A DNA stretch of 64,000 nucleotides from positions 1 to 64,000 of the forward strand of contig JAJSLM010000001.1 in NCBI GenBank assembly GCA_026127925.1, read 5' to 3'. Below are positions 1 through 64,000 of the stretch, one piece after another (the first letter of the stretch is position 1; every line of letters begins with the position of its first letter). The DNA is from Thermoplasmatales archaeon (lineage in GTDB: Archaea > Thermoplasmatota > Thermoplasmata > Thermoplasmatales > Thermoplasmataceae). The notes beneath the pieces were generated by a model. It had not been told where the DNA came from. It was given only the letters and a program-made list of their open reading frames with translations, and did no database searches. A program made the position numbers and the translations under genes.

Positions 1-82
1 TCCCGAATTCACGCCCGTGGAGATTGGAGCTCTGCCAGCAATGGTAACTCCGATCGCTGAAACGGGAAGCCCCCTGCGTTAG

Positions 83-925
83 CTGGGGGAGGATGTCACG
101 GTAGGTGACAGGATAGTTGTTGGTGCCATAACGCCTGACTGGGGTTCTATTGCTGCTCAAATGGGCCATCCTTCACAATCAAACGGTGCACTAGGGGGTT
201 GGAAATACGCAAATATAAAGGATGGGAGCCTTGCTGAATATTTCCATGTTAACGAAGCTGATGCAAACATGGCAAAGATCCCGGACAGTGTGAAGGATGA
301 GGAGGCAGTGTACGCTGCAGACATGATGTCAACAGGCTTCATGGCAGCAGAAAATGCCAAGATACCTCTTGGAGGAACAACGGTGGTTTTTGGCGGAGGG
401 CCGGTAGGGCTAATGGCTGTAGCAGGATCAAAGATGTTAGGGGCTGCGAAAATTATACTTGTTGAGACTGTTCCAAAGAGAATTGAACTTGGAAAACAGT
501 TTGGTGCAGACGAGATCGTAGATTTCAGGAAGGTGGACACTGTAAGCAAGATCATGGAGTTTACTGATGGAAGGGGTGTCGAATCAAGTGTAGAAGCACT
601 AGGAGCTGAAGTAACATTCCAGAACGCGGTCAAAGTTACAATGCCAGGAGGAACAATTTCGAATGTAGGTTATCACTCCGAAGGAGAATTTGTTAGTATT
701 CCGAGAGAGGCTTGGGGATTTGGAATGGCGGAAAAATCCATCAATACAGGTCTTTGTACCGGTGGCAGGTTAAGAATGGAACGTCTTCTGCGCATTCTCG
801 AGACCAAGCGCCTGGATCCAACAAAGATGACCACCCATACCTTCAAATTCGATCAGGTTGCCAGAGCCTTCGAGATAATGGATAAAAAAGAAGATGGAGT
901 AATAAAGCCGATAGTAAAATTCTGA
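83..925 (+). pseudogene. Zinc-type alcohol dehydrogenase, 5'-truncated remnant
   Basis: The reading frame matches the medium-chain NADP-dependent secondary alcohol dehydrogenases of the Thermoanaerobacter brockii type from about residue 80 of that family to its C-terminus. Visible are the stretch around ITPDWG, the Rossmann motif GGGPVGLMAVAG (about 390-425) and the late motif TGGRLRMERL. An in-frame TAG lies at 80-82, and none of the three forward frames of bases 1-79 encodes the expected N-terminal catalytic domain with its zinc Cys and His ligands. The first in-frame ATG is at 161, which would give a 254-residue protein lacking most of the catalytic domain. I therefore read it as a truncated copy. 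A functional short protein starting at 161 cannot be excluded, but it would bind cofactor without the usual active-site metal. Confidence 0.65.
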
Positions 926-1008
926 ATTTGGGCGATATTAAGGATCAAACGTAAGACTTTTTCCTACGTGATTCTTAGATGGCCTAGAGTATAGTTTAGT
1001 GAAAAGGA

Positions 1009-1740
1009 TCATCTTAGCTCGAAAAGGGTCCTCATAGGGACTCTCTTTATCTTTAATTTCTTTGGAAAGAATTTGGAGAGGGTTATGCTTGATGAAAATA
1101 CCCCTTTCCACTTCTTAGTTTCCGCATAATAGAGAGTTGTATATTCGCTTGGGATCCGGCTGTCAGAATAATAATACAAGTTCGTTCTTTCTGTATCCTT
1201 GTCCACTGAAAGCAGCATTATGTTGTTAGTTGTCCTGAGTAGATCCTTCTCCACCGTTGCGTCTATGGCACTTCTTATTTTTTCTTCAATTGAACCGTTT
1301 CTAGATGCGATGTAGCTTAGGAAGAATTCACTGTCTGTCTGGCTGCGAATCCTGTCTTCTCCAAGAAGTGCTGCTACTTTTTCCTTATCGTATGACCCGT
1401 TGTGGCAAAGATAAAGATCGTATTCAGGTGTACTCTTATGGTGCGGATGAGAATTGAGAAGACCTAGCGGTTCACCAGTTGCAGCCTTCCTTGCATGTAC
1501 CATCAAGAATCCATGTTCCCGGAATTCAGGTAATTTTGTCTTGAATATGGGAGATTTATACCTTTTATAATCTATGAATTTTGAATTCAGCTCAACGTAC
1601 CCCCACCCGTCGTTGTGTGATATCGGTTGGCCCTCCTCGTCATTCCTGAGTGGATCCCTCCTTGAAACTTCTCTGAGTGAATTCAGGAGATCATCGACAT
1701 CGTTCCTATAGTCACCATATAACGAAAACATTCTGCACAT
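1009..1740 (-). CDS. Class II glutamine amidotransferase (YafJ-like)
   Basis: The protein starts MCRMFSLYG, so removing the initiator Met would expose the N-terminal nucleophile Cys of Ntn-type glutamine amidotransferases. For that reason I place the start at 1740, although the frame stays open to 1764. Further family marks are NDGWGY (about 50), HARKAATGEP (about 90, the Arg-binding loop), LCHNGSYD (about 120, the HNG oxyanion motif) and QTDSEFF (about 140). Length (243 aa) suits a stand-alone YafJ/DUF3700-type glutaminase domain. No synthase partner domain is present, so the ammonia acceptor is unknown. It lies 48 nt downstream of a UbiA prenyltransferase on the same strand and is probably cotranscribed with it. 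Confidence 0.8.
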   Translation of the reverse strand: MCRMFSLYGDYRNDVDDLLNSLREVSRRDPLRNDEEGQPISHNDGWGYVELNSKFIDYKRYKSPIFKTKLPEFREHGFLMVHARKAATGEPLGLLNSHPHHKSTPEYDLYLCHNGSYDKEKVAALLGEDRIRSQTDSEFFLSYIASRNGSIEEKIRSAIDATVEKDLLRTTNNIMLLSVDKDTERTNLYYYSDSRIPSEYTTLYYAETKKWKGVFSSSITLSKFFPKKLKIKRVPMRTLFELR

Positions 1741-1788
1741 AAGCAATATCAGAAGTATAGTCAATTCAATAATAATAAACTTTGATTC

Positions 1789-2610
1789 TCACAGAACAAA
1801 GCTTATAGCTAGCAGGAGAGACGTTATTATCTGAATTGCAACAATCACGTTTGTCTGTCTGGAAATCTGCAAAACGTTCTTCTTGAGCGTAAGGAGATGC
1901 GCTATGGAAATTGCCAGAGGGGGCAAAAGAAATAGGAACGTGTGGACATAGACCGCGTTAATTATGAAGCCCGCAATAAGAATGATCGCGTACGCTGGTT
2001 TGAAATACCTTACTCTGTTCCCATAAGAAAGGTCTTCAGGCAAGTGATGCAGGTATCTTATGGCTGATGCAAGCAATCCAAGTAAAATGGAAATAAGAAT
2101 TAGCTGTAAATTAAGGGTTCCAGACAATGCAACTATCGACCCTAAAAGTGAAAGAGGACCAAATGAAAAAAAAGTCGAAATCTCGCCAATTCCTCTTGAA
2201 TTCAACTTGAATGGTGGAAGCGCATACATTAGTGATATTATAACAGCAAAAACGCCGAATAACAGGAGTATATATTTGCCAGTTATAATCACAATTGAAA
2301 TACCCGCAGCAAGGGATACTATAAGTGAGAGAAGAAAAAATGCTTTGACGCTCTTCTCTTTGACTCCCATGGATTCGATCAGATAGGAACCGATCGGGAA
2401 AAGTGTGTCCTCATTTCTGAGGCGCCTGCCACTCTCATGATCCGTGAAATCCATTGCAAGGTTAAGTGCAGCCTGCATTGAAACTACAACAATAACAAGC
2501 ATTACAAAAATGAATGGATTGGAAAAGTGCATGTAAAACCATGCGATCATAACAGGTGCAAACGAAGTAAAATACAATGGCAGTTTTAGGCCTTTGGCTA
2601 TGTTATTCAC
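1789..2610 (-). CDS. UbiA-family prenyltransferase
   Basis: This is a polytopic membrane protein of 273 aa with about eight hydrophobic segments. The first Asp-rich motif of UbiA enzymes is visible as NLAMDFTDHESG (about residues 50-61, pattern NxxxDxxxD), followed by RRLRNEDTLFPIGS, a MenA-like continuation. The second acidic motif is weaker (HHLPEDLSYGNRVRYFKP, about 188-205). The family transfers a polyprenyl group to an aromatic or lipid acceptor. MenA (menaquinone-type quinone synthesis) is the nearest match by pattern, but the acceptor cannot be fixed from sequence. It is divergent to a second UbiA protein (2741-4057), with 130 bp between the starts, and leads a two-gene unit with the downstream glutamine amidotransferase. 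Confidence 0.8.
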   Translation of the reverse strand: MNNIAKGLKLPLYFTSFAPVMIAWFYMHFSNPFIFVMLVIVVVSMQAALNLAMDFTDHESGRRLRNEDTLFPIGSYLIESMGVKEKSVKAFFLLSLIVSLAAGISIVIITGKYILLLFGVFAVIISLMYALPPFKLNSRGIGEISTFFSFGPLSLLGSIVALSGTLNLQLILISILLGLLASAIRYLHHLPEDLSYGNRVRYFKPAYAIILIAGFIINAVYVHTFLFLLPPLAISIAHLLTLKKNVLQISRQTNVIVAIQIITSLLLAISFVL

Positions 2611-2709
2611 TTTGTACCTGATTCGTATTAACTATTTTACTAATTTCAGGTCAAAATAGGTCGATGCTTAATTTCAGAAGAAAAGAATAAGGTAATATGT
2701 TTCCTTATA

Positions 2710-2719
2710 CGTTTATATT
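2710..2719 (+). promoter_or_regulatory. TATA box of the PNPOx-UbiA fusion gene
   Basis: GTTTATATTT is centred 27 nt upstream of the GTG at 2741. This is the spacing expected for a leaderless archaeal mRNA and is the main reason for choosing that GTG rather than the internal ATG at 2769. Confidence 0.6.
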
Positions 2720-2740
2720 TAGAAACAAAATGTAGCATAT

Positions 2741-4057
2741 GTGCATGAATACGTAAAAAATTTTTTAATGAAATCGAAAACAATGACGATTTCTACAAAC
2801 GGGGAGAAACTATGGACAACAAAGATATTCTATGCACTGGATCATGGATTCATTTTCCTCATAGAAAAAACTGGTCTCACTCTAAGGAACATAGAAAAGG
2901 ATCCGAATATAAGTTATTCCATTGATAACAACAGGCTGGATCTATTTGTGCAAGGTACGGGAAGAGTGGAAATACTGGGCGAACCAAAAGATTTCGTGAA
3001 TGAGAGAGGAAAATTGCTTTACAAGGTACCTGAGGATTCAGTATTTGTAAAACATGGTAATGTATTCATTGCCAGGCTTGTGCCGGACAAGATAATGGTA
3101 ACCGACATGAGGTCAGAAATGAAAAAATTCTCCGAGGAAATCGACCTCGGTCAGCTGGTAGAGAAGAGACATCCACTTCTAAAGTCGGTCAGGGCCTGGT
3201 CGTTCCAACAAAGTCTGATAGCAATCGTTGTTGGATCCATGCTTGCTTTAAGGATTGATCTACTATTTCTCATACTGTCAATTGTGGGCGTTTTGACTGC
3301 ACACGCCTCGTTCAACATTCTTAATGGGTACTTTGATGCAAAAACCGGAAACGATACGTTCTCGTACCTGGGCGGTTCCAGGGTGTTTGTTGACAAGATG
3401 GTTCATGAAAAGAGTGCCTTATACCTTTCGGCTGCGCTCTTTACCTTGGCTTTTGCAATAGGCGTATATCTTGTTCTGTCTGCGGAAAGAGTAATACCAT
3501 TTCTTGTAATCGGGATTATAGCAGGTTTGCTTTACAGCTTGCCAAGGATCGGTTTCAAGAAATTCGCATTTGGAGATGCTGCAGTTTTTCTTGCATGGGC
3601 TCCGGGGATATTCCTTGGAGGCTTCGTACTGCAGGGAGGCATAATCAACGTTCCCATTATACTCGTATCGTTCTCCATCGGGCTTCTGACGGTGTGTATA
3701 CTTCACGGAAACAACTGGCGTGATATAGTGGACGACACGAAGGCAGGGGTCAGGACGGTTGCAAGTCTTATAGGCCCCACAAACTCCGAATATTATTACT
3801 TCGCTCTCCTTTGGATTCCATACTTACTGATACTCATTGTCTATTTTCTGATACCATCATACTATCCTCTGCTCGCTGTTATGCTTACGATTCCTTTTGC
3901 AGTAAAACTTTCGCAGATTGCAGTCAACCGAAAGAACATAAAATGGGGTATGCTAGACCGGATGACTGCCAGGGTTACGCTTTACTTTGGCTTAGCCTCA
4001 ATAGTGCCATTTATCGCAGTATTTGCCCTTGAAGGCATGATGCATATAGTTACATAA
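2741..4057 (+). CDS. Fusion of PNPOx-like split-barrel domain with UbiA prenyltransferase
   Basis: Residues 1 to about 130 have the pattern of a pyridoxamine-phosphate-oxidase-like split barrel (alternating strands, TTKIFYALDHGFIFLI, GTGRVEILGEP near 73-83), a fold that binds FMN, F420 or heme. Residues from about 145 to 438 are a UbiA membrane domain with about nine hydrophobic segments and both acidic motifs: NGYFDAKTGND (about 193-203) and NNWRDIVDDTKAG (about 327-339). The family prenylates quinone precursors or lipids. The attached redox-type domain suggests that prenylation and a flavin-dependent step are coupled, which is inference. The start is GTG at 2741, supported by a TATA box at 2710-2719. 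It is divergent to another UbiA gene. I am sure of the two domains and unsure of the substrate. Confidence 0.8.
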   Translation: MHEYVKNFLMKSKTMTISTNGEKLWTTKIFYALDHGFIFLIEKTGLTLRNIEKDPNISYSIDNNRLDLFVQGTGRVEILGEPKDFVNERGKLLYKVPEDSVFVKHGNVFIARLVPDKIMVTDMRSEMKKFSEEIDLGQLVEKRHPLLKSVRAWSFQQSLIAIVVGSMLALRIDLLFLILSIVGVLTAHASFNILNGYFDAKTGNDTFSYLGGSRVFVDKMVHEKSALYLSAALFTLAFAIGVYLVLSAERVIPFLVIGIIAGLLYSLPRIGFKKFAFGDAAVFLAWAPGIFLGGFVLQGGIINVPIILVSFSIGLLTVCILHGNNWRDIVDDTKAGVRTVASLIGPTNSEYYYFALLWIPYLLILIVYFLIPSYYPLLAVMLTIPFAVKLSQIAVNRKNIKWGMLDRMTARVTLYFGLASIVPFIAVFALEGMMHIVT

Positions 4058-4107
4058 CGTAATAACCAACCCCCATTCGTCAATCGCTGTATAGCTAATC
4101 GTCAAAA

Positions 4108-4115
4108 TTATAATA
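4108..4115 (+). promoter_or_regulatory. TATA box of the HTH regulator gene
   Basis: TTATAATA lies about 25 nt before the ATG at 4136, which fits leaderless transcription. Confidence 0.5.
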
Positions 4116-4135
4116 CATGCATCAATTATCATTGT

Positions 4136-4810
4136 ATGGAAATTTCAGAAAAAATTGCCGGGGAGATAACGATGGCCGAAGACTCCGGTAAGACTATAAG
4201 AAAGTGGCGAGAGGAATTCAAGGTATCACAGCTTGAACTTTCGCAGTTTCTGCACATATCTCCTTCAGTGATAAGCGATTATGAATCTGGCAGGCGAAAG
4301 TCACCTGGTATATCATCCATAAGGAAGATTGTCGACGCCCTGATAAATATCGATTTGAAAAATGGTGGCACAGTCATAAGAAAATACAGCAGTGGGTTGC
4401 CTTCTGACAGTATCATCGACATTACCGATTACAGCCATGACGTTTCACTGGAAAGAGTTATCAGGCTTATAGGGGGAACAAACTATTCCTCGGTTGGTCT
4501 TAATAGATACATAAGGGGCTATACTATAGTTGATGGTGTCAGAACAATCCTGTCTTTTTCCTATTCCGATTATAGCAAACTCTATGGATGGTCAAGCCAG
4601 AGAGCAATATTCTTTACAGAGGTAAAAATGGGGCGCAGCCCTATGATCGCTATACGAGTCCATCCTCTTAAGCCGGCGGCTGTAGTTTATATCAAGGCTG
4701 ATAGAGTGGACGAACTTGCTATTAAACTGGCAGATATTGAGCGCATACCATTAATCACGACCGAGCTTGAAGCTTCGGAAATTTCAAAGATAATGTCGTC
4801 GCTTAAGTGA
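4136..4810 (+). CDS. XRE-type HTH transcriptional regulator (archaeal COG1709-like)
   Basis: Residues about 20-70 form a Cro/C1 helix-turn-helix: TIRKWREEFKVSQLELSQFL followed by the recognition segment SPSVISDYESGRRKSP. Residues 75-224 form a C-terminal alpha/beta domain seen in a family of predicted euryarchaeal regulators, with no recognised ligand motif. Total length 224 aa is normal for that family. A TATA box at 4108-4115 indicates a leaderless message. It stands alone between the UbiA fusion and signal peptidase, both on the same strand, so its targets are not revealed by context. Confidence 0.75.
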   Translation: MEISEKIAGEITMAEDSGKTIRKWREEFKVSQLELSQFLHISPSVISDYESGRRKSPGISSIRKIVDALINIDLKNGGTVIRKYSSGLPSDSIIDITDYSHDVSLERVIRLIGGTNYSSVGLNRYIRGYTIVDGVRTILSFSYSDYSKLYGWSSQRAIFFTEVKMGRSPMIAIRVHPLKPAAVVYIKADRVDELAIKLADIERIPLITTELEASEISKIMSSLK

Positions 4811-4870
4811 ATCCTTTCGCAAGAATTCACGTCTGTTAATGTAAGCAAAATCAAAAAGCCCAGAACAGAA

Positions 4871-4882
4871 ATTATATTATTT
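4871..4882 (+). promoter_or_regulatory. TATA box of the signal peptidase gene
   Basis: ATTATATTATTT is centred about 29 nt upstream of the ATG at 4906. Confidence 0.5.
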
Positions 4883-4905
4883 GTATGATTTGATATCGTG
4901 TCTCA

Positions 4906-5715
4906 ATGAAGAAATTTCGCGTTGAGTATATCATCGTTATAGCGATCGTTGCGATAATTGTTGGGATAACGATCTACTCAGGCGAATTCCCTCCGGTTTC
5001 CGTGGTCGAATCAGAAAGTATGCAACACTCCAATAACTGGATGCCCGGCGTCATAAACACGGGTGATATTGTCATTGTGAAAAAAGTTCCAGATCCGATG
5101 AAGGACGTTGTTACATACGTGCAAGGAAGATCAGATGGTTTCAGTACATACGGGGAATATGGCAACGTAATTCTTTATCATGATCCGTTTATAGGAACAG
5201 TTATTCACAGAGCCATGTTTTATCTCTCATGGAACGGCAGTATACCGCACATTCTTGACTACCGTAATCAGTCATGGATGACAGTTACTGACAAGTATGT
5301 TCTTATAAAGAATGTTGGATATGCACATAAAAACCTTCTCGTTCTCATAGGATCATTCAAGGGGGAGGACGGATACATAACGGTTGGAGACCATAACCTA
5401 GGTTCTATGACGAAAAATAGTTTCTATTACAATTCAAGCCTGAACGCTTACGTTGCAGCCGACCAGAATACAGGAATATCCCCCGCTCCTGTTCCACCTT
5501 CTAAGGTCGTCGGAATAGCAGAGGGGCAGATTCCTTGGTTTGGTCTAATAAAATTGAATATTATGAGACTCGAGGGGCAATGGCCGTACTATAATGAGGT
5601 CCCAAACGGGTCATATGCTTACTTATTCTCATCTATAGCAGCGATTCTGGTACTTGTATTCTTTCCCTACAGGTGGACTATAAAGGCCGTCAAAGAGAAG
5701 ATAAAAGGCAAATGA
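4906..5715 (+). CDS. Archaeal signal peptidase I (S26B, Sec11-like)
   Basis: This membrane protease removes signal peptides from exported proteins. A membrane segment spans residues about 7-25. The catalytic serine motif is VESESMQHS (about 35-43), the histidine motif is TVIHRAM (about 99-105) and the conserved box with the Asp is TVGDHNLGS (about 160-168). A second membrane segment near the C-terminus (about 240-258) and a basic tail follow. The His in place of the bacterial Lys marks the ER/archaeal subclass. At 269 aa it is longer than many archaeal homologues because of inserts between the His and Asp boxes. It is monocistronic by spacing. Confidence 0.9.
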   Translation: MKKFRVEYIIVIAIVAIIVGITIYSGEFPPVSVVESESMQHSNNWMPGVINTGDIVIVKKVPDPMKDVVTYVQGRSDGFSTYGEYGNVILYHDPFIGTVIHRAMFYLSWNGSIPHILDYRNQSWMTVTDKYVLIKNVGYAHKNLLVLIGSFKGEDGYITVGDHNLGSMTKNSFYYNSSLNAYVAADQNTGISPAPVPPSKVVGIAEGQIPWFGLIKLNIMRLEGQWPYYNEVPNGSYAYLFSSIAAILVLVFFPYRWTIKAVKEKIKGK

Positions 5716-5781
5716 AAACCTTCCCGTATCCCGTTAAACGATTCCGTAGTCGTCTGTTTGCGTTAACATACAGAGAAATAG

Positions 5782-6846
5782 TCAAGGGAGTATTTTATCA
5801 AGGTACCAATCTGGAGTGAAGGGAATAAAATCGTCCATCTCTTGCCCTATACCAACAAAAATTATCGGCTTCTTTATCTCGTTTGACATTGTAAGTACAG
5901 CTCCTCCTTTGGCATCTGTATCAAGTTTTGTGAGTATAATCGCGTCGAATGATATCTCCTTCAGGAAAGTGTCGGCCTGAGAAACAGCATCCTGGCCGAT
6001 CATTGCGTCAAGCACAAGAATAGTTATATCTGGTTTTGCAACACGCTTTATCTTCTTCATTTCATCGAGCAAATTCTTGTTTGTTTGCATCCGCCCTGCC
6101 GAATCTATGAGGACGTAGTCGATATTCTTCGCAGCAGCATGCTGCACGGCATCGAAAGCAACCGAGGCGGGATCACTGCCTGCACTGTTCTTTATTAGGG
6201 GAACATCTATCATATTGCATAGGTAAGTCAACTGCTCTATGGCACCAGCCCTGAATGTATCAGATGCAGATACGACTATTTTCTTTCCATGGTTCTTAAG
6301 ATAATATGCTAACTTTGCAATGGAGGTCGTCTTCCCGGTTCCGTTTATGCCGAGAAATAGTACTATGTATGGTTTCTTTCCCGGACTTAGAATGTCAAAT
6401 TTCGGAATCTCAGAGGACATTACATCTTTCAGTGTTTCGCGAAGCGCTGTCTTTACATTGCCCATGGAAACCTTCTTTTTGGATTTCCTGATAAAAGTAT
6501 CCATATCTTCGATGATCTTTTCTGTTGTATCGAAAGAAACATCAGAATCTAAAAGTATCGTCCTGATCTTATCCTCTACGTCATCTCTGCGGATAACATT
6601 CTCTTCTTGCTCCGAGTAAGATGCTGGCGCTCTGTTCTGAATATCTTGACTCTTTTCCTCAATAATTTCTTCGTCCTCGTCCTTAGGAACTTTTGCTAGT
6701 TTTTTAGCTCTCTTGGATGTCTTAGGGCTTTCAATATTCTCTGTGCTGGCAAGTTCCTCCTTACTGTCAGGATTTTTTTCTGTCGCTGATTCCTCTTCGC
6801 TCTCTTTTAAGGTTCTGCTGAACAGTTTTTTAAGTCTATCGAACAT
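5782..6846 (-). CDS. ftsY: Signal recognition particle receptor FtsY
   Basis: FtsY is the SRP-family GTPase that docks SRP54-ribosome complexes at the membrane. Visible are the charged N-terminal A region (residues about 12-80, Glu/Lys rich), the N-domain helices, G1 GINGTGKTT (about 166), DTFRAGA (about 195), the DSAGR box (about 250), TKLD (about 307) and the C-terminal GIGQ segment. The frame is open to 6897, but MFDRLKKLF at 6846 is the typical FtsY beginning and sits 1 nt after the pfdA stop codon, so I start there. It is the last gene of pgk-pfdA-ftsY, an arrangement in which prefoldin alpha beside ftsY is common in euryarchaea. Confidence 0.95.
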   Translation of the reverse strand: MFDRLKKLFSRTLKESEEESATEKNPDSKEELASTENIESPKTSKRAKKLAKVPKDEDEEIIEEKSQDIQNRAPASYSEQEENVIRRDDVEDKIRTILLDSDVSFDTTEKIIEDMDTFIRKSKKKVSMGNVKTALRETLKDVMSSEIPKFDILSPGKKPYIVLFLGINGTGKTTSIAKLAYYLKNHGKKIVVSASDTFRAGAIEQLTYLCNMIDVPLIKNSAGSDPASVAFDAVQHAAAKNIDYVLIDSAGRMQTNKNLLDEMKKIKRVAKPDITILVLDAMIGQDAVSQADTFLKEISFDAIILTKLDTDAKGGAVLTMSNEIKKPIIFVGIGQEMDDFIPFTPDWYLDKILP

Positions 6847-6847
6847 T

Positions 6848-7261
6848 CTACCTTGCCTTTTTACCTGATTGCTGCTGCACAAGGGCAACAATAGCATTGT
6901 AACGATATTCTGCGTCCTTCCTCTGCTGCTGCAACGAAGCGAGGGAATTGCTGAGCTCTTTTATGTTATTTTCCAGGCGTTCTACCGTCTTTTTAGGCTC
7001 TTCTTCTATAAAGAGGTCGGACCCAATTGGAACCATGAGTTTCTTGTCAAGGTCAAGTTTTGCTTCAACGTAAATGCCAGAACCGAGTGAAATACGCGTT
7101 TCCTTAGATTCTCCGGCTTCTGAATCTTTTAAAGTGGAAAATGTCCTCCCCAGTTCCTCGATGGCTTTGGCAAGTGAATTTATCTGGTTGTCAAGGCTGT
7201 CGATTATGGATTTTAGGTATTCTAGTTCCTCTGAAACATTAACGCGTTGATCATTTTCCAT
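6848..7261 (-). CDS. pfdA: Prefoldin alpha subunit
   Basis: Prefoldin alpha, with beta, forms the hexameric chaperone that hands unfolded proteins to the thermosome. The protein shows two long coiled-coil helices (residues about 8-45 and 85-130) around a central beta-hairpin segment with the family pattern SGIYVEAKL and KLMVPIGSDLFIEE. The frame opens at a TTG at 7276, but a GGAGG Shine-Dalgarno motif sits 8 nt before the ATG at 7261, so that ATG is the better start. It overlaps the end of pgk by 11 nt and abuts ftsY, indicating one transcript. Confidence 0.9.
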   Translation of the reverse strand: MENDQRVNVSEELEYLKSIIDSLDNQINSLAKAIEELGRTFSTLKDSEAGESKETRISLGSGIYVEAKLDLDKKLMVPIGSDLFIEEEPKKTVERLENNIKELSNSLASLQQQRKDAEYRYNAIVALVQQQSGKKAR

Positions 7262-8507
7262 GTGATTTTCCTCCAAACAATCTCTTGCTTTCGGCTAGGG
7301 ATTCAAGTACAGGCATTGGTTCACCCGATAAATAGCTTATCAGGGCTCCGCCCCCTGTTGAAACGTGGGAAAATTTCCTTTTCAGACCAAGTTTTTCTAA
7401 CGCGCTGATTGTATGGCCTCCTCCAGCGATCGTAAGTGCATTTGAGCTTGCCACAGTTTCCAGGATCTCCCGGGTGCCAAAGGAATAGTTTTCAATTTCG
7501 TACATACCCATTGGTCCATTTACGAATACTGCCTTGGATTTTGAGATTAGGTCTTTGAACAGCGATGCAGTTTCAAGCCCTATATCTGCGAGAAGATCAC
7601 TGTCGGGAATCTTTGCATCTGCTTCAATTAGGTTATTGCTTGGGTTAAGAACAAAATCTACTGGCATTATTATCTTGTCTTTGTAACCTGCAAGGAGCTT
7701 TTTGCACTTCTCTAAAAGTTCCTTATGGTTCTTGTTATTCTTAACGATAAGTTCCTCATTCCTTTTACCTATATTTTTACCAGAGGCCCAGAGAAATGCA
7801 TTCGCGACGACACCGCCGACGAGTATGCTATCCACTATCGACTTGCTAAGGAAATGCTCACTGACCGAGATACTGTCACTAATTTTTGAACCAGCAAGTA
7901 TTGCAACCTTGGGATGTTCGTTTCCCTCCCTTAAACGGTCCAGCATCGTAACTTCCCTTTCAACAAGTCTTCCTGCAAGGTTAGGTTTTATCCTTCTGAA
8001 ACCTACCAGGGTAGTCTGTGCACGGTGTATTGCGGGAAATGCATCTATAACAAAGTAATCGAACAAGGGCCCGAGTTCCCGAACAATGTGAGTAGACTCC
8101 ATGGCCTGTATATCACTTGGATCGATGACTATCTCCTCACTGAAAAATCTTGAGTTCTCAAGCATGATTATTTCTCCATTTTCCATGTTCCTTATCGATC
8201 TCCGAACCTCAGAGTTGAACAATGAATCCACGTACTTCACTGGTCGGTTCAGTAGTCGTTCCAACTGTCCAGCGTGGAGCCTGAATGACGTAAAGTCCTC
8301 ATTACCGGGCCTGCTTTGGTGGCCGACGATGACCACTTTGGAGTTGGCTAGTTCACGCAGGGTGTCAAGATGCGAAACAAATCTGGACACGTCCATTATT
8401 TCACCGGTCATCGGGTTTATGGGCGAGTTAACGTCAACCCTGAGATACACGCTTTTATTGGACAGATCGTAATCGTCCATCGTCAAAAATCTACCGGAAG
8501 AAGGCAT
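7251..8507 (-). CDS. pgk: Phosphoglycerate kinase
   Basis: The enzyme interconverts 1,3-bisphosphoglycerate plus ADP and 3-phosphoglycerate plus ATP in lower glycolysis and gluconeogenesis. Signature stretches are VYLRVDVNSPI (about 20-30, the RVDxNxP box), GHQSRPG (about 62), LENSRFF (about 117), the FVIDAFPAIHRAQ segment (about 152-164), GSKISDS (about 207), VGGVVANAFL (about 232), FVNGPMGMYE (about 331) and AGGGHT (about 361). Length (418 aa) is normal for archaeal PGK. An alternative start at 8480 would remove nine residues. An A/T-rich TATA-like element around 8524-8536 fits the upstream start. It is the first gene of the pgk-pfdA-ftsY unit. Confidence 0.95.
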   Translation of the reverse strand: MPSSGRFLTMDDYDLSNKSVYLRVDVNSPINPMTGEIMDVSRFVSHLDTLRELANSKVVIVGHQSRPGNEDFTSFRLHAGQLERLLNRPVKYVDSLFNSEVRRSIRNMENGEIIMLENSRFFSEEIVIDPSDIQAMESTHIVRELGPLFDYFVIDAFPAIHRAQTTLVGFRRIKPNLAGRLVEREVTMLDRLREGNEHPKVAILAGSKISDSISVSEHFLSKSIVDSILVGGVVANAFLWASGKNIGKRNEELIVKNNKNHKELLEKCKKLLAGYKDKIIMPVDFVLNPSNNLIEADAKIPDSDLLADIGLETASLFKDLISKSKAVFVNGPMGMYEIENYSFGTREILETVASSNALTIAGGGHTISALEKLGLKRKFSHVSTGGGALISYLSGEPMPVLESLAESKRLFGGKSHGK

Positions 8508-8663
8508 TAGTAACTTAATGATTAAAGTATATTAAAATTGCTTGTTAGAGCGAAATAATGTGTGTTATTTTGGCTCTTACTGCAAAAATAGGAAATATTC
8601 CCACAGGGTTTGCGTTTTCCAACAGGTTATCAAAAGATATATTGCAGGTTGAAATGGAGGACG

Positions 8664-9212
8664 ATGCACCACGATTATGAAAGGATGCACGATATGAGAA
8701 AAAGTTTTATGGATTTTGATCGGATTATTAAGTCTCTTGATCCAAAAAAAGATGATGTCATTGTCGACATCGGGAGCGGGGATGGTGTATTTTCTCTTAA
8801 GTTGAGTGAACTGGTCAAGATCGTATATCCGGTTGATGTGAGCACCGCAGCGCATAAGGTCATAGAGGCAAAAATAGCAGAAAGTAAAGTGCAAAACGTG
8901 AAACCGTATCTCACCGATGTGTGTAATGGCCTCCCCGTATCTGGATTCAACGCAGTAATTTTTGTCACAAGTTTCCACGATCTCGAATGCAGAGCGACAA
9001 TTCTTAAGGAAATTAAGAGGAAGCATTCAGGAAAGTTGAAGATTTCAATCACGGAATTTAAGAAGGAAGAATCCGCAATGGGACCACCCATGAGCATTCG
9101 AATGTCGCAGGATGAGTTAGACAGTATATTTGTCCCGGAAGGATTCATTTCTGTATACCATGATGAATTTGGACCACTTTATATAAATAGGTATGAACTA
9201 GTGAAAAAATAA
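8664..9212 (+). CDS. Class I SAM-dependent methyltransferase
   Basis: The SAM-binding motif I is IVDIGSGDGVFSLKLSEL (about 32-49 from this start), followed by motif II around VYPVDVST. The segment VTSFHDL (about 100) occupies the motif IV position. There is no extra targeting domain, so the substrate (small molecule, lipid, protein or RNA) cannot be stated. The frame is open upstream to 8610, but a GGAGG motif three nt before the ATG at 8664 and the lack of family resemblance in the upstream residues favour 8664. It is convergent with the small gene that follows, with one nt between the stops. Confidence 0.75.
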   Translation: MHHDYERMHDMRKSFMDFDRIIKSLDPKKDDVIVDIGSGDGVFSLKLSELVKIVYPVDVSTAAHKVIEAKIAESKVQNVKPYLTDVCNGLPVSGFNAVIFVTSFHDLECRATILKEIKRKHSGKLKISITEFKKEESAMGPPMSIRMSQDELDSIFVPEGFISVYHDEFGPLYINRYELVKK

Positions 9213-9213
9213 C

Positions 9214-9411
9214 CTACCTTTCTTCTCCGAACTTCATCCTTATCGTTTTAAGATCTGGGAACATGGTCTCTCTGATAACATCATCCAGACCTTTTCCTTC
9301 TTCTTGAGCCTTTTCACATATCTTTACCGTCTTCTCGTGATCTAGTTCAATCACTTCCCCGTTCTTTCTGTAGACAACCAGATAGCCGAGATTCTCGCAC
9401 GAAATTCCCAT
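9214..9411 (-). CDS. Small conserved-looking protein, function unknown
   Basis: This is a 65-residue protein with a short N-terminal strand pair (LGYLVVYRKNGEVIEL) and a helical, charged C-terminal half. No motif is recognised. It is tucked tail-to-tail against the methyltransferase gene. The amphipathic composition and absence of overlap with another gene support it as real. Nothing indicates its role. Confidence 0.45.
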   Translation of the reverse strand: MGISCENLGYLVVYRKNGEVIELDHEKTVKICEKAQEEGKGLDDVIRETMFPDLKTIRMKFGEER

Positions 9412-9513
9412 TGCATGACAATCCTATTTCGTAATTGAAATTTCGCATCGTTTGGTTACATTCATCTGCTGATAGGCAAAAACAAAATATCCAGTGATAT
9501 GCATTACGGGAGC

Positions 9514-10254
9514 ATGAAAGCTGTTATCACCGCTGCAGGTTCTGGAATACGATCCGGGCTTGACGGCAAGCTCAGGAAAGAGATGCTTCCTATATACGAT
9601 ATTAGGGAAAGGAGGATTGTGCTTCGTCCCATTATTGATTGCATAATAACACGTCTTACTCACCTTGGGATCAACGAAATTGCAGTCATCACCGATCCAC
9701 AGGATGATTCAACAAATAATTATCTAAAAAAGAATTTTTCATCGGTTTCAATATTGAGTCAGGAGAGGAAACTTGGATTCGGAAATGCAGTTTTGATGGC
9801 CAGTGAATTTATAGGAAATGATGAATTTATTTTAAATGCAGGAGATGGAATACTTCTTGACGATCAAATGATGCAAAATTCACTGTCAAGTGAACACTCC
9901 GGAATAACGCTCTATCTCATGAAGGTGGATCATCCAGAGAGATACGGCGTTGCCGAGATTTATAAGAAAGGAGGGAAGAATTACGTGTCGTCTGTGGTTG
10001 AAAAACCTAAAGCCCCAAAATCAAATCTTGCCTTGTGCGCAGTGTACAAACTGAATGGTAAAATCTTTGATTATCTGAAACGCGATCATTCTGAAAATGT
10101 GGAACTAACCCCTTCAATTAATATCCTTGCCCAGAAGGCTAAAATTGAGGGCTTGGTTGTTCCAAAAAGTTACTGGCAAAGCGTTGGAAGGGCCGAAGAT
10201 TATATCAAGGTACTTAGGGCCACGCTTGCATATTCGAGAAAACTCACAGATTGA
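9514..10254 (+). CDS. Sugar-phosphate nucleotidyltransferase (GalU/RfbA-like)
   Basis: The N-terminus MKAVITAAGSGIRSG is the nucleotide-binding G-X-G-T/S-R loop of the nucleotidyl transferase family, followed by KEMLPIYD (substrate loop), LGFGNAVLMA, the metal-binding ILNAGDGILL (about 105) and VVEKPKAPKS (about 166). The likely reaction makes a UDP- or dTDP-sugar from the sugar 1-phosphate. Glucose 1-phosphate with UTP is favoured because the convergent gene is UDP-sulfoquinovose synthase, whose substrate is UDP-glucose. A GGGAG motif precedes the ATG at 9514, although the frame opens at 9499. The last 11 nt overlap the 3' end of agl3. Confidence 0.85.
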   Translation: MKAVITAAGSGIRSGLDGKLRKEMLPIYDIRERRIVLRPIIDCIITRLTHLGINEIAVITDPQDDSTNNYLKKNFSSVSILSQERKLGFGNAVLMASEFIGNDEFILNAGDGILLDDQMMQNSLSSEHSGITLYLMKVDHPERYGVAEIYKKGGKNYVSSVVEKPKAPKSNLALCAVYKLNGKIFDYLKRDHSENVELTPSINILAQKAKIEGLVVPKSYWQSVGRAEDYIKVLRATLAYSRKLTD

Positions 10255-11425
10255 ACGGGCTTTCTGTCCATTTTGTCTTTGGCATGATCACGTCCTTAAC
10301 CTTGTTTATCCTGTTTTTATAGCGTGAAAGATCATTCAATATAACGAGAAGCTCCTCCTTAAGTTCCTTTGATCTGCGGTAACCCAGATTCTTTAATTTC
10401 TCATGGATTGGATTATAATAATGTTCCTCGGCTTCGAGTCTTGGGTTTGGCACGTGAAGTATTTCAACATTTTTTGAGAAACTCTTTTCATATTGTTCCT
10501 TTGTCAATGCAGCTAATTCATTTACCGAATAATGTTCATCAAATTGGTTAAATACCCTGTATTCGCCATCCTTCGGAGGATGAGATAGAGCAATATCCAG
10601 ACAAGTGATGCTATCCTCCAATGAGAGGAACCCTCTGGTCTGCCCACCTTTTCCGTATGGTGTTATTGGAAGTCCTATCGTAGCCTGGGTACAAAACCTG
10701 TTCAGAGCGGTACCCCAGACCTCATCTATATCAAATCTCGTGAAGAGCCGAGGAGAGGTAATTTCCCTGGTCCTTGTTCCGTACACGACACCCTGCATTA
10801 CATCGGTTACCTTGATTTTCCAGACTTTGGATGCAAACATCAGATTGTTGGAATCGTGAACTTTAGACCAATGGTACCAAGAACCCGCCTGTTTTGGAAA
10901 AGGAAAGGTGTCCTTTCGCCCATTGTATTCTATCTCGAAGAATCCTTCAGGTATGTCTATGTTTGGTGTTCCGTACTCTCCCATGGTTCCGAGTTTAAGA
11001 ATGTGGCACTTAGGCACGTTTTCCTTTACTGCATAAATAAGGTTAAGCGTGCTAAGCATGTTTTGCTTAAGCGTATCCGATGCCTGTTTGAGCCCTATCA
11101 TTGAGTAAGGAGCAGATCGTTGCTCCGCCAGATGGACGACAGCATCTGGTTTCTCTTCAATAATAACATCTCGCAAAAAATCGGGATTACTGGCATCTCC
11201 TCGGTGAAAACTAATTTTCCCCACCCTGGAATCCTCAACGTAATCCATTCTCTTTTTAAATGTTGGAATTGGAAGTGCTGATTGGGACCCGACTTCCCTA
11301 ACTCTTTTCCTTGTAATGAAATTGTCCACCCCACTCACTTCATTCCCGTTTGCGAGTTCACGAAGAGCCAGAGGCCATCCTATGTAACCGTCAATGCCCA
11401 TGATAAGTACTTTCATTTTCTTCAA
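10244..11425 (-). CDS. agl3: UDP-sulfoquinovose synthase (SQD1/Agl3 family)
   Basis: The enzyme converts UDP-glucose and sulfite to UDP-sulfoquinovose, used for archaeal N-glycans or sulfolipids. It is an extended SDR: NAD loop GIDGYIGWP (about 10-18), then diagnostic SQD1 stretches GDASNPDFL, HLAEQRSAPYSM (about 98-109), LKLGTMGEYGTPNIDIPEG (about 144), the catalytic YxxxK region YHWSKVHDSNN (about 184), VMQGVVYGTRT, YGKGGQTRGFLSLED (about 257) and PNPRLEAEEHYYN (about 326). The match to the Sulfolobus Agl3/plant SQD1 pattern is strong along the whole length (393 aa). Its 3' end overlaps the nucleotidyltransferase by 11 nt, tail to tail. Confidence 0.93.
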   Translation of the reverse strand: MKKMKVLIMGIDGYIGWPLALRELANGNEVSGVDNFITRKRVREVGSQSALPIPTFKKRMDYVEDSRVGKISFHRGDASNPDFLRDVIIEEKPDAVVHLAEQRSAPYSMIGLKQASDTLKQNMLSTLNLIYAVKENVPKCHILKLGTMGEYGTPNIDIPEGFFEIEYNGRKDTFPFPKQAGSWYHWSKVHDSNNLMFASKVWKIKVTDVMQGVVYGTRTREITSPRLFTRFDIDEVWGTALNRFCTQATIGLPITPYGKGGQTRGFLSLEDSITCLDIALSHPPKDGEYRVFNQFDEHYSVNELAALTKEQYEKSFSKNVEILHVPNPRLEAEEHYYNPIHEKLKNLGYRRSKELKEELLVILNDLSRYKNRINKVKDVIMPKTKWTESPFNL

Positions 11426-11737
11426 TCATGTATCGTTATTGGATACATTTATCCTTTTACATCAACTTGCCTCCTTACTGCATATATATTTTTTTCATTG
11501 CAATCTTATTCACGTTCTCGAATCTTAAGCTCTAGGAACTCGATGCCTCTCTCGTTGATTTAAATACGGTTAAGGTATACCCGTTTGAACGAAGATCTTC
11601 ATAGGAAACGGTGATAATGAAGTCAATGACGTGCCGGCCGTACCGTAAAATAAAACATTGGATCTGTCACAGAGAATTTCATCAAATATATGAAGGTCAG
11701 CAGGAGGTTGATCCTATTGAATGCAAACCGGCCCAAT

Positions 11738-12529
11738 ATGGAACAGAACATAAACGGCACAACGTCAAAGCACGTCCTAGAGGCTTCCCGTATCCATTTT
11801 TCATATGAGAATAAGTACACGGTTTTCAACGACATAAACCTGGAGATAAACGAGAATGAATTCATTGGGATCGTAGGTCCGTCCGGTATAGGAAAATCTA
11901 CACTTTTGAGGATCCTTGGCGGGTTTTTGAAGCCGACTAGTGGAGAGATCTATTTGATGGGTAACAAAATAGTGAAACCTGTGCCGGAGCTGGTGCTGAT
12001 ACACCAGTCTATTATAACTTTCCCATGGATGACCGCCCTCGAAAATGTTATGCTGTCTCTAAGAACAAAGAAATTGTCAGAAGATGAGTTGGAAGAAAGA
12101 GCTCACGCAGCGCTTGAGGCGGTAAGTCTTCAGGGCTTTGCGGAGTTATATCCCAAGGAGATGAGTGGAGGGATGAGGCAAAGAGTAGCCATCGCAAGAG
12201 CTCTAGCTTCCGATCCTTACGTTTTCCTTATGGACGAACCTTTTGCTCATCTTGACGAACTTACCGCAGAGGGACTTCGTCAGGAAATTTACAACATATT
12301 GTTTTCCTCGGAAAACCCGCTTAAAGGCGTTGCGCTCGTATCCCACAATCTTACTGAAGTTCTGGAACTCGCGGACAGGATATATATTCTTAACAATGTC
12401 CCAGCGACTGTTGTTGGAATGCTCAAAGTGGATATACCTCGGCCAAGAAATCCAAGAAGTGAGATATTTAATGAGTATCTTGATCGTCTCTACGGATACC
12501 TGACGCCTGCGGGAGGGAAGAACAAATGA
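11738..12529 (+). CDS. NitT/TauT-family ABC transporter ATPase
   Basis: Walker A GPSGIGKST, Q-loop LIHQS, signature MSGGMRQRVAIARAL, Walker B VFLMDEPFAHLD and H-loop LVSHN are all present. The spacing and the phrase RVAIARALASDPYVFLMDEPFAHLDE place it with nitrate/sulfonate/taurine importers (SsuB/TauB/NrtD). The frame is open to an ATG at 11690, but family similarity begins only after the Met at 11738. The AAA-associated C-terminal domain that many archaeal members carry is missing here and appears as a separate gene at 14244. It overlaps the permease gene by 4 nt (ATGA). Confidence 0.88.
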   Translation: MEQNINGTTSKHVLEASRIHFSYENKYTVFNDINLEINENEFIGIVGPSGIGKSTLLRILGGFLKPTSGEIYLMGNKIVKPVPELVLIHQSIITFPWMTALENVMLSLRTKKLSEDELEERAHAALEAVSLQGFAELYPKEMSGGMRQRVAIARALASDPYVFLMDEPFAHLDELTAEGLRQEIYNILFSSENPLKGVALVSHNLTEVLELADRIYILNNVPATVVGMLKVDIPRPRNPRSEIFNEYLDRLYGYLTPAGGKNK

Positions 12530-14145
12530 ACGCGATCCTCCTGGTTCTGTTCGCTGTTCTTGCGACTGCTGGGAGGGTTCTCGGATTAATACTTTTATCC
12601 ATTGTTATAGGGTGGTTACTAGCTTATGCAGCCATAAAAGGGAGGATATTCGAGAACATCTACATATCTCTAATCGAGGTATTCGAATCTGTTCCCGTCA
12701 TATCCTTTTTTCCAATAGTCCTCATAATCTTTGTTGATCATATAGGTGGTGTTTTGGGTGTTGAACTTGCTGCAGATTTTCTCGTATTCACTGCGGTTGT
12801 ATGGAACATTTGGATTGCAGAGTACCAGGCATTCAAAACACTTCCTAAGGAAATGGAGGAGGTAATACAGAATTACAGGATGGGTTTTTTCTCCAAGATG
12901 CGGTATCTATACATCCCGTTTTCAATTCCGCGGATTTCTGCCAACCTCTTTCCCAGCGTGTCCGATGGTTTTTTTTACATTACGGTTAGCGAGGTCTTCG
13001 CTATCGGTGTACATACATATTCGACTTTTGGCATCGGTTCAGTCCTTTCCTCTTTTATTTCTTCCTCAAACACCGATGGAATAATTCTTTCTTTAGTCAC
13101 ACTCGGCGCAGTTGTCGTGCTTATCGTGCTTGGAATGAGAGAATATGCGAAGAAGGCAGTTGCAAAATACACTCTGGATACCGATGCCCCAATAGTGAGG
13201 CGTGGAAGATTCAGTTTCAGGCAGACTTCAAGACTCCACGCAGTATCCACTATTAACCCGCTATCTCGGATAGCGCGGTATTCAAGAAACAGGGCATCAC
13301 AACGAATGAGCGATTATAAGGGGACAAGGAGAACTGAAAATGTGTGGCGGTACGCCTGGGCATCAGTTGGAGTCACTCTTCTCCTACTGATAGGGTATGC
13401 TGCATTCAATATTGTTTCTTCAGTAAAAATGAGTGAGTGGACTCAATTTCTCTCTACCACTCCACAAATATTAGTCGGTTTGGTCTATGACTATGCCAGA
13501 GTTGCAACTATTCTCGTGATTTCCTTCGTGATCTCCATATCACTTGGATATTACCTTGCTGTGAACAAGAGAGCCGAATCAATCGGAGTCCCCGTAATGC
13601 AAACCTTCAGCGCTTACCCGGTACCTATATACTTTCCATTCATTTTTGCGGCATCCCTCCCTTTCATTGTTCAGTACCTCGGTCCGTTCTCCGATGAATT
13701 TTATGTCCTTGCCGTAGGTTTTGTGAGCACTTTCTATTATATTTTCTACAGTTTCTGGATGGGCGTGAAATCACTCCCCGTTGAGTATTTTGAATTGATG
13801 AGAAATCTCAATCTCGGTTACTTTTCTAAGCTTCGGAGGATAGTACTGCCGGCAACATTTCCTTATCTTATTTCCGGGATTTCCTCAACTATAAACAGCG
13901 CATGGGGGGGCCTCATGATCGCAGAGTACTGGCCAGACATAATTCACGATAAAACACTTGAAGTCCACACAGGATTGATGAAATTCATATCTGTTCAGAC
14001 CTCATCAGGAAACATCGGTCTAGCCGGTTGGGCGTCTTTCATTTTTGGAATCGTTGTTGTAATTTATTCCATCCTTTTCACAAGACGAATGATGGATCTA
14101 GCACGCAAAAGATACGTTGCGGAAGAGGGTATTTTCGCTGCCTAA
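12526..14145 (+). CDS. ABC transporter permease with two fused membrane domains
   Basis: The 539-residue protein contains two binding-protein-dependent permease domains in tandem, about residues 1-215 and 285-530, joined by a basic linker of about 65 residues. Each half carries an EAA-like coupling loop: WIAEYQAFKTLPKEMEEVIQ (about 102-121) and the equivalent around KSLPVEYFELMRNLNLGYF (about 412). This supplies both halves of the transmembrane pore in one chain. It overlaps its ATPase by 4 nt. No solute-binding protein gene is in the neighbourhood. A sulfonate, sulfate or related anion substrate is plausible from family and the nearby sulfoquinovose gene, but this is inference. Confidence 0.85.
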   Translation: MNAILLVLFAVLATAGRVLGLILLSIVIGWLLAYAAIKGRIFENIYISLIEVFESVPVISFFPIVLIIFVDHIGGVLGVELAADFLVFTAVVWNIWIAEYQAFKTLPKEMEEVIQNYRMGFFSKMRYLYIPFSIPRISANLFPSVSDGFFYITVSEVFAIGVHTYSTFGIGSVLSSFISSSNTDGIILSLVTLGAVVVLIVLGMREYAKKAVAKYTLDTDAPIVRRGRFSFRQTSRLHAVSTINPLSRIARYSRNRASQRMSDYKGTRRTENVWRYAWASVGVTLLLLIGYAAFNIVSSVKMSEWTQFLSTTPQILVGLVYDYARVATILVISFVISISLGYYLAVNKRAESIGVPVMQTFSAYPVPIYFPFIFAASLPFIVQYLGPFSDEFYVLAVGFVSTFYYIFYSFWMGVKSLPVEYFELMRNLNLGYFSKLRRIVLPATFPYLISGISSTINSAWGGLMIAEYWPDIIHDKTLEVHTGLMKFISVQTSSGNIGLAGWASFIFGIVVVIYSILFTRRMMDLARKRYVAEEGIFAA

Positions 14146-14214
14146 TACCTGATGTAACTTTATCATTAATCCACGGGTGGCCAGTTTGTGATCCTATGTG
14201 CGTATAGGAAATTC

Positions 14215-14222
14215 TAATATTA
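14215..14222 (+). promoter_or_regulatory. TATA box of the AAA-associated domain gene
   Basis: AATATTAA is centred about 25 nt upstream of the ATG at 14244, so this gene can be transcribed separately from the transporter genes before it. Confidence 0.45.
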
Positions 14223-14243
14223 AGGAATACATATTAGATTGAA

Positions 14244-14723
14244 ATGACGGAAGTTGTGGACCCAAACGCAAGAATCGCAGATCTTGTTGGGCTTCTTTAT
14301 GTTCTGACTACAATTTTTGACAACAAGACTGATCTGTACAAGCTTGAAAAGGAGATGGAAGTTGACATAGATGATCTTATGCCAATAGTCTACACGGGCT
14401 CTCGCCTAGGTCTTGTACGAGCCGAATCAGGCGACATAAATATAACATCCGGCGGGAAAGAATACTTGAAGGCAGGCATAAAGAGCAGGAAGGAAATTCT
14501 AAGGAATTCACTGATAAAACTTGAACCTTTTAAGACCGCGGTGGCATTAGGAGAATTCAACCTCGAAGAGCTTCAGGATGAACTTCAGAAACAAGCAGTT
14601 CAGACATTCAACTCTCCTTCTGGACTTCACGATCTGGAAGTGATCCTTATTGAATGGGGTGTCTACTCAGGCATGCTCAGGAAAACTGATGAAGGTTTTG
14701 AAGCGGTAAAAACCGCGCAATGA
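14244..14723 (+). CDS. Stand-alone AAA-associated C-terminal domain protein (AAA_assoc_C, PF09821-like)
   Basis: The 159-residue protein resembles the domain normally fused to the C-terminus of nitrate/sulfonate-type ABC ATPases in archaea. Marks are the N-terminal helical DLVGLLYVL, the winged-helix-like middle DIDDLMPIVYTGSRLGLV, the linker GREFL-like GGKEYLKAGIKSRKEILRNS, and the C-terminal helix pair ending LEVILIEWGVYSGML. Here it has its own promoter 98 nt after the permease stop. It probably regulates or stabilises the transporter ATPase (11738-12529) in trans. The role of the domain is poorly known even in the fused form. Confidence 0.75.
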   Translation: MTEVVDPNARIADLVGLLYVLTTIFDNKTDLYKLEKEMEVDIDDLMPIVYTGSRLGLVRAESGDINITSGGKEYLKAGIKSRKEILRNSLIKLEPFKTAVALGEFNLEELQDELQKQAVQTFNSPSGLHDLEVILIEWGVYSGMLRKTDEGFEAVKTAQ

Positions 14724-14750
14724 TAAACGGTTTTGTACAATTTTTGTTTA

Positions 14751-15977
14751 TCAGTTTATTTCAAATTCATGTCCGTTCAAGGGGAGAAGAAGATTGTATT
14801 GGGACAGATCTTCCTGCAATTCTTCCCTGTGATCACCGTGGCACAATATAACGGTGTCTGGATCGACATCTTTCACAAAATTAACTAGATCATCGTGCCC
14901 TGCATGCGCTGAAAGGTCATATTTTTCAACCATCATTGAAGGTTTGACAGGAACCCCAGCTATATTTAATGTGCCAGTATCGAGAAGAAGTCTTCCGTTG
15001 GTCCCCTCAACCTGATAGCCTGTAATGAATATGGCACTTTTCTCATCATTCATTAGCTCCTGTATGTATCCTAAGACAGGGCCGCCATCAAGCATCCCGG
15101 ACGTCGAAACAATAACGTCGTTTTCCAAAGCGCCTTTTCTCATATTCCTGCTTCTTATTTGTCTTGCGCGACCCTGTGAACGCTTAAATTCATTCATAGA
15201 CCTCAGATAATTCGGGCCTGTCATGTAAATGTTGCTGAGCGTGTTTCCCATACCATCCACAGCCACATTAAGATCCATATCTGACAGTATCATGAGCAGT
15301 TCCTGTGTTCTTCCAATTGCAAACGCAGGAAGAAGAACCTTACCGCCGTTGTCAACGACCTCTTTAATGCGGTTTTTTAGACGCTGAATAACAACTTTTC
15401 GGTCTTCGTGGTTTTTTCCAGCGTATGTGCTTTCCATTATGAGTACATCGGATTTTACCGGTTTAGCGCCAGTCAGCAAGTTGGAATCACGGGTGTATAG
15501 ATCGCCGGTTACAAGAAGTCTGTTATGGTTCTCTATCTGCCACATCGTCGATCCAGGTATATGTCCAGCGGAATATGCAGTCCCGACAAGGTTGCCAGCT
15601 TCAACACTATCTCCATAAGTAACCGTCCTGATCGAATCGTACATGCTGCTTATATCATCTGCGTTGAACCTTTCCGGATAGCCTTCGAGTCTCATAATCT
15701 TGAGGGAATCATTCAATATGGGCATCATGCTGTTAATTGTCATATCCGTTGCAAAAAGGTTTTGTGTTTTGCTCTGAAAACAGACAGGTAACCCTCCAAC
15801 GTGGTCAAAATGCGCATGTGTCACGAATATATGGTCCACCGGTTCAAACGGCATCGGGTATTGCGGTGGTTTATCTGGTATGACTCCATAATCCACCATG
15901 TACGAATCCGGTCCGTCATTAACTTTTATTGCTAATCTTCCTACTTCTTCTGCTCCGCCTAAAAATTTAATTTTCAT
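14751..15977 (-). CDS. Beta-CASP metallo-beta-lactamase RNase (aCPSF2/RNase J-like)
   Basis: Archaeal beta-CASP nucleases process or degrade RNA. Zinc motifs are HAHFDHVGG (about 54-62), GHIPGSTMW (about 138), VTGDLYTRD (about 156), and beta-CASP motifs A (MESTYAG), B (AFAIGRTQE) and C (SGMLDGGP then DLSAHAGHDDL). At 408 aa, with no KH domains at the N-terminus, it corresponds to the shorter aCPSF2-type rather than aCPSF1. It is six nt downstream of mtnP and probably the last gene of a three-gene operon (17559 down to 14751). Confidence 0.9.
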   Translation of the reverse strand: MKIKFLGGAEEVGRLAIKVNDGPDSYMVDYGVIPDKPPQYPMPFEPVDHIFVTHAHFDHVGGLPVCFQSKTQNLFATDMTINSMMPILNDSLKIMRLEGYPERFNADDISSMYDSIRTVTYGDSVEAGNLVGTAYSAGHIPGSTMWQIENHNRLLVTGDLYTRDSNLLTGAKPVKSDVLIMESTYAGKNHEDRKVVIQRLKNRIKEVVDNGGKVLLPAFAIGRTQELLMILSDMDLNVAVDGMGNTLSNIYMTGPNYLRSMNEFKRSQGRARQIRSRNMRKGALENDVIVSTSGMLDGGPVLGYIQELMNDEKSAIFITGYQVEGTNGRLLLDTGTLNIAGVPVKPSMMVEKYDLSAHAGHDDLVNFVKDVDPDTVILCHGDHREELQEDLSQYNLLLPLNGHEFEIN

Positions 15978-15983
15978 TTATCA

Positions 15984-16757
15984 TCATGCCTTTGCATCAT
16001 CCAGTCTATTTTTACAGCTGCATGTTCGTTTGCTGTTTATCATTGGAATAACATCATAGAGTATTTTCAAAACATTCTCTTCATTTTCTTTCATTATCTT
16101 TGTTACTTCTTTCGCGTCAACGGGTTTGTCGGCCCATACGTCAAAGTCTGTAACGGTTGCAAGAACCGAGTAACACATGGAAAGTTCATCTGCCAGATTC
16201 ACTTCAGGCACTAGAGTCATTCCTATTATATCGGCAAATTGTCTGAACATCTTTGATTCCGATCTGGTAGAGAATCTAGGGCCTTCAATCGTGATGTAGG
16301 TACCACCGAGATGGGTGTTCTTAGAATATTTTCTCGAAACTTCATACATCTTCTCGTTTATGTCCGGACAAAATGGGTCCGCGGCCGAGATATGATAGAC
16401 ATCAGGACCGTCGTAATAAGTCAGTTCTCTTATCTTCGTAAAATCAATAAATTGATCTGGAATAACAACGGTTCCCGGTGATAGTTCCTCTTTCAGGGAA
16501 CCTACAGCGTTCACTGCAATGATCCTCTCTACTCCGAGTTCGTGCATCGCCCACACATTAGCTTTGTAATTGACCTTGTGAGGTGGTATAGTATGATTTT
16601 TTCCATGCCTAGGCAAAAATGCAACCTCAGCACCATTTATTTTTCCAATGTCAATAGAATCTGATGGTTTACCAAAAGGTGTATCTATGTTCCTGGATTG
16701 CTTCTCATTCATTATGTTGTAGAGGCCAGTTCCTCCGATTATTCCTATATACGTCAT
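15984..16757 (-). CDS. mtnP: S-methyl-5'-thioadenosine phosphorylase (MTAP II-like)
   Basis: The enzyme phosphorolyses methylthioadenosine to adenine and methylthioribose 1-phosphate. The N-terminus [11 protein letters not shown], phosphate-site [18 protein letters not shown] (about 52), VNAVGSL (about 85), DQFIDFTK (about 103), the nucleoside-binding [16 protein letters not shown] (about 170) and the late TLVPEVNLA are present. The C-terminal CSC motif (TCSCKN) matches the disulfide-stabilised Sulfolobus MTAP II, which favours MTAP over guanosine/inosine-type relatives. The frame continues upstream to 16898, but family similarity begins exactly at [11 protein letters not shown] (16757). Confidence 0.88.
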
Positions 16758-16806
16758 GTATTCACTGTTTTGTAACTGAATTTGGATACCTATTGTTTTA
16801 TTATAT

Positions 16807-17559
16807 TTATATTGTTTGTATTCTTTTTTCTGTCTTCGATACGTCCCGCAAAATTTTTGATATCCCAGAGCCATACTGTGCGGCTTTTTTCGGCACATTC
16901 ATCACTTCATCAGGCATACCCAATTTTCCTGCAACAAGCCGCAAGATAATCTTGTTCTGTTCAGCCCCGATATGGTCTTCTTTTACGGTACCGCCGAGGC
17001 ACTCATAAATGCCTGCGGAAAGATAAGGGGTCTTTAAACTCTTATGAAAATAGTTAGCGATCAATTTCTCTCTCGGCAATGTAGCACTGTATAGCTTGTT
17101 CAGTTCTACTGAGTTGTCCTTCTGTTCGGCACTACGGAATTTATTGTATCCGTAAAACAGCTCATCTGCACCTTGCCCGGTGAAAATCGTGTTCTCGTCT
17201 ATATGATCAAGCAGAATTGCGAGAACGAGTTCATACGACAAATCCAGTTTGCTTATTTTAGGATCGATAGTTTTCAAAATCTCTATATAATGCTTTAGAT
17301 CTATGTTTTCTAAGTATATCGACTTGAATGTGCAGTTGAGCAATACAGAGGTTCTTGCTGCGTTCCTGATGTCTACACTACTTTTCAATCCGAGAGTGTA
17401 AGCATTCAGTTTTCCTTCGGAAAGCTTTAGGAGTATGGAACTGTCAAGTCCTCCAGAGAAAGCAATACCAGAATCCGACAGATCTTGCGATTCAAAATAT
17501 TCTCTCATTTTTCTTAAGATGCATTCGGCACAATCTACCTGTTTTTTTGTAGGGAGCAC
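16807..17559 (-). CDS. Asparagine-synthase-like PP-loop ATP pyrophosphatase, no glutaminase domain
   Basis: The PP-loop [12 protein letters not shown] (about 35-46) and the second conserved box [16 protein letters not shown] (about 127-142) are those of the asparagine synthetase C-terminal domain. The N-terminal class II glutaminase domain of AsnB is absent: the protein is 250 aa and starts with a Cys-containing helix ([12 protein letters not shown]). It may use free ammonia or another acceptor, or be a regulatory or biosynthetic relative. The start is GTG. It is divergent to PINA with only 33 nt between start codons and is followed at 49 nt by mtnP. Confidence 0.8.
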
Positions 17560-17592
17560 TTATCGTGAATCTCGAATCGGTTAAATAACTAT

Positions 17593-19404
17593 ATGGACTT
17601 AACCCCTGTGGATTACGTACCTGATACTTCTGTTATTATAGATGGCAGATTTACATTATTTATTTCTGAAAGGCAAGGTTCTCGTGTGATTCTTCCAGAG
17701 GCAATGATATCCGAGGTGGAGCACCAGGCCAATGAGGGGCGCTCCACCGGTTTTGCTGCTCTTCAGGAGCTAAAATCTCTGAGAAACATGGCAAGAGAAG
17801 AGAAAATATCCCTTGACACATCCGGAAGAAGGCCTTCAGAGTGGCAGATAAAGAGGGCAAAGAGTGGGGAGATAGACGAGATTATCCGAAATACTGCGGC
17901 GGAACTTGGCGCAGTCCTGGTTACTGGCGATCAGATACAAAGGGACATCGCTCTGATAAAGGGAATAGATGTTCAGTACCTTGAGCCTCTCGTTAAGGAA
18001 CCCAGGAATATAGAAGAGTTCTTCGATGACATGACCAGTTCTGTGCATATCAAGGCTGAAATGGAACCAGTTGCTAAAAAAGGGATCCCCGGCAACGTAA
18101 CACTTGAAAAGTATGATTATAAAGTCTCAAGGAGTGAACTAGAAGATATAGCAAATCATATAGTCAAGAGAGGAAGAAATGAAGAAGGTTCGTTTATAGA
18201 GATTGATGCCCATGGCGCTACCGTGATTCAGCTGAAAAATATTCGAATCGTTATTACTCGACCTCCATTCTCGGATGATCTTGAAATCACGGCTGTCAGG
18301 CCCGTTAAAAAACTCGATATCGAGTACTATCAGTTGACTCCAGAACTTCTTGCAAGACTTTCCGATAAAGCAAACGGGATACTCGTTGCTGGCGGCCCCG
18401 GCCAGGGTAAAAGCACCTTTGTTCAGGCTTTTGCCGATTATCTTAGCTCTCAGAGAAAGATCGTGAAGACAATGGAAAGGCCCAGGGATCTTCAGGTAAG
18501 ACCCGAGATAACGCAATATACCGGTCTCGAGGGATCGATGGAGAAGACAGGTGACATCCTCCTCCTTGTGAGGGAAGATTATACGGTTTTCGATGAAATG
18601 CGTGTCACATCAGACTTTAAGGTTTACTCGGATCTGAGACTCGCCGGTGTTGGAATGATTGGTGTCGTGCACGCGACCCGCGCTATAGACGCAATTCAAA
18701 GGTTCATAGGACGCATAGAACTTGGGATGATTCCGCAGGTTATCGACACAATCATATTCATAGATAAGGGCCAGGTTGCACAGGTGTATTACACATCTTA
18801 CTCTGTGAAGGTCCCAAGTGGAATGAATGAAGAGGATCTTTCCAGGCCGGTGATAGAAGTGAAGGATTTCTACACAAATGAACCAGTTTTTGAGATATAT
18901 ACGTTCGGTGAAGAGATCGTCGTTGTCCCCATTTCGTCTCGTGAAAAGAAGAATCCAGTTTCCAGGATAGCAGAGGATTCTATTCTCAAAGACGTAAGGA
19001 ACATGCTTGGGACAAGCCAGGTCGAAGTAAAGGTCGGCGAAGGAAACAAGCTATCAATATTCACGGATGAAACTCACATTCCAAGACTGATAGGAAGGAA
19101 AGGTGAAACGGTAAACAGCCTCGAAAAAAAATATGGAATGAAAATCGATGTAGAGCCGTTGGAAAAGAAAGATAAAGGAAGAAGGTTTGAGGCAAATGTT
19201 ACCGTAAAGAACAAGATCATATACCTCGAGGTTGGAAAACCAAACACAATGGTGAAATTTTATGTTGATAACATCCTGATTCTTCAGGCCAAAAGCTCCA
19301 ATAAGGGTTTAGTTAAGATTAAGATGATTAGTGATAACGGAGCGGCTATCTACAACTACATAAAGGCAGGGAAAAAGATAGAATACGGATATGTAAATGA
19401 ATGA
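17593..19404 (+). CDS. PIN-domain ATPase with KH-like C-terminus (PINA family)
   Basis: Archaeal PINA is a hexameric ATPase that promotes Holliday-junction branch migration. Domains in order: an N-terminal PIN domain (residues 1 to about 135) with VPDTSVIIDG, the acidic E42/E45 region and LVTGDQIQRDIA; a PilT/VirB11-like RecA ATPase (about 240-420) with Walker A GGPGQGKST (about 265), YTVFDEMR (Walker B, about 335) and GVVHATRAIDAIQRF; and a C-terminal KH-type segment (about 480-540) with IPRLIGRKGETVNSLEKKYG, followed by a further beta-rich tail. The length of 603 aa matches the family. It is divergent to the asparagine-synthase-like gene. Confidence 0.9.
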   Translation: MDLTPVDYVPDTSVIIDGRFTLFISERQGSRVILPEAMISEVEHQANEGRSTGFAALQELKSLRNMAREEKISLDTSGRRPSEWQIKRAKSGEIDEIIRNTAAELGAVLVTGDQIQRDIALIKGIDVQYLEPLVKEPRNIEEFFDDMTSSVHIKAEMEPVAKKGIPGNVTLEKYDYKVSRSELEDIANHIVKRGRNEEGSFIEIDAHGATVIQLKNIRIVITRPPFSDDLEITAVRPVKKLDIEYYQLTPELLARLSDKANGILVAGGPGQGKSTFVQAFADYLSSQRKIVKTMERPRDLQVRPEITQYTGLEGSMEKTGDILLLVREDYTVFDEMRVTSDFKVYSDLRLAGVGMIGVVHATRAIDAIQRFIGRIELGMIPQVIDTIIFIDKGQVAQVYYTSYSVKVPSGMNEEDLSRPVIEVKDFYTNEPVFEIYTFGEEIVVVPISSREKKNPVSRIAEDSILKDVRNMLGTSQVEVKVGEGNKLSIFTDETHIPRLIGRKGETVNSLEKKYGMKIDVEPLEKKDKGRRFEANVTVKNKIIYLEVGKPNTMVKFYVDNILILQAKSSNKGLVKIKMISDNGAAIYNYIKAGKKIEYGYVNE

Positions 19405-19467
19405 ATGTAACTCGTTGCTATCGGCCGCTCTGGGCAGGTATTTCCTGCAATAGTTTAAGGAGAAAGG

Positions 19468-20385
19468 ATGAGGACAAAATGCACGCGCTGCAATAATGAC
19501 GCCGTTTACGAGGCAAAGTACAGCGGAGAATATTTGTGTGCAAAGCACTTCATCGAATCTTTTGAAAGAAGAGTAAAGAAGGAATTAAGGGATCAAATCG
19601 ATTTTTTCAATAATCCTGTGAGTATCTCTGTTGCAATATCTGGCGGTAAAGACAGTTCCGTTACTCTTTATGTTCTGTCACAAATGTTCGTTGGCAGGAA
19701 AGATGTGGTTTTGAAAGCATTTACAATTGATGAAGGAATCCAAGGTTATCGGGATTCGGGCTTAGAAAATGCAGTAAAATTGTCAGCAGAGTTGGGGGTA
19801 CCGCATTCGATTATCTCTTTCAAAGATCAATTCAATACTACAATGGATCATATTGTCTCAGAACATCCTGACATAATACCGTGCTCAAGATGCGGGCCAA
19901 TGAGACGTCAGCTCATGGACCTTGAAAGTTCAGAACTCAATACTGATTATGTTGCACTTGGTCTCAATTTGGACGACTACTCACAGTCTATATTGATGAA
20001 TGTTGCAAGGGGTGATGCCGAGAGGTTCGTGAGGATGGCACCACACAGGGAAAGGAAAGAAGGAATGACAAGACGTATCCTCCCTTTGCGTAGGATCCCA
20101 GAAAAAGAAGTCGTAATATATGCAATATTGAAAGGAATACATTTCGATTCTTCCTGGTGCCCTTATTATGGGAAGGCCCAAAGAAACACTTTCAGGAGCA
20201 TTATTAATGAACTGGAAGACCGATCCCCTGGAACAAAATTTGCAATAATGAATTTTTCTGATAAGCTTAAGAAGATGCTGGAATCCAAATCAGGAGCACC
20301 GGAGCTTCAACGATGCAAAATATGTGGAAAACCATCTTCCAGTGATATATGTTCTGTGTGCAAAGGTCTGGAAATATTCGAATAG
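19468..20385 (+). CDS. tRNA 2-thiolation protein (TtuA/Ncs6 family)
   Basis: The enzyme activates tRNA uridine with ATP for sulfur insertion. An N-terminal zinc finger (CTRCNNDAVY...LCAKH, residues 4-25), the PP-loop SGGKDSSVTLYVL (about 58-70), the CSRCGPMRR box (about 137-145, sulfur/Fe-S site) and LGLNLDDYSQSILMN (about 162) are present. A C-terminal zinc finger (CKICGKPSSSDICSVC, about 285-300) completes the family architecture. At 305 aa it is normal. An AAGGAG-like motif precedes the ATG. It shares orientation with PINA upstream (63 nt gap). Confidence 0.9.
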   Translation: MRTKCTRCNNDAVYEAKYSGEYLCAKHFIESFERRVKKELRDQIDFFNNPVSISVAISGGKDSSVTLYVLSQMFVGRKDVVLKAFTIDEGIQGYRDSGLENAVKLSAELGVPHSIISFKDQFNTTMDHIVSEHPDIIPCSRCGPMRRQLMDLESSELNTDYVALGLNLDDYSQSILMNVARGDAERFVRMAPHRERKEGMTRRILPLRRIPEKEVVIYAILKGIHFDSSWCPYYGKAQRNTFRSIINELEDRSPGTKFAIMNFSDKLKKMLESKSGAPELQRCKICGKPSSSDICSVCKGLEIFE

Positions 20386-20476
20386 TACATACCGATAATG
20401 GACGGCGGAGATGCTTATTGATCGGAAATCTTTATTACAATCAGCAAGATTTTCGCCGCGATAAATATCTGTCTAG

Positions 20477-20551
20477 GGGGCTGTAGCTTAGCATGGTTTG
20501 AGCACCCGGCTGATAACCGGGAGGCCACCGGTTCAAATCCGGTCAGCCCCA
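20477..20551 (+). tRNA. tRNA-Ile (anticodon GAT)
   Basis: The cloverleaf is complete: acceptor GGGGCTG/CAGCCCC, anticodon stem CCCGG/CCGGG around loop CTGATAA giving anticodon GAT, T-arm CCGGTTCAAATCCGG and discriminator A. CCA is not encoded. No intron is present. Confidence 0.95.
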
Positions 20552-20791
20552 TCGCCTTAACTCATGCGTTTATCGCTTCTTTCTATTTGCACGGAAATTT
20601 TAAGGTTACACAATGAACTCGGAACCTGAGAAGTCGGTGTAGTCTAGTTTTTCAATTGAAAATGTACATCACTCGCAAAGTGTACTCAGAATTCAAGCTG
20701 AATTGTCATGATGCGAAGTTAGAATTAATTAAAAATGATGCTATTTTTGTTAGATTATTAATTTCTTTTATATTGATGAATTAGGATATGT

Positions 20792-20799
20792 ATTTATAA
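20792..20799 (+). promoter_or_regulatory. TATA box of the EncFtn-like gene
   Basis: TTTATAAC predicts a transcript start near 20820, which is after the ATG at 20815 and just before GGTGAT and the ATG at 20830. This decides the start codon of the ferritin-like gene. Confidence 0.5.
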
Positions 20800-20829
20800 C
20801 CTATATGGAATTATATGTATGGTGATAAA

Positions 20830-21114
20830 ATGCCGAGGTACGAAGTAGCGGAAGATTTGAGCGAAAAAATAAAGGATCTGAGCAGGGCAAGGCAATCCCT
20901 GATTGAAGAGATAGAGGCAATGATGTTTTACGACGAAAGATCCGACGCTACAAAGGACAACGACTTAAAGTACGTCATGGAGCATAATCGTGACGATGAG
21001 AAGGAGCATGCAGTGCTGTTGTTAGAATGGCTGAGAAGGCATGATCCTGCATTGGACAAAGAGCTTAAGGAGATACTATTCTCCAAAAAGAACATAAAAG
21101 AACTTGGAGACTAA
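20830..21114 (+). CDS. Encapsulated-ferritin-type protein (EncFtn family), no encapsulin nearby
   Basis: The 94-residue protein follows the EncFtn pattern closely: the first iron-ligand helix IEEIEAMMFYDERSDA (about 24-39), then EHNRDDEKEHAVLLLEWLRR (about 51-70) with the second Glu and His ligands, and LKEILF. EncFtn forms an annular decamer with ferroxidase sites between subunits and normally works inside an encapsulin shell. Here the C-terminus stops at KELGD with no obvious encapsulin-targeting peptide, and no encapsulin gene is in this window. The ATG at 20830 follows GGTGAT; the frame also has an ATG at 20815. Confidence 0.88.
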   Translation: MPRYEVAEDLSEKIKDLSRARQSLIEEIEAMMFYDERSDATKDNDLKYVMEHNRDDEKEHAVLLLEWLRRHDPALDKELKEILFSKKNIKELGD

Positions 21115-21189
21115 ACTGTTATTTTCATCAGCTTTCTCCAGAAACATATTTTTTGTGAAATAATTTATTTAGCCGTATCATAACGGGTC

Positions 21190-21636
21190 ATGCTTAGTGA
21201 AGACTGTGTATTTTGCCAGAACGTAATAAAGAAAAGGGATGCATTTGTAATCTATGAGAACGAGAATGTGCTGGCATTTATGGACAAATTCCCAGTTGAA
21301 CCTGGTCATGTTCTCGTAATCCCCAAAAGCCATTTTGAAAACATACTAGACATTAATTATGACCTCTATCTTGAGGTTCACAGGGTATCTAAGTTATTGT
21401 GTCTCCCAGTCATAAGGGCACTCCATGCTGATGCAATTAACGTTGGACAGAACAATGGCACTTGCGCGAATCAGAGAGTTTTCCATTATCATGTCCACCT
21501 GATTCCGCGATTCTGTGGCAGGGAAATCGGGTGGAAAGCCAGGAATTCTGCTTCTGATGATGAACTGGATGAGATTTCAGAAAGAATAAAAGCTGAGATT
21601 GGCAATTCGGATAAAACTATACCAAAATTAAAATGA
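21190..21636 (+). CDS. HIT-family nucleotide hydrolase/transferase
   Basis: The N-terminal zinc-type pair CVFCQNVI (residues 6-13), LAFMDKFPVEPGHVLVIPKSH (about 26-47) and the histidine triad HYHVHLIPR (about 97-105) define a HIT protein of the Hint/FHIT-like class. Such enzymes hydrolyse nucleoside phosphoramidates or adenylated compounds. At 148 aa it is a single-domain member. A T/A-rich TATA-like element around 21160-21169 lies about 25 nt upstream, consistent with a leaderless message. Confidence 0.9.
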   Translation: MLSEDCVFCQNVIKKRDAFVIYENENVLAFMDKFPVEPGHVLVIPKSHFENILDINYDLYLEVHRVSKLLCLPVIRALHADAINVGQNNGTCANQRVFHYHVHLIPRFCGREIGWKARNSASDDELDEISERIKAEIGNSDKTIPKLK

Positions 21637-21685
21637 TAGAATAATATTGTGATCCAAGAAAATGGAAAAAATTGGAGATTAAATT

Positions 21686-22276
21686 ATGAAAAGCATAGAA
21701 GAATTATATTCGAGAGCTCTTGATATGAAGAACAAGGGCATGTCGGACAAGGAGATATCCACGGAACTGCATCTTTCTGTTGGAACTGTGACATGGCTGC
21801 TTAGCAAGGAGTTTTTCAAAGAAACAAAGGTGAAAGATGTCAAGATTGGCTGGAGATCTATCGGTGTCACCGGAAACAGGATAAGTGCAGTTTCAGAAGT
21901 CATTACAGATATAATAGAAGAGGAATCAAAAAGGAATAACTTTGAAGTTGACGCTATACTCGGGATAACGATAAACGGTATTCCATATGCTACCATGGTC
22001 TCTTATTTCATGGACAAGGAATTGATAGTCTACAGGCCACACCCGTCCAGGAAGGAAGGGTTCTTCAGCAGTAATTTTGCGAGTGTACGTGGAAAAACTG
22101 TTGTGATACTTGATGACGTCGTTAGCACTGGCGAGACTCTCAAGAGGGCAATACTTGATGTTAAAAATGAGGGTGGCAAACCATCACTCTGTGTTGTTCT
22201 TGCGTCCAAATTGCAAGGCGATGAGGTCTCCGATGTGAGAGTAAGGTCACTCATAAGAACGAATCTCATAGGTTAA
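21686..22276 (+). CDS. gfcR: GfcR-like regulator: HTH plus orotate-phosphoribosyltransferase-like domain
   Basis: Residues 1-50 carry a helix-turn-helix ([21 protein letters not shown]). Residues about 55-196 form a type I phosphoribosyltransferase fold with the PRPP loop [17 protein letters not shown] (about 137-153). This two-domain architecture is that of archaeal GfcR, a PyrE-like transcription regulator shown in Haloferax to control glycolytic genes; whether the same targets apply here is inference. It is 13 nt upstream of lysS and likely cotranscribed. Confidence 0.8.
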
Positions 22277-22289
22277 AAAGGTTAACACG

Positions 22290-23807
22290 ATGCATTGGGC
22301 TGACGCATTTACCAAAGATCTTTATCCCGGAGATCAGATTATATCAACCGGGATATCTCCCTCAGGGCCGATACACGTAGGGAACATGCGGGAGATTCTG
22401 ACAGGGGCCTTTATTTTTCAGGCTGCTGAAGATGCAGGTATGAAATCGGAGCTTCTGTATCTCTGCGACGACATGGATCCACTGAGAAAGGTATACCCTT
22501 TCCTTGATCAATCATATTCAAGATATGTTGGAATGCCGTTGTACCGGATCCCAGCTCCAGACGGTAATGGAAGCTATTCCGATTACTTTCTAAGGCCTTT
22601 CATTGAAACTCTGGACATTATAAATGTCCATCCTAGAGTCATAAGATCATCGGAGCTCTATAGGGATGGCATCCTGATGAAGGCTATTGATATAGCACTC
22701 AATAATAGTGAGAGGATAGCGAGAATTCTGAAGGATGTCTCGGGCAGGGGGCTTGAACCTTCCTGGGCCCCATACAACGCCATCTGTGCATCCTGTGGGC
22801 GAATCAATACAACAACTATGGTTTCCTACAAGTATCCGTACGTCGAATATACGTGCAAGTGCGGCTATTCCGGTACGGCAGATATAGGGAGAGATCAGGG
22901 CAAGCTTCCCTGGAGGATAGAGTGGCCTGCAAAATGGTACGCTCTTTCCGTTACCGCCGAGCCTTTTGGCAAAGATCACGGGGCGCCTGGCGGTTCCTAT
23001 GATACTGGAAAAGAGATCGCAACACTGATATACCGTATAAACCCTCCAAAACCACTTGTTTACGAAAGGATTATGCTGAAAGGGAAGGGTGCCATGCATT
23101 CCTCAACAGGCATTGCGATTCCAGCAAGAGAACTCGTTGAATCGGCTCCTCCAGAATTGCTCAGATTTCTCATAGCACGTATACAGCCCGCGAGGCACAT
23201 AGATTTTGATCCTGGTCTTGGAATCCTGAATCTTGCGGACGAATACGAGAAGTACAGGGAAGCGTACTTCGGGAAGGAAAAGAGCAACAATCCTGATGCA
23301 TCCAGGATTTATGAGTTAAGCAGGGTTAGGCCGGAAAATGAAGCAGAATTTATTAGCTTCAGGCACCTGATAACACTCTTGCAGATATATCCGGAGGAGT
23401 CAAGTCTTCGTGACGCGCTAAAAAGGAGTGGCATCGATGCAGACAAAATTGGAGAGTCATTCCATAAAATGGTCAATACAGCTAGCAACTGGCTTCAAAA
23501 TTATGCCCCAGAAGAGGTAAAATTTAGTGTCTTGAAAGAAACGTCTCCTATAGTTTTGAATGAGGGCGAGAAAAAACTCCTTGAAGAATTCCTCTCTAGA
23601 CTCAATGGTGCGTCATGGGATGCAGATACGTTGCATGACCTGTTACATGAAGCAATAAAGAGCCGGAATTACGATCCGAAGGACGGCTTTGCCCTCTTTT
23701 ACAGAGTTCTAATCGGAAAGGAGAGAGGGCCACGTCTCGGTTATTTTCTTTCGCATCTGGATAAGAACACGATCATTGCAAGGATAAAATTTGTAATTTC
23801 GCAATAA
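22290..23807 (+). CDS. lysS: Class I lysyl-tRNA synthetase
   Basis: Class I LysRS charges tRNA-Lys in most archaea. The Rossmann HIGH equivalent is PIHVGNMREI (about 26-35), zinc ligands are CASCGR...CKCGY (about 168-194), WRIEWPAKW and FGKDHGAPGGSYDTG (about 210-247) are family marks, and the KMSKS equivalent is KGKGAMHSSTG (about 267). The helical anticodon-binding region fills the C-terminal half. 505 aa is normal. It follows the GfcR-like gene at 13 nt. Confidence 0.95.
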   Translation: MHWADAFTKDLYPGDQIISTGISPSGPIHVGNMREILTGAFIFQAAEDAGMKSELLYLCDDMDPLRKVYPFLDQSYSRYVGMPLYRIPAPDGNGSYSDYFLRPFIETLDIINVHPRVIRSSELYRDGILMKAIDIALNNSERIARILKDVSGRGLEPSWAPYNAICASCGRINTTTMVSYKYPYVEYTCKCGYSGTADIGRDQGKLPWRIEWPAKWYALSVTAEPFGKDHGAPGGSYDTGKEIATLIYRINPPKPLVYERIMLKGKGAMHSSTGIAIPARELVESAPPELLRFLIARIQPARHIDFDPGLGILNLADEYEKYREAYFGKEKSNNPDASRIYELSRVRPENEAEFISFRHLITLLQIYPEESSLRDALKRSGIDADKIGESFHKMVNTASNWLQNYAPEEVKFSVLKETSPIVLNEGEKKLLEEFLSRLNGASWDADTLHDLLHEAIKSRNYDPKDGFALFYRVLIGKERGPRLGYFLSHLDKNTIIARIKFVISQ

Positions 23808-23818
23808 TACCCTAAATT

Positions 23819-24316
23819 TCATCTTTTTATAGTCTTCAGTTTATTTAATGTCTGAGATGGGGCATTCCAGTCCGCGCTCATTTCTTCAGACGAGCGATTT
23901 ATCTTTTCCAAAATCTTTTTCATCTGCAGAAGTTCCTCGTCGCTTAGGTCACTGAGAGTTTTTTCAAGTATGTGCCTGAAAAGCTTGCTCCCCTCCTCAA
24001 CAGCCCTTTTTCCTTTCTGAGTAATGGAGACCATAACTATTCTCTTGTCATTAGTGCTCTTTTTCTTCGTAACGTAACCTCTGCTCTCCATCTCAGCCAC
24101 TACCCCGGTAATCCATGCACCGGACACGTCTAGCTCATCAGCTATCACGTTTATAGGCGCGTTTCCGAGATCCTTAAGGATCCCGAGTATCCTTATCTCA
24201 AAGGACTTGAGCGCATAGTTGTCCGTTTCTTGTTTTATTATTCTTTTAACGTTTTTAGTGACTCTGGAAATAAGTGTCCACATCTCCAAGAACTCGTCAC
24301 TCTGATCTGTGTTCAT
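23819..24316 (-). CDS. MarR-family transcriptional regulator
   Basis: A winged helix-turn-helix spans about residues 40-110: [39 protein letters not shown], then a wing with [19 protein letters not shown]. MarR proteins repress transport operons and release DNA on binding small ligands. The start overlaps the stop of the MFS gene by 4 nt, so transporter and regulator are one transcript, and autoregulation through the palindrome at 26353-26370 is likely (inference). Confidence 0.88.
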
Positions 24317-26322
24317 TTCTTACCCCTGGATGCAGTTTTTGTGTTGCTCCTTTTGTTTGAGTCCGCTTTCTGCACTTTCCGTTTCTTTCTGCTCCTAGGC
24401 GGAGAGGTCCTGGTCTTTACATTCCGAGGCCTTTTTACAACGCCCATGCTACTGGGTGGATCATTAGAAGTAACATTGTGATCCTTTGCATATATATTCA
24501 CAACTGATCGATCAGGGTTTTCCTTCTTAGCAGAATCTGGCGTCAATATTTGAGGATCTGCGGTTGGGACCTCAGTTTCTATGTTGGTGCTTGGAGTTAC
24601 TGTTGGCATGCTCTCTTTCTCGAGATCTTCGTTCGTTTCAAACACATCCTCATTATTCTCTCCGTGAACGTATCTTTTCCCCCTTATGGCAGATAGTATT
24701 GCAGCCAGAACAAGTATGCCAGCTCCAACGTAGAAGGACATTCGCAGGGCACCCATGAATGCAGGTGCCAATGCGTGTGGGAACCAGTACTTACCGTATA
24801 AGGTAGTGAGAGTTCCAGGTGCAATGTTGGAAAGGAATGCAGGAGGCAGGGAAGATGCTATCGTCTTCATCGGGTTGTAACCAAGAAACGCTGAGAATAG
24901 AGCGGACGTTGGTGGGATTTTGTCAAATACTGGAACCAGAACCTGGGCACCGACAGAAGTCAATGCCGATCTGAACGATCCTGCCATTGTTGTAGCTAGA
25001 ACAAGTAAGACTATAGTGAAGAATATTCCCATGCTTGTGGTTTGGCCTGTGTTCTGAAGTGTTGTCCTCATCCCAGATCCGGTTCCACGATCATGCGGTG
25101 GGAGTGAATTCATTATAGCAGCAATGTTTGGTGCAGCAAATAACCCCATACCTGAACCGAATACAAAAAGTGTAACTCCGAATTCCCAGTAGACGAAATC
25201 GTATGGGAGAAGACTCAGAAACATCATAGCCACAGCAGAAACTATCATCCCAAGAGTGGTCAAAAATCGAGCTCCCATTTTATCTGACAATGCTCCACTT
25301 ATTGGGCCCGAAACAGCGAACCCGAGCATCATCGGTATCATGTAAATTCCAGCCCAGAAAGGTACACTACTGTAGGAATATCCATGAAGCGGAAGCCATA
25401 TTCCCTGTAGAAGAATTATCAGCATGAACATTACGCCACCCATAGCCATACTCTGAAGAAGGCCAGCAAAACTTCCAGCGGAAAATGCCCTGACTTCAAA
25501 AAGTTTCATCTTGAACATGGGCTGATCCACATATTGTTCTATAAAGATGAAAGCTACGAGAAGGATTGCGCCAATTATCATTGAAAGCTTTACCCATGGA
25601 TTACCCCATCCCATGCTTGACCCATTATAAGGCATCAAGCCATAGGTTACTCCCAGCAGTATCAGGGTCAAGCCTCCTGCAAAAGTGGCGTTCCCGGGTA
25701 CGTCTATCTTCTGATCTGAATGCCTGACTGCATTATCTTTTAATTTTGCATATGACCATACAGTTCCAAGCAGCCCTACCGGTACACTAACAAGAAATAC
25801 ATACCTCCAATTGATCGCGGCAAGTAAACCCCCCAGTATGAGCCCTACAAGGGATCCTGCAAGACCCGCGACCTGATTTATGCCCATGGCCTTTCCACGT
25901 TCACTTGACGGAAAACTGTCAGTTATTATTGCTGCAGAATTTGCGAACAGGAAAGCAGCTCCAACAGCTTGAATCATCCTGAAAATGATCAGGCCCATGG
26001 CTTCTGGATCCCCCTTAGCCGGAATCAGATTCGGAGTAAAGAACAACAATATTGAACCTACAGTGAATATGAGAAAACCAAAGTTGAATAAACGCACTCT
26101 TCCAAAAATATCCGAAAGTCTCCCCACAGTTACGAGAAGAACTGCAGTAACAACCATATATCCCATCAGAATCCAGAGCAAATATTCAAACGAATTAAAT
26201 GGGTCCAGATTAATTCCTCTGAAGATCGCAGGGAGTGAAATCAACATGATCGTTCCGTTGATTGAAGCCATCAAAACGCCAATGGTTGTGTTTGACAATG
26301 CAACCCACTTATACTGAACCAT
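24313..26322 (-). CDS. MFS drug/solute exporter (DHA2, 14-TM) with long basic tail
   Basis: There are about 14 hydrophobic segments over residues 10-545. The DHA2 marks are [17 protein letters not shown] (motif A, about 68-84) and the region [20 protein letters not shown] (motif C-like, about 141-160). The C-terminal 110 residues are cytoplasmic, first acidic and Pro/Thr rich, then strongly Lys/Arg rich ([14 protein letters not shown], ending SRGKK). Such a tail is unusual for the family. It is followed by the overlapping MarR gene. Confidence 0.88.
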
Positions 26323-26352
26323 TTGTAATCGTCCCGAAATACTGACTATGTA

Positions 26353-26370
26353 TTAATAGTTAACTAATAA
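26353..26370. promoter_or_regulatory. Imperfect palindrome, candidate MarR operator
   Basis: TTAATAGTTAACTAATAA is an 18-bp palindrome with 16 matching positions, with a perfect core TAGTTAACTA. It lies 31 nt upstream of the MFS start at 26322, where the minus-strand promoter must be, and could be bound by the MarR protein encoded at the end of that operon. This is inference from position. Confidence 0.45.
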
Positions 26371-26430
26371 CTAACTACTTAGTAATTGAAAAGCATTTTA
26401 TATCTAACCGCGATGTCGTCCTGATTTACG

Positions 26431-27045
26431 ATGATGTCAAAGAGCATTAGTATGACCATTGCTGTGGTTGTGCTGTTAGTATTTGCCGGAATGACCTATT
26501 TTACTATAGAAAAAACCTCTGCAACAGTATCTCTTTCGGAGAAAGGTTACTTGAATGTCACACTGCTTGATATAAACGGAAAACAAGTGAACTCGTCACA
26601 GGAATCTCAAATTGCTTCAGTCTTTAACTCCAATGATACTATAACGATTGGACTTAAGGTTGTAACAAATTCAACCTCGATTTATTTGTTTGACGTGTCG
26701 CCATTGAACAATACAACGAATACATGGACAAACACCACTGAGATATCTATGTTCGACAATGCGACGTATAACATAATCTATACCAATGGTTCGAAGACTC
26801 CCGTTTATTATTATCCAAAATTAACTGTTACAAGCAACTATATCCGTTACAACATTACGAACCCTGATAGTTTGAACGAGACTGTGTACATAAATCTCAC
26901 TCTATCTATAGATCCAAAGGGTTTCGATAAAATGAATCCGTCGAATCCAATGCAAGGAATCATAAATCCCTATATTACGAAAATCATTGGAATTTCCAGC
27001 AACGGTGGTGGCGGAGGAACAGGATTCGCCATAATTAAAGTCTAG
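26431..27045 (+). CDS. Secreted or membrane-anchored Asn/Thr-rich protein, function unknown
   Basis: A hydrophobic segment at residues about 8-25 is followed by an extracellular domain of about 175 residues with many N-glycosylation sequons (for example NVT, NNT, NTT, NGS, NLT). It has the look of a small type II-anchored pseudopilin-like or beta-sandwich surface protein, ending in a Gly-rich stretch (SNGGGGGTG). Composition fits an extracytoplasmic protein of an acidophile. No enzymatic motif is visible. The start may also be the next codon (26434). Confidence 0.6.
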   Translation: MMSKSISMTIAVVVLLVFAGMTYFTIEKTSATVSLSEKGYLNVTLLDINGKQVNSSQESQIASVFNSNDTITIGLKVVTNSTSIYLFDVSPLNNTTNTWTNTTEISMFDNATYNIIYTNGSKTPVYYYPKLTVTSNYIRYNITNPDSLNETVYINLTLSIDPKGFDKMNPSNPMQGIINPYITKIIGISSNGGGGGTGFAIIKV

Positions 27046-27047
27046 TC

Positions 27048-27073
27048 AAAGGGAAATTTATAACGTTCCCTTT
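27048..27073. promoter_or_regulatory. Inverted repeat bracketing the metG TATA box
   Basis: AAAGGGAA (27048-27055) and TTCCCTTT (27066-27073) are exact inverted arms on either side of TTTATAA (27057-27062 region), the probable TATA box of metG. A third AGGGAA copy follows at 27078-27083. The arrangement would suit a repressor dimer competing with TBP. Confidence 0.4.
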
Positions 27074-27091
27074 CATGAGGGAAATAATTAT

Positions 27092-27109
27092 CCTGCATTA
27101 CAATGCAGG
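27092..27109 (+). promoter_or_regulatory. Leader hairpin upstream of metG
   Basis: CCTGCATT and AATGCAGG are perfect 8-nt inverted arms with only AC between them, ending 6 nt before the GTG start of metG. If transcription starts near 27085, the hairpin forms in the 5' leader and could limit ribosome access. Function is inferred. Confidence 0.4.
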
Positions 27110-27115
27110 GGTCGG

Positions 27116-29260
27116 GTGAAACAATATTTGAAAATTCTGGTTAATAGTGCGCTTCCATACGCAAACAGTTCGCTTCATCTGGGTCACATAGCGGGAGCCT
27201 ACCTTCCTGCGGATATATTTGTCAGGTACCAGAAAATGATCGGCAACGAGGTGATGTTTGTAAGCGGTAGCGATCAACACGGTACGCCAATTACAATTGC
27301 CGCGGACAAACTTAAGGTAGAACCCTCAGTTGTCGCTGACAAGTACTATAAGGAACACCTGGAGGATTTTAAGTCACTAGATATCAATTTTGACATCTTC
27401 ATGAAGACCTCCTCGGAGGAACACAAGGAGACAGTGAAAGAAATCTTTACTGAGCTTTATAAGAATGGTTTTTTGTCAGAAAAAATGATGGTTTCTCCTT
27501 TCTGCCCTGGATGCAACAGATTCATGCCGGACCGGTATATAGAAGGTACGTGCCCTTATTGTGGCTACGAGAAGGCGCTTGGAGATCAGTGCGAAAAGTG
27601 CGGACGAACACTCGATCCGATAGAGCTCATAAATCCGAGGTGTACTGTGTGCGATGGCGTTCCAGAGTTCAGGGAATCCAAGCAGATGTTTTTCGATCTC
27701 CCGAAATTTCAGGGAAATCTCCTAGATTGGTTGAAATCAAAGGAATACTGGAGAAGTAATGTTCTTTCCTTTACGAGGAACTTCATAGAATCCGGCCTTA
27801 AGGAGAGGGCTATAACAAGAGATATTGAATGGGGTGTACCGGTACCACTTGCGGGATATGAAAACAAGAGGATATACGTCTGGTTTGAGGCCCTGATAGG
27901 TTATGTGACTGGCGCCCGAATCTATTCGGAGAATATTGGCGATCCAGATTACTGGGAGAAATTTTACTTCGACTCAGATTCCAGGGACTACTATTTCATT
28001 GGAAAAGACAATATACCATTTCACACAATAATATGGCCCGCCATGCTTTTAGGCGTCGGTAGATATAGCCTCCCCTATGATGTTCCTGCTAACGAATACC
28101 TGACAGCGAAAGGTGAAAAATTCTCCAAAAGCAGATCCATTGGATTCCAGGTTAAAGAAATTCTCAAGTTCGTGGGTAAAGACTATGTCCGGTACTATCT
28201 CTCAACAATACTGCCTGAAAGTGGGGACACAGATTTCTCAATAGAAGAGTTGCAATCGAGAGTGAATACCGAGTTAATTGACAAATTCGGAAATTATATT
28301 CACAGGCTAGTTAGTTTTGTTCTCAACAACTCGCTAGAAATCAATGCGGACACTGCAAATCCGGACCAGAATGATTTAAATGCGCTTGCAACCTTAAGAG
28401 AAACATTAGAAAGATACAGAACACACATGGATGCCATTCAGATAAAGAAGGCCTTGAACGAATGGCTGGAACTTGTGAAATTCGCCAACGCGTATATGAA
28501 CGATTCGAAACCTTGGGCTCTCTTGAAAACTGACAAGGAAAGATGTAAATCGAAACTTTATTACGCTTTATTGATGGGTGAGGCTCTTTGTATGATGGCT
28601 TATCCGTTTATACCTTCATCATCTGATAAACTGTTAAAAATCATAGGTTCTGAAAGTTACGGGAGCAAAGGCGTGACTGTGGATTTCATTGGAAATGTTG
28701 GCAACAAATTCACTCCCGTCAGATCAGAACCTCCTTTCATGAAGCTGAGCATTGAGGTAAGCAACCCAAATCTTCTTGATCTGAAAATAGGAAAGATAAC
28801 TGAAGTAAGGGAACACCCAAATGCCCAAAAGTTATACATCTTGAAGGTTGATCTGGGGTATCGCATTGCACAACTGGTTGCAGGCTTAAGAGCCCATTAT
28901 TCTGAAGATGAGCTGATAGGGAAGAACATAGTTGTGGTCGACAATCTGAAGCATGCAAGATTAAGAGGAGAAGAATCTCAAGGTATGCTGTTAGCTGCCG
29001 ATGACGGCAATACAGTTTCTTTGCTTGTGCCCGATGGAATTGTTGACACAGGTTCTTCTTTAGTGATCGGCGATTTCAAATATAACGGACACGGTAGGAT
29101 AGAGATCGAGGATGTGACTGCTGCAAAACTTCATGTTAAAAAATTCAGCGAGAAGAATTACGCTTTTGCGACGTTCGACAATGAAGATCTTAAACTCAGT
29201 GTCAACGGCATCTCCATCATTACTGACAGAAAGGTTGGGGACGAAGCTAAAGTAAGATGA
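27116..29260 (+). CDS. metG: Methionyl-tRNA synthetase with fused C-terminal tRNA-binding domain
   Basis: The HIGH motif is HLGH (about residues 21-24), KMSKS is KFSKS (about 340), and the zinc knuckle insert has four CxxC-type pairs (CPGC, CPYC, CEKC, CTVC; about 130-182). The C-terminal 110 residues (from about 555) form an EMAP/Trbp111-like tRNA-binding OB domain (LDLKIGKITEVREHPNAQKL, GEESQGMLLAADD). In many archaea this domain is a separate protein, so here it is fused. The start is GTG at 27116, preceded by an inverted-repeat leader. Confidence 0.95.
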   Translation: MKQYLKILVNSALPYANSSLHLGHIAGAYLPADIFVRYQKMIGNEVMFVSGSDQHGTPITIAADKLKVEPSVVADKYYKEHLEDFKSLDINFDIFMKTSSEEHKETVKEIFTELYKNGFLSEKMMVSPFCPGCNRFMPDRYIEGTCPYCGYEKALGDQCEKCGRTLDPIELINPRCTVCDGVPEFRESKQMFFDLPKFQGNLLDWLKSKEYWRSNVLSFTRNFIESGLKERAITRDIEWGVPVPLAGYENKRIYVWFEALIGYVTGARIYSENIGDPDYWEKFYFDSDSRDYYFIGKDNIPFHTIIWPAMLLGVGRYSLPYDVPANEYLTAKGEKFSKSRSIGFQVKEILKFVGKDYVRYYLSTILPESGDTDFSIEELQSRVNTELIDKFGNYIHRLVSFVLNNSLEINADTANPDQNDLNALATLRETLERYRTHMDAIQIKKALNEWLELVKFANAYMNDSKPWALLKTDKERCKSKLYYALLMGEALCMMAYPFIPSSSDKLLKIIGSESYGSKGVTVDFIGNVGNKFTPVRSEPPFMKLSIEVSNPNLLDLKIGKITEVREHPNAQKLYILKVDLGYRIAQLVAGLRAHYSEDELIGKNIVVVDNLKHARLRGEESQGMLLAADDGNTVSLLVPDGIVDTGSSLVIGDFKYNGHGRIEIEDVTAAKLHVKKFSEKNYAFATFDNEDLKLSVNGISIITDRKVGDEAKVR

Positions 29261-29278
29261 ATAACTAAAACATCTGTA

Positions 29279-29866
29279 CTATTGGGGAAAAGTGTCAATC
29301 CGTTTCTTCAACGATTCTCTTATGGTTGGCCACTCCGTGTCAACGATGGAAAATATTTTTGAATTGCGTGGCAAACCATTCAGCCTTATTTTGTGATTTC
29401 TCAATGTTCCTTCGTACTTAGCGCCAAGTTTCTCTATAGCATTTGCTGAATGTACATTGTTCTCATCAGTAACGAACTGAACCCTGCTTGCGCCCCAGTC
29501 CTCAAATGCATGCTGCAAAAGCAGGAATTTTGTCTCAGGATTCACAACTGTCCCCCAGACTTTCCTGTGAAACCATGTTCCTCCGATCTCGAATCTTCTG
29601 TGAATTCTATTCACCGTGAGGTAACCTGTGATGCCCACTATTTCATTCGAATGGATCAATCGTACAGCAAACGCATAAGAAGAATCATTTTTCGAGCCGG
29701 CGATGGCATGTTCTATGTAATCTACTATATCTTCTCTAGTAAATAGCGGTTTGGACATCCAGGTAAAATCTGTATTTAATGAAACATCAACAAGAGCATC
29801 TGTATGTTTCCCATCAACAGGTTCAAGGATCACGTGCTTTCCATGCATCTCCACATATTCATTCAT
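29279..29866 (-). CDS. GNAT-family N-acetyltransferase (RimJ/RimL-like)
   Basis: The fold pattern is that of RimJ/RimL acetyltransferases: N-terminal HGKHVILEPVDGKHTDALV, then IVGITGYLTVNRIHRRFEIGGTWF (about 75-98), followed by the acetyl-CoA region and the typical late stretch ENNVHSANAIEKLGAKYEGTLRNH (about 135-158). Substrate could be a protein N-terminus or a small amine. It is convergent with metG, 18 nt between stops. Confidence 0.85.
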   Translation of the reverse strand: MNEYVEMHGKHVILEPVDGKHTDALVDVSLNTDFTWMSKPLFTREDIVDYIEHAIAGSKNDSSYAFAVRLIHSNEIVGITGYLTVNRIHRRFEIGGTWFHRKVWGTVVNPETKFLLLQHAFEDWGASRVQFVTDENNVHSANAIEKLGAKYEGTLRNHKIRLNGLPRNSKIFSIVDTEWPTIRESLKKRIDTFPQ

Positions 29867-30096
29867 TGGTCCTCAGAAGATGATTTTAAGATTTTAATTT
29901 TGGCTATGCCCACACTCGGACTGTTTAATTCAAGATCGATCAGAAGCCACTTGATTTGTTTTCAAAGTACGCACATCGCTTCAGGGTTGAAGATCAAGAA
30001 GAAAAATTTAAATTGTATATCTAGATACTGTAGTGAATGTATACAAGCATTAATGTATTTGATAATTCATTACAAAAATAAAGGGAGTTTAATCAT

Positions 30097-31482
30097 ATGG
30101 TCGGATTGAGAAAAAATTCAATAGGTCTCGTGGAAGCTACGTTCCAGGGCATTGCCGGATCGGCACCTGCAGGGGCAGCTGTGGCCACCTTTACAGGTGC
30201 AGCTTTCTTTGCACTGGGTGCTCTTCCTCTTACCGCTTTTCTTGCATTTCTTGTGGTTTTGTTGAATGCTTTCATTATCAGAAGATTGTCGTCCAGGATT
30301 GCAGGTTCTGGTGGGTATTACTCTTACGTAAGAGGTGGGCTAGGAGGTCCATCAGCACTGTTTACTGGATTCCTGTACATTTTTTATCAGGTAATGGCAC
30401 TTGCCTTCATGGGACTGAGCTTAGCTGTATTTGTGCCTGCAATATTTTCAACGGTATTCGGTTTCACTTTCCCCAGCTATTCATCATTTCCGATACTTTT
30501 TGTTTCCATATTCTTCGGGTACCTCGTTTCAAGATCTGGGATAAAGCAATCAGTTAGGTACACTACAATTATGGCAATGATCGAGATAATAGTGATTGCA
30601 GCTTCAGGAATAGCTATACTCATAATTCATCCTTCAATAAATACTACGGCGGTTTTCAATCCAGTGCTGGCGAAAAATGGTTTTCTTGGGGTTGGGCTCG
30701 GAATCCTTTTTATGTACACAGCTTTCTCTGGATTCGGTGCCTCAACACCGCTTGGTGAAGAATCGAGAAACGCTCACAGAACTGTTGGTCTGGCTGTCAT
30801 CCTGTCGATAGTGATCCTTGGTATATTTTTTGTATTCACTGCATATGTATTCACTGTGGCCTATGGGATTCATTCAATGGATACGTATGCAGCAGCGCTT
30901 GTGCCCGGTGTCCAACTGATCCAAAGTAACCTTGGCATAATTATGGCTCTGCTTGTAACCATACTCTTCATAAACAGCCTTCTAACAGGAACAGTAGTCA
31001 TAACCAATGGGACCTCACGTGTTATGTACGCAATGTCAAATGAAGGAATGATATCTGCAAGATTCTCCATGATACACGAGAAGAAGTTGACTCCCTCAGT
31101 TTCCGCTGGTGTAGTTTCAATATCGGCTTTCCTCGTTGCTGCCGCCGGAATCATTTTTCTCAACGGCTTCAATGCATTCCTTATGGCAGCGACTGCAGCT
31201 ACTCTAGGTGTGATACTCGTGCATTCGTTTGTAAATATTTCTCTGCCTCTTGTCGAGAAGAACTTTGGTGAAAAAAGGAAGATCACAAGTATAATCGCCA
31301 GCTTGGTCTCTTTGTTTATATTCGGATTCGTTTTCTACAGCGTCTTTTTACAGGTCAGTCTCGCTTTGAAGGTTGGAGTAGCAGCGTTTGTTATATGGGT
31401 AGTTGTCAGCATAATCTTCGTAGTACTCTCTGTCCGGAAGCATGCTAAAAGTGTGACAGACAAGAATCCGGAAACGGAATAA
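30097..31482 (+). CDS. APC-family amino acid permease
   Basis: Twelve hydrophobic segments are visible in 461 aa. The first helix has the APC substrate-site pattern GIAGSAPAGAAVATFTG (about 19-35), and helix 6 begins TAFSGFGASTPLGEESRNAHR (about 208-228), a characteristic APC motif. It probably imports amino acids or amines by proton symport. A GGGAG motif lies before the ATG. It is flanked by 230 nt upstream with an A/T-rich promoter region and stands alone. Confidence 0.9.
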   Translation: MVGLRKNSIGLVEATFQGIAGSAPAGAAVATFTGAAFFALGALPLTAFLAFLVVLLNAFIIRRLSSRIAGSGGYYSYVRGGLGGPSALFTGFLYIFYQVMALAFMGLSLAVFVPAIFSTVFGFTFPSYSSFPILFVSIFFGYLVSRSGIKQSVRYTTIMAMIEIIVIAASGIAILIIHPSINTTAVFNPVLAKNGFLGVGLGILFMYTAFSGFGASTPLGEESRNAHRTVGLAVILSIVILGIFFVFTAYVFTVAYGIHSMDTYAAALVPGVQLIQSNLGIIMALLVTILFINSLLTGTVVITNGTSRVMYAMSNEGMISARFSMIHEKKLTPSVSAGVVSISAFLVAAAGIIFLNGFNAFLMAATAATLGVILVHSFVNISLPLVEKNFGEKRKITSIIASLVSLFIFGFVFYSVFLQVSLALKVGVAAFVIWVVVSIIFVVLSVRKHAKSVTDKNPETE

Positions 31483-31768
31483 GCTCTTGTCTTCCATTGT
31501 TATTCAGATCAACAAGCACTTTCAGCTATGTCTGTAAATGTAATGAAAGGGCTTTTTCCCATTATGTGACTTAATCGTTTTCATGGAGGCAGGGATTTGA
31601 TGTGCGTAAAGTTTGCGATCTAGAAATTGCTCATTTAATCCAAATGCTTTTTAACCGGCATGAGAGTTATCATTGTGCAATTCAAAGTTTTCTTTTTAAG
31701 TGCCTTGATTATGTTTATAATCCTCATACGAACTAACCTTTTAATCTACATAAGAATACATGTAGAAG

Positions 31769-32956
31769 TTGAGGCAAATACCACTTCTTGGTGCAATAAG
31801 AGGTCTTAGGAGCTTTTATTTCGGTTATGTGGCATTTCTCATTCCTCTATTTCTCAAACACGTTGGTTTCACTGTCGTAGAGATAGGTATATATGCCTTA
31901 ATTGCCACAATTGCTAGTTCCGGGCTGGTCTTAGTTTCTGGTTTTCTCGGTGATCTATACAGCAGAAAAAGAACCCTATTGCTGATGTCAGCTTTTCCAT
32001 TATTCATTTTTATAACGTTCCTTATTACCAGGAATTTCGCTCTACTTTTCCTTACTTCCATCTTTGGAATCACGTTCAGCGCAATTGGTGGCGGGGCAGG
32101 TGGTGGCCCAATCGCACCGATACTGACGGCTTTTGTTGCAGACAAAGTGGTATCTGAAAGAAGAACATGGACGTACTCCATGCTGATGATAGTTTCGATA
32201 GTTTCAGCCATAGGTGGGAGTTCCCTATCGGCTGTTCTAGAAAAATATGTAGCCGATTATTATACTATCCTCTTTCTCCTTGCTGCTTTATTGAATTTTT
32301 CTTCACTGGTCCTAGTTCTGTTTCTTGAGGATACAAAACTAAAGAAACGATCAGGCGGGAAAAGAGAAATCATGCCGCGTAATTCGGGTAAAAACATAAT
32401 CAAGATCGCACTATCTGGTGCTCTTGGAAGCGTTGGGCTAGGAATAATAACACCAATAATATCTCTCTGGTTTTCCCAGATAGGTCTGCCGACTTATACT
32501 ATTTCAGTAATTTTTACTCTGTCTTATGTTGCTGCTGGTGTTGGTGTAATTTTTGCCTCAAGGATGGAGAGAATATTTGGAGCTATATATGCGATTGGCC
32601 TTTTTAGAGGCCTTGGTTCCGGTTTATTCATAATAATGCCTTTCCTCCCTCCAATTGTTGCAGGTTATGTCTACGCGATCAGGACCGGCCTTTATCAACT
32701 TGCGTTGCCAATAAGACAGAATTTTCAGATGACAATCCTGGATCCATATGAAAGAGCGAGAGGAAATAGCCTTACAGGTATTGCGAGGCGCCTTCCTTAT
32801 GGTGTTTCTACAACTTTTGGAAGTTTTCTCCTGTCGATGGGGGCGGTTGTTTTGCTGTTCTCCTTTGCAGGATTAGTGTCGCTTTTCGATCCCATACTCT
32901 ATGTATACTTCTTCAGGAAATATGGGAAAACAGTTGAAGAACACGTGACAGTTTAG
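31769..32956 (+). CDS. MFS transporter
   Basis: The 395-residue protein has about 12 hydrophobic segments, with the MFS loop 2-3 motif GFLGDLYSRKRTLLLMS (about 55-71) and a long central cytoplasmic loop around KKRSGGKRE (about 190). The glycine-rich segment GGGAGGGPIAP (about 107-117) in helix 4 is unusual. Substrate is unknown. The proposed start is TTG at 31769; no ATG exists in the first part of the frame. A possible TATA box (GTTTATAAT, 31710-31718) lies farther upstream than the leaderless spacing, so a short leader is likely. Confidence 0.8.
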   Translation: MRQIPLLGAIRGLRSFYFGYVAFLIPLFLKHVGFTVVEIGIYALIATIASSGLVLVSGFLGDLYSRKRTLLLMSAFPLFIFITFLITRNFALLFLTSIFGITFSAIGGGAGGGPIAPILTAFVADKVVSERRTWTYSMLMIVSIVSAIGGSSLSAVLEKYVADYYTILFLLAALLNFSSLVLVLFLEDTKLKKRSGGKREIMPRNSGKNIIKIALSGALGSVGLGIITPIISLWFSQIGLPTYTISVIFTLSYVAAGVGVIFASRMERIFGAIYAIGLFRGLGSGLFIIMPFLPPIVAGYVYAIRTGLYQLALPIRQNFQMTILDPYERARGNSLTGIARRLPYGVSTTFGSFLLSMGAVVLLFSFAGLVSLFDPILYVYFFRKYGKTVEEHVTV

Positions 32957-33070
32957 GGGTGTTAATAGCGTTGCTGTGCTAGCCCGGACATTTATCAACT
33001 AAAAAGCTCCTGCTTCAAGAAGAATATTCTTATTTGAATGGGTATGTAGATTAGTTCATTAATTGTTGAA

Positions 33071-33078
33071 AATGAATG
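33071..33078 (+). repeat. Left target-site duplication of the IS66 element
   Basis: AATGAATG abuts the left inverted repeat. The identical 8 bp occur at 34615-34622 right after the right inverted repeat. Eight bp is the duplication length of the IS66 family. Confidence 0.9.
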
Positions 33079-33100
33079 GTAACTATTCAGTCTGATGTGC
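33079..33100 (+). repeat. Left terminal inverted repeat of the IS66 element
   Basis: The 22 bp pair with the reverse complement of 34593-34614 at 20 positions. Confidence 0.9.
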
Positions 33101-33170
33101 CTCTTCGTCTTGCATACGTAGAATTATGAACCGAAGAATCTTTATATTATGAAGACATTATATTTTTGTA

Positions 33171-34583
33171 ATGATTATACTGTATGCAGAAACACCACAT
33201 GACCAGGAGATGATCGAGAAATTTCAGAGGGCATACGAGAACCTGAAAAAGATCGTTGACAAGATTCAGGATGAAAACAGGACCCTTAGGGAAGAAAATA
33301 GGAAGCTTATGGAGGAGCTCAACGAATATCGGAAAAGACACCCGGCCAATGTAGGCGTGAAGAACGGTAAGACTTATGAGATAGCTGAGGTAAATGCAAT
33401 CCATCAGGAATGGGATACACAGCAAGGATCGGAGAGGAGAAAACCGGGAGCGCAGATCGGGCATAAAGGATTTTCCAGAATAACACCAAAGACAACGAGA
33501 AGAGTGAAGGTACATCTCGATCTCAATGAATGCCCTGAATGCCACTCCTCTCTGATCCATAAGGGTACCCGGAAGAGAATCATAGAGGACATACCGATGA
33601 TTGAGCCTGAGGTTATTAAATACCGATTAGATCGTTTATACTGCAAGAGGTGCCACAGGGTATACGAACCCGGGATACCGGAAGCTTTTCCAGGTTCGAC
33701 ACTCTCGCTAAGGGTCATGCTCACAGTCGCGTATTTCCGCATAGGAATGAGGATGAGCGTAGAGAATACAGCGGCGACCATGCTGAATATTTTCGGAATA
33801 AGGATATCAGAAGGTGGGATACAGAATATACTCTCACAGCTTTCGGATTCCCTTGGATCTGAGTATGCATCTCTCCTACAGGCCATAAGGGATGCGCCCT
33901 CAAGGCACATGGACTCGACCTCATGGTCTGTTGACGGGAATCCGTACAATTTATGGACATTCCTTACAAAGAGCGGGGCGATATTCCGCATATCAAAGGG
34001 AAACGGTCATGAAGTACCTCTGGAAGTACTCGGAGATCACAATGGCACCGACATACACGACAGGCATTCTGCATTCGAGACCATGGCTAAAAATGACGGT
34101 AACGATCAGCAGTACTGCTGGTCACACATCATATGCGACGCCAAGGAACTCGAACAGTTCTACGGTGATGAGGGATCGAGGATAAAGAGATCGCTTCAGA
34201 CAGTATTCGAGGAGGCAAAGGCTTTCAATGGTTATGGCACAATGGACGATATTGAAAGATTATACCACAAGCTCGTATTCCTTCTCGATTCCGATTACGA
34301 GCACAGGAGATCAAGAAGGTTTGTGGACAACCTTCTGAAACGGAAGAAGGAATGGCTCTTCCGTTTCGTCATCGATCCCGAAGTCGACCCCACAAACAAC
34401 AGGGCAGAGAGGGCACTGAGACCTTCCGTGATCTACAGGAAGGTCTCAGGTGGATCGAGATCGGAGAGGGGTGCTGAGATATATACGAAGATATACTCCG
34501 TATATTACACATCAAGGTTGAGAGGTAAGAATTTCATAGAAGATACTCCATCAATTATCAAAAGAAGTGCCAAACCGGGATGA
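33171..34583 (+). CDS. IS66-family transposase
   Basis: The N-terminus is a Glu/Lys-rich coiled coil (residues about 12-60), followed by a zinc ribbon (CPECHSSL near 122 and YCKRCHRVY near 152) and the DDE core with HMDSTSWSVDG (first Asp, about 247), the region DIHDRHSAF (second Asp, about 294) and TNNRAERALRP (catalytic Glu, about 413). The frame is complete at 470 aa. It sits inside matched inverted repeats with a target duplication, so it appears functional. Confidence 0.93.
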   Translation: MIILYAETPHDQEMIEKFQRAYENLKKIVDKIQDENRTLREENRKLMEELNEYRKRHPANVGVKNGKTYEIAEVNAIHQEWDTQQGSERRKPGAQIGHKGFSRITPKTTRRVKVHLDLNECPECHSSLIHKGTRKRIIEDIPMIEPEVIKYRLDRLYCKRCHRVYEPGIPEAFPGSTLSLRVMLTVAYFRIGMRMSVENTAATMLNIFGIRISEGGIQNILSQLSDSLGSEYASLLQAIRDAPSRHMDSTSWSVDGNPYNLWTFLTKSGAIFRISKGNGHEVPLEVLGDHNGTDIHDRHSAFETMAKNDGNDQQYCWSHIICDAKELEQFYGDEGSRIKRSLQTVFEEAKAFNGYGTMDDIERLYHKLVFLLDSDYEHRRSRRFVDNLLKRKKEWLFRFVIDPEVDPTNNRAERALRPSVIYRKVSGGSRSERGAEIYTKIYSVYYTSRLRGKNFIEDTPSIIKRSAKPG

Positions 34584-34592
34584 AATTGTTAA

Positions 34593-34614
34593 GCACATCA
34601 GACTGACCAGTTAC
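34593..34614 (-). repeat. Right terminal inverted repeat of the IS66 element
   Basis: It is the mirror of 33079-33100 with two mismatches and is followed directly by the second AATGAATG. Confidence 0.9.
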
Positions 34615-34627
34615 AATGAATGCAAGT

Positions 34628-34636
34628 TTTAATATA
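34628..34636 (+). promoter_or_regulatory. TATA box of rpoK
   Basis: TTTAATATA lies between the IS66 right end and rpoK, giving a predicted start of transcription near 34658 and a short leader. Confidence 0.5.
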
Positions 34637-34671
34637 TTCTGTTTCATTACCCTTCGGTTCTATTGATTTTT

Positions 34672-34848
34672 ATGCAATACACAAAGTTTGAAAAGGCAAG
34701 AATTATTGGCGCAAGAGCTCTGCAGATATCCATGGGGGCTCCAGTTATTATAGACATTCCTGCAGGGCTTATTGACCCTGTGGACATCGCAATGCTGGAA
34801 TTTGAAAACAATGTCATACCGATTACAATCAAGCGTATTGCTAGATAA
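34672..34848 (+). CDS. rpoK: DNA-directed RNA polymerase subunit K (Rpb6)
   Basis: The 58-residue protein has the complete RpoK/omega/Rpb6 core: [20 protein letters not shown], then [21 protein letters not shown]. The subunit clamps the polymerase core and is universal in archaea. A TTG at 34663 extends the frame by three residues, but the ATG at 34672 gives the usual beginning. IS66 sits directly upstream, and the rRNA promoter region follows. Confidence 0.95.
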
Positions 34849-35010
34849 TCTTTTTCTACTGTGACAAAGATCAAAACTATTGATCCTTTTGGAATCACAA
34901 AGCAGTTGAGTTTATTCGTAAATTTCAGCGGGAAAATTTCTATTTTAATACGAATTTTATTTGGATTAGATATATCTATATTAGGAATTAAAAAAGACCC
35001 CAGCAAAATG
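34849..35010. other. A/T-rich intergenic region before the rRNA promoter
   Basis: No open frame with coding character, RNA gene or repeat was recognised in these 162 nt. The stretch is strongly A/T rich towards its end, as expected upstream of a strong archaeal promoter. Confidence 0.5.
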
Positions 35011-35018
35011 TTATATAC
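35011..35018 (+). promoter_or_regulatory. TATA box of the 16S rRNA transcription unit
   Basis: TTATATAC, preceded by a purine/A-rich BRE-like GCAAAATG, predicts a start of transcription near 35040 and a leader of about 190 nt before mature 16S. Confidence 0.6.
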
Positions 35019-35096
35019 ATTCTAGTTATTGAGAAGACTACGCGTCAACCAACACTGAAATGTTGTTGTTGATTCCAATCTAACGGCTATGGAAGG

Positions 35097-35170
35097 ACAT
35101 GGCATTTGCCATGTGTGATCTCTAATGTTCCATGATTGGCAAATATGGAGTAGTGAAACGAGGGTTTCAC
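35097..35170 (+). other. Hairpins in the 16S leader
   Basis: Two perfect hairpins lie in the leader: ACATGGCA/TGCCATGT with loop TT (35097-35114) and GTGAAAC/GTTTCAC with loop GAGG (35153-35170). They may guide folding or antitermination of the pre-rRNA. Confidence 0.45.
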
Positions 35171-35179
35171 TTCTGACAT

Positions 35180-35205
35180 GAGGAATGGTGCAAACTGTGG
35201 CTCGT
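35180..35205 (+). other. 5' half of the 16S bulge-helix-bulge processing stem
   Basis: GAGGAATG-GTGC-AAA-CTGTGGCTCGT pairs with 36623-36648. The central 4-bp helix (GTGC/GCAC) is flanked by a 3-nt bulge on each strand, the canonical substrate of archaeal splicing endonuclease. Confidence 0.85.
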
Positions 35206-35230
35206 CAATTCTATTTAATTAATTTTGGAT

Positions 35231-36614
<1,384 letters not shown>

Positions 36615-36622
36615 AAGAACAA

Positions 36623-36648
36623 ACGAGCCACAGGCACAATCATTCCTC
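36623..36648 (+). other. 3' half of the 16S bulge-helix-bulge processing stem
   Basis: ACGAGCCACAG-GCAC-AAT-CATTCCTC complements 35180-35205 around a 4-bp helix and two 3-nt bulges. A poly-T run (36651-36658) follows and may terminate transcription. Confidence 0.85.
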
Positions 36649-36650
36649 AA

Positions 36651-36658
36651 TTTTTTTT
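36651..36658 (+). terminator. Oligo-T terminator after 16S
   Basis: A run of eight T directly after the processing stem is the typical archaeal intrinsic termination signal. Confidence 0.5.
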
Positions 36659-36749
36659 ACGAATAGTTCTGGTACATCCGGATGCGGATGCAGCTTTCTG
36701 AGTATTCTTAAGAAAATAATCTTGGACGGCGTTAGTTAGTGTGGGATAA

Positions 36750-37240
36750 TATTCTATGACCTGCTCATGTCAAGCAAATTATTCAGGAGGTCGGTGCGGG
36801 ATAGTGTATTGTCTATTCCCTTATCTCTGCTCTGTGCTATATCCTAATCAAGTATCCTTTTATCAGGTACAAATTCGGATTCAGAATTGCTTCTATGATG
36901 ATACTGTTCCAGATAGTTCGTTGTATCCTCAACCAACCATTTCATAGTGGATTTTGTCTTCAATGATCCGTTAAGAGTAGCATTCTTCTTTGGTATTGCA
37001 AAAACTTTCGTTTACTTGAGCTTATCTATGTATGACTGCGATGAATAACATCTGTACAGTATTATTGAATCCATTCCAATTCCCGTAAACTAGAAAAGAT
37101 TGACAGCACGATCATACGTTTCCCTTTACGATTTCATGGATGACTCAAAGGTGATGTAAATCCTAATATAATGATTCATCATGCCAAATGAGTAGGCAAA
37201 AGGACTCTTCCTATGAACCTTCGAAACCCTACTCTTACTA
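36750..37240 (-). pseudogene. Decayed DDE transposase (IS4/IS5-like)
   Basis: Reading the minus strand gives a long stretch with transposase character broken by several stops: IGMDSIILYRCYSSQSYIDK, stop, FAIPKKNATLNG, then LEQYHHRSNSESEF (the Y-x-R-x-x-x-E region of DDE enzymes) and further residues. At least four in-frame stops occur between 36840 and 37150. No inverted repeats were found. It fills the otherwise empty region between 16S and the solute-binding protein. Confidence 0.55.
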
Positions 37241-37319
37241 TCTACTTGTTAACAGAATTGTAGTAAACCTTTTCACATTTTGATTTTTTGATTTCCTTTT
37301 GATTGGTGTTACCGTCATG

Positions 37320-37341
37320 GTATATAGTCATAGCAATATAA
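37320..37341 (+). promoter_or_regulatory. Promoter region upstream of the solute-binding protein
   Basis: Two TATA-like elements, TATATAG (37320-37326) and AATATAAT (37335-37342), lie about 26 nt before the ATGs at 37346 and 37364. Those ATGs belong to a short frame that is +1 relative to the solute-binding protein frame. Confidence 0.4.
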
Positions 37342-37472
37342 TGCGATGTTTTTTTGGGTTACTATGTCAAACGAAGACATAATTGATAACAAAATTGCTG
37401 ATTTTATAGCGGAAGATTATCAAATTAGGGCTGAGCGAAACATTAAAATAGCCAGATTTGGATATGAGACCA

Positions 37473-39647
37473 ATGGAAAAAAAGATTTTAGTTGTAATTA
37501 TAGTAGTGGTACTTGTTGCCGCTGGGGTAGGTGGATATTTTGCCTACAGGGCCACGCACCCGGTGAAAACGAACTTGCCAACTTTGCATTTGACGGCTCT
37601 CTCCCCGCTCAATGCACTGGGGGAATATCAGTTGGGAGTAATAGTGAGTAATTATAAGGCAATAGGTATACCCGTTAATATAAAGCTTGTTTCGCCAACA
37701 ATGGTGGGAACGTGGAGTTCTCCGGGTTCCACGCCTCAGTTTGTCGATCTTGGATGGTTACCGGACTGGCCTGATCCTATAGCCCAGCAGTTATATCCAA
37801 TGACCTCGTATTCAAACGGCGGTGAATTTGGTGCGAATGAAGCTTGGGCAAGTAATGCAACTTTGAATAGTTCAATTGCACTTTCAACGGCGTTTAATCC
37901 AAACAAAGCTGCTCAAATGAGTGAGTTTGTCTCTCTCTATAAAACATTCTATGACCAGTATAATTATGTATGGTTCCCAAACCCGACCACTTACTTTTTT
38001 GTGCAGCCATATATCAATAATTTCACCTACAATGCTTATGAAAACTACTTCTATAACATGATGTCATATAATATGAGCTATGATGTAAATGGTATTAAAG
38101 CGCCAAGCACAAACTCACTTACCGATGTCGCAGATGGTTCGTCGCTGGCTGCCCCGGACTTTCTTGATCCTTCTCATGGATTTTTCGTTCAGGATGGGCC
38201 AATGTTTAGCGCAGCTTATCAACAGTTGTACGAACTGAATGGAACAAACTATTCCCAAACTGTTCCTGTCCTTGCTTCTGGTCCAGCAGTAACACCTCCC
38301 GGTGGGACCCCCTACCAGAATTACAATATAACTCTCCGATCTGGAATACATTTCAACAATTCAGATCTAGTGAACGCCTCCACTGTTTGGTTCTCATATT
38401 ACAGAACGATAGTAATGGCGCAGGGAGTTTCAGTTGACAACTATGGAGGTTTACTCTTCAACAATACAGCCTTTGCTTCAACTGCTCCATACTCGATTCC
38501 GGGGGGTTGGTTACACGATATGAGGGCAGTTTACAACAGTACCAGCAATTCCTACTTGAAAATGCCATATGAAACAAACTATTCTAATCTGAACGTTTCA
38601 AATACTGTTTTTGCTGCTAAATTCTTGGCATCAATGCTTTCGAGCTACTCACCATGGAGCAACAAAACTCAGGCCATGTTATTGGAATATCCTAACCAGG
38701 TAGTTGCAGTTCCTGATTTCGCAACAAATAGCAGCACCCTTAACCTTACAATAAACACACTCCATCCGTATCCATTCTTCCTTGCAGATACTGCCGAATG
38801 GTGGGGAAACATAGCAGACCCGTTATTCATAGATACTCACGATGGTGTAATCGCAACTCTTTCCAACAATTACACGAATGTTAATGGAATGCCTGGAACA
38901 GGGCCGTATTACATTAAATCAGTGGGCGCATCCCTCTCTACAGTTACTTTGGCGAGTGTTTCAAATTACTGGGGAAACGCTTACTGGAATAGCGCCAAGA
39001 ATGCACCAAAGGCAGGAACTGATTTCCCTGCTATCGCTCAACCAGCTCATATAGCTACATTGGTGCTTGACTACACCGTAGATCACAGCGGAAGAGTTTC
39101 AGGTTTCCTTGATAACACATATCAGCTTTCAGACGTTAGCTCATCTTACTTGGGCTCAATAATGAACGTGGCCCCTTACAAGACCTTGCCAGTAACAAGC
39201 TATTGGAAAAATGTTGGCTCAAACCCTGCGGTATTCTACCTCTCAATGAACAACTACAAATTCCCGACAAATATACTTGACTTTAGGAAAGCTATATGGT
39301 ATTCAATAAATCAGTCAGCAATCGGTTCACCGTTCTATTATACATTCTCTAACGGTTCAAAAGTATACCTTGCACAGAACTATATTGGTCCAATATCACC
39401 CGGGTTCACTAATTTCTATAACAATGCTACAAAGGGACTGGCTTTGGAGACTTACAATGTTCCACTTGCTGAACACTACCTGAATCTTGCCGGAATACAG
39501 GGAAAGTTCTATGTTACTTTACCTAACGGAACTAAACTGGGAGACACTTCATTAGCAAGTTCTTCTATAACTATAGTTTCGCAAGGCATTCTAACTGTGA
39601 GCCTACTTGCCCAGGACATGATGATGGCTGTCGTAAAACTCTTTTAA
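37473..39647 (+). CDS. Family 5 (peptide/oligopeptide) solute-binding protein with permuted domain order
   Basis: The protein begins with a membrane anchor (MEKKILVVIIVVVLVAAG) and is rich in N-glycosylation sequons, as expected for an extracellular binding protein. In normal SBP_bac_5 proteins the LR-x-G-V-x-F box comes early and the LGW-x-x-DWPDP box comes late. Here the late box DLGWLPDWPDP is at about residue 92, the usual C-terminal ending (NAYENYFYNMMSY) at about 190, then the usual N-terminal beginning (LTDVADGSSLAAPDFLDP, about 215) and LRSGIHFNNSD (about 289). The chain stops at about 724 within the segment that should precede the late box. It probably serves the convergent dpp-like operon at 40761-44757. 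The frame is open to 37458. Confidence 0.8.
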   Translation: MEKKILVVIIVVVLVAAGVGGYFAYRATHPVKTNLPTLHLTALSPLNALGEYQLGVIVSNYKAIGIPVNIKLVSPTMVGTWSSPGSTPQFVDLGWLPDWPDPIAQQLYPMTSYSNGGEFGANEAWASNATLNSSIALSTAFNPNKAAQMSEFVSLYKTFYDQYNYVWFPNPTTYFFVQPYINNFTYNAYENYFYNMMSYNMSYDVNGIKAPSTNSLTDVADGSSLAAPDFLDPSHGFFVQDGPMFSAAYQQLYELNGTNYSQTVPVLASGPAVTPPGGTPYQNYNITLRSGIHFNNSDLVNASTVWFSYYRTIVMAQGVSVDNYGGLLFNNTAFASTAPYSIPGGWLHDMRAVYNSTSNSYLKMPYETNYSNLNVSNTVFAAKFLASMLSSYSPWSNKTQAMLLEYPNQVVAVPDFATNSSTLNLTINTLHPYPFFLADTAEWWGNIADPLFIDTHDGVIATLSNNYTNVNGMPGTGPYYIKSVGASLSTVTLASVSNYWGNAYWNSAKNAPKAGTDFPAIAQPAHIATLVLDYTVDHSGRVSGFLDNTYQLSDVSSSYLGSIMNVAPYKTLPVTSYWKNVGSNPAVFYLSMNNYKFPTNILDFRKAIWYSINQSAIGSPFYYTFSNGSKVYLAQNYIGPISPGFTNFYNNATKGLALETYNVPLAEHYLNLAGIQGKFYVTLPNGTKLGDTSLASSSITIVSQGILTVSLLAQDMMMAVVKLF

Positions 39648-39661
39648 TCTTGAATTTTAAT

Positions 39662-39713
39662 TAATTTTTTTTCCTTTTTTATTATAATTTTTCGTTTTTT
39701 TTGATTTCTAGCT
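39662..39713 (+). terminator. T-rich terminator of the solute-binding protein gene
   Basis: Four T runs of five to eight nt follow within 60 nt of the stop codon, typical of archaeal termination. Confidence 0.6.
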
Positions 39714-40000
39714 TCATATAAAGAAGATGTACGTATATTGAAAATCCAACCCATCTTGAATAGGCGATTTGAGATCCGCGCAAATAAACTAACTATGGTT
39801 GTGTTCAATAGTAGGTCCTAGATTTATGCTGGGAAATTATTTTTGCGCCTGAAATAGGTCTCTATCAAAATACAGCAGTTTATTTATAGGGTTCTTCTAG
39901 TTACGCAGCGGTTAGAGGGACTGAATAATAGGGCGCTGTAACGTCTTGTCATAAATTAGCTAAAGCGACCAGACAAAGGTTTAAAAATCAAATCACTTTA
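39714..40000. other. Non-coding stretch, nothing recognised
   Basis: No open frame with coding character is visible over these 287 nt. It borders the transposase remnant at 40001 and may include the remains of its end. Confidence 0.4.
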
Positions 40001-40310
40001 CTAATCATCGATAAAGTACTTGGTTTGCTGTAATTTCGAAAAGATCCTGTACAACCATGATTTATCTCCATATTGGTATATCTTCTTTCTGGCACGTTTT
40101 TTGAATTCAAGATTCCAGCTCTCTATAACGTTTATCCTCTTCAGTATCCTCTGGCGTGGTTCAATGTAAGTTTTGTAATTATAAAGTGATGGGTGCCACT
40201 CTCAAACATTTCTGATGCACTTTAAGGGTATTCTCGAGAAAGTGCATCCAGTGCCATTGACATAATGGATTCATTATCCTGAGACTCCATTTGCCCTTTC
40301 GTATAGGTTA
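40001..40310 (-). pseudogene. Transposase C-terminal remnant (mutator/IS256-like)
   Basis: On the minus strand 40201 down to 40001 encodes EWHPSLYNYKTYIEPRQRI, then LKRINVIESWNLEFKKRARK and on to a TAG. The R-x-N-V/A-I-E-S-x-x-x-E-x-(K/R)-(K/R) pattern is the C-terminal catalytic Glu region of mutator-type transposases. Upstream, in another frame, CQWHWMHFLENTLK resembles the C-x-x-H...N-x-L box of that family. The rest of the gene is missing, so it is a frameshifted fragment. Confidence 0.55.
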
Positions 40311-40360
40311 ATCAGCTTTCAAAAGTATGAGCAAAATTTTCAATTTTAAATTCAACATGT

Positions 40361-40768
40361 CTACTTAAATAGTGTTTTTTCTCTTCCAATGTGCTCTTCT
40401 ATCTCATTTAGTAGTTTTCTCCCATTTTCGGTATCTCTAATGCCTATGGCACCTCTTGGTGTTACAATATAGACGGATGAAAGGCCAAATCTCTTTTGCA
40501 AAATTCCCTCGATAATAAAAGCATCCTTTATGTTAAAATAATAGATCAGGTTTTTCTTAAAGAATGTCGTTAACTGTATACCTTCTGTAGTTAAACTAAA
40601 TTTGGAGGAATACTTGTATGCCTCGTAAGTGAAGGTCATAGCAAACCAGATTCCGACAAATATCAAGTAATCTGTCAGATTCTTTGCGCTTATTTCTAAG
40701 ACTGCCGAGAATATCAATAAAGCTATTACGCTCTTTAGAGTCGTTTTTTCTATTCCATGCTTATTCAT
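40361..40768 (-). CDS. Membrane protein with bacterial PH-like domain
   Basis: Two hydrophobic segments (residues about 12-30 and 33-50) are followed by a beta-rich domain of about 80 residues (FSLTTEGIQLTTFFKKNLIYYFNIKDAF..., VYIVTPRGAIGIRDTENGRKLLNEIEEH) with the pattern of bPH2/YdbT-type PH domains. Function is unknown. Its start overlaps the 3' end of the downstream-oriented ABC ATPase by 8 nt, so it is the last gene of the dpp-like operon. Confidence 0.65.
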   Translation of the reverse strand: MNKHGIEKTTLKSVIALLIFSAVLEISAKNLTDYLIFVGIWFAMTFTYEAYKYSSKFSLTTEGIQLTTFFKKNLIYYFNIKDAFIIEGILQKRFGLSSVYIVTPRGAIGIRDTENGRKLLNEIEEHIGREKTLFK

Positions 40769-41768
40769 ACAGCCAACAGGCTACCTGGTAATTCCCATAG
40801 TTGATCAGTGGGGGATCTTCAGTTTTGCACTTCTCCATTACGAATGGGCATCTAGGGTGAAACCTGCATCCAGATGGCAAATTTATAAGGCTGGGAACAT
40901 CTCCAACCGGTGGCTTCACGTCTTTTACACTCGTTGTTGGAACAGAGCTTAACAGCAATTGTGTATAGGGGTGAAGTGGCTTTGCAAGGACATCATTTGT
41001 CTGTCCATACTCGACGATCTTACCTGCGTATAGGACAACTATAAAGTCCGATATGTATTTTGCCACCAATATATTGTGAGTAATGAAGATATAAGTCAAT
41101 TTGTACTGATTTTGAAGATCAACAAGTATGTTAAGCATCTGTGCCTGGACAGATTCATCAAGCGCAGAAGTTGGCTCATCCAGGATAAGTAGCTCCGGCC
41201 TTTTTATTAACGACTTTGCAACAGCAACTCTCTGAACCTGTCCACCAGAAAGTTCCCTTGCCTGCTTGTCTTTGACTTCTTTGTACGCCAGACCAACCTG
41301 TTCAATTACTTCCTCAACTTTCTTGTACAGAAGAGCTTCATAAGTCATACTTCGGCTTTTGGCCTCAGCCAGAAGCTCTTTTTTTCTCTCAACTGGAATA
41401 TTCAGAAGAGGTTCAAGGACGATATTCTTAACCTTCATTTTTGGATTAAGTGAAGTCGAAGGGTTCTGGAAAACCATATCGACATTTTTTCTCACATCGC
41501 TATATGTCTGTTTTTGTATCTTTTTGCCTTCGAAATAAGCTTCTCCTTTGGTTGGTACTTCTAGGGTTGTAAACACTTTTCCCATAGTTGTTTTTCCTGA
41601 ACCACTTTCTCCAACTATAGCAACTACTTTATCTCTTGGAATAGAAATGGTGACTCCATCGAGTGCTTTAACGAATATTTTGGGGACACCAACCAATGCA
41701 TCAAGAAATCCCCTTTTTTGTGCGAGATAATATTTCTCCACATTTTCTAATCTGCAAATTTCACTCAT
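40761..41768 (-). CDS. Peptide ABC transporter ATPase, DppF-like
   Basis: Walker A GESGSGKTT (about 54), Q-loop MVFQNPSTSLNP (about 98), signature LSGGQVQRVAVAKSL (about 173), Walker B LLILDEPTSALD (about 193) and H-loop FITHN (about 224) are intact. The C-terminal oligopeptide-type extension with Cys box CRFHPRCPFVMEKC (about 297-310) marks the Opp/Dpp family. An insert between Q-loop and signature (about 115-150) is longer than usual. It overlaps the preceding ATPase gene by 8 nt. Confidence 0.93.
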   Translation of the reverse strand: MSEICRLENVEKYYLAQKRGFLDALVGVPKIFVKALDGVTISIPRDKVVAIVGESGSGKTTMGKVFTTLEVPTKGEAYFEGKKIQKQTYSDVRKNVDMVFQNPSTSLNPKMKVKNIVLEPLLNIPVERKKELLAEAKSRSMTYEALLYKKVEEVIEQVGLAYKEVKDKQARELSGGQVQRVAVAKSLIKRPELLILDEPTSALDESVQAQMLNILVDLQNQYKLTYIFITHNILVAKYISDFIVVLYAGKIVEYGQTNDVLAKPLHPYTQLLLSSVPTTSVKDVKPPVGDVPSLINLPSGCRFHPRCPFVMEKCKTEDPPLINYGNYQVACWLYE

Positions 41769-42726
41769 ATAACCAGCACCTTATCTCCCTGCCATTCGTA
41801 ACTATGGCATCTGGTTCTTCATTTAAGCATTTTTCAAAAACAAACTTGCATCTTGGATTGAACTTACAACCATTTGGAAGGCTAAGATATGATGGGGGGG
41901 AACCAGGGATAGAGTACAGTCGTCCACTTTCCTTCGGCGCGCTAGGTATGCTTGATATGAGGCCAGAGGTGTACGGGTGCATAGGTTTCTTAACAAGATC
42001 AGTAGTTTTACCAAGTTCCATAACTCTACCTGCATAGAACACAAGCATCCTGTTAGACAGGACATAGGCAAGGCCAATATCATGAGTAATAAATATTATA
42101 GAAAGCCCCGTTTGCTTATTCAGGTCTCTTAGCAATTTTATAACTTGTGCCTGTATGGTCACATCTAGTGCAGTAGTTGGTTCATCAGCGATAAGTAGTT
42201 TCGGGCGAAGCAAAAGAGCCATGCAAATCACAACTCTCTGAACCTGGCCACCAGAAAGTTCGTGTGGATACCTGAGCATTATTTTCTCTGGATCAGGTAG
42301 ACGCAAACTAGTCATGGCTTCAATAACTTCCTTTCTGGCATCGTCCTCGGTCATTTGACGTCTCGTTCTTTCATTCCTAATGAACAGCGCTTCAAGCAAT
42401 TGTGTTCCAACTCTTTTTACGGGATTGAGGCTATTTAAAGGATTCTGAAAAATCATAAAGACTGTTGTACCGCGTAATTTGGTCATCTCTTTTTCAGACA
42501 ATTTGAGGATATTTAAGTCGTCAAGCGTTACCTCTCCCGTTGCGATTCCAACCGGAGGAAGCATTCTAGATATTACCTGCCCCAATGTTGATTTCCCGCT
42601 GGCGGATTCACCAACAAGAGAAACCAGTTCCCCTTCCTCGACGTCTAAGTTCAAATTATCTATAACCTTATATTTACCAGCAACTGTATTGTATGAAACG
42701 TTTAGATTCTTAATACTGAGCAACAA
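41761..42726 (-). CDS. Peptide ABC transporter ATPase, DppD-like
   Basis: Walker A GESASGKST, Q-loop MIFQNPLNSLNP, signature LSGGQVQRVVICMAL, Walker B LLIADEPTTALD and H-loop FITHDIGLAYVLS are all present. The C-terminal Cys box CKFNPRCKFVFEKC identifies the oligopeptide subfamily. Length 321 aa is normal. It works as a heterodimer with the DppF-like protein to energise the permease pair upstream in the operon. Confidence 0.93.
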   Translation of the reverse strand: MLLSIKNLNVSYNTVAGKYKVIDNLNLDVEEGELVSLVGESASGKSTLGQVISRMLPPVGIATGEVTLDDLNILKLSEKEMTKLRGTTVFMIFQNPLNSLNPVKRVGTQLLEALFIRNERTRRQMTEDDARKEVIEAMTSLRLPDPEKIMLRYPHELSGGQVQRVVICMALLLRPKLLIADEPTTALDVTIQAQVIKLLRDLNKQTGLSIIFITHDIGLAYVLSNRMLVFYAGRVMELGKTTDLVKKPMHPYTSGLISSIPSAPKESGRLYSIPGSPPSYLSLPNGCKFNPRCKFVFEKCLNEEPDAIVTNGREIRCWLYE

Positions 42727-42739
42727 TTGTCAACACACC

Positions 42740-43672
42740 CTAATAATTGATCCTGTTTGAAATTATGTCCTGCATTCTGTCCCCAACCAGGACAAAACCT
42801 ATGACTATTATAAGTATAGCAAGTCCGGGGAATATTGCGTACCACCATCCAGTGGGTAGTGTTCCCACTCCGTTAGACGCCATAGATCCAAGCTCTGGTA
42901 TCGGAGGTTCAAGCCCTATACCGAGGAAAGCAAGTGTGGAATACGTGAGGATAACATTTCCAAAATCAAGTGCCGCATAAGCAATGATTGGATCTAATGA
43001 GTTCATGAACAAGTAACGGAAAAATAACCTAGTAAAAGATACATTATTCAGTTTTGCAGCTTGAACATAATCTAGGTTTTTTATCCTTAAAGTCTGTGCT
43101 CTGAAAAACCTCGCATAAATTGGCCACCATATAATAACAAGAGCGAGTATAACTCCGCTCAGAGTCTCATCAAACATGACTGAAAGTGCTATAACAAGGA
43201 CGAGAGCTGGCAGTGAAAGGAAAGCGTCAGTGATCCTCATTACAGTCTCATCTGTAAACTTACCCCTGTAACCAGCGAATACACCAAGTATCCCGCCAAT
43301 CAATATGGCCGAAAGAACCACAAGAATTGATATGAATGCATCCCTAGGCATAGCATATAGCATCCTTGACCATATGTCTTCCCCATAAGTGTTTGTGCCG
43401 AATATATACGTTAAAGTTGGAGGGTGAAGATGCATTGGAAGGTTATAGCTGAACGGATCATGTGGTAGTAATGCTAGGGCAGGGCCACTTGTACCGAAAA
43501 ATAATTCCAACGTTCCCTGTATTAGAGACCATCCAAGAAATGCCACAACTATTATCAAGCCCAGTATCGCGCTGGGGTCCTTTATCATAAGTTTTAGATA
43601 CTCAATCAGCCTGTTTGTTTTCTTAACCTTTTCCTTTCTAATCATTTGAGCCGGTAAAGACGCATCAGTCAT
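42740..43672 (-). CDS. Peptide ABC transporter permease, DppC-like
   Basis: About six hydrophobic segments are present. The N-terminal leader helix region is typical of OppC/DppC, then FGTNTYGEDIWSRMLYAMPRD (about 92-112) and the EAA loop around FFRAQTLRIKNLDYVQAAKL (about 188-207). The C-terminus ends in the usual GDRMQDIISNR. It overlaps dppB by 4 nt and is 13 nt upstream of the DppD-like gene. Confidence 0.92.
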   Translation of the reverse strand: MTDASLPAQMIRKEKVKKTNRLIEYLKLMIKDPSAILGLIIVVAFLGWSLIQGTLELFFGTSGPALALLPHDPFSYNLPMHLHPPTLTYIFGTNTYGEDIWSRMLYAMPRDAFISILVVLSAILIGGILGVFAGYRGKFTDETVMRITDAFLSLPALVLVIALSVMFDETLSGVILALVIIWWPIYARFFRAQTLRIKNLDYVQAAKLNNVSFTRLFFRYLFMNSLDPIIAYAALDFGNVILTYSTLAFLGIGLEPPIPELGSMASNGVGTLPTGWWYAIFPGLAILIIVIGFVLVGDRMQDIISNRINY

Positions 43673-44757
43673 TCTAACCTCACCCTTGGATCAAGAACAC
43701 CGTATAATATATCTGCTATCAAATTGGCAACTATAATCGTTAAGGCTATTATTATTGTAGTTCCCAGTATTGCAGGGTAATCTAGATTATAAATAGCCTG
43801 GACAATATAATAGCCTATGCCATGATAAGAAAATATTTCCTCGATAACTACGGCTCCAGCAACCGAAAATGCAAGATCGAGAACTATATAGGTGACAAGC
43901 GGTATCGAGGCATTCCTTAATGCAACACTATAAATTGCTTTATTTCTTGGCACACCCTTCATCAGCGTAAGTCGAAAATAATCAGTTTCCATAACGTCCA
44001 GCATCGTAGATCTCGTCAGTCTCGTTATAATGCCAAAAGATAAAAGCGCAATAGCAAGAGTTGGTAAAATCATGTGATGGATAAGACTGATCATATACGG
44101 CCAATCTCTAGCCCATAACGCATTAAGGATTGGAAATGCGAGCACATCTGGAGGAGCCTTTAGTGTCGGATTGACCATATTTATTGCCGGCAACAACCTC
44201 AAATCATATGCAATAACAAGCTGAAGCACTGCAGCAAGAAGAAATGTGGGCATCGACCAAGTTGCCAGATAAAAGCCCTTAACGGTGTTATCAGCCGGCT
44301 TTCTTCTTCTAGCCGCAGCATAAGCACCGGTGTACAGTCCAAGAATTATGGAAATGACAATTCCAGTTAACACGAATTCTAGGGTTCTTGGAAGGTACTT
44401 TCCTATCAATGTGATTACCGGCTGATCTTTAATGGGGTCTATACCAAAATTACCCTTAAAGATATTTATAATATATGTGAAAATTTGCACATATACGGGT
44501 GCATCCAGTCCATGTGTTTTAGCGTAAGCAGCATAAAAGGTAAGCGAACCATGAGGAACACCGCTATATATTTTTGCAAGTGATATCGGGTTTGGTGCAA
44601 TCACATGTATTAGGACAAAAATAAACACTATTAGTATTAAAAGGGTAAAAACGGCATAAATGGCTCTCCGAATAATAAACGCAATGGTCCTGCTATCCAT
44701 CTTTTCTAGATCGCTACTGTCATTCTTAAGTTTTTGCTTCTGTACTATGGCGGTCAC
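43669..44757 (-). CDS. Peptide ABC transporter permease, DppB-like
   Basis: The protein shows the DppB/OppB layout: first membrane helix at about 27-50, large external loop (GVPHGSLTFYAAYAKTHGLD), and a permease domain with an EAA loop TRLTRSTMLDVMETDYFRL (about 243-261). The C-terminus GVLDPRVRLE is typical. The frame starts with GTG at 44757; a TATA-like TTTTATAA on the minus strand lies only about 10 nt upstream, so the internal ATG at 44700 (MDSRTIAFIIRR) may be the real start. It is the first gene of the operon, and a two-ORF insertion element lies directly upstream. Confidence 0.9.
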   Translation of the reverse strand: MTAIVQKQKLKNDSSDLEKMDSRTIAFIIRRAIYAVFTLLILIVFIFVLIHVIAPNPISLAKIYSGVPHGSLTFYAAYAKTHGLDAPVYVQIFTYIINIFKGNFGIDPIKDQPVITLIGKYLPRTLEFVLTGIVISIILGLYTGAYAAARRRKPADNTVKGFYLATWSMPTFLLAAVLQLVIAYDLRLLPAINMVNPTLKAPPDVLAFPILNALWARDWPYMISLIHHMILPTLAIALLSFGIITRLTRSTMLDVMETDYFRLTLMKGVPRNKAIYSVALRNASIPLVTYIVLDLAFSVAGAVVIEEIFSYHGIGYYIVQAIYNLDYPAILGTTIIIALTIIVANLIADILYGVLDPRVRLE

Positions 44758-44850
44758 TTAGTGTTATAAAATCAGCAATTTGATCATCAATTTTCTCTCC
44801 GTTTGACTGAGTGACCGAAAGATTCATATCCTATGTGGTAATACCCATAT

Positions 44851-45162
44851 ATGACACTGATACCACACAAGGTGAAAAGAAACGGCCATGAATATTACGA
44901 GCTGGTTGACGAGAAATGGGTCAACGGAAAGCCTGTGATCAAGTATGCAGGATACCTCGGTAAATCTCTGAATTCGAAGACAGAGGTGGATCCTGAGCAG
45001 ATCGTCAAGTATGTCTCACGCCTGTTGAAGAAAGGGATAAGCCAGGAAGAGATCGACGAGATACTGAAGAAGATCGGGATCGAATATGATGCATGGCCCA
45101 TAACGAAGATCATCATAGAGAATGATCTGAAACTGCAGAAAGTATTCCTAAAGCTGAAATGA
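44851..45162 (+). CDS. Small ORF1 of insertion element
   Basis: The 103-residue protein begins with a beta-rich segment (HEYYELVDEKWVNGKPVIKYAGYLGKS) like the N-terminus of IS1634-type transposases and continues with a helical segment containing KKGISQEEIDEILKKIG, resembling a helix-turn-helix. It overlaps ORF2 by 4 nt (ATGA), so the two are translationally coupled. It probably supplies DNA binding for the transposase. Confidence 0.65.
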   Translation: MTLIPHKVKRNGHEYYELVDEKWVNGKPVIKYAGYLGKSLNSKTEVDPEQIVKYVSRLLKKGISQEEIDEILKKIGIEYDAWPITKIIIENDLKLQKVFLKLK

Positions 45163-46838
45163 ACATGGAGATTACCTTTTCACCCGGATTCTCAACATGC
45201 CCGAAATGCGGTTCCAGGCTTGTTCTTTACAAGACTGAGAGAAGGGTGGTGAAATCGGTTGATTACGGATTCACCGCCGTCCATCGTCCGATGATATGCA
45301 GGCATGATAAGATTGTATTCAGATCTGAAAGAATATCTGGAATCGTGTCACCACACTGCACCTATGCGAACGATGTGATGCTTGAATCCGCCATCAGAAG
45401 ATACATAGATGGAAGAAGCAGTTCCGAGATCGCACTGGATATGCATAACGGTATATCCGAAAGGCATGTTAGGAGGCTGAGCAGCACAGCGCTTGATATA
45501 TTCCCCGTCATACACTCCAGGAACACGGATAAACTCAGATCTTCCATCAAATCATACATACTGCAGATAGACGGCACAACCGATTCTGATTTCTCCATGA
45601 TCGTTGCAGTGAGGGATTCCATATCGGATTTCGTTCTCCATGTGAATAGGTGCAGCTTGGAATCGGAGGAGTCCATGAAGACCGTCCTGCAGGGTGTGAA
45701 GGAAAGGTTCGGCGATCCATCAGGGATTACATGCGACATGAGATCTGGAATAATTTCTGCTGCACAATCCGTATTTCCAGAAACACCGATACGCATATGC
45801 CTGATGCACTTCCTCCGCGGTCTCGGAAAGGAACTGATGCACGATCTTCACACAGATCTCCGCATAATGATCAACCGGATGGGAATAAAATCCACCATGA
45901 AATCCATACTGAACAATATGCCCGATCACGATCAGAGGACGCTTGACGAAATCGGGGATGGATACGTATCTTTTCGGGATAAGCTGGAGATCATGGCGGT
46001 GAGACGGATACTGGAGAAGCTGATCGAAACAACGGGAAGTTCAGGTTACGGTTTTCCCTTCTCCCTCAAGCACATGAACTTCTACCTTGCATGCCTGGAG
46101 GCAAAGAACGGCCTGGCAGGGCTATCAGGAAAGATTGTGTCAGAAAAGGCGAAAGAATACGTGAAATCCATCATGGATCATGTTGCTGCAATAACTGATA
46201 ACGATACAATAAGTGCCACTGGAAGAAATCTCGGTTCAGTCAATGCCCTCTTCCAGTCCATGAGGAGGGCATTCAAGGTGCCTCGCATGGGAAAGCTGTC
46301 TGACGAGATTCCCGATGACGATTCCATTCATGACAGGTGCAGCCTCATCGTTGAACACATGGAGGTGTTTCTTCATGCAGACATACCCGATCATATCAGG
46401 ACAGCCGCCAGAATTATCATGGAGAGATACCGCAGGAGGGAGACAATGCTTTTTGCCAACAACGCTGAACATACCATTCCGAGGACAAACAACGGCATGG
46501 AGAGATTCTTCAAGAAACTGAGAAGAAACGTGAGGAAACGAACGGGAAACACGAATACGGGAAGTATTCTTGCACAGAGTGGCGAGTCACTGGCACTGTT
46601 CCAGAATATGGGGAATCCAGAGTACGTGAAGATCGTTTTCGGTTCCATGGACATTGCGTCTGTCTTCGCAAAGCTGAGAAAACCATTCATGAAGAAAGGC
46701 ATGACTACGCAAAGCAAAAAGGAGCTGATGAAAAAGGGAACAGAGATGCTGATGAAAGATTCACTTCCAAATACTCCGTATACGCCGGAATTCATGGAAC
46801 AGGCATATTCGACAAGGAGAAGTTCCAGTATGATCTAA
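45159..46838 (+). CDS. DDE-type transposase (ORF2 of insertion element)
   Basis: The 559-residue protein has an N-terminal zinc-ribbon-like pair (CPKCGSRL, about 14-21, with a later Cys/His pair MICRHDK), an HTH-like segment SSSEIALDMHNGISERHVRRL (about 85), and DDE core candidates LQIDGTTDSDF (first Asp, about 130), ITCDMRSGIISAAQSVFP (second Asp, about 188) and TNNGMERFFKKLRRNVRKRTG (Glu, about 450). The arrangement matches mutator-like DDE enzymes in pattern, but the exact IS family is not recognised. The frame is intact. Confidence 0.8.
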   Translation: MNMEITFSPGFSTCPKCGSRLVLYKTERRVVKSVDYGFTAVHRPMICRHDKIVFRSERISGIVSPHCTYANDVMLESAIRRYIDGRSSSEIALDMHNGISERHVRRLSSTALDIFPVIHSRNTDKLRSSIKSYILQIDGTTDSDFSMIVAVRDSISDFVLHVNRCSLESEESMKTVLQGVKERFGDPSGITCDMRSGIISAAQSVFPETPIRICLMHFLRGLGKELMHDLHTDLRIMINRMGIKSTMKSILNNMPDHDQRTLDEIGDGYVSFRDKLEIMAVRRILEKLIETTGSSGYGFPFSLKHMNFYLACLEAKNGLAGLSGKIVSEKAKEYVKSIMDHVAAITDNDTISATGRNLGSVNALFQSMRRAFKVPRMGKLSDEIPDDDSIHDRCSLIVEHMEVFLHADIPDHIRTAARIIMERYRRRETMLFANNAEHTIPRTNNGMERFFKKLRRNVRKRTGNTNTGSILAQSGESLALFQNMGNPEYVKIVFGSMDIASVFAKLRKPFMKKGMTTQSKKELMKKGTEMLMKDSLPNTPYTPEFMEQAYSTRRSSSMI

Positions 46839-47101
46839 CGGTCTATGTCCGCCATAGCTTCTGTAAATAAACATTCACAAATAATGTAGTGGCTGTAAAG
46901 TAGGATTGGATTCGTGAGCCATAAAGTTTCACCATAGAGAACAATATTTAAGAATCTTGGTTTAATTTATTTCATAAACAAGAAACTCACTTCTAAATTT
47001 TAGAACTATATTTCATGGATAGTATTTGCCCACACAATATAATAAAATGGAAAAAGTAAAACTAGAAAATTTTAAGAATATGCCTTTACTTTGATAATTT
47101 A

Positions 47102-47275
47102 ATGGCCGTTAAAAGCTATGCCGAACTCTCAGATATAGAGCTCGATAAAGTAGTGTCTGATATAATAAATGATATTAAGTTGAAGAAAGATAGGCTGTCT
47201 GAGGTGAATGACGATATAGAAACATTACTGAAATACCAGAATTATTTAATAAAAGTAATTGAGGGAGAAAGGTAG
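47102..47275 (+). CDS. Very small coiled-coil protein (57 aa), function unknown
   Basis: An open frame of 58 codons from ATG at 47102 to TAG at 47273-47275 encodes MAVKSYAELSDIELDKVVSD and continues as one long charged helix (heptad pattern, DIKLKKDRLSEVNDDIETLL). The next gene begins on the very next base, which supports its being real. No family is recognised. Confidence 0.5.
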   Translation: MAVKSYAELSDIELDKVVSDIINDIKLKKDRLSEVNDDIETLLKYQNYLIKVIEGER

Positions 47276-47494
47276 ATGGTAAATAAGCTTTCCAAAATAG
47301 TAGATCTAACATCAGAAAGCGCGTCTCTCGATTTCAAGATATCAGAAAGAACTGAAGTTGCGAAAAAAGAAGTGATAAGGCTTTCCGGGTTGATTACCCT
47401 GTTCGAACTCACCACACATACCCCAGTTATTCAGGAAATTTCAAGAGTAAGAGATGATCTTTTTGATAAGTACTTGCCAAATGAAAAGCGCTGA
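47276..47494 (+). CDS. Small helical protein (72 aa), function unknown
   Basis: ATG at 47276 follows the stop codon of the preceding small gene without a gap, and a GGGAG motif lies 11 nt before it. The product is helical and charged (VAKKEVIRLSGLITLFELTT), with no recognised motif. The two genes form a compact pair between an insertion element and a glycosyltransferase. Confidence 0.55.
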   Translation: MVNKLSKIVDLTSESASLDFKISERTEVAKKEVIRLSGLITLFELTTHTPVIQEISRVRDDLFDKYLPNEKR

Positions 47495-47530
47495 AAGTTC
47501 CCCAAGCACTTTTTTCCTTCGTACTCTTAG

Positions 47531-48667
47531 TTATGCGGATCGCGAATTCAATTTTATTAGATGTTTCTTTTCCAAGAGACTTTCGTAAATTTCTATCAAG
47601 TTCTTGCAGTGTGACTCTAAACTGAAGTTTTGTTCAGACAGCTTCGCTGCATTGTTTGCTAATTTCTGCAATTGTTCCCTGTTGTTCAATAGAGAATTGA
47701 TCACTCCCCCAACCTCTTTTGGCTTGGAAAAATCGACCTCAACAATTCCTGTATCTGCACCGTTATAATATTTGGACAAGGGAAATCCACTCTGGACAAG
47801 AGCTGGCGTTCCTGACATAAGTGCTTCAAGAACTGATATACCAAATGTGTCGGTCAAAGAAGGGGATATGAAAATGGAGGCAGAAAATATACGTTTATAT
47901 TTCTCCTCGTCGCTTATATACCCCAGTAACTCAATCTTTTCATTCATGCCTTCGCTTTTTATCCTCTTTCTTATTTCATCTTCATGAGGTCCCGTCCCTG
48001 CAATCGTGAACCGGACTTCCGGCGAAGTTGCCTTAGCCACATCCAGAATCTTCATTACTCCCTTGTCCTTTGTCAATCGGCCAAGGTATAGTACATTGAA
48101 CCCCTCGGTCTTTCTATTGATATCCGGAATATTTTTCTTATTTACGAAGAGTGGAAATTCCTTCACATTCCTGAGTCCAAAACCTTCGAGATAATCCTTT
48201 GAGTATCCACTCGGTGCGAGAACGAGATCGCATCTTTTGTATTCAAAAATGTTATATCTCCAAGCTAGTCCAAAAAGTAGATCCTTCAATGGCATGTTAA
48301 GAGAATCTTTCATCTTTACAAAATCTGTGTGAAATGTCGCAATTATAGGTGCTTTAGTCTTCCTAGCTGCACGATAACCGAGAGTTCCAAAGAAAGGATC
48401 GTGTATGTGTATTATATCAAATTCGTTTTTCAGAACATAATTGTAGAGCTTAGCTGGAATCATATTGAATGGGATCGAATATTGTTTGTACATGGGTAGC
48501 GGAAAAGTCAAAGGTACGTGAACATTTTTCTCTCTTTTATCCCCGTTGAGAGAAAACACATGCACTTCATGCCCCAGTCTTTCAAGTTCGCTCTTCACGT
48601 CCCTTAGGTAATATGAAACACCGTCTGGTGTGGGGTAATAGGTTGCTGTGAAATAGGCTATTTTCAT
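47531..48667 (-). CDS. GT4-family glycosyltransferase
   Basis: The protein has the GT-B two-lobe pattern of group 1 glycosyltransferases: N-terminal MKIAYFTATYYPTPDGVSYY, DIIHIHDPFFGTLG (about 87), a sugar-nucleotide lobe with VLYLGRLTKDKG (about 190) and the E-x7-E motif FISPSLTDTFGISVLEALMSGTPAL (about 277-301). It could build a glycolipid or N-glycan. No acceptor information is visible. It is monocistronic, with tRNA-Asn upstream. Confidence 0.9.
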   Translation of the reverse strand: MKIAYFTATYYPTPDGVSYYLRDVKSELERLGHEVHVFSLNGDKREKNVHVPLTFPLPMYKQYSIPFNMIPAKLYNYVLKNEFDIIHIHDPFFGTLGYRAARKTKAPIIATFHTDFVKMKDSLNMPLKDLLFGLAWRYNIFEYKRCDLVLAPSGYSKDYLEGFGLRNVKEFPLFVNKKNIPDINRKTEGFNVLYLGRLTKDKGVMKILDVAKATSPEVRFTIAGTGPHEDEIRKRIKSEGMNEKIELLGYISDEEKYKRIFSASIFISPSLTDTFGISVLEALMSGTPALVQSGFPLSKYYNGADTGIVEVDFSKPKEVGGVINSLLNNREQLQKLANNAAKLSEQNFSLESHCKNLIEIYESLLEKKHLIKLNSRSA

Positions 48668-48709
48668 TTTCCATTCAACTTAGATCAGCTATGATCATTT
48701 TTCTCTAAA

Positions 48710-48782
48710 CGCCGCTGGTCGGATTCGAACCGACGACCGCCCGGTTAACAGCCGGGTGCTCTACCAACTAAGCTACAACGGC
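48710..48782 (-). tRNA. tRNA-Asn (anticodon GTT)
   Basis: On the minus strand: acceptor GCCGTTG/CAGCGGC with one G-T pair, anticodon stem CCCGG/CCGGG around CTGTTAA (anticodon GTT), T-arm GTCGGTTCGAATCCGAC and discriminator G. CCA is not encoded. Confidence 0.95.
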
Positions 48783-48889
48783 AACTCATCGATTAGCATA
48801 CCGAAATCTTTAATCTTTTCGGCACTGCATCCATTCATGAGTGAATTGATCTATTTTACATTATTTTTTTTGTCGAAGTGGCAGAGGAC

Positions 48890-49940
<1,051 letters not shown>

Positions 49941-49997
49941 ATCTGTCCAGTATGTATCCAATGGATATTAACAATTACATTAAGGTCGTGGATAAAA

Positions 49998-50384
49998 TTA
50001 TTTTCTTCTCTTATGTATCTCGTACAGTAGCATCTTGTCGTAGGCGACCTTAAATTTGATCTTCTTTTCCTTAAGAATATTTGACACAGATTCTGTTATC
50101 TCGGCTATATCCTCAGACATCATCCCCCTAAAAATGATGATCTCCTTTCTGTCCCTTGGAAAAACAAGCCTGAATTTCGCCCCATCCTTGATGTATCCTA
50201 TGGGTTTCTTGTTCTTCTTCAATTCAAGCATATTGAGTTCAAGTGAAATCTGGTCGTACTGTGCCTCCTCCTGGTTCTGTTTTGCTTCATTGCTGAATAT
50301 ATCCCATATCTCAGGGAATGCACGGCCAAGATCCTTCCAGTTGAAATCTTTTGAAAAGTATATGTGGCCACTGAAATTCTTCAC
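49998..50384 (-). CDS. Conserved hypothetical archaeal protein
   Basis: The 128-residue soluble protein starts MKNFSGHIYFSKDFNWKDLGRA. The middle is charged and possibly coiled coil (SNEAKQNQEEAQYDQ), then a beta segment (GAKFRLVFPRDRKEIIIFRG) and a C-terminal helix. No known motif was recognised. It is on the same strand as the regulator-trm56 pair (57 nt gap) and may share their transcript. Confidence 0.6.
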   Translation of the reverse strand: MKNFSGHIYFSKDFNWKDLGRAFPEIWDIFSNEAKQNQEEAQYDQISLELNMLELKKNKKPIGYIKDGAKFRLVFPRDRKEIIIFRGMMSEDIAEITESVSNILKEKKIKFKVAYDKMLLYEIHKRRK

Positions 50385-50483
50385 TGAGAGATATCATAAT
50401 GATATTATTTAATTTTTTATTTCCGCGTCTGCAGGCGGGTATTCTCGGTATTGAAATTGTATCGAGGTGCTACTTGAACACCT

Positions 50484-53186
50484 TTAGCGGCCTTGAGAAG
50501 CGAGTTTGTTTAAAACATTAGGAAGGACTCCACCAGAGAGGATATACTCTTTTTCCATCGGGGTATCGACTCTGAGCATTAGATCAGCCGTAGTTTTTGT
50601 CTTTCCAGACTTTGTATAGAAAGTGAGTGTGGCTTTTGAACGAGGTTCAAAACTCTCAATTGTTATATCCATCTTTTCAGAAGGATCAATGTCGAGTGAG
50701 GCGAAGTTTTCTCCGTTTAAAAACTGCAAAGGAAGTACGCCCATGCCAATGAGGTTGCTTCTGTGAATCCTCTCGTATCCTGCTGCAACTATTGCCTTTA
50801 CTTCAAGGAGCAATGGACCTTTAGCAGCCCAGTCTCTTGAGCTCCCGGTGCCGTACTGATCACCCGCAATGACTATGAGAGGGATATTTTCTTTCTTATA
50901 CTGCATTGCTGCATCAAAAACACTCATTTCCGTCCTGTCCGGATAGTGAACAGTGAATCCACCTTCCCTTGAGACTAGAAGGTTTCTTATCCTGTTGTTG
51001 GCAAATGTCCCTCTTGTCATAATTTCATAATTTCCTCGCCGTGCACCATACTGGTTAAAATCTTCTGGTTTCACTCCCTTTTCAAGCAAGTACCTTCCTG
51101 CAGGTGTATCTTTGCTGAAAGAGCCTGCAGGGGATATATGATCGGTGGTAACAGAATCACCAAGCACTAACAGTGGATAAGCACCGCTGATTCTAGTTCT
51201 ATCACCTGGCGGATTCGTATACTCTCTTTCAAAGAACGGCGGCTTTTTTATGTAAGTACTGCTCGCGTCCCATGAATAAAGATCCCCAGAATCAGCCTTG
51301 ATCTTAGCCCATATCTCATTATATGAATCAAGATTGCTGTACTTTTCTATGTACATCTCTCTGGTCATCGAATCCTCAACAATTCTGTTTATCTCTTCCG
51401 GTGCAGGCCATATATCCTTGAGGTAAACTGGTTTACCGTCGCTGGACGTACCTATTGGCTCATTATCCATGTCTATGGTCACTGTTCCTGCAAGGGCGAA
51501 GGAAACAACGAGAGGTGGTGACATAAGATAATTTGCCCTCACGTTTCTGTGTATCCTCGCCTCGAAATTCCTGTTTCCAGAAAGTACCGCCGCAGTGCTG
51601 AGGTTATTCTCTACGATAGCGTTCTCTATGTTCTTATTGAGTGGTCCGCTGTTACCTATACACGTTGTACATCCATAGCCTACCACTTCAAAACCAAGTC
51701 TGTCTAGGTATTTCTGAAGTCCGGATCTCTCAAGATAATCGGAGACGACTCTTGATCCCGGGGCAAGGCTCGTCTTCACTTTCGGATTTACGCTCAACCC
51801 CATTTCTACAGCCTTCTTTGCCAGGAGCCCTGCGCCAACCATGACGTATGGATTGCTTGTATTCGTGCAGCTGGTAATTGCAGCAATAACGACATCACCC
51901 TCATTCAGTGTCTCTTTTTTGCCGTCGATTTCTACAGGGACAGACTTAAGCGCGATCTGTTTCTTTTTTCCGGAGTCAGAATCGATAGAGGAACCCGAGC
52001 TTTCCATGAAATTAAGGAAACTGTCACCTATCCTGCCAAGGTCCACTCTCTGCTGAGGAAGTTTAGGTCCTGCAACACTAGGAGTAACCTTTGATAGATC
52101 GACATTTATTACGCTCGAGTACTCGATGTTTTCCAAGTTACCAAATAAGCCCTGTGCCCTGAAGTACTTCTCTATCAGCTCTATGGATTCTTCATCCCTC
52201 CCTGTGAGTCTCAGATAAGAAAGAGTTTTGTTGTCCACAGGGAAAAGGGCGGTAGTCGCGCCATATTCCGGGCACATGTTGGAAACAGTTGCCCGGTCTG
52301 CAACAGAAAGATGCGTAACACCATCGCCGAAGAATTCTACAAATTTATCCACAACCTTGCTTCTCCTTAGCATTTCCGTTATTGTAAGCACCAAATCGGT
52401 CGCTGTAATGCCTGGCCTGAGAGAGCCGGAAAGTTTGACTCCGACAACCTGAGGCAATTTATAGTAAACGGCCTGATTGAGCATTGCTGCTTCGGCCTCT
52501 ATTCCCCCGACACCCCATCCGAGAACACCCAAACCGTTAACCATGGTCGTATGGGAATCCATACCTAGAACCATGTCCGGAAATGCCAAGCTCTTCCCAT
52601 CTTTGTTTACCCTGAAAACAACCTTGGCGAGGAACTCCAGATTCACCTGGTGGCATATTCCTACCGATGGAGGAATAACTCTGAGGTTATGAAACGCGTT
52701 TTGTGCCCATTTAAGGAAAACATACCGCTCTCTGTTGCGCTCTCCCTCTTTCTCCTGGTTTAACACGACTGCATCTGGTGTGTTATAAAAATCGACCTGA
52801 ACGGAATGGTCTATCACTAGATCAACCGGTATCTGTGGCTCCACAATTTCCGGCGACTTACCCTTGCTTACTGCCGCATCCCTCATGGCAGCAAGATCGG
52901 TAACTGCAGGTACTCCCGTAAGATCCTGCATCAGCACTCTTGATATTTTCAACGGAATTTCAGAATTTTCGGGATCTTTGGAATTCCAGTTCAAAATGCT
53001 TTCCACATTCGATTCATTTATGCCTTTTCCATCCAAGTTCCTTACAACTGATTCAAGAATTATGCGCAAAGATCTCGGCAATCTATCGACGTCAAAACCA
53101 AGCTCGCTCAATCTCGGAATAGAATAATAATGAATCACGTCATTTCCAACTCGCAACGTTTCTTCAATCTGATACTTCGATGCCAT
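50484..53186 (-). CDS. acnA: Aconitate hydratase (AcnA type)
   Basis: Aconitase isomerises citrate and isocitrate in the citric acid cycle with a [4Fe-4S] cluster. The 900-residue protein has the A/IRP-type order: substrate segment MDSHTTMVNGLGVLGWGVGG (about 208), the cluster cysteines in ITSCTNTS (about 440) and GCTTCIGNSGP (about 507), and the swivelling domain with ILVLGDSVTTDHISPAG (about 680) and AGDQYGTGSSRDWAAKG (about 777). No sign of truncation. It is monocistronic. Confidence 0.95.
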   Translation of the reverse strand: MASKYQIEETLRVGNDVIHYYSIPRLSELGFDVDRLPRSLRIILESVVRNLDGKGINESNVESILNWNSKDPENSEIPLKISRVLMQDLTGVPAVTDLAAMRDAAVSKGKSPEIVEPQIPVDLVIDHSVQVDFYNTPDAVVLNQEKEGERNRERYVFLKWAQNAFHNLRVIPPSVGICHQVNLEFLAKVVFRVNKDGKSLAFPDMVLGMDSHTTMVNGLGVLGWGVGGIEAEAAMLNQAVYYKLPQVVGVKLSGSLRPGITATDLVLTITEMLRRSKVVDKFVEFFGDGVTHLSVADRATVSNMCPEYGATTALFPVDNKTLSYLRLTGRDEESIELIEKYFRAQGLFGNLENIEYSSVINVDLSKVTPSVAGPKLPQQRVDLGRIGDSFLNFMESSGSSIDSDSGKKKQIALKSVPVEIDGKKETLNEGDVVIAAITSCTNTSNPYVMVGAGLLAKKAVEMGLSVNPKVKTSLAPGSRVVSDYLERSGLQKYLDRLGFEVVGYGCTTCIGNSGPLNKNIENAIVENNLSTAAVLSGNRNFEARIHRNVRANYLMSPPLVVSFALAGTVTIDMDNEPIGTSSDGKPVYLKDIWPAPEEINRIVEDSMTREMYIEKYSNLDSYNEIWAKIKADSGDLYSWDASSTYIKKPPFFEREYTNPPGDRTRISGAYPLLVLGDSVTTDHISPAGSFSKDTPAGRYLLEKGVKPEDFNQYGARRGNYEIMTRGTFANNRIRNLLVSREGGFTVHYPDRTEMSVFDAAMQYKKENIPLIVIAGDQYGTGSSRDWAAKGPLLLEVKAIVAAGYERIHRSNLIGMGVLPLQFLNGENFASLDIDPSEKMDITIESFEPRSKATLTFYTKSGKTKTTADLMLRVDTPMEKEYILSGGVLPNVLNKLASQGR

Positions 53187-53296
53187 AATATCAGATGTTA
53201 ATGGTAAAATCGTAATTATGCATTTCTATGCTTTTACTTTCTATAAAATGAATAAATTTCCAGTGACTTTTATGCGATATAAGCTCATAAACGATT

Positions 53297-53308
53297 GTAA
53301 ACGTTTAC
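53297..53308. promoter_or_regulatory. Perfect 12-bp palindrome
   Basis: GTAAACGTTTAC lies in the 234-nt gap between acnA and the DsrE gene, 111 nt upstream of the acnA start. It could be an operator, but no regulator is linked to it. Confidence 0.3.
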
Positions 53309-53420
53309 TGTTGCTGCCTAAACGACATTTCATTCGATCAAGATAACAGATACATGGGCCCTGCATCAATCAAAACTGGGAACTCTTAGCTTCCGTATAA
53401 AAATAAGATATTTATTAAAT

Positions 53421-53777
53421 TCAAAGATTCAGATAAATCCAGCCTTCTGATTGTTTTCTTGCTATTTCAACGAAACTTGCAGGAACCGAAACTACGCCTG
53501 GAACAAGATCGTCTTGTGTTATGTTTCTCTCTTTCATCGCAACTCCACAAGCTACGACTTTCACTTTTTTCATTCCAAGGATGGGTGATATTACACCTTT
53601 CTCGATCACTGCAGATATTCCGCTTTCAAGATACACCATCTCTATTTCGTCAACATCGCTGAGCTTCGACATATTCGTAGCCGCAATGATAGATATGGGA
53701 ATTTTATGCTCCTCAGCCACTTCAAATATAATTTTCATACCTAGATATCTCTTCCACATTCTTAAGCTATGGTACAT
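53421..53777 (-). CDS. DsrE/DsrF-like sulfur-relay family protein
   Basis: The C-terminal half has the family pattern: KVVACGVAMKERNITQDDL with the conserved Cys, then VPASFVEIARKQSEGWIYL. Members bind or relay sulfane sulfur. The N-terminal half is a less typical alpha/beta segment. The frame starts at 53777, with an internal ATG at 53738 (MKIIFEVAEE) as an alternative. It belongs to a loose group of sulfur-related genes between 53.4 and 57 kb. Confidence 0.75.
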   Translation of the reverse strand: MYHSLRMWKRYLGMKIIFEVAEEHKIPISIIAATNMSKLSDVDEIEMVYLESGISAVIEKGVISPILGMKKVKVVACGVAMKERNITQDDLVPGVVSVPASFVEIARKQSEGWIYLNL

Positions 53778-53863
53778 CGTCTATCTCTTCCTGCATTCTC
53801 TAGAAATAAAGTCTAACTGAAGTACTCGATTCGAAAAATCTCTGGAAGCTATTATTCTTCGAG

Positions 53864-54511
53864 ATGGTTAATCTGATATACAAGATCGCATTCTCGATAA
53901 TATTGTCTGAACAGGAAAATTTATACTTAGAAGGAGAAGAGAAGTTTGGTTTCTTTTCTTCATTATTCTACCCGATTGTAAATATAATCCCGACAACGCG
54001 AAACTTTTACAAATTCGTTCTTTCTGAGATCGAAAAGAAAGATTTTGATACACTGCTTGATATTGGCAGTGGGCGTGGAACAGTTTTGATTCGTATTGGA
54101 AAAATTAAGAAAAACTCCCGTCTTGTTGGCTTCGATCCCTCTCCTAGCATGGTGAAGCGGGCTAATCATTCAGCTGCAAAGTCCGGCTTTTCAGATCGCA
54201 TAAAGTTCCTGCTAGGTAGCAGCAGGTCGTTGGATCCCAAAGAAAAATACGATATTATAATCACCACTCTATCCTTCCATCACTGGAAGAATAGGGAACA
54301 GAGCATTGAAAACATCATGAATGCACTTAGACCCACTGGCGAATTCATAATATTTGAGATCACTAATAATGGTGCCTTTAACCGCAGGTTTGTAAGATCT
54401 CACCTTATGAGCAGAGCTGAATTCAATTCCATTGGTTCCAAAATCGGATACATCCCTGCAATAAACGAGCAATGCGGATTCATCTCTGCATCTTTCAAAA
54501 AGAATGATTAA
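53864..54511 (+). CDS. Class I SAM-dependent methyltransferase
   Basis: Motif I LLDIGSGRGTVLIRIG (about 63-78), motif II LVGFDPSPSMVKRA (about 86), and motif IV-like DIIITTLSFHHW (about 128) define a methyltransferase-11-type fold. The N-terminal 60 residues are hydrophobic/helical and may contact a lipid. Substrate is unknown. It lies on the plus strand between minus-strand sulfur genes. Confidence 0.8.
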   Translation: MVNLIYKIAFSIILSEQENLYLEGEEKFGFFSSLFYPIVNIIPTTRNFYKFVLSEIEKKDFDTLLDIGSGRGTVLIRIGKIKKNSRLVGFDPSPSMVKRANHSAAKSGFSDRIKFLLGSSRSLDPKEKYDIIITTLSFHHWKNREQSIENIMNALRPTGEFIIFEITNNGAFNRRFVRSHLMSRAEFNSIGSKIGYIPAINEQCGFISASFKKND

Positions 54512-54564
54512 AATCCTTCCTAACTTTGAAATTCTAATATGAAAAACTCTTCCTGTTCCCAAGT

Positions 54565-54963
54565 TTAAAGCAATGATGGGACAATGAGCATCGCGAAGAA
54601 GAGATTGAAGAGTACAACAAGGGTAATGATCACAAATTTCTTGTCCTTGTTTGTGGCAAACCACACAAGTCTAACAACGACTACACTGATAGATGTAAAG
54701 ATCAATAGCCACAGACCAAGTGCTATGAAATAAATCCCATCCAGCCTTAAAACACCTTGTATTATGTCACTGGTAGGAATATTTTTGGAATCTATTCCAT
54801 GGCCTAAAGAGTAAGAGTAACTTGCGATCTGTTGCAGTGTGAATCCATCTCCTTCCCTTTTTACAAAGAGTAGTATAACGCCTGATAAGATAAATATCAC
54901 ACTGAGTATAGATCCTCCCCTGAGAAAATGGCTGACTACCATTGTGTCATCAAAGCTTTTCAC
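54565..54963 (-). CDS. DUF1634 membrane protein
   Basis: Three hydrophobic segments (about 18-34, 70-100, 108-130) and the family stretch SHFLRGGSILSVIFILSGVI near the N-terminus indicate DUF1634, which is often paired with TauE/SafE permeases in archaea and bacteria. Its start overlaps the TauE-like gene by 14 nt. Its role is probably as partner of that permease. Confidence 0.8.
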   Translation of the reverse strand: MKSFDDTMVVSHFLRGGSILSVIFILSGVILLFVKREGDGFTLQQIASYSYSLGHGIDSKNIPTSDIIQGVLRLDGIYFIALGLWLLIFTSISVVVVRLVWFATNKDKKFVIITLVVLFNLFFAMLIVPSLL

Positions 54964-55945
54964 TTACTTTCCCTCCCTTCGGTATGATTTTTTCGTGGAA
55001 GAACAAGAGAAGTATTGTTATGACCGCAACGACTGCTGCAAACGAGAACTGAAAAACAGTATCCACAAACACCAAGTTTATCTTGTCTAGTCCGCTGAAA
55101 ATCATGTCCAGCCCCAGGAAGATAAGGACGGAGAAAAATATCAGGCGTATATTTTCGTTTGAAATCCTTACTAAGACCTTGGATCCATAGTATGCCCCTA
55201 TCAGGACTCCTATTGCGGTGGCAGCAGCGATCATTGGCTGTATAAATCCTGCGTACCAGTAGATCGTGCTGCTTGTTGCTGCAGTGATGCCTATCATGAA
55301 ATTGCTCGTGGTGGTCGTGACCTTCATGGGCAGGTTCAGTGCCCAGTCCATTCCCAGTACTTTAAGAGCACCACTTCCTATCCCGAGCAAACCGGAGAAG
55401 AAGCCTGCAAAGAACATTATAGTTTCCCCGAGGTACCATCTGGAGCCTTCGTAGTTTATGGTTCGTTTCAACCGCTCATCAAAATAACTTCCACTCAATT
55501 TGAAAAATTTGGTGCTCCAGTCAGGTTTCGTCTTCTTGGGAATCTCGCTATGGAGTTTCTTTACCGCAGGGTACAGTGAGAATAATAGTACCGAGCCGAA
55601 TATTACGTATACGATCCATGAGAGTGAATGCGCGTACATGTAAATAGCAACAAATGAACCTACTATCGCTCCGCCTGTTGTTGCCATTTCCAGGCTTATG
55701 CTAAGGTTCACGTTTGCTATCTTCTCTTTTGTGTATGCACTTGCCGAACCATCGGATGTCGCTATGGTCGAAATCAAGCTAGCCCCCGTGGCGAATATTA
55801 TAGGTATTCCGTAGAATAGTGTTAGTACCGGTACAAGTATCGTCCCCCCGCCTAAACCTGTCAGAGAGCCAAGAAAGCCGGAAAAGACTCCAGCCAACAT
55901 GATGGAGAAGAATCGAATTAAGATCCCGATGAAATTCAACATCAA
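54950..55945 (-). CDS. TauE/SafE-family sulfite/anion exporter
   Basis: Eight or more hydrophobic segments occur in 331 aa. The family marks are the Gly-rich pair FSGFLGSLTGLGGGTILVP (about 21-39) and, in the second repeat, FFSGLLGIGSGALKVLGM (about 180-197). The two halves are inverted-like duplicates. TauE/SafE proteins export sulfite or sulfoacetate, but some import anions. It sits between Usp (4-nt overlap) and DUF1634 (overlap). Confidence 0.88.
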   Translation of the reverse strand: MMLNFIGILIRFFSIMLAGVFSGFLGSLTGLGGGTILVPVLTLFYGIPIIFATGASLISTIATSDGSASAYTKEKIANVNLSISLEMATTGGAIVGSFVAIYMYAHSLSWIVYVIFGSVLLFSLYPAVKKLHSEIPKKTKPDWSTKFFKLSGSYFDERLKRTINYEGSRWYLGETIMFFAGFFSGLLGIGSGALKVLGMDWALNLPMKVTTTTSNFMIGITAATSSTIYWYAGFIQPMIAAATAIGVLIGAYYGSKVLVRISNENIRLIFFSVLIFLGLDMIFSGLDKINLVFVDTVFQFSFAAVVAVITILLLFFHEKIIPKGGKVSEKL

Positions 55946-56424
55946 TTATCATGCTCTATTTCCGTTAGTTTTTGTTTTGTGAATTTTGGCGGGATAACCA
56001 GCACGGGTATCCGCGATTCTTTCAATAATTCGCTGCTCACAGAATCTAGGAATACCTTTCCGATGGTTCCTAGTTTACGCTCACCCATCAATATCAGGTC
56101 AACCCCATGCTTTAAAGCAGTCAACATCAGATTTTCTCCGACGCTCCTGTCAGGATCGTCTATGAGTTCAAATTCAGCATTCATATGCATTGATTCGGCG
56201 ATCCTTCTTGCATTGTAAAGTACCTCATTGCCTTTCATTTCCATTTTTTCTATTCTTCTGTCATCTTCCGGAAGGGTGTACTCGTCAAATTTTGGTGGAT
56301 TCTTACCAGTATATGGGATGACATATACAACGTACAGGGTCTCTATCGAGTTTTCAAAAAATACCAGAAACTCAAGAGCAACTTTTGATGCATTACTGCC
56401 GTCGAAGGCTACCATCACTTTCAT
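55942..56424 (-). CDS. Universal stress protein (UspA family)
   Basis: MKVMVAFDGSNASKVALEF at the N-terminus and the C-terminal ATP-loop-like LILMGERKLGTIGKVFLDSVSSELLKES (about 112-139; the G-x2-G-x9-G(S/T) pattern is altered, with Leu-Asp-Ser instead of Gly-Ser) indicate a Usp fold. It is the first gene of the Usp-TauE-DUF1634 unit, linked by overlaps. Confidence 0.88.
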   Translation of the reverse strand: MKVMVAFDGSNASKVALEFLVFFENSIETLYVVYVIPYTGKNPPKFDEYTLPEDDRRIEKMEMKGNEVLYNARRIAESMHMNAEFELIDDPDRSVGENLMLTALKHGVDLILMGERKLGTIGKVFLDSVSSELLKESRIPVLVIPPKFTKQKLTEIEHDN

Positions 56425-56613
56425 AAATCACGAAGGGCTCGGTTGGATATGAAAGAAAACACTAACATAGTATAGAAAACCTATAAATAAAATGGAAAAT
56501 CATGTTATTTGAAAATTGCTCATCATACGATAGAATATCCTGATAAGTTGCAGAGTTGATGAATCCGTCTTTTGATAAATCTTCACAACGGTGAATACTT
56601 TTTCTTTTTGGCC

Positions 56614-56976
56614 TCACTTTGATATTTTATTGCCACTTTTTCTCCAGGCTGTCATTCCCCCTTTAAGGTGGGCAATTTTACTAAAGTCATTTCTTAGCAT
56701 AATTGCGGCGGCCGCACGGCTTCTATGTCCTGTTGCGCAAACCAATAGATATGTCCGGTCCTTTTCAAGTGAGTGAAGTCTATCTTTTAACGAATTCAAT
56801 GGAACTAGCAGACTACCTTCTATATGACCATGCGAATACTCGGTATGCGTTCTCACGTCTATCAAAACAGATCCATCCACTTTTCGCGCGTTATCGAATT
56901 CATCCGGATCGTACTCAACAAGACCTTTCGGAGTAATGAAGTAATCAAGAATCCCCATTTGCTTTCGTATTTTCAT
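56614..56976 (-). CDS. Rhodanese-like sulfurtransferase
   Basis: A single rhodanese domain: VLIDVRTHTEYSHGHIEGSLLVPL (about 37-60), and the active-site loop LVCATGHRSRAAA (about 78-90) with the catalytic Cys. It could move sulfane sulfur for the DsrE and TauE proteins nearby, which is inference. The internal Met (MGILDYF, 56958) is an alternative start. Confidence 0.88.
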   Translation of the reverse strand: MKIRKQMGILDYFITPKGLVEYDPDEFDNARKVDGSVLIDVRTHTEYSHGHIEGSLLVPLNSLKDRLHSLEKDRTYLLVCATGHRSRAAAAIMLRNDFSKIAHLKGGMTAWRKSGNKISK

Positions 56977-57081
56977 TTGTTATTAAAAGATCATGTTAAT
57001 TTTAAGTGACAACGCGTCTCTAAATTGCATCGAAGATGTTCTTAGGTCAACTATTAATATGATAACGGTTTTTATTGCATT

Positions 57082-57090
57082 GTTTTATTA
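57082..57090 (+). promoter_or_regulatory. TATA box of the gluconate dehydratase gene
   Basis: TTTTATTAA is centred 27 nt upstream of the ATG at 57113. Confidence 0.5.
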
Positions 57091-57112
57091 ATCACCTTTT
57101 GAATCTCATGTT

Positions 57113-58294
57113 ATGTCCAAAATAAAAAACATAGAAATATTAGAACTAGGGGAGAAAGGAAGGGAAGTATCATCTCCATGGAGTTCCACTATACTTTTGG
57201 TGAAACTAACGTCTGAGGATGGATCAATCGGATGGGGCGAATGCCCAACAACTCTTATGACCATGCCTGTCAAGGAAAGCATGAATGAAGTAAAAAGGAT
57301 ATTCCAGGACGCCGATTTCTATAATGTGGAAAGGAATATCAAGGAGTTCTACAAGCACTCGTTTTACCTCTCAAAGTCAATGGAAGCTACTTCGGCACTC
57401 AGTGCATTCGAAATTGCAAGCTGGGACCTGATCGGCAAATCTTATGGTGCCCCCGTATACGACCTGCTTGGCGGGAAGTTCAATGACGATATACGTGCCT
57501 ATGCGAATGGATGGTATTCGAATTGTGTTACACCCGATGACTTTGTTGCCAAAGCAAAAAAAGTTGTTGCAACCGGCCTGGACGCAATGAAATTCGATCC
57601 TTTCGGAAACAATTTTGATAAATTGACACGGGGAGGCCTTAAAAATGCAGAAAATATCGTTGGTGCATTGAGAAACGAATTTGGAGATAAGGTCGATCTT
57701 CTGATTGAGTGCCATGGCCGATTTTCCACGCGTTATGCTCTCGAGGCTGGAAAAGCCCTCGAAAAGTACAACCCATTCTTCATGGAGGAACCTGTTCACC
57801 CAGAGCTCGAATTCGGTCTGGCAGAGGTTAAAAGAAACGTTAAGATCCCGATTGCCCTTGGCGAGAGGCTTCTAAACAAGACAGATTTTGCAAGGTTCAT
57901 CTCGACGGGTCTCGTGGACGTCATTCAGCCAGATATCACAAATTCTCTTGGCGTTCTCGAGGGAAAGAAGATAGCTGCGATAGCGGAATCATTTGGTGTG
58001 CAGGTCGCTTTCCACAACGCCTTCGGCCCAATTCAGACTGCCGCAACGTTGAATGTCGATACAACTCTACCCAATTTCTTGATACAAGAGAGCTTTGAGG
58101 AATTCTGGCCCGACTGGAAAAAGAATCTTCTTACTGTAGGATACACACTTAAGAACGGTAAATTCACTCTATCTGGAAAACCCGGTCTCGGAATTGAGGT
58201 TAACGAAAAAATTACGAAGGATTACGCAGTAGATGGAATGGAGCCATTCGTTCCTAACGAGCCACCATGGGTTGTATCCGGAACATATAAATAA
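57113..58294 (+). CDS. gnaD: Gluconate dehydratase (enolase superfamily, GnaD-like)
   Basis: The enzyme removes water from gluconate or galactonate to give 2-keto-3-deoxy acids in the archaeal non-phosphorylative Entner-Doudoroff route. The match to Sulfolobus GnaD is strong: IASWDLIGKSYGAPVYDLLGG (about 100-120), YANGWYSNCVTPDDF (about 129), AMKFDPFG (about 158, the catalytic KxD-type Lys), metal ligands in DLLIECHGRF, FMEEPVHPE (about 223) and ALGERL (about 245), and the terminal PPWVVSGTYK. 393 aa is the usual length. Confidence 0.9.
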   Translation: MSKIKNIEILELGEKGREVSSPWSSTILLVKLTSEDGSIGWGECPTTLMTMPVKESMNEVKRIFQDADFYNVERNIKEFYKHSFYLSKSMEATSALSAFEIASWDLIGKSYGAPVYDLLGGKFNDDIRAYANGWYSNCVTPDDFVAKAKKVVATGLDAMKFDPFGNNFDKLTRGGLKNAENIVGALRNEFGDKVDLLIECHGRFSTRYALEAGKALEKYNPFFMEEPVHPELEFGLAEVKRNVKIPIALGERLLNKTDFARFISTGLVDVIQPDITNSLGVLEGKKIAAIAESFGVQVAFHNAFGPIQTAATLNVDTTLPNFLIQESFEEFWPDWKKNLLTVGYTLKNGKFTLSGKPGLGIEVNEKITKDYAVDGMEPFVPNEPPWVVSGTYK

Positions 58295-58302
58295 GAATAA
58301 AA

Positions 58303-59463
58303 TTATTTTCTTTTGAAATCCTCATCTATCCTTTTTCTTAATTCTTTGTCTACCGTGTAATCATATGCTGTTTGGCTCAATACGGATATAACTATGTTCA
58401 GGGGCTCCTTAGCTGATTCAGATCCAGCCGCTGCTAGCGACGCTCTAGAATGCCATGGTGTCCCAGCATCTGCTATCTTGAATCCAAGTTCGAGAGCAGG
58501 CACTAATTGTGAAACATTTGCGAAGTCAGTTGAACCGGAGGGCATTTCCTTCAGAGACTGTTCTAGCGGCTGACAGGACACACCCTTTTCCAAAAGTTTG
58601 TCCCGTATGAAGTTGGAAAGGGCCGGATTAATTTTCGTTGGAAGGAACAGAGGACCTATTTCTTTTATCTCATAGGTTGTTTCGGTTGCAATGGAACATC
58701 CATAGACAATATTCTTGAATTTATTTATCAGCTCTTTCTCATATTCAACATCGGATGACCTAATACCATAAACGAGTGAAGCTTTTTCGGGTGTGACGTT
58801 CGAAGCCTGCCCCCCTTCCTTTATTATTCCATGAATCACAACGTTCTTGTCCCTTTTCACATGCTGCCTTAACATATTTACCGCAGTGTAAGTGAGTATT
58901 GCTCCGTCGAGAGCACTTTTTCCCTTCTCTGGGCTTGCAGCCTCATGGGCCGCGACACCCTTGAACACAACCTCAAGATCTTGAACAGCAAGTGCAATAT
59001 CACCAACGTCCCAGCGATCTCCGGGGTGAGCTCCTAAAACAAGATCTATGTCGTTGAATGCCCCTTTATTTGCGAGCAGAATCTTTGATCCAGAGTATTT
59101 ACCGGAACCCTCTTCGTCCGGAGTGCCCAGTACGATGATTTTTCCGTTAGTGATCTTTTTAGATGCTTCAATGGCTGCAAAAACATTCGCGGCTGCAATC
59201 AGGTTATGGCCACAGGCATGCCCGATTCCAGGAAGTGCATCATACTCGGCTAGGAATGCTATGTTAAATTCTCCTTTACCCTTAATCATCTCAGCTCTGA
59301 ATGATGTCGGTATATCCATATAGCCTCTCTGAACATTAAATCCATTTGCTTCTAGAACATCTTCCAGTAGCTTTGATGATTTTACCTCTTGGCTGCCAAT
59401 TTCTGAAAGCTCAAATATTTGCCTTGCCACATCCCAGGCGGTAAGTTTTTCTGCCTTTTCCAT
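58303..59463 (-). CDS. M20-family amidohydrolase/peptidase
   Basis: Metal-binding motifs are ALPGIGHACGHNLIAA (about 75-90), GTPDEEGSGKYSG (about 112) and LGAHPGDRWD (about 142). The dimerisation domain (about 170-290) and the late STDFANVS (about 335) follow the M20D aminobenzoyl-glutamate/aminoacylase-type hydrolases. It likely hydrolyses N-acyl amino acids or dipeptides. It is convergent with gnaD with 8 nt between stops, and a TATA-like element (59478-59492) precedes the start on the minus strand. Confidence 0.88.
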   Translation of the reverse strand: MEKAEKLTAWDVARQIFELSEIGSQEVKSSKLLEDVLEANGFNVQRGYMDIPTSFRAEMIKGKGEFNIAFLAEYDALPGIGHACGHNLIAAANVFAAIEASKKITNGKIIVLGTPDEEGSGKYSGSKILLANKGAFNDIDLVLGAHPGDRWDVGDIALAVQDLEVVFKGVAAHEAASPEKGKSALDGAILTYTAVNMLRQHVKRDKNVVIHGIIKEGGQASNVTPEKASLVYGIRSSDVEYEKELINKFKNIVYGCSIATETTYEIKEIGPLFLPTKINPALSNFIRDKLLEKGVSCQPLEQSLKEMPSGSTDFANVSQLVPALELGFKIADAGTPWHSRASLAAAGSESAKEPLNIVISVLSQTAYDYTVDKELRKRIDEDFKRK

Positions 59464-59839
59464 GCGTCATGGAATGTTCAACTATTATATTTATATAGCC
59501 AACGTTAAGAAGGTTTAATGAAGCAAAGACAACTCAGAGAAGTAAAAAGAATACCACTCAGTCTGCCCGTCTCTCATCACTTTTTCAGACAAGGCTGAAA
59601 TCATCATCGTGGTAGATTGATTATGTATCGGATCTATTTCTATTTCTCCATTGCTGAAGAAAAACACATTGCGACGAATCAGAAACATGAAACATTTGAG
59701 AATTGAATTTCAATGATAAAAAACGTCAGGATCCTGGATTTAATATATCAATATGGAAATGAATCATTATCAATCTGCTGTCAATTCTAGTAAAAGTTAG
59801 CGTTAAATTTTTATCAGGAATACGCTCTCATAAAGTGAA
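59464..59839. other. Intergenic region, nothing recognised beyond promoters
   Basis: The left edge holds the promoter of the M20 gene and the right edge, after GTTAAATTTTTATC (59804-59817), that of tRNA-Pro. The middle 300 nt shows no frame with coding character and no repeat. Confidence 0.4.
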
Positions 59840-59912
59840 GGGGCTGTGGGGTAGCTTGGTATCCTACGGGCTTTGGGAGCCTGAGACCCCGGTCCAAATC
59901 CGGGCAGCCCCA
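59840..59912 (+). tRNA. tRNA-Pro (anticodon TGG)
   Basis: Acceptor GGGGCTG/CAGCCCC, anticodon stem CGGGC/GCCTG around TTTGGGA (anticodon TGG), T-arm with GGTCCAAATCC and discriminator A. The T-loop has GGTCCAAATCC instead of GGTTCRAATCC. Confidence 0.93.
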
Positions 59913-59960
59913 TCCATTTTTCTGGGTTCTATGGCATCCTGACCCTTCATGCCTTGATCT

Positions 59961-60281
59961 TTAAGGTTCAGAATCAGAAGATTCGTTTCTCCTTTCTTCA
60001 AATTTCATCATTCTACCATCTGAGTAGGTTCTGAAGTAATACGAAAACTCTTTTCCGTCATTGACAGCTACGCAATTTCGGCCCGAACTGTAATTGCCGT
60101 GCAGTTCTACATAATCGATCTTGTTCCATCCAGTATTCCGCTTAACCTCGCGAGCCATGTTCTCGAAGATGTCGGCGCACACGTTGCAGCAGAAAAACAT
60201 ATTTTCTCCGTCAATTTCCCGGTAGTACTCACCCCACGTTGCATTACATAACGCACATCCTTCAGTGTTGTTCGTCTTCAA
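59961..60281 (-). CDS. Zinc-binding protein of the TA0938 family
   Basis: The 106-residue product begins MKTNNTEGCALCNATWGEY and has a second Cys group FFCCNVCADIFENM, the signature of Thermoplasma TA0938, a zinc protein of unknown function known by structure. The start is TTG at 60281: GAGGTGA lies 5 nt before it, and the family begins exactly there. The frame is open farther upstream to 60425, but that is the coding region of the previous gene. It overlaps the upstream gene by 20 nt, so the pair is one operon. Confidence 0.75.
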   Translation of the reverse strand: MKTNNTEGCALCNATWGEYYREIDGENMFFCCNVCADIFENMAREVKRNTGWNKIDYVELHGNYSSGRNCVAVNDGKEFSYYFRTYSDGRMMKFEERRNESSDSEP

Positions 60282-61152
60282 TAATCTCACCTCTCTCAAT
60301 TCTCGCTTCAAGGTACTGTCCAAAAACAAAAGAAGAGGAAAGGAAAGCATCTTGAATACTCTCCGTTGTTTCTCTATCGGCATATCTGTTGATAAGGTCC
60401 AGGGCCTCCATTGAGTGGGAAACATCGGCTTTGTACCCTTCCATAAGAAAAGCCTTTACCTCGCTCGGAACATCTGAACTGTCGAGTATTTCGAGATTGA
60501 AGTAATCGTATTTCGCTCCATAGTCCCTGAGACCGCTGTTCGCTACGAGCTCAAGAGAATGCATTGCGGCCATGATCTCGATCCAGCTTTTTTCACGTGC
60601 TATACTGCTCCATCGTTTGATGGCTTTTTCTGTCTTTGGCAAAGGTCTGGAATTGTAAATTCTGGTCCTCGCTATACCATATGTTTCTCCCATCTCAAGA
60701 AGCAGCTCTATGTGCGGCTTGTAATTTTCATAACCGTAATATTCACTTAATATATTCCCTATCTCATAGTGCTGTACATCGTCCAGATCAGTCATTGATA
60801 CGATGGCCGAGCATGATTTCACCCACTGTTTCAGGAAAAAATAATGTTCAAAAGAATATCCCTTGAGAACTGCTGGATTGTAATACTGCATCATCAATAT
60901 GAATGGATGCGGTCGATCTCCTCTGAACTGTTCTATAAATCTCTTAATAATCCACGTTTTTATATTCGTATAGGCGTAAAATTCATTAAACTTTTTTGAA
61001 AGGTCGTCTCTGCCAATTTTTGCCTTTGATATATTGTTATTGAGCCAGGATACATGATCAGAATCACTATCATCAGCTTTCACTAGAAAATGGTCCGCAA
61101 AAGCAATAAAATCACGTGAGTCAAATTTTTCCAAACAAACAGGACATTCCAT
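60262..61152 (-). CDS. Zinc-finger fused to TenA/PqqC-like (heme-oxygenase-fold) protein
   Basis: Residues 1-35 contain a C2H2-like finger (ECPVCLEKFDSRDFIAFADHF). The rest is all-helical with the pattern of TenA/PQQC-like iron or cofactor enzymes, including PFILMMQYYNPAVLKGYSFEHYFF, EYYGYENYKPHIELLLEMG and the late helix bundle. Members oxidise or cleave small N-heterocycles. Substrate is unknown. A TATA box (minus strand, 61174-61181) about 25 nt upstream of the ATG supports this start. It overlaps the TA0938-like gene by 20 nt. Confidence 0.7.
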   Translation of the reverse strand: MECPVCLEKFDSRDFIAFADHFLVKADDSDSDHVSWLNNNISKAKIGRDDLSKKFNEFYAYTNIKTWIIKRFIEQFRGDRPHPFILMMQYYNPAVLKGYSFEHYFFLKQWVKSCSAIVSMTDLDDVQHYEIGNILSEYYGYENYKPHIELLLEMGETYGIARTRIYNSRPLPKTEKAIKRWSSIAREKSWIEIMAAMHSLELVANSGLRDYGAKYDYFNLEILDSSDVPSEVKAFLMEGYKADVSHSMEALDLINRYADRETTESIQDAFLSSSFVFGQYLEARIERGEIIEDEQH

Positions 61153-61431
61153 TGATTGAACAATCCAAGATCAATATATAAGCGTGACCCATGTCTAGGA
61201 AGCAAGAGGTTTGATTCATAGTTACTTTTGGACAAGACTGTCACTCTGTGACTCGCAATCGCACTGTTCTCGGTTGGTTTCTTTGGAGGAGCTAAATCGA
61301 TCTCATTTTTGCGGAAAGATATTATTGAACCACTATTCTTCAACCTTTCATTGGGCTAATTCATGTTAATTTAGTAGGATTTCTATTATCCGTCTTATTC
61401 TGAAATTTTTACCAGCTATACTAATTATCTA
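61153..61431. other. Intergenic region, promoter only
   Basis: It contains the minus-strand TATA box (61174-61181) of the zinc-finger/TenA gene. An open frame of 86 codons crossing 61083-61343 lacks coding character and overlaps that gene in another frame. Nothing else is seen. Confidence 0.4.
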
Positions 61432-62169
61432 TCAAATTCGTTTGTGTAGGTCTGGCATTTTTTCAATAACTTCCCTAGTGAATTCATTTTCAGGTGAATT
61501 GATTATCTTCTCAGGAGTACCTTGTTCAATTATTTTGCCACGCTTTAAAATATAGATCATATCTGAAACGTATGCACATCTGTTCATATCATTGTCCATG
61601 TATATGTAGAGAACTTTATCTTTTGTTTTTCTGAGAATACTTAATAGGCGAAAAAGCGTGAGAGTATCAAGGTAGGAAAACGGCTCATCGAGGACCATGC
61701 AGTCCGGTTGTTGCGATAACGCAATAGAAAAAGCGAGCATCTGTCTCTCTCCTCCTGATAGCGTTGATATCAATCTTGTTTCATAATTTCTTCTGGAGAG
61801 GCCAGTCAATTCAAAGGTATTCCATACGTTAACAAGATCCAGATTGTTTAAACTGGATGTGGTCTCAATATGCCATCTTACATCTTTTGCTGGATTAAGG
61901 GACGTATAAGGATCCTGAAAAACGTATCTCACACTCTTATTTTTTCTCTCAAGGGATCCGTTATAAAACACAGACCCTGTGTCTGGTCTTTGATATCCTG
62001 AAATTATATCTCCAAGTGTAGTTTTTCCTGATCCTGAATCTCCAAAAATTGCAAAAATATCACCATCCCTGAATATGGCGCTGACATCTTTCAGAGCATA
62101 AAATTTCTCCTTCTTTATCCTACTTTGTTTTACAATGTAATATCTTTGAACGTCTTTTACCTCAATCAT
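61432..62169 (-). CDS. DppF-like ABC ATPase without H-loop histidine
   Basis: Walker A GDSGSGKTT (about 43), Q-loop YVFQDPYTSLNPA (about 79), signature LSGGERQMLAFSIAL (about 138) and Walker B CMVLDEPFSYLD (about 158) are present. The H-loop position reads LYIYMDNDM where T-H-D/N is expected, so the catalytic-switch His is lost. There is no C-terminal oligopeptide extension, so the chain is short (245 aa). It overlaps the upstream DppD-like gene by 8 nt, and no permease of the Dpp type is in this operon within the window. Confidence 0.85.
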   Translation of the reverse strand: MIEVKDVQRYYIVKQSRIKKEKFYALKDVSAIFRDGDIFAIFGDSGSGKTTLGDIISGYQRPDTGSVFYNGSLERKNKSVRYVFQDPYTSLNPAKDVRWHIETTSSLNNLDLVNVWNTFELTGLSRRNYETRLISTLSGGERQMLAFSIALSQQPDCMVLDEPFSYLDTLTLFRLLSILRKTKDKVLYIYMDNDMNRCAYVSDMIYILKRGKIIEQGTPEKIINSPENEFTREVIEKMPDLHKRI

Positions 62170-63100
62170 TGTACCATTCCGGATATCTCACGCATCTGTA
62201 TCCATGATTTCCATCCTTCATATACGGTATATCTGATCTGCAGATTTCCTTCATGTGCCTGCACTTTCTTAAATAAACGCATCCACCGTCAATTCCGTTA
62301 TCAGTATCCGCGTATCTTCTATGTTTGCTATTTAATGAAGGTACCGAGCTTATAATTTCTTGTACATAAGGATGATGCGGCCTGTAAATTACTTCATTCC
62401 ATGTCCCGTCCTCAACAATTGTCCCATTCCTCATGACATAAACCCTGTCACATAGCTGAAAAACTGGTATAATGTCGCTGTTTATCATAATTATTGAAGT
62501 GGAAACGGTCAATTCCTTGAGGAGCTCAAGCAATCCTCTTATTGCTGAAATGTCAAGCCCTGTTGTTGGTTCATCAAGAAGCAGAATCTCCGGCTTAATC
62601 ATCAAAGCCATAGCGATCAATACTCTGTGCCTTGTTCCATCACTAAGCTGCACAGGGAGCATGTCCATAATATCCATCGGCAATCCGAGATGGTTGAATA
62701 TCCTTTCTACATCCGAACGATCGTATTTCCCGCCATTAAAGAGTTTCTTTATCTGGAATTCCACCGAATATCTTGGTTTCAAAATATTCATTGAATCTTG
62801 CCTGACATATATCCTCTTTTTCCTGAAATTCAAATAGTTATCCATTGAAAATATACTTTCGCCTTTATAGAAAATATCACCACTACTTCTTAAAAGTTCT
62901 CCAGTTATTGCCCTGAGCAATGTGGTCTTTCCCGATCCGATCTCGCCTATTATACCAACGATCTCACCTTTATTCACATAAAGATTGATATCTTTCAAGA
63001 TTTCAGTATAGTCATTCTCACTTTTATATCCACAGCTGAGGTTTTGAATCTGGAGTTCAGGTGAAAATTTACTTTTAGATTCACTGATCTCCATTTCCAT
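62162..63100 (-). CDS. DppD-like ABC ATPase without H-loop histidine
   Basis: Walker A GEIGSGKTT (about 50), Q-loop VRQDSMNILKP (about 99), signature LSDGTRHRVLIAMAL (about 152; Asp-Gly-Thr instead of Gly-Gly-Gln) and Walker B LLLDEPTTGLD (about 174) are present. The H-loop reads IIMINSDII where ITHD is expected. The C-terminal Cys box (CVYLRKCRHMKEIC, about 275) marks the oligopeptide subfamily. It overlaps the APC permease gene by 20 nt and the DppF-like gene by 8 nt. Confidence 0.87.
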   Translation of the reverse strand: MEMEISESKSKFSPELQIQNLSCGYKSENDYTEILKDINLYVNKGEIVGIIGEIGSGKTTLLRAITGELLRSSGDIFYKGESIFSMDNYLNFRKKRIYVRQDSMNILKPRYSVEFQIKKLFNGGKYDRSDVERIFNHLGLPMDIMDMLPVQLSDGTRHRVLIAMALMIKPEILLLDEPTTGLDISAIRGLLELLKELTVSTSIIMINSDIIPVFQLCDRVYVMRNGTIVEDGTWNEVIYRPHHPYVQEIISSVPSLNSKHRRYADTDNGIDGGCVYLRKCRHMKEICRSDIPYMKDGNHGYRCVRYPEWYND

Positions 63101-64000
63101 GTTCCTCGTCTACAAGATTTACTGATTTTCCTGCTCTTTCCATTAATTTAGGTTTCCTCGACTTCATTCTCAATGCATAGTATATACAGAATACCGTATA
63201 AATAACAATAGCCACAACTGCTTCTGCTACTGGATAAACGAAAGTAACGGCGCTTTCATAAAGAACAAATATGAAAATAATCGTAGCTATGACAGGGAAA
63301 GCATAATGTGATATTCCATGAATTATAAAATCAAATGCACCCGTGTGCTTTTCCTTAAGTCTTCTGAATAAAGTTATTACGCTTGTGTTTAGGAGTACGT
63401 GTGTTATTATTAACCCCCCTAAGGCCATGGTGGTGAGGAAATCAAAAGAACTTTCCAGGGCGCTAACGACATTGCTGCTCGTTGCGCTACTGAAGATCAA
63501 AGATGAAACCGGGATGCCTGCTCCGGCCGTTACAAGAAAGGTTGCAACCACAGCAACAACGGAGGACACGATAGCAACAAACCATAGTGCATTTGATGGT
63601 GTCGTATATTTCTTATGGATTTTTGAGAAAAATGATGGAAGGATGCCATCTCTCCCCATCGCAAAATAAACCCTACCAGCATTGGCCTGCATAGCAACCG
63701 AATCCGAAAAGGCTGAGTTAAAAGCAACTAGGGTGAACATGACCCCTCCGATCACGCCAGTGTAAGCCACTGCAACAAGAACGCCAGGGATTGTCTGTTT
63801 CAAAAATCCATTGATTAATGGGACAGAGGTTCCCCAACCAACTATCTGGGCGTATGCCACTTCAGTAAGGACAAGCCCCACCATCAGAAGACCTACAGTC
63901 AGAGACCTTGTTATGGCTTTAGGATGATTGGCCTCCTCACCAAGTGGTGCAGATCCTCCATACCCAATGAAACTTGTGAGGCCGAAGACCATCCCCAATC
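63081..64000 (-). CDS. APC-family amino acid permease, 5' end outside the window
   Basis: The visible C-terminal 305 residues start at TM helix 6 of the APC fold: FGLTSFIGYGGSAPLGEEANHPKA is the substrate-site helix, followed by seven hydrophobic segments and a short basic tail. The gene continues beyond 64000, so the start is not seen. It overlaps the first ATPase gene by 20 nt, which indicates an operon of one secondary permease and two ABC ATPases, an odd pairing. Confidence 0.9.
   Translation of the reverse strand, partial: LGMVFGLTSFIGYGGSAPLGEEANHPKAITRSLTVGLLMVGLVLTEVAYAQIVGWGTSVPLINGFLKQTIPGVLVAVAYTGVIGGVMFTLVAFNSAFSDSVAMQANAGRVYFAMGRDGILPSFFSKIHKKYTTPSNALWFVAIVSSVVAVVATFLVTAGAGIPVSSLIFSSATSSNVVSALESSFDFLTTMALGGLIITHVLLNTSVITLFRRLKEKHTGAFDFIIHGISHYAFPVIATIIFIFVLYESAVTFVYPVAEAVVAIVIYTVFCIYYALRMKSRKPKLMERAGKSVNLVDEEHGNGDQ

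Follow-up and report, generated by a model that had tools for sequence, protein, structure and literature searches.

Apparent natural circular permutation of a cluster C solute-binding protein in archaea of the family Thermoplasmataceae

Introduction

Natural circular permutation has very rarely been recorded among solute-binding proteins, and the one case that we found described before is a bacterial Cluster B protein. TpMglB-2 (Tp0684) from Treponema pallidum is a natural Cluster B permutant with a known crystal structure, for which the term 'Type Ic / Cluster Bc' is used (PMC4990184). Relatives of this protein are tethered, as the authors of that study remarked, and they proposed tethering as a reason for the permutation (PMC4990184). 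A general path to permuted proteins, duplication, is exemplified by the saposin/swaposin pair (PMC3320104).

Here, we analyze a gene from a Thermoplasmatales archaeon (assembly GCA_026127925.1) that encodes a solute-binding protein of family 5, i.e. cluster C (PF00496), the class that includes OppA, DppA, AppA and NikA. It resides in a stretch of 64,000 nucleotides (contig JAJSLM010000001.1, positions 1 to 64,000), referred to as the window, and we compare the encoded window protein with its relatives in the same genome (G000) and in other genomes.

Exchanged segment order in the window protein

The gene is an uninterrupted open reading frame on the plus strand (37473..39647, stop codon at 39645-39647) and encodes 724 amino acids from its ATG. 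A preliminary description of the locus had placed the start at 37473, and this is indeed the best start, because close homologues begin at the corresponding residue. All residue numbers given here for the window protein run from an upstream TTG at 37458 and have to be reduced by 5 for ATG numbering. The protein starts with a membrane (signal) anchor (37473..37562), followed by segment A (residues 39-204, 37572..38069), a linker (38070..38117) situated between the motifs FYNMMSY and LTDVADG, segment B (residues 221-695, 38118..39542) and a hydrophobic C-terminal tail (39543..39644), all on the plus strand. Segment A normally forms the C-terminal quarter of such proteins and segment B the N-terminal three quarters, and the linker connects what used to be the C-terminus with what used to be the mature N-terminus. 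The anchor, which the same description had seen as retained, is predicted as an N-terminal hydrophobic helix similar to those in normal-order relatives, where HP-x-K often comes next, and is a candidate for extracytoplasmic anchoring.

A normal-order paralogue of 650 amino acids encoded elsewhere in the same genome (L037, G000:C8) served as reference. In BLASTP comparisons, residues 222-724 of the window protein align to residues 44-506 of L037 (40% identity, E=4e-98) while residues 40-204 align to residues 483-647 (37%, E=5e-31). The two blocks stand in swapped order, A-B in the window protein versus the normal B-A, in agreement with the reversed order of family motifs that had been noticed from the sequence at the outset. 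The sole Pfam domain in the window protein is PF00496 (SBP_bac_5), of which there are five matches in the whole genome. It covers residues 287-686 and profile positions 17-292 of 368, with a score of 81.4 bits at a curated cut-off of 32.4. The N-terminal segment by itself matches profile positions 307-363 (E=0.0024), such that the segments do not follow the profile from N to C in the usual way. When the sequence is rejoined in the order B-A, the score rises from 81.4 to 91.9 bits and the profile span extends from 17-292 to 17-363. The orthologue L085, rejoined likewise, improves from 54.1 to 61.6 bits and its PF00496 match ends at position 357 instead of 282. Pfam thus finds only part of the permuted proteins because their segments are permuted. 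A search of PDB sequences with the single window protein as query gave no match. A profile of segment B, however, maps to about residues 13-376 of solved family-5 proteins, among them DppA, and a profile of segment A matches weakly (E 0.03-1) at about residues 366-508, for AppA (1xoc) at residues 374-508. As the rejoined Pfam matches and the PDB segment profiles agree, the order is exchanged relative to the whole family and not to L037 alone. Judged by its sequence, the window protein is a permuted descendant of the SBP_bac_5/cluster C proteins and not an ordinary member. Both segments are homologous to one and the same normal-order protein and occur in exchanged order, which on this evidence identifies it as a natural circular permutant.

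Predicted fold

AlphaFold2 predicts one closed fold for the window protein (pLDDT 81.5, pTM 0.80), based on an alignment of 46 rows that were drawn from our own loci only and included fragments of normal-order relatives for depth. The closed fold that had been put forward for a protein with joined natural ends is therefore borne out as a prediction, with pLDDT values of about 90 in the linker region (residues 201-220). The anchor appears as a hydrophobic helix (residues 6-33) and the N-terminal strand-helix (residues 43-68) is well defined, whereas the tail (residues 703-729) lies outside the fold as a free helix with pLDDT under 50. The model of a normal-order protein (pLDDT 55.4) was too poor to serve as comparison. 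Top matches in Foldseek are OppA, NikA, DppE and other family-5 proteins with E values down to 2.9e-9. TM scores are low (0.26-0.37 by query, 0.35-0.52 by target), the alignment being sequential and blind to permuted topology; accordingly, the permuted topology is predicted rather than demonstrated.

In DppA and OppA, both natural termini are located in lobe I. The new cut would fall within lobe II, and the tether would accordingly have changed lobe.

Distribution and single origin

The permuted order was found in seven genomes from five genera (G000, G001, G007, G036, G005, G092 and G094), and no permuted form turned up outside the family Thermoplasmataceae among the genomes searched, 117 from the order and 400 from the class. 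Homologues that share this order, expected from the start if the arrangement is real, thus exist as a second copy in G000 (L036, G000:C3), 78% identical to the window protein, and in six other genomes. Three permuted loci are present in G007 (UBA447), two of which are cut by contig ends, one of them carrying a frameshift too. The permuted order is found on two contigs in G005, and the gene is broken by contig ends in G094. G092, a congener of G094, consists of one contig of 1,564,906 bases and carries two permuted copies. Split genes noted in G019 and G007 were rejected, as the split matches coincide with contig ends. In the single contig of G010, a normal-order gene appears to exist as two parts on opposite strands and 68 kb apart (L054 and L055, G010:C1:824481-825548 and 893081-893965), an arrangement that would be expected from an inversion that broke the gene internally.

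For phylogenetic analysis, segments A and B were aligned separately and then concatenated. The nine permuted proteins are separated from the rest by a branch supported at 98/96, and a single change of the order label suffices on the tree. G000 and G001 also encode normal-order proteins, which branch outside the permuted clade. As the outgroup branch is long, the direction of the change rests also on the occurrence of the normal order throughout the family.

Transporter neighbourhood and selection

Downstream of the permuted gene, the window contains opp genes on the minus strand. These encode an OppB/DppB-type permease (43669..44757; PF00528 and PF19300), an OppC/DppC-type permease (42740..43672; PF00528), OppD/DppD- and OppF/DppF-type ATPases (41761..42726 and 40761..41768, respectively; PF00005 and PF08352 in both) and, at the end of the operon, a small 135-aa protein (40361..40768). 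The latter has no Pfam match, but each of the related opp operons examined carries a similar reading frame at its 3' end (L039, L045, L085, L087 and L092). The permuted gene is convergent with the operon and lies outside it. Transposase genes are situated on either side of the SBP-opp region, one of the IS66 family (33171-34583) and one of a MULE/Mutator-like type (45159-46838).

Orthologous oppBCDF genes together with the small conserved reading frame adjoin the permuted gene in G000, G007, G036, G005, G092 and G094, and a normal-order gene in G034, G010, G029, G013 and G078. In the tree of the opp operons, G000, G007, G092 and G094 group apart from the normal-linked group; the placement of G036, G005 and G100 is not resolved. 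Most simply, this importer would have exchanged its normal binding protein for the permuted one. The two permuted copies in G000 differ by a dN of 0.155 at a dS of about 2.9, which is near saturation, pointing at strong purifying selection. The second copy (L036:8940-13878) is located a few bases downstream of a gene for an alpha-L-rhamnosidase on the same strand, and its ligand may therefore be an oligosaccharide.

Alternative explanations

A chimeric reading frame could in principle arise when tandem normal-order genes are collapsed during assembly, an outcome that the preliminary description had listed among those that would refute its proposal. Tandem normal-order copies do exist, for example in G078 (L092), and several solute-binding protein copies in G007 and G019 sit at contig ends. 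Yet identical order and junctions recur twice in G000, twice in the single-contig assembly of G092 and in five other assemblies, and the two copies in G000 have diverged to 78% identity under selection. The independent assemblies rule out such a collapse, and we assign an artefact a negligible probability. Another proposal concerned the nature of the cut: one helix was thought to be present twice, with the last 30 residues corresponding to residues 35-65, so that the cut would lie at a helix surviving at both ends once a tandem pair had lost its outer parts. Some weak resemblance exists, in that the BLASTP alignment of segment B extends to residue 724 and into the strand-helix region of L037. 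Normal-order relatives, however, carry about 30 extra residues after a YFYNLM motif that usually marks the C-terminus; their last residues read, for example, SIFMAGVKIF, and those of the permuted proteins, for example, MMMAVVKLF. With profiles of the normal tail, seven of eleven permuted tails outscore 98 or more of 100 shuffles, and the tail of the window protein reaches 14.5 bits with none of 100 shuffles as high. With profiles of the strand-helix at the start of segment A, in contrast, none of the eleven exceeds the 95% shuffle level. These results identify the tail as the ancestral C-terminal tail that was retained, and not as a second copy of the helix. Furthermore, anchor and tail still occupy the outer ends, no remnant of either is found in the middle of the protein, and it is the inner parts that were lost. 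We consider the doubled helix very unlikely. The amphipathicity of the C-terminal tail is not clearly above that of shuffled sequences. L037 (G000) and L044 (G001) are normal-order proteins without this tail, as is the outgroup L059.

Two further explanations accept the permutation and question the function. The protein could be a decaying or non-functional relic, as might be suspected from its position in the window, where it does not belong to the opp operon, and from a third permuted copy in G000 (G000:C15, L038:7461-7696) that is reduced to the end of segment B plus tail and carries a frameshift. Long intact reading frames in several genomes, purifying selection, the repeated pairing with the same transporter and the confidently predicted fold speak against decay, which we regard as highly improbable. 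Alternatively, the permuted protein may have been recruited to another job, e.g. in sensing or in attachment to surfaces, and have ceased to feed the Opp importer. The location of L036 directly 3' of the alpha-L-rhamnosidase gene and away from opp genes would fit this idea, and so would the shift of the anchor attachment to the other lobe. In six genomes, however, the permuted gene adjoins orthologous oppBCDF genes at the position held by the normal gene elsewhere, which makes such a recruitment unlikely. In our view it is highly probable that the window gene encodes a genuine, functional, naturally permuted cluster C solute-binding protein, most likely serving the adjacent OppBCDF transporter, that changed from anchor-B-A-tail to anchor-A-B-tail. 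We infer that it participates in ligand uptake with this transporter as partner and that the permutation affects tethering.

Proposed route of permutation

Since tail and anchor are both kept at the ends, an ancestral anchor-B-A-tail protein would have been converted into the anchor-A-B-tail form. A simple scheme of duplication and trimming on the outside does not lead to this arrangement, which requires either that inner parts were lost or that segment A was copied and its old place deleted. Segment A (about 165 amino acids) would have been placed between anchor and segment B once, in the ancestor of a single clade, and its original copy would then have disappeared. The likeliest route would be a tandem duplication in place with fusion of the copies and subsequent in-frame deletion of inner parts, by which the natural N- and C-terminal ends of the folded domain would have been joined through a short linker. 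The folded protein would keep its two-lobed trap with new termini at the start of a strand-helix unit in the second lobe, and the tether would hang from lobe II instead of lobe I. No A-B-A intermediate was found among the homologues. In G078, two normal-order genes with 92% identity are closely spaced next to the opp operon (L092:7904-13394), indicative of a recent local duplication. Tandem normal-order copies at this locus make the duplication route plausible, and permutation probably came about in this way.

Comparison with known systems

Within the open-licence literature, the window protein appears to be the first permuted solute-binding protein from archaea and the first of the OppA/DppA class. 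We found no report there of a permuted protein of this class, nor one that describes the present proteins as permuted, which does not prove that none exists. It is homologous to the family-5/cluster C proteins across its whole folded part, has its best Foldseek matches among them and is encoded next to the same type of transporter. It differs from them by the order A-B instead of B-A and by new termini in the second lobe. As in TpMglB-2, a tethered ABC solute-binding protein is naturally permuted and the permutation is conserved among a group of relatives. TpMglB-2, however, has a bacterial Cluster B sugar-binding fold with an unrelated cut, in which the first three strands of one lobe were moved to the C-terminal end. 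The assignment to the Cluster Bc fold does not extend to the window protein, which belongs to PF00496 (cluster C) and resembles OppA, NikA and DppE in its predicted fold. Tentatively, the permutation may shift the membrane tether from lobe I to lobe II and alter the presentation to the importer, in which case it would constitute a second independent case after TpMglB-2. The formal route is likely the same as in permutation by duplication of the saposin/swaposin type (PMC3320104), with the difference that the terminal appendages of the window protein stayed at the ends, so that inner parts must be lost.

Also close are the normal-order relatives from Thermoplasmatales (e.g. L092, L053 and L037), whose segments are 34-44% identical and which share the N-terminal anchor. 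Most normal-order relatives also share the C-terminal tail (not L037 and L044) and five adjoin the same oppBCDF genes, but all keep the usual order. An archaeal case from the large OppA/DppA class is thereby added, for which normal-order orthologues beside the same transporter provide a ready comparison, and it becomes testable whether the lobe that carries the tether matters for docking to the importer.
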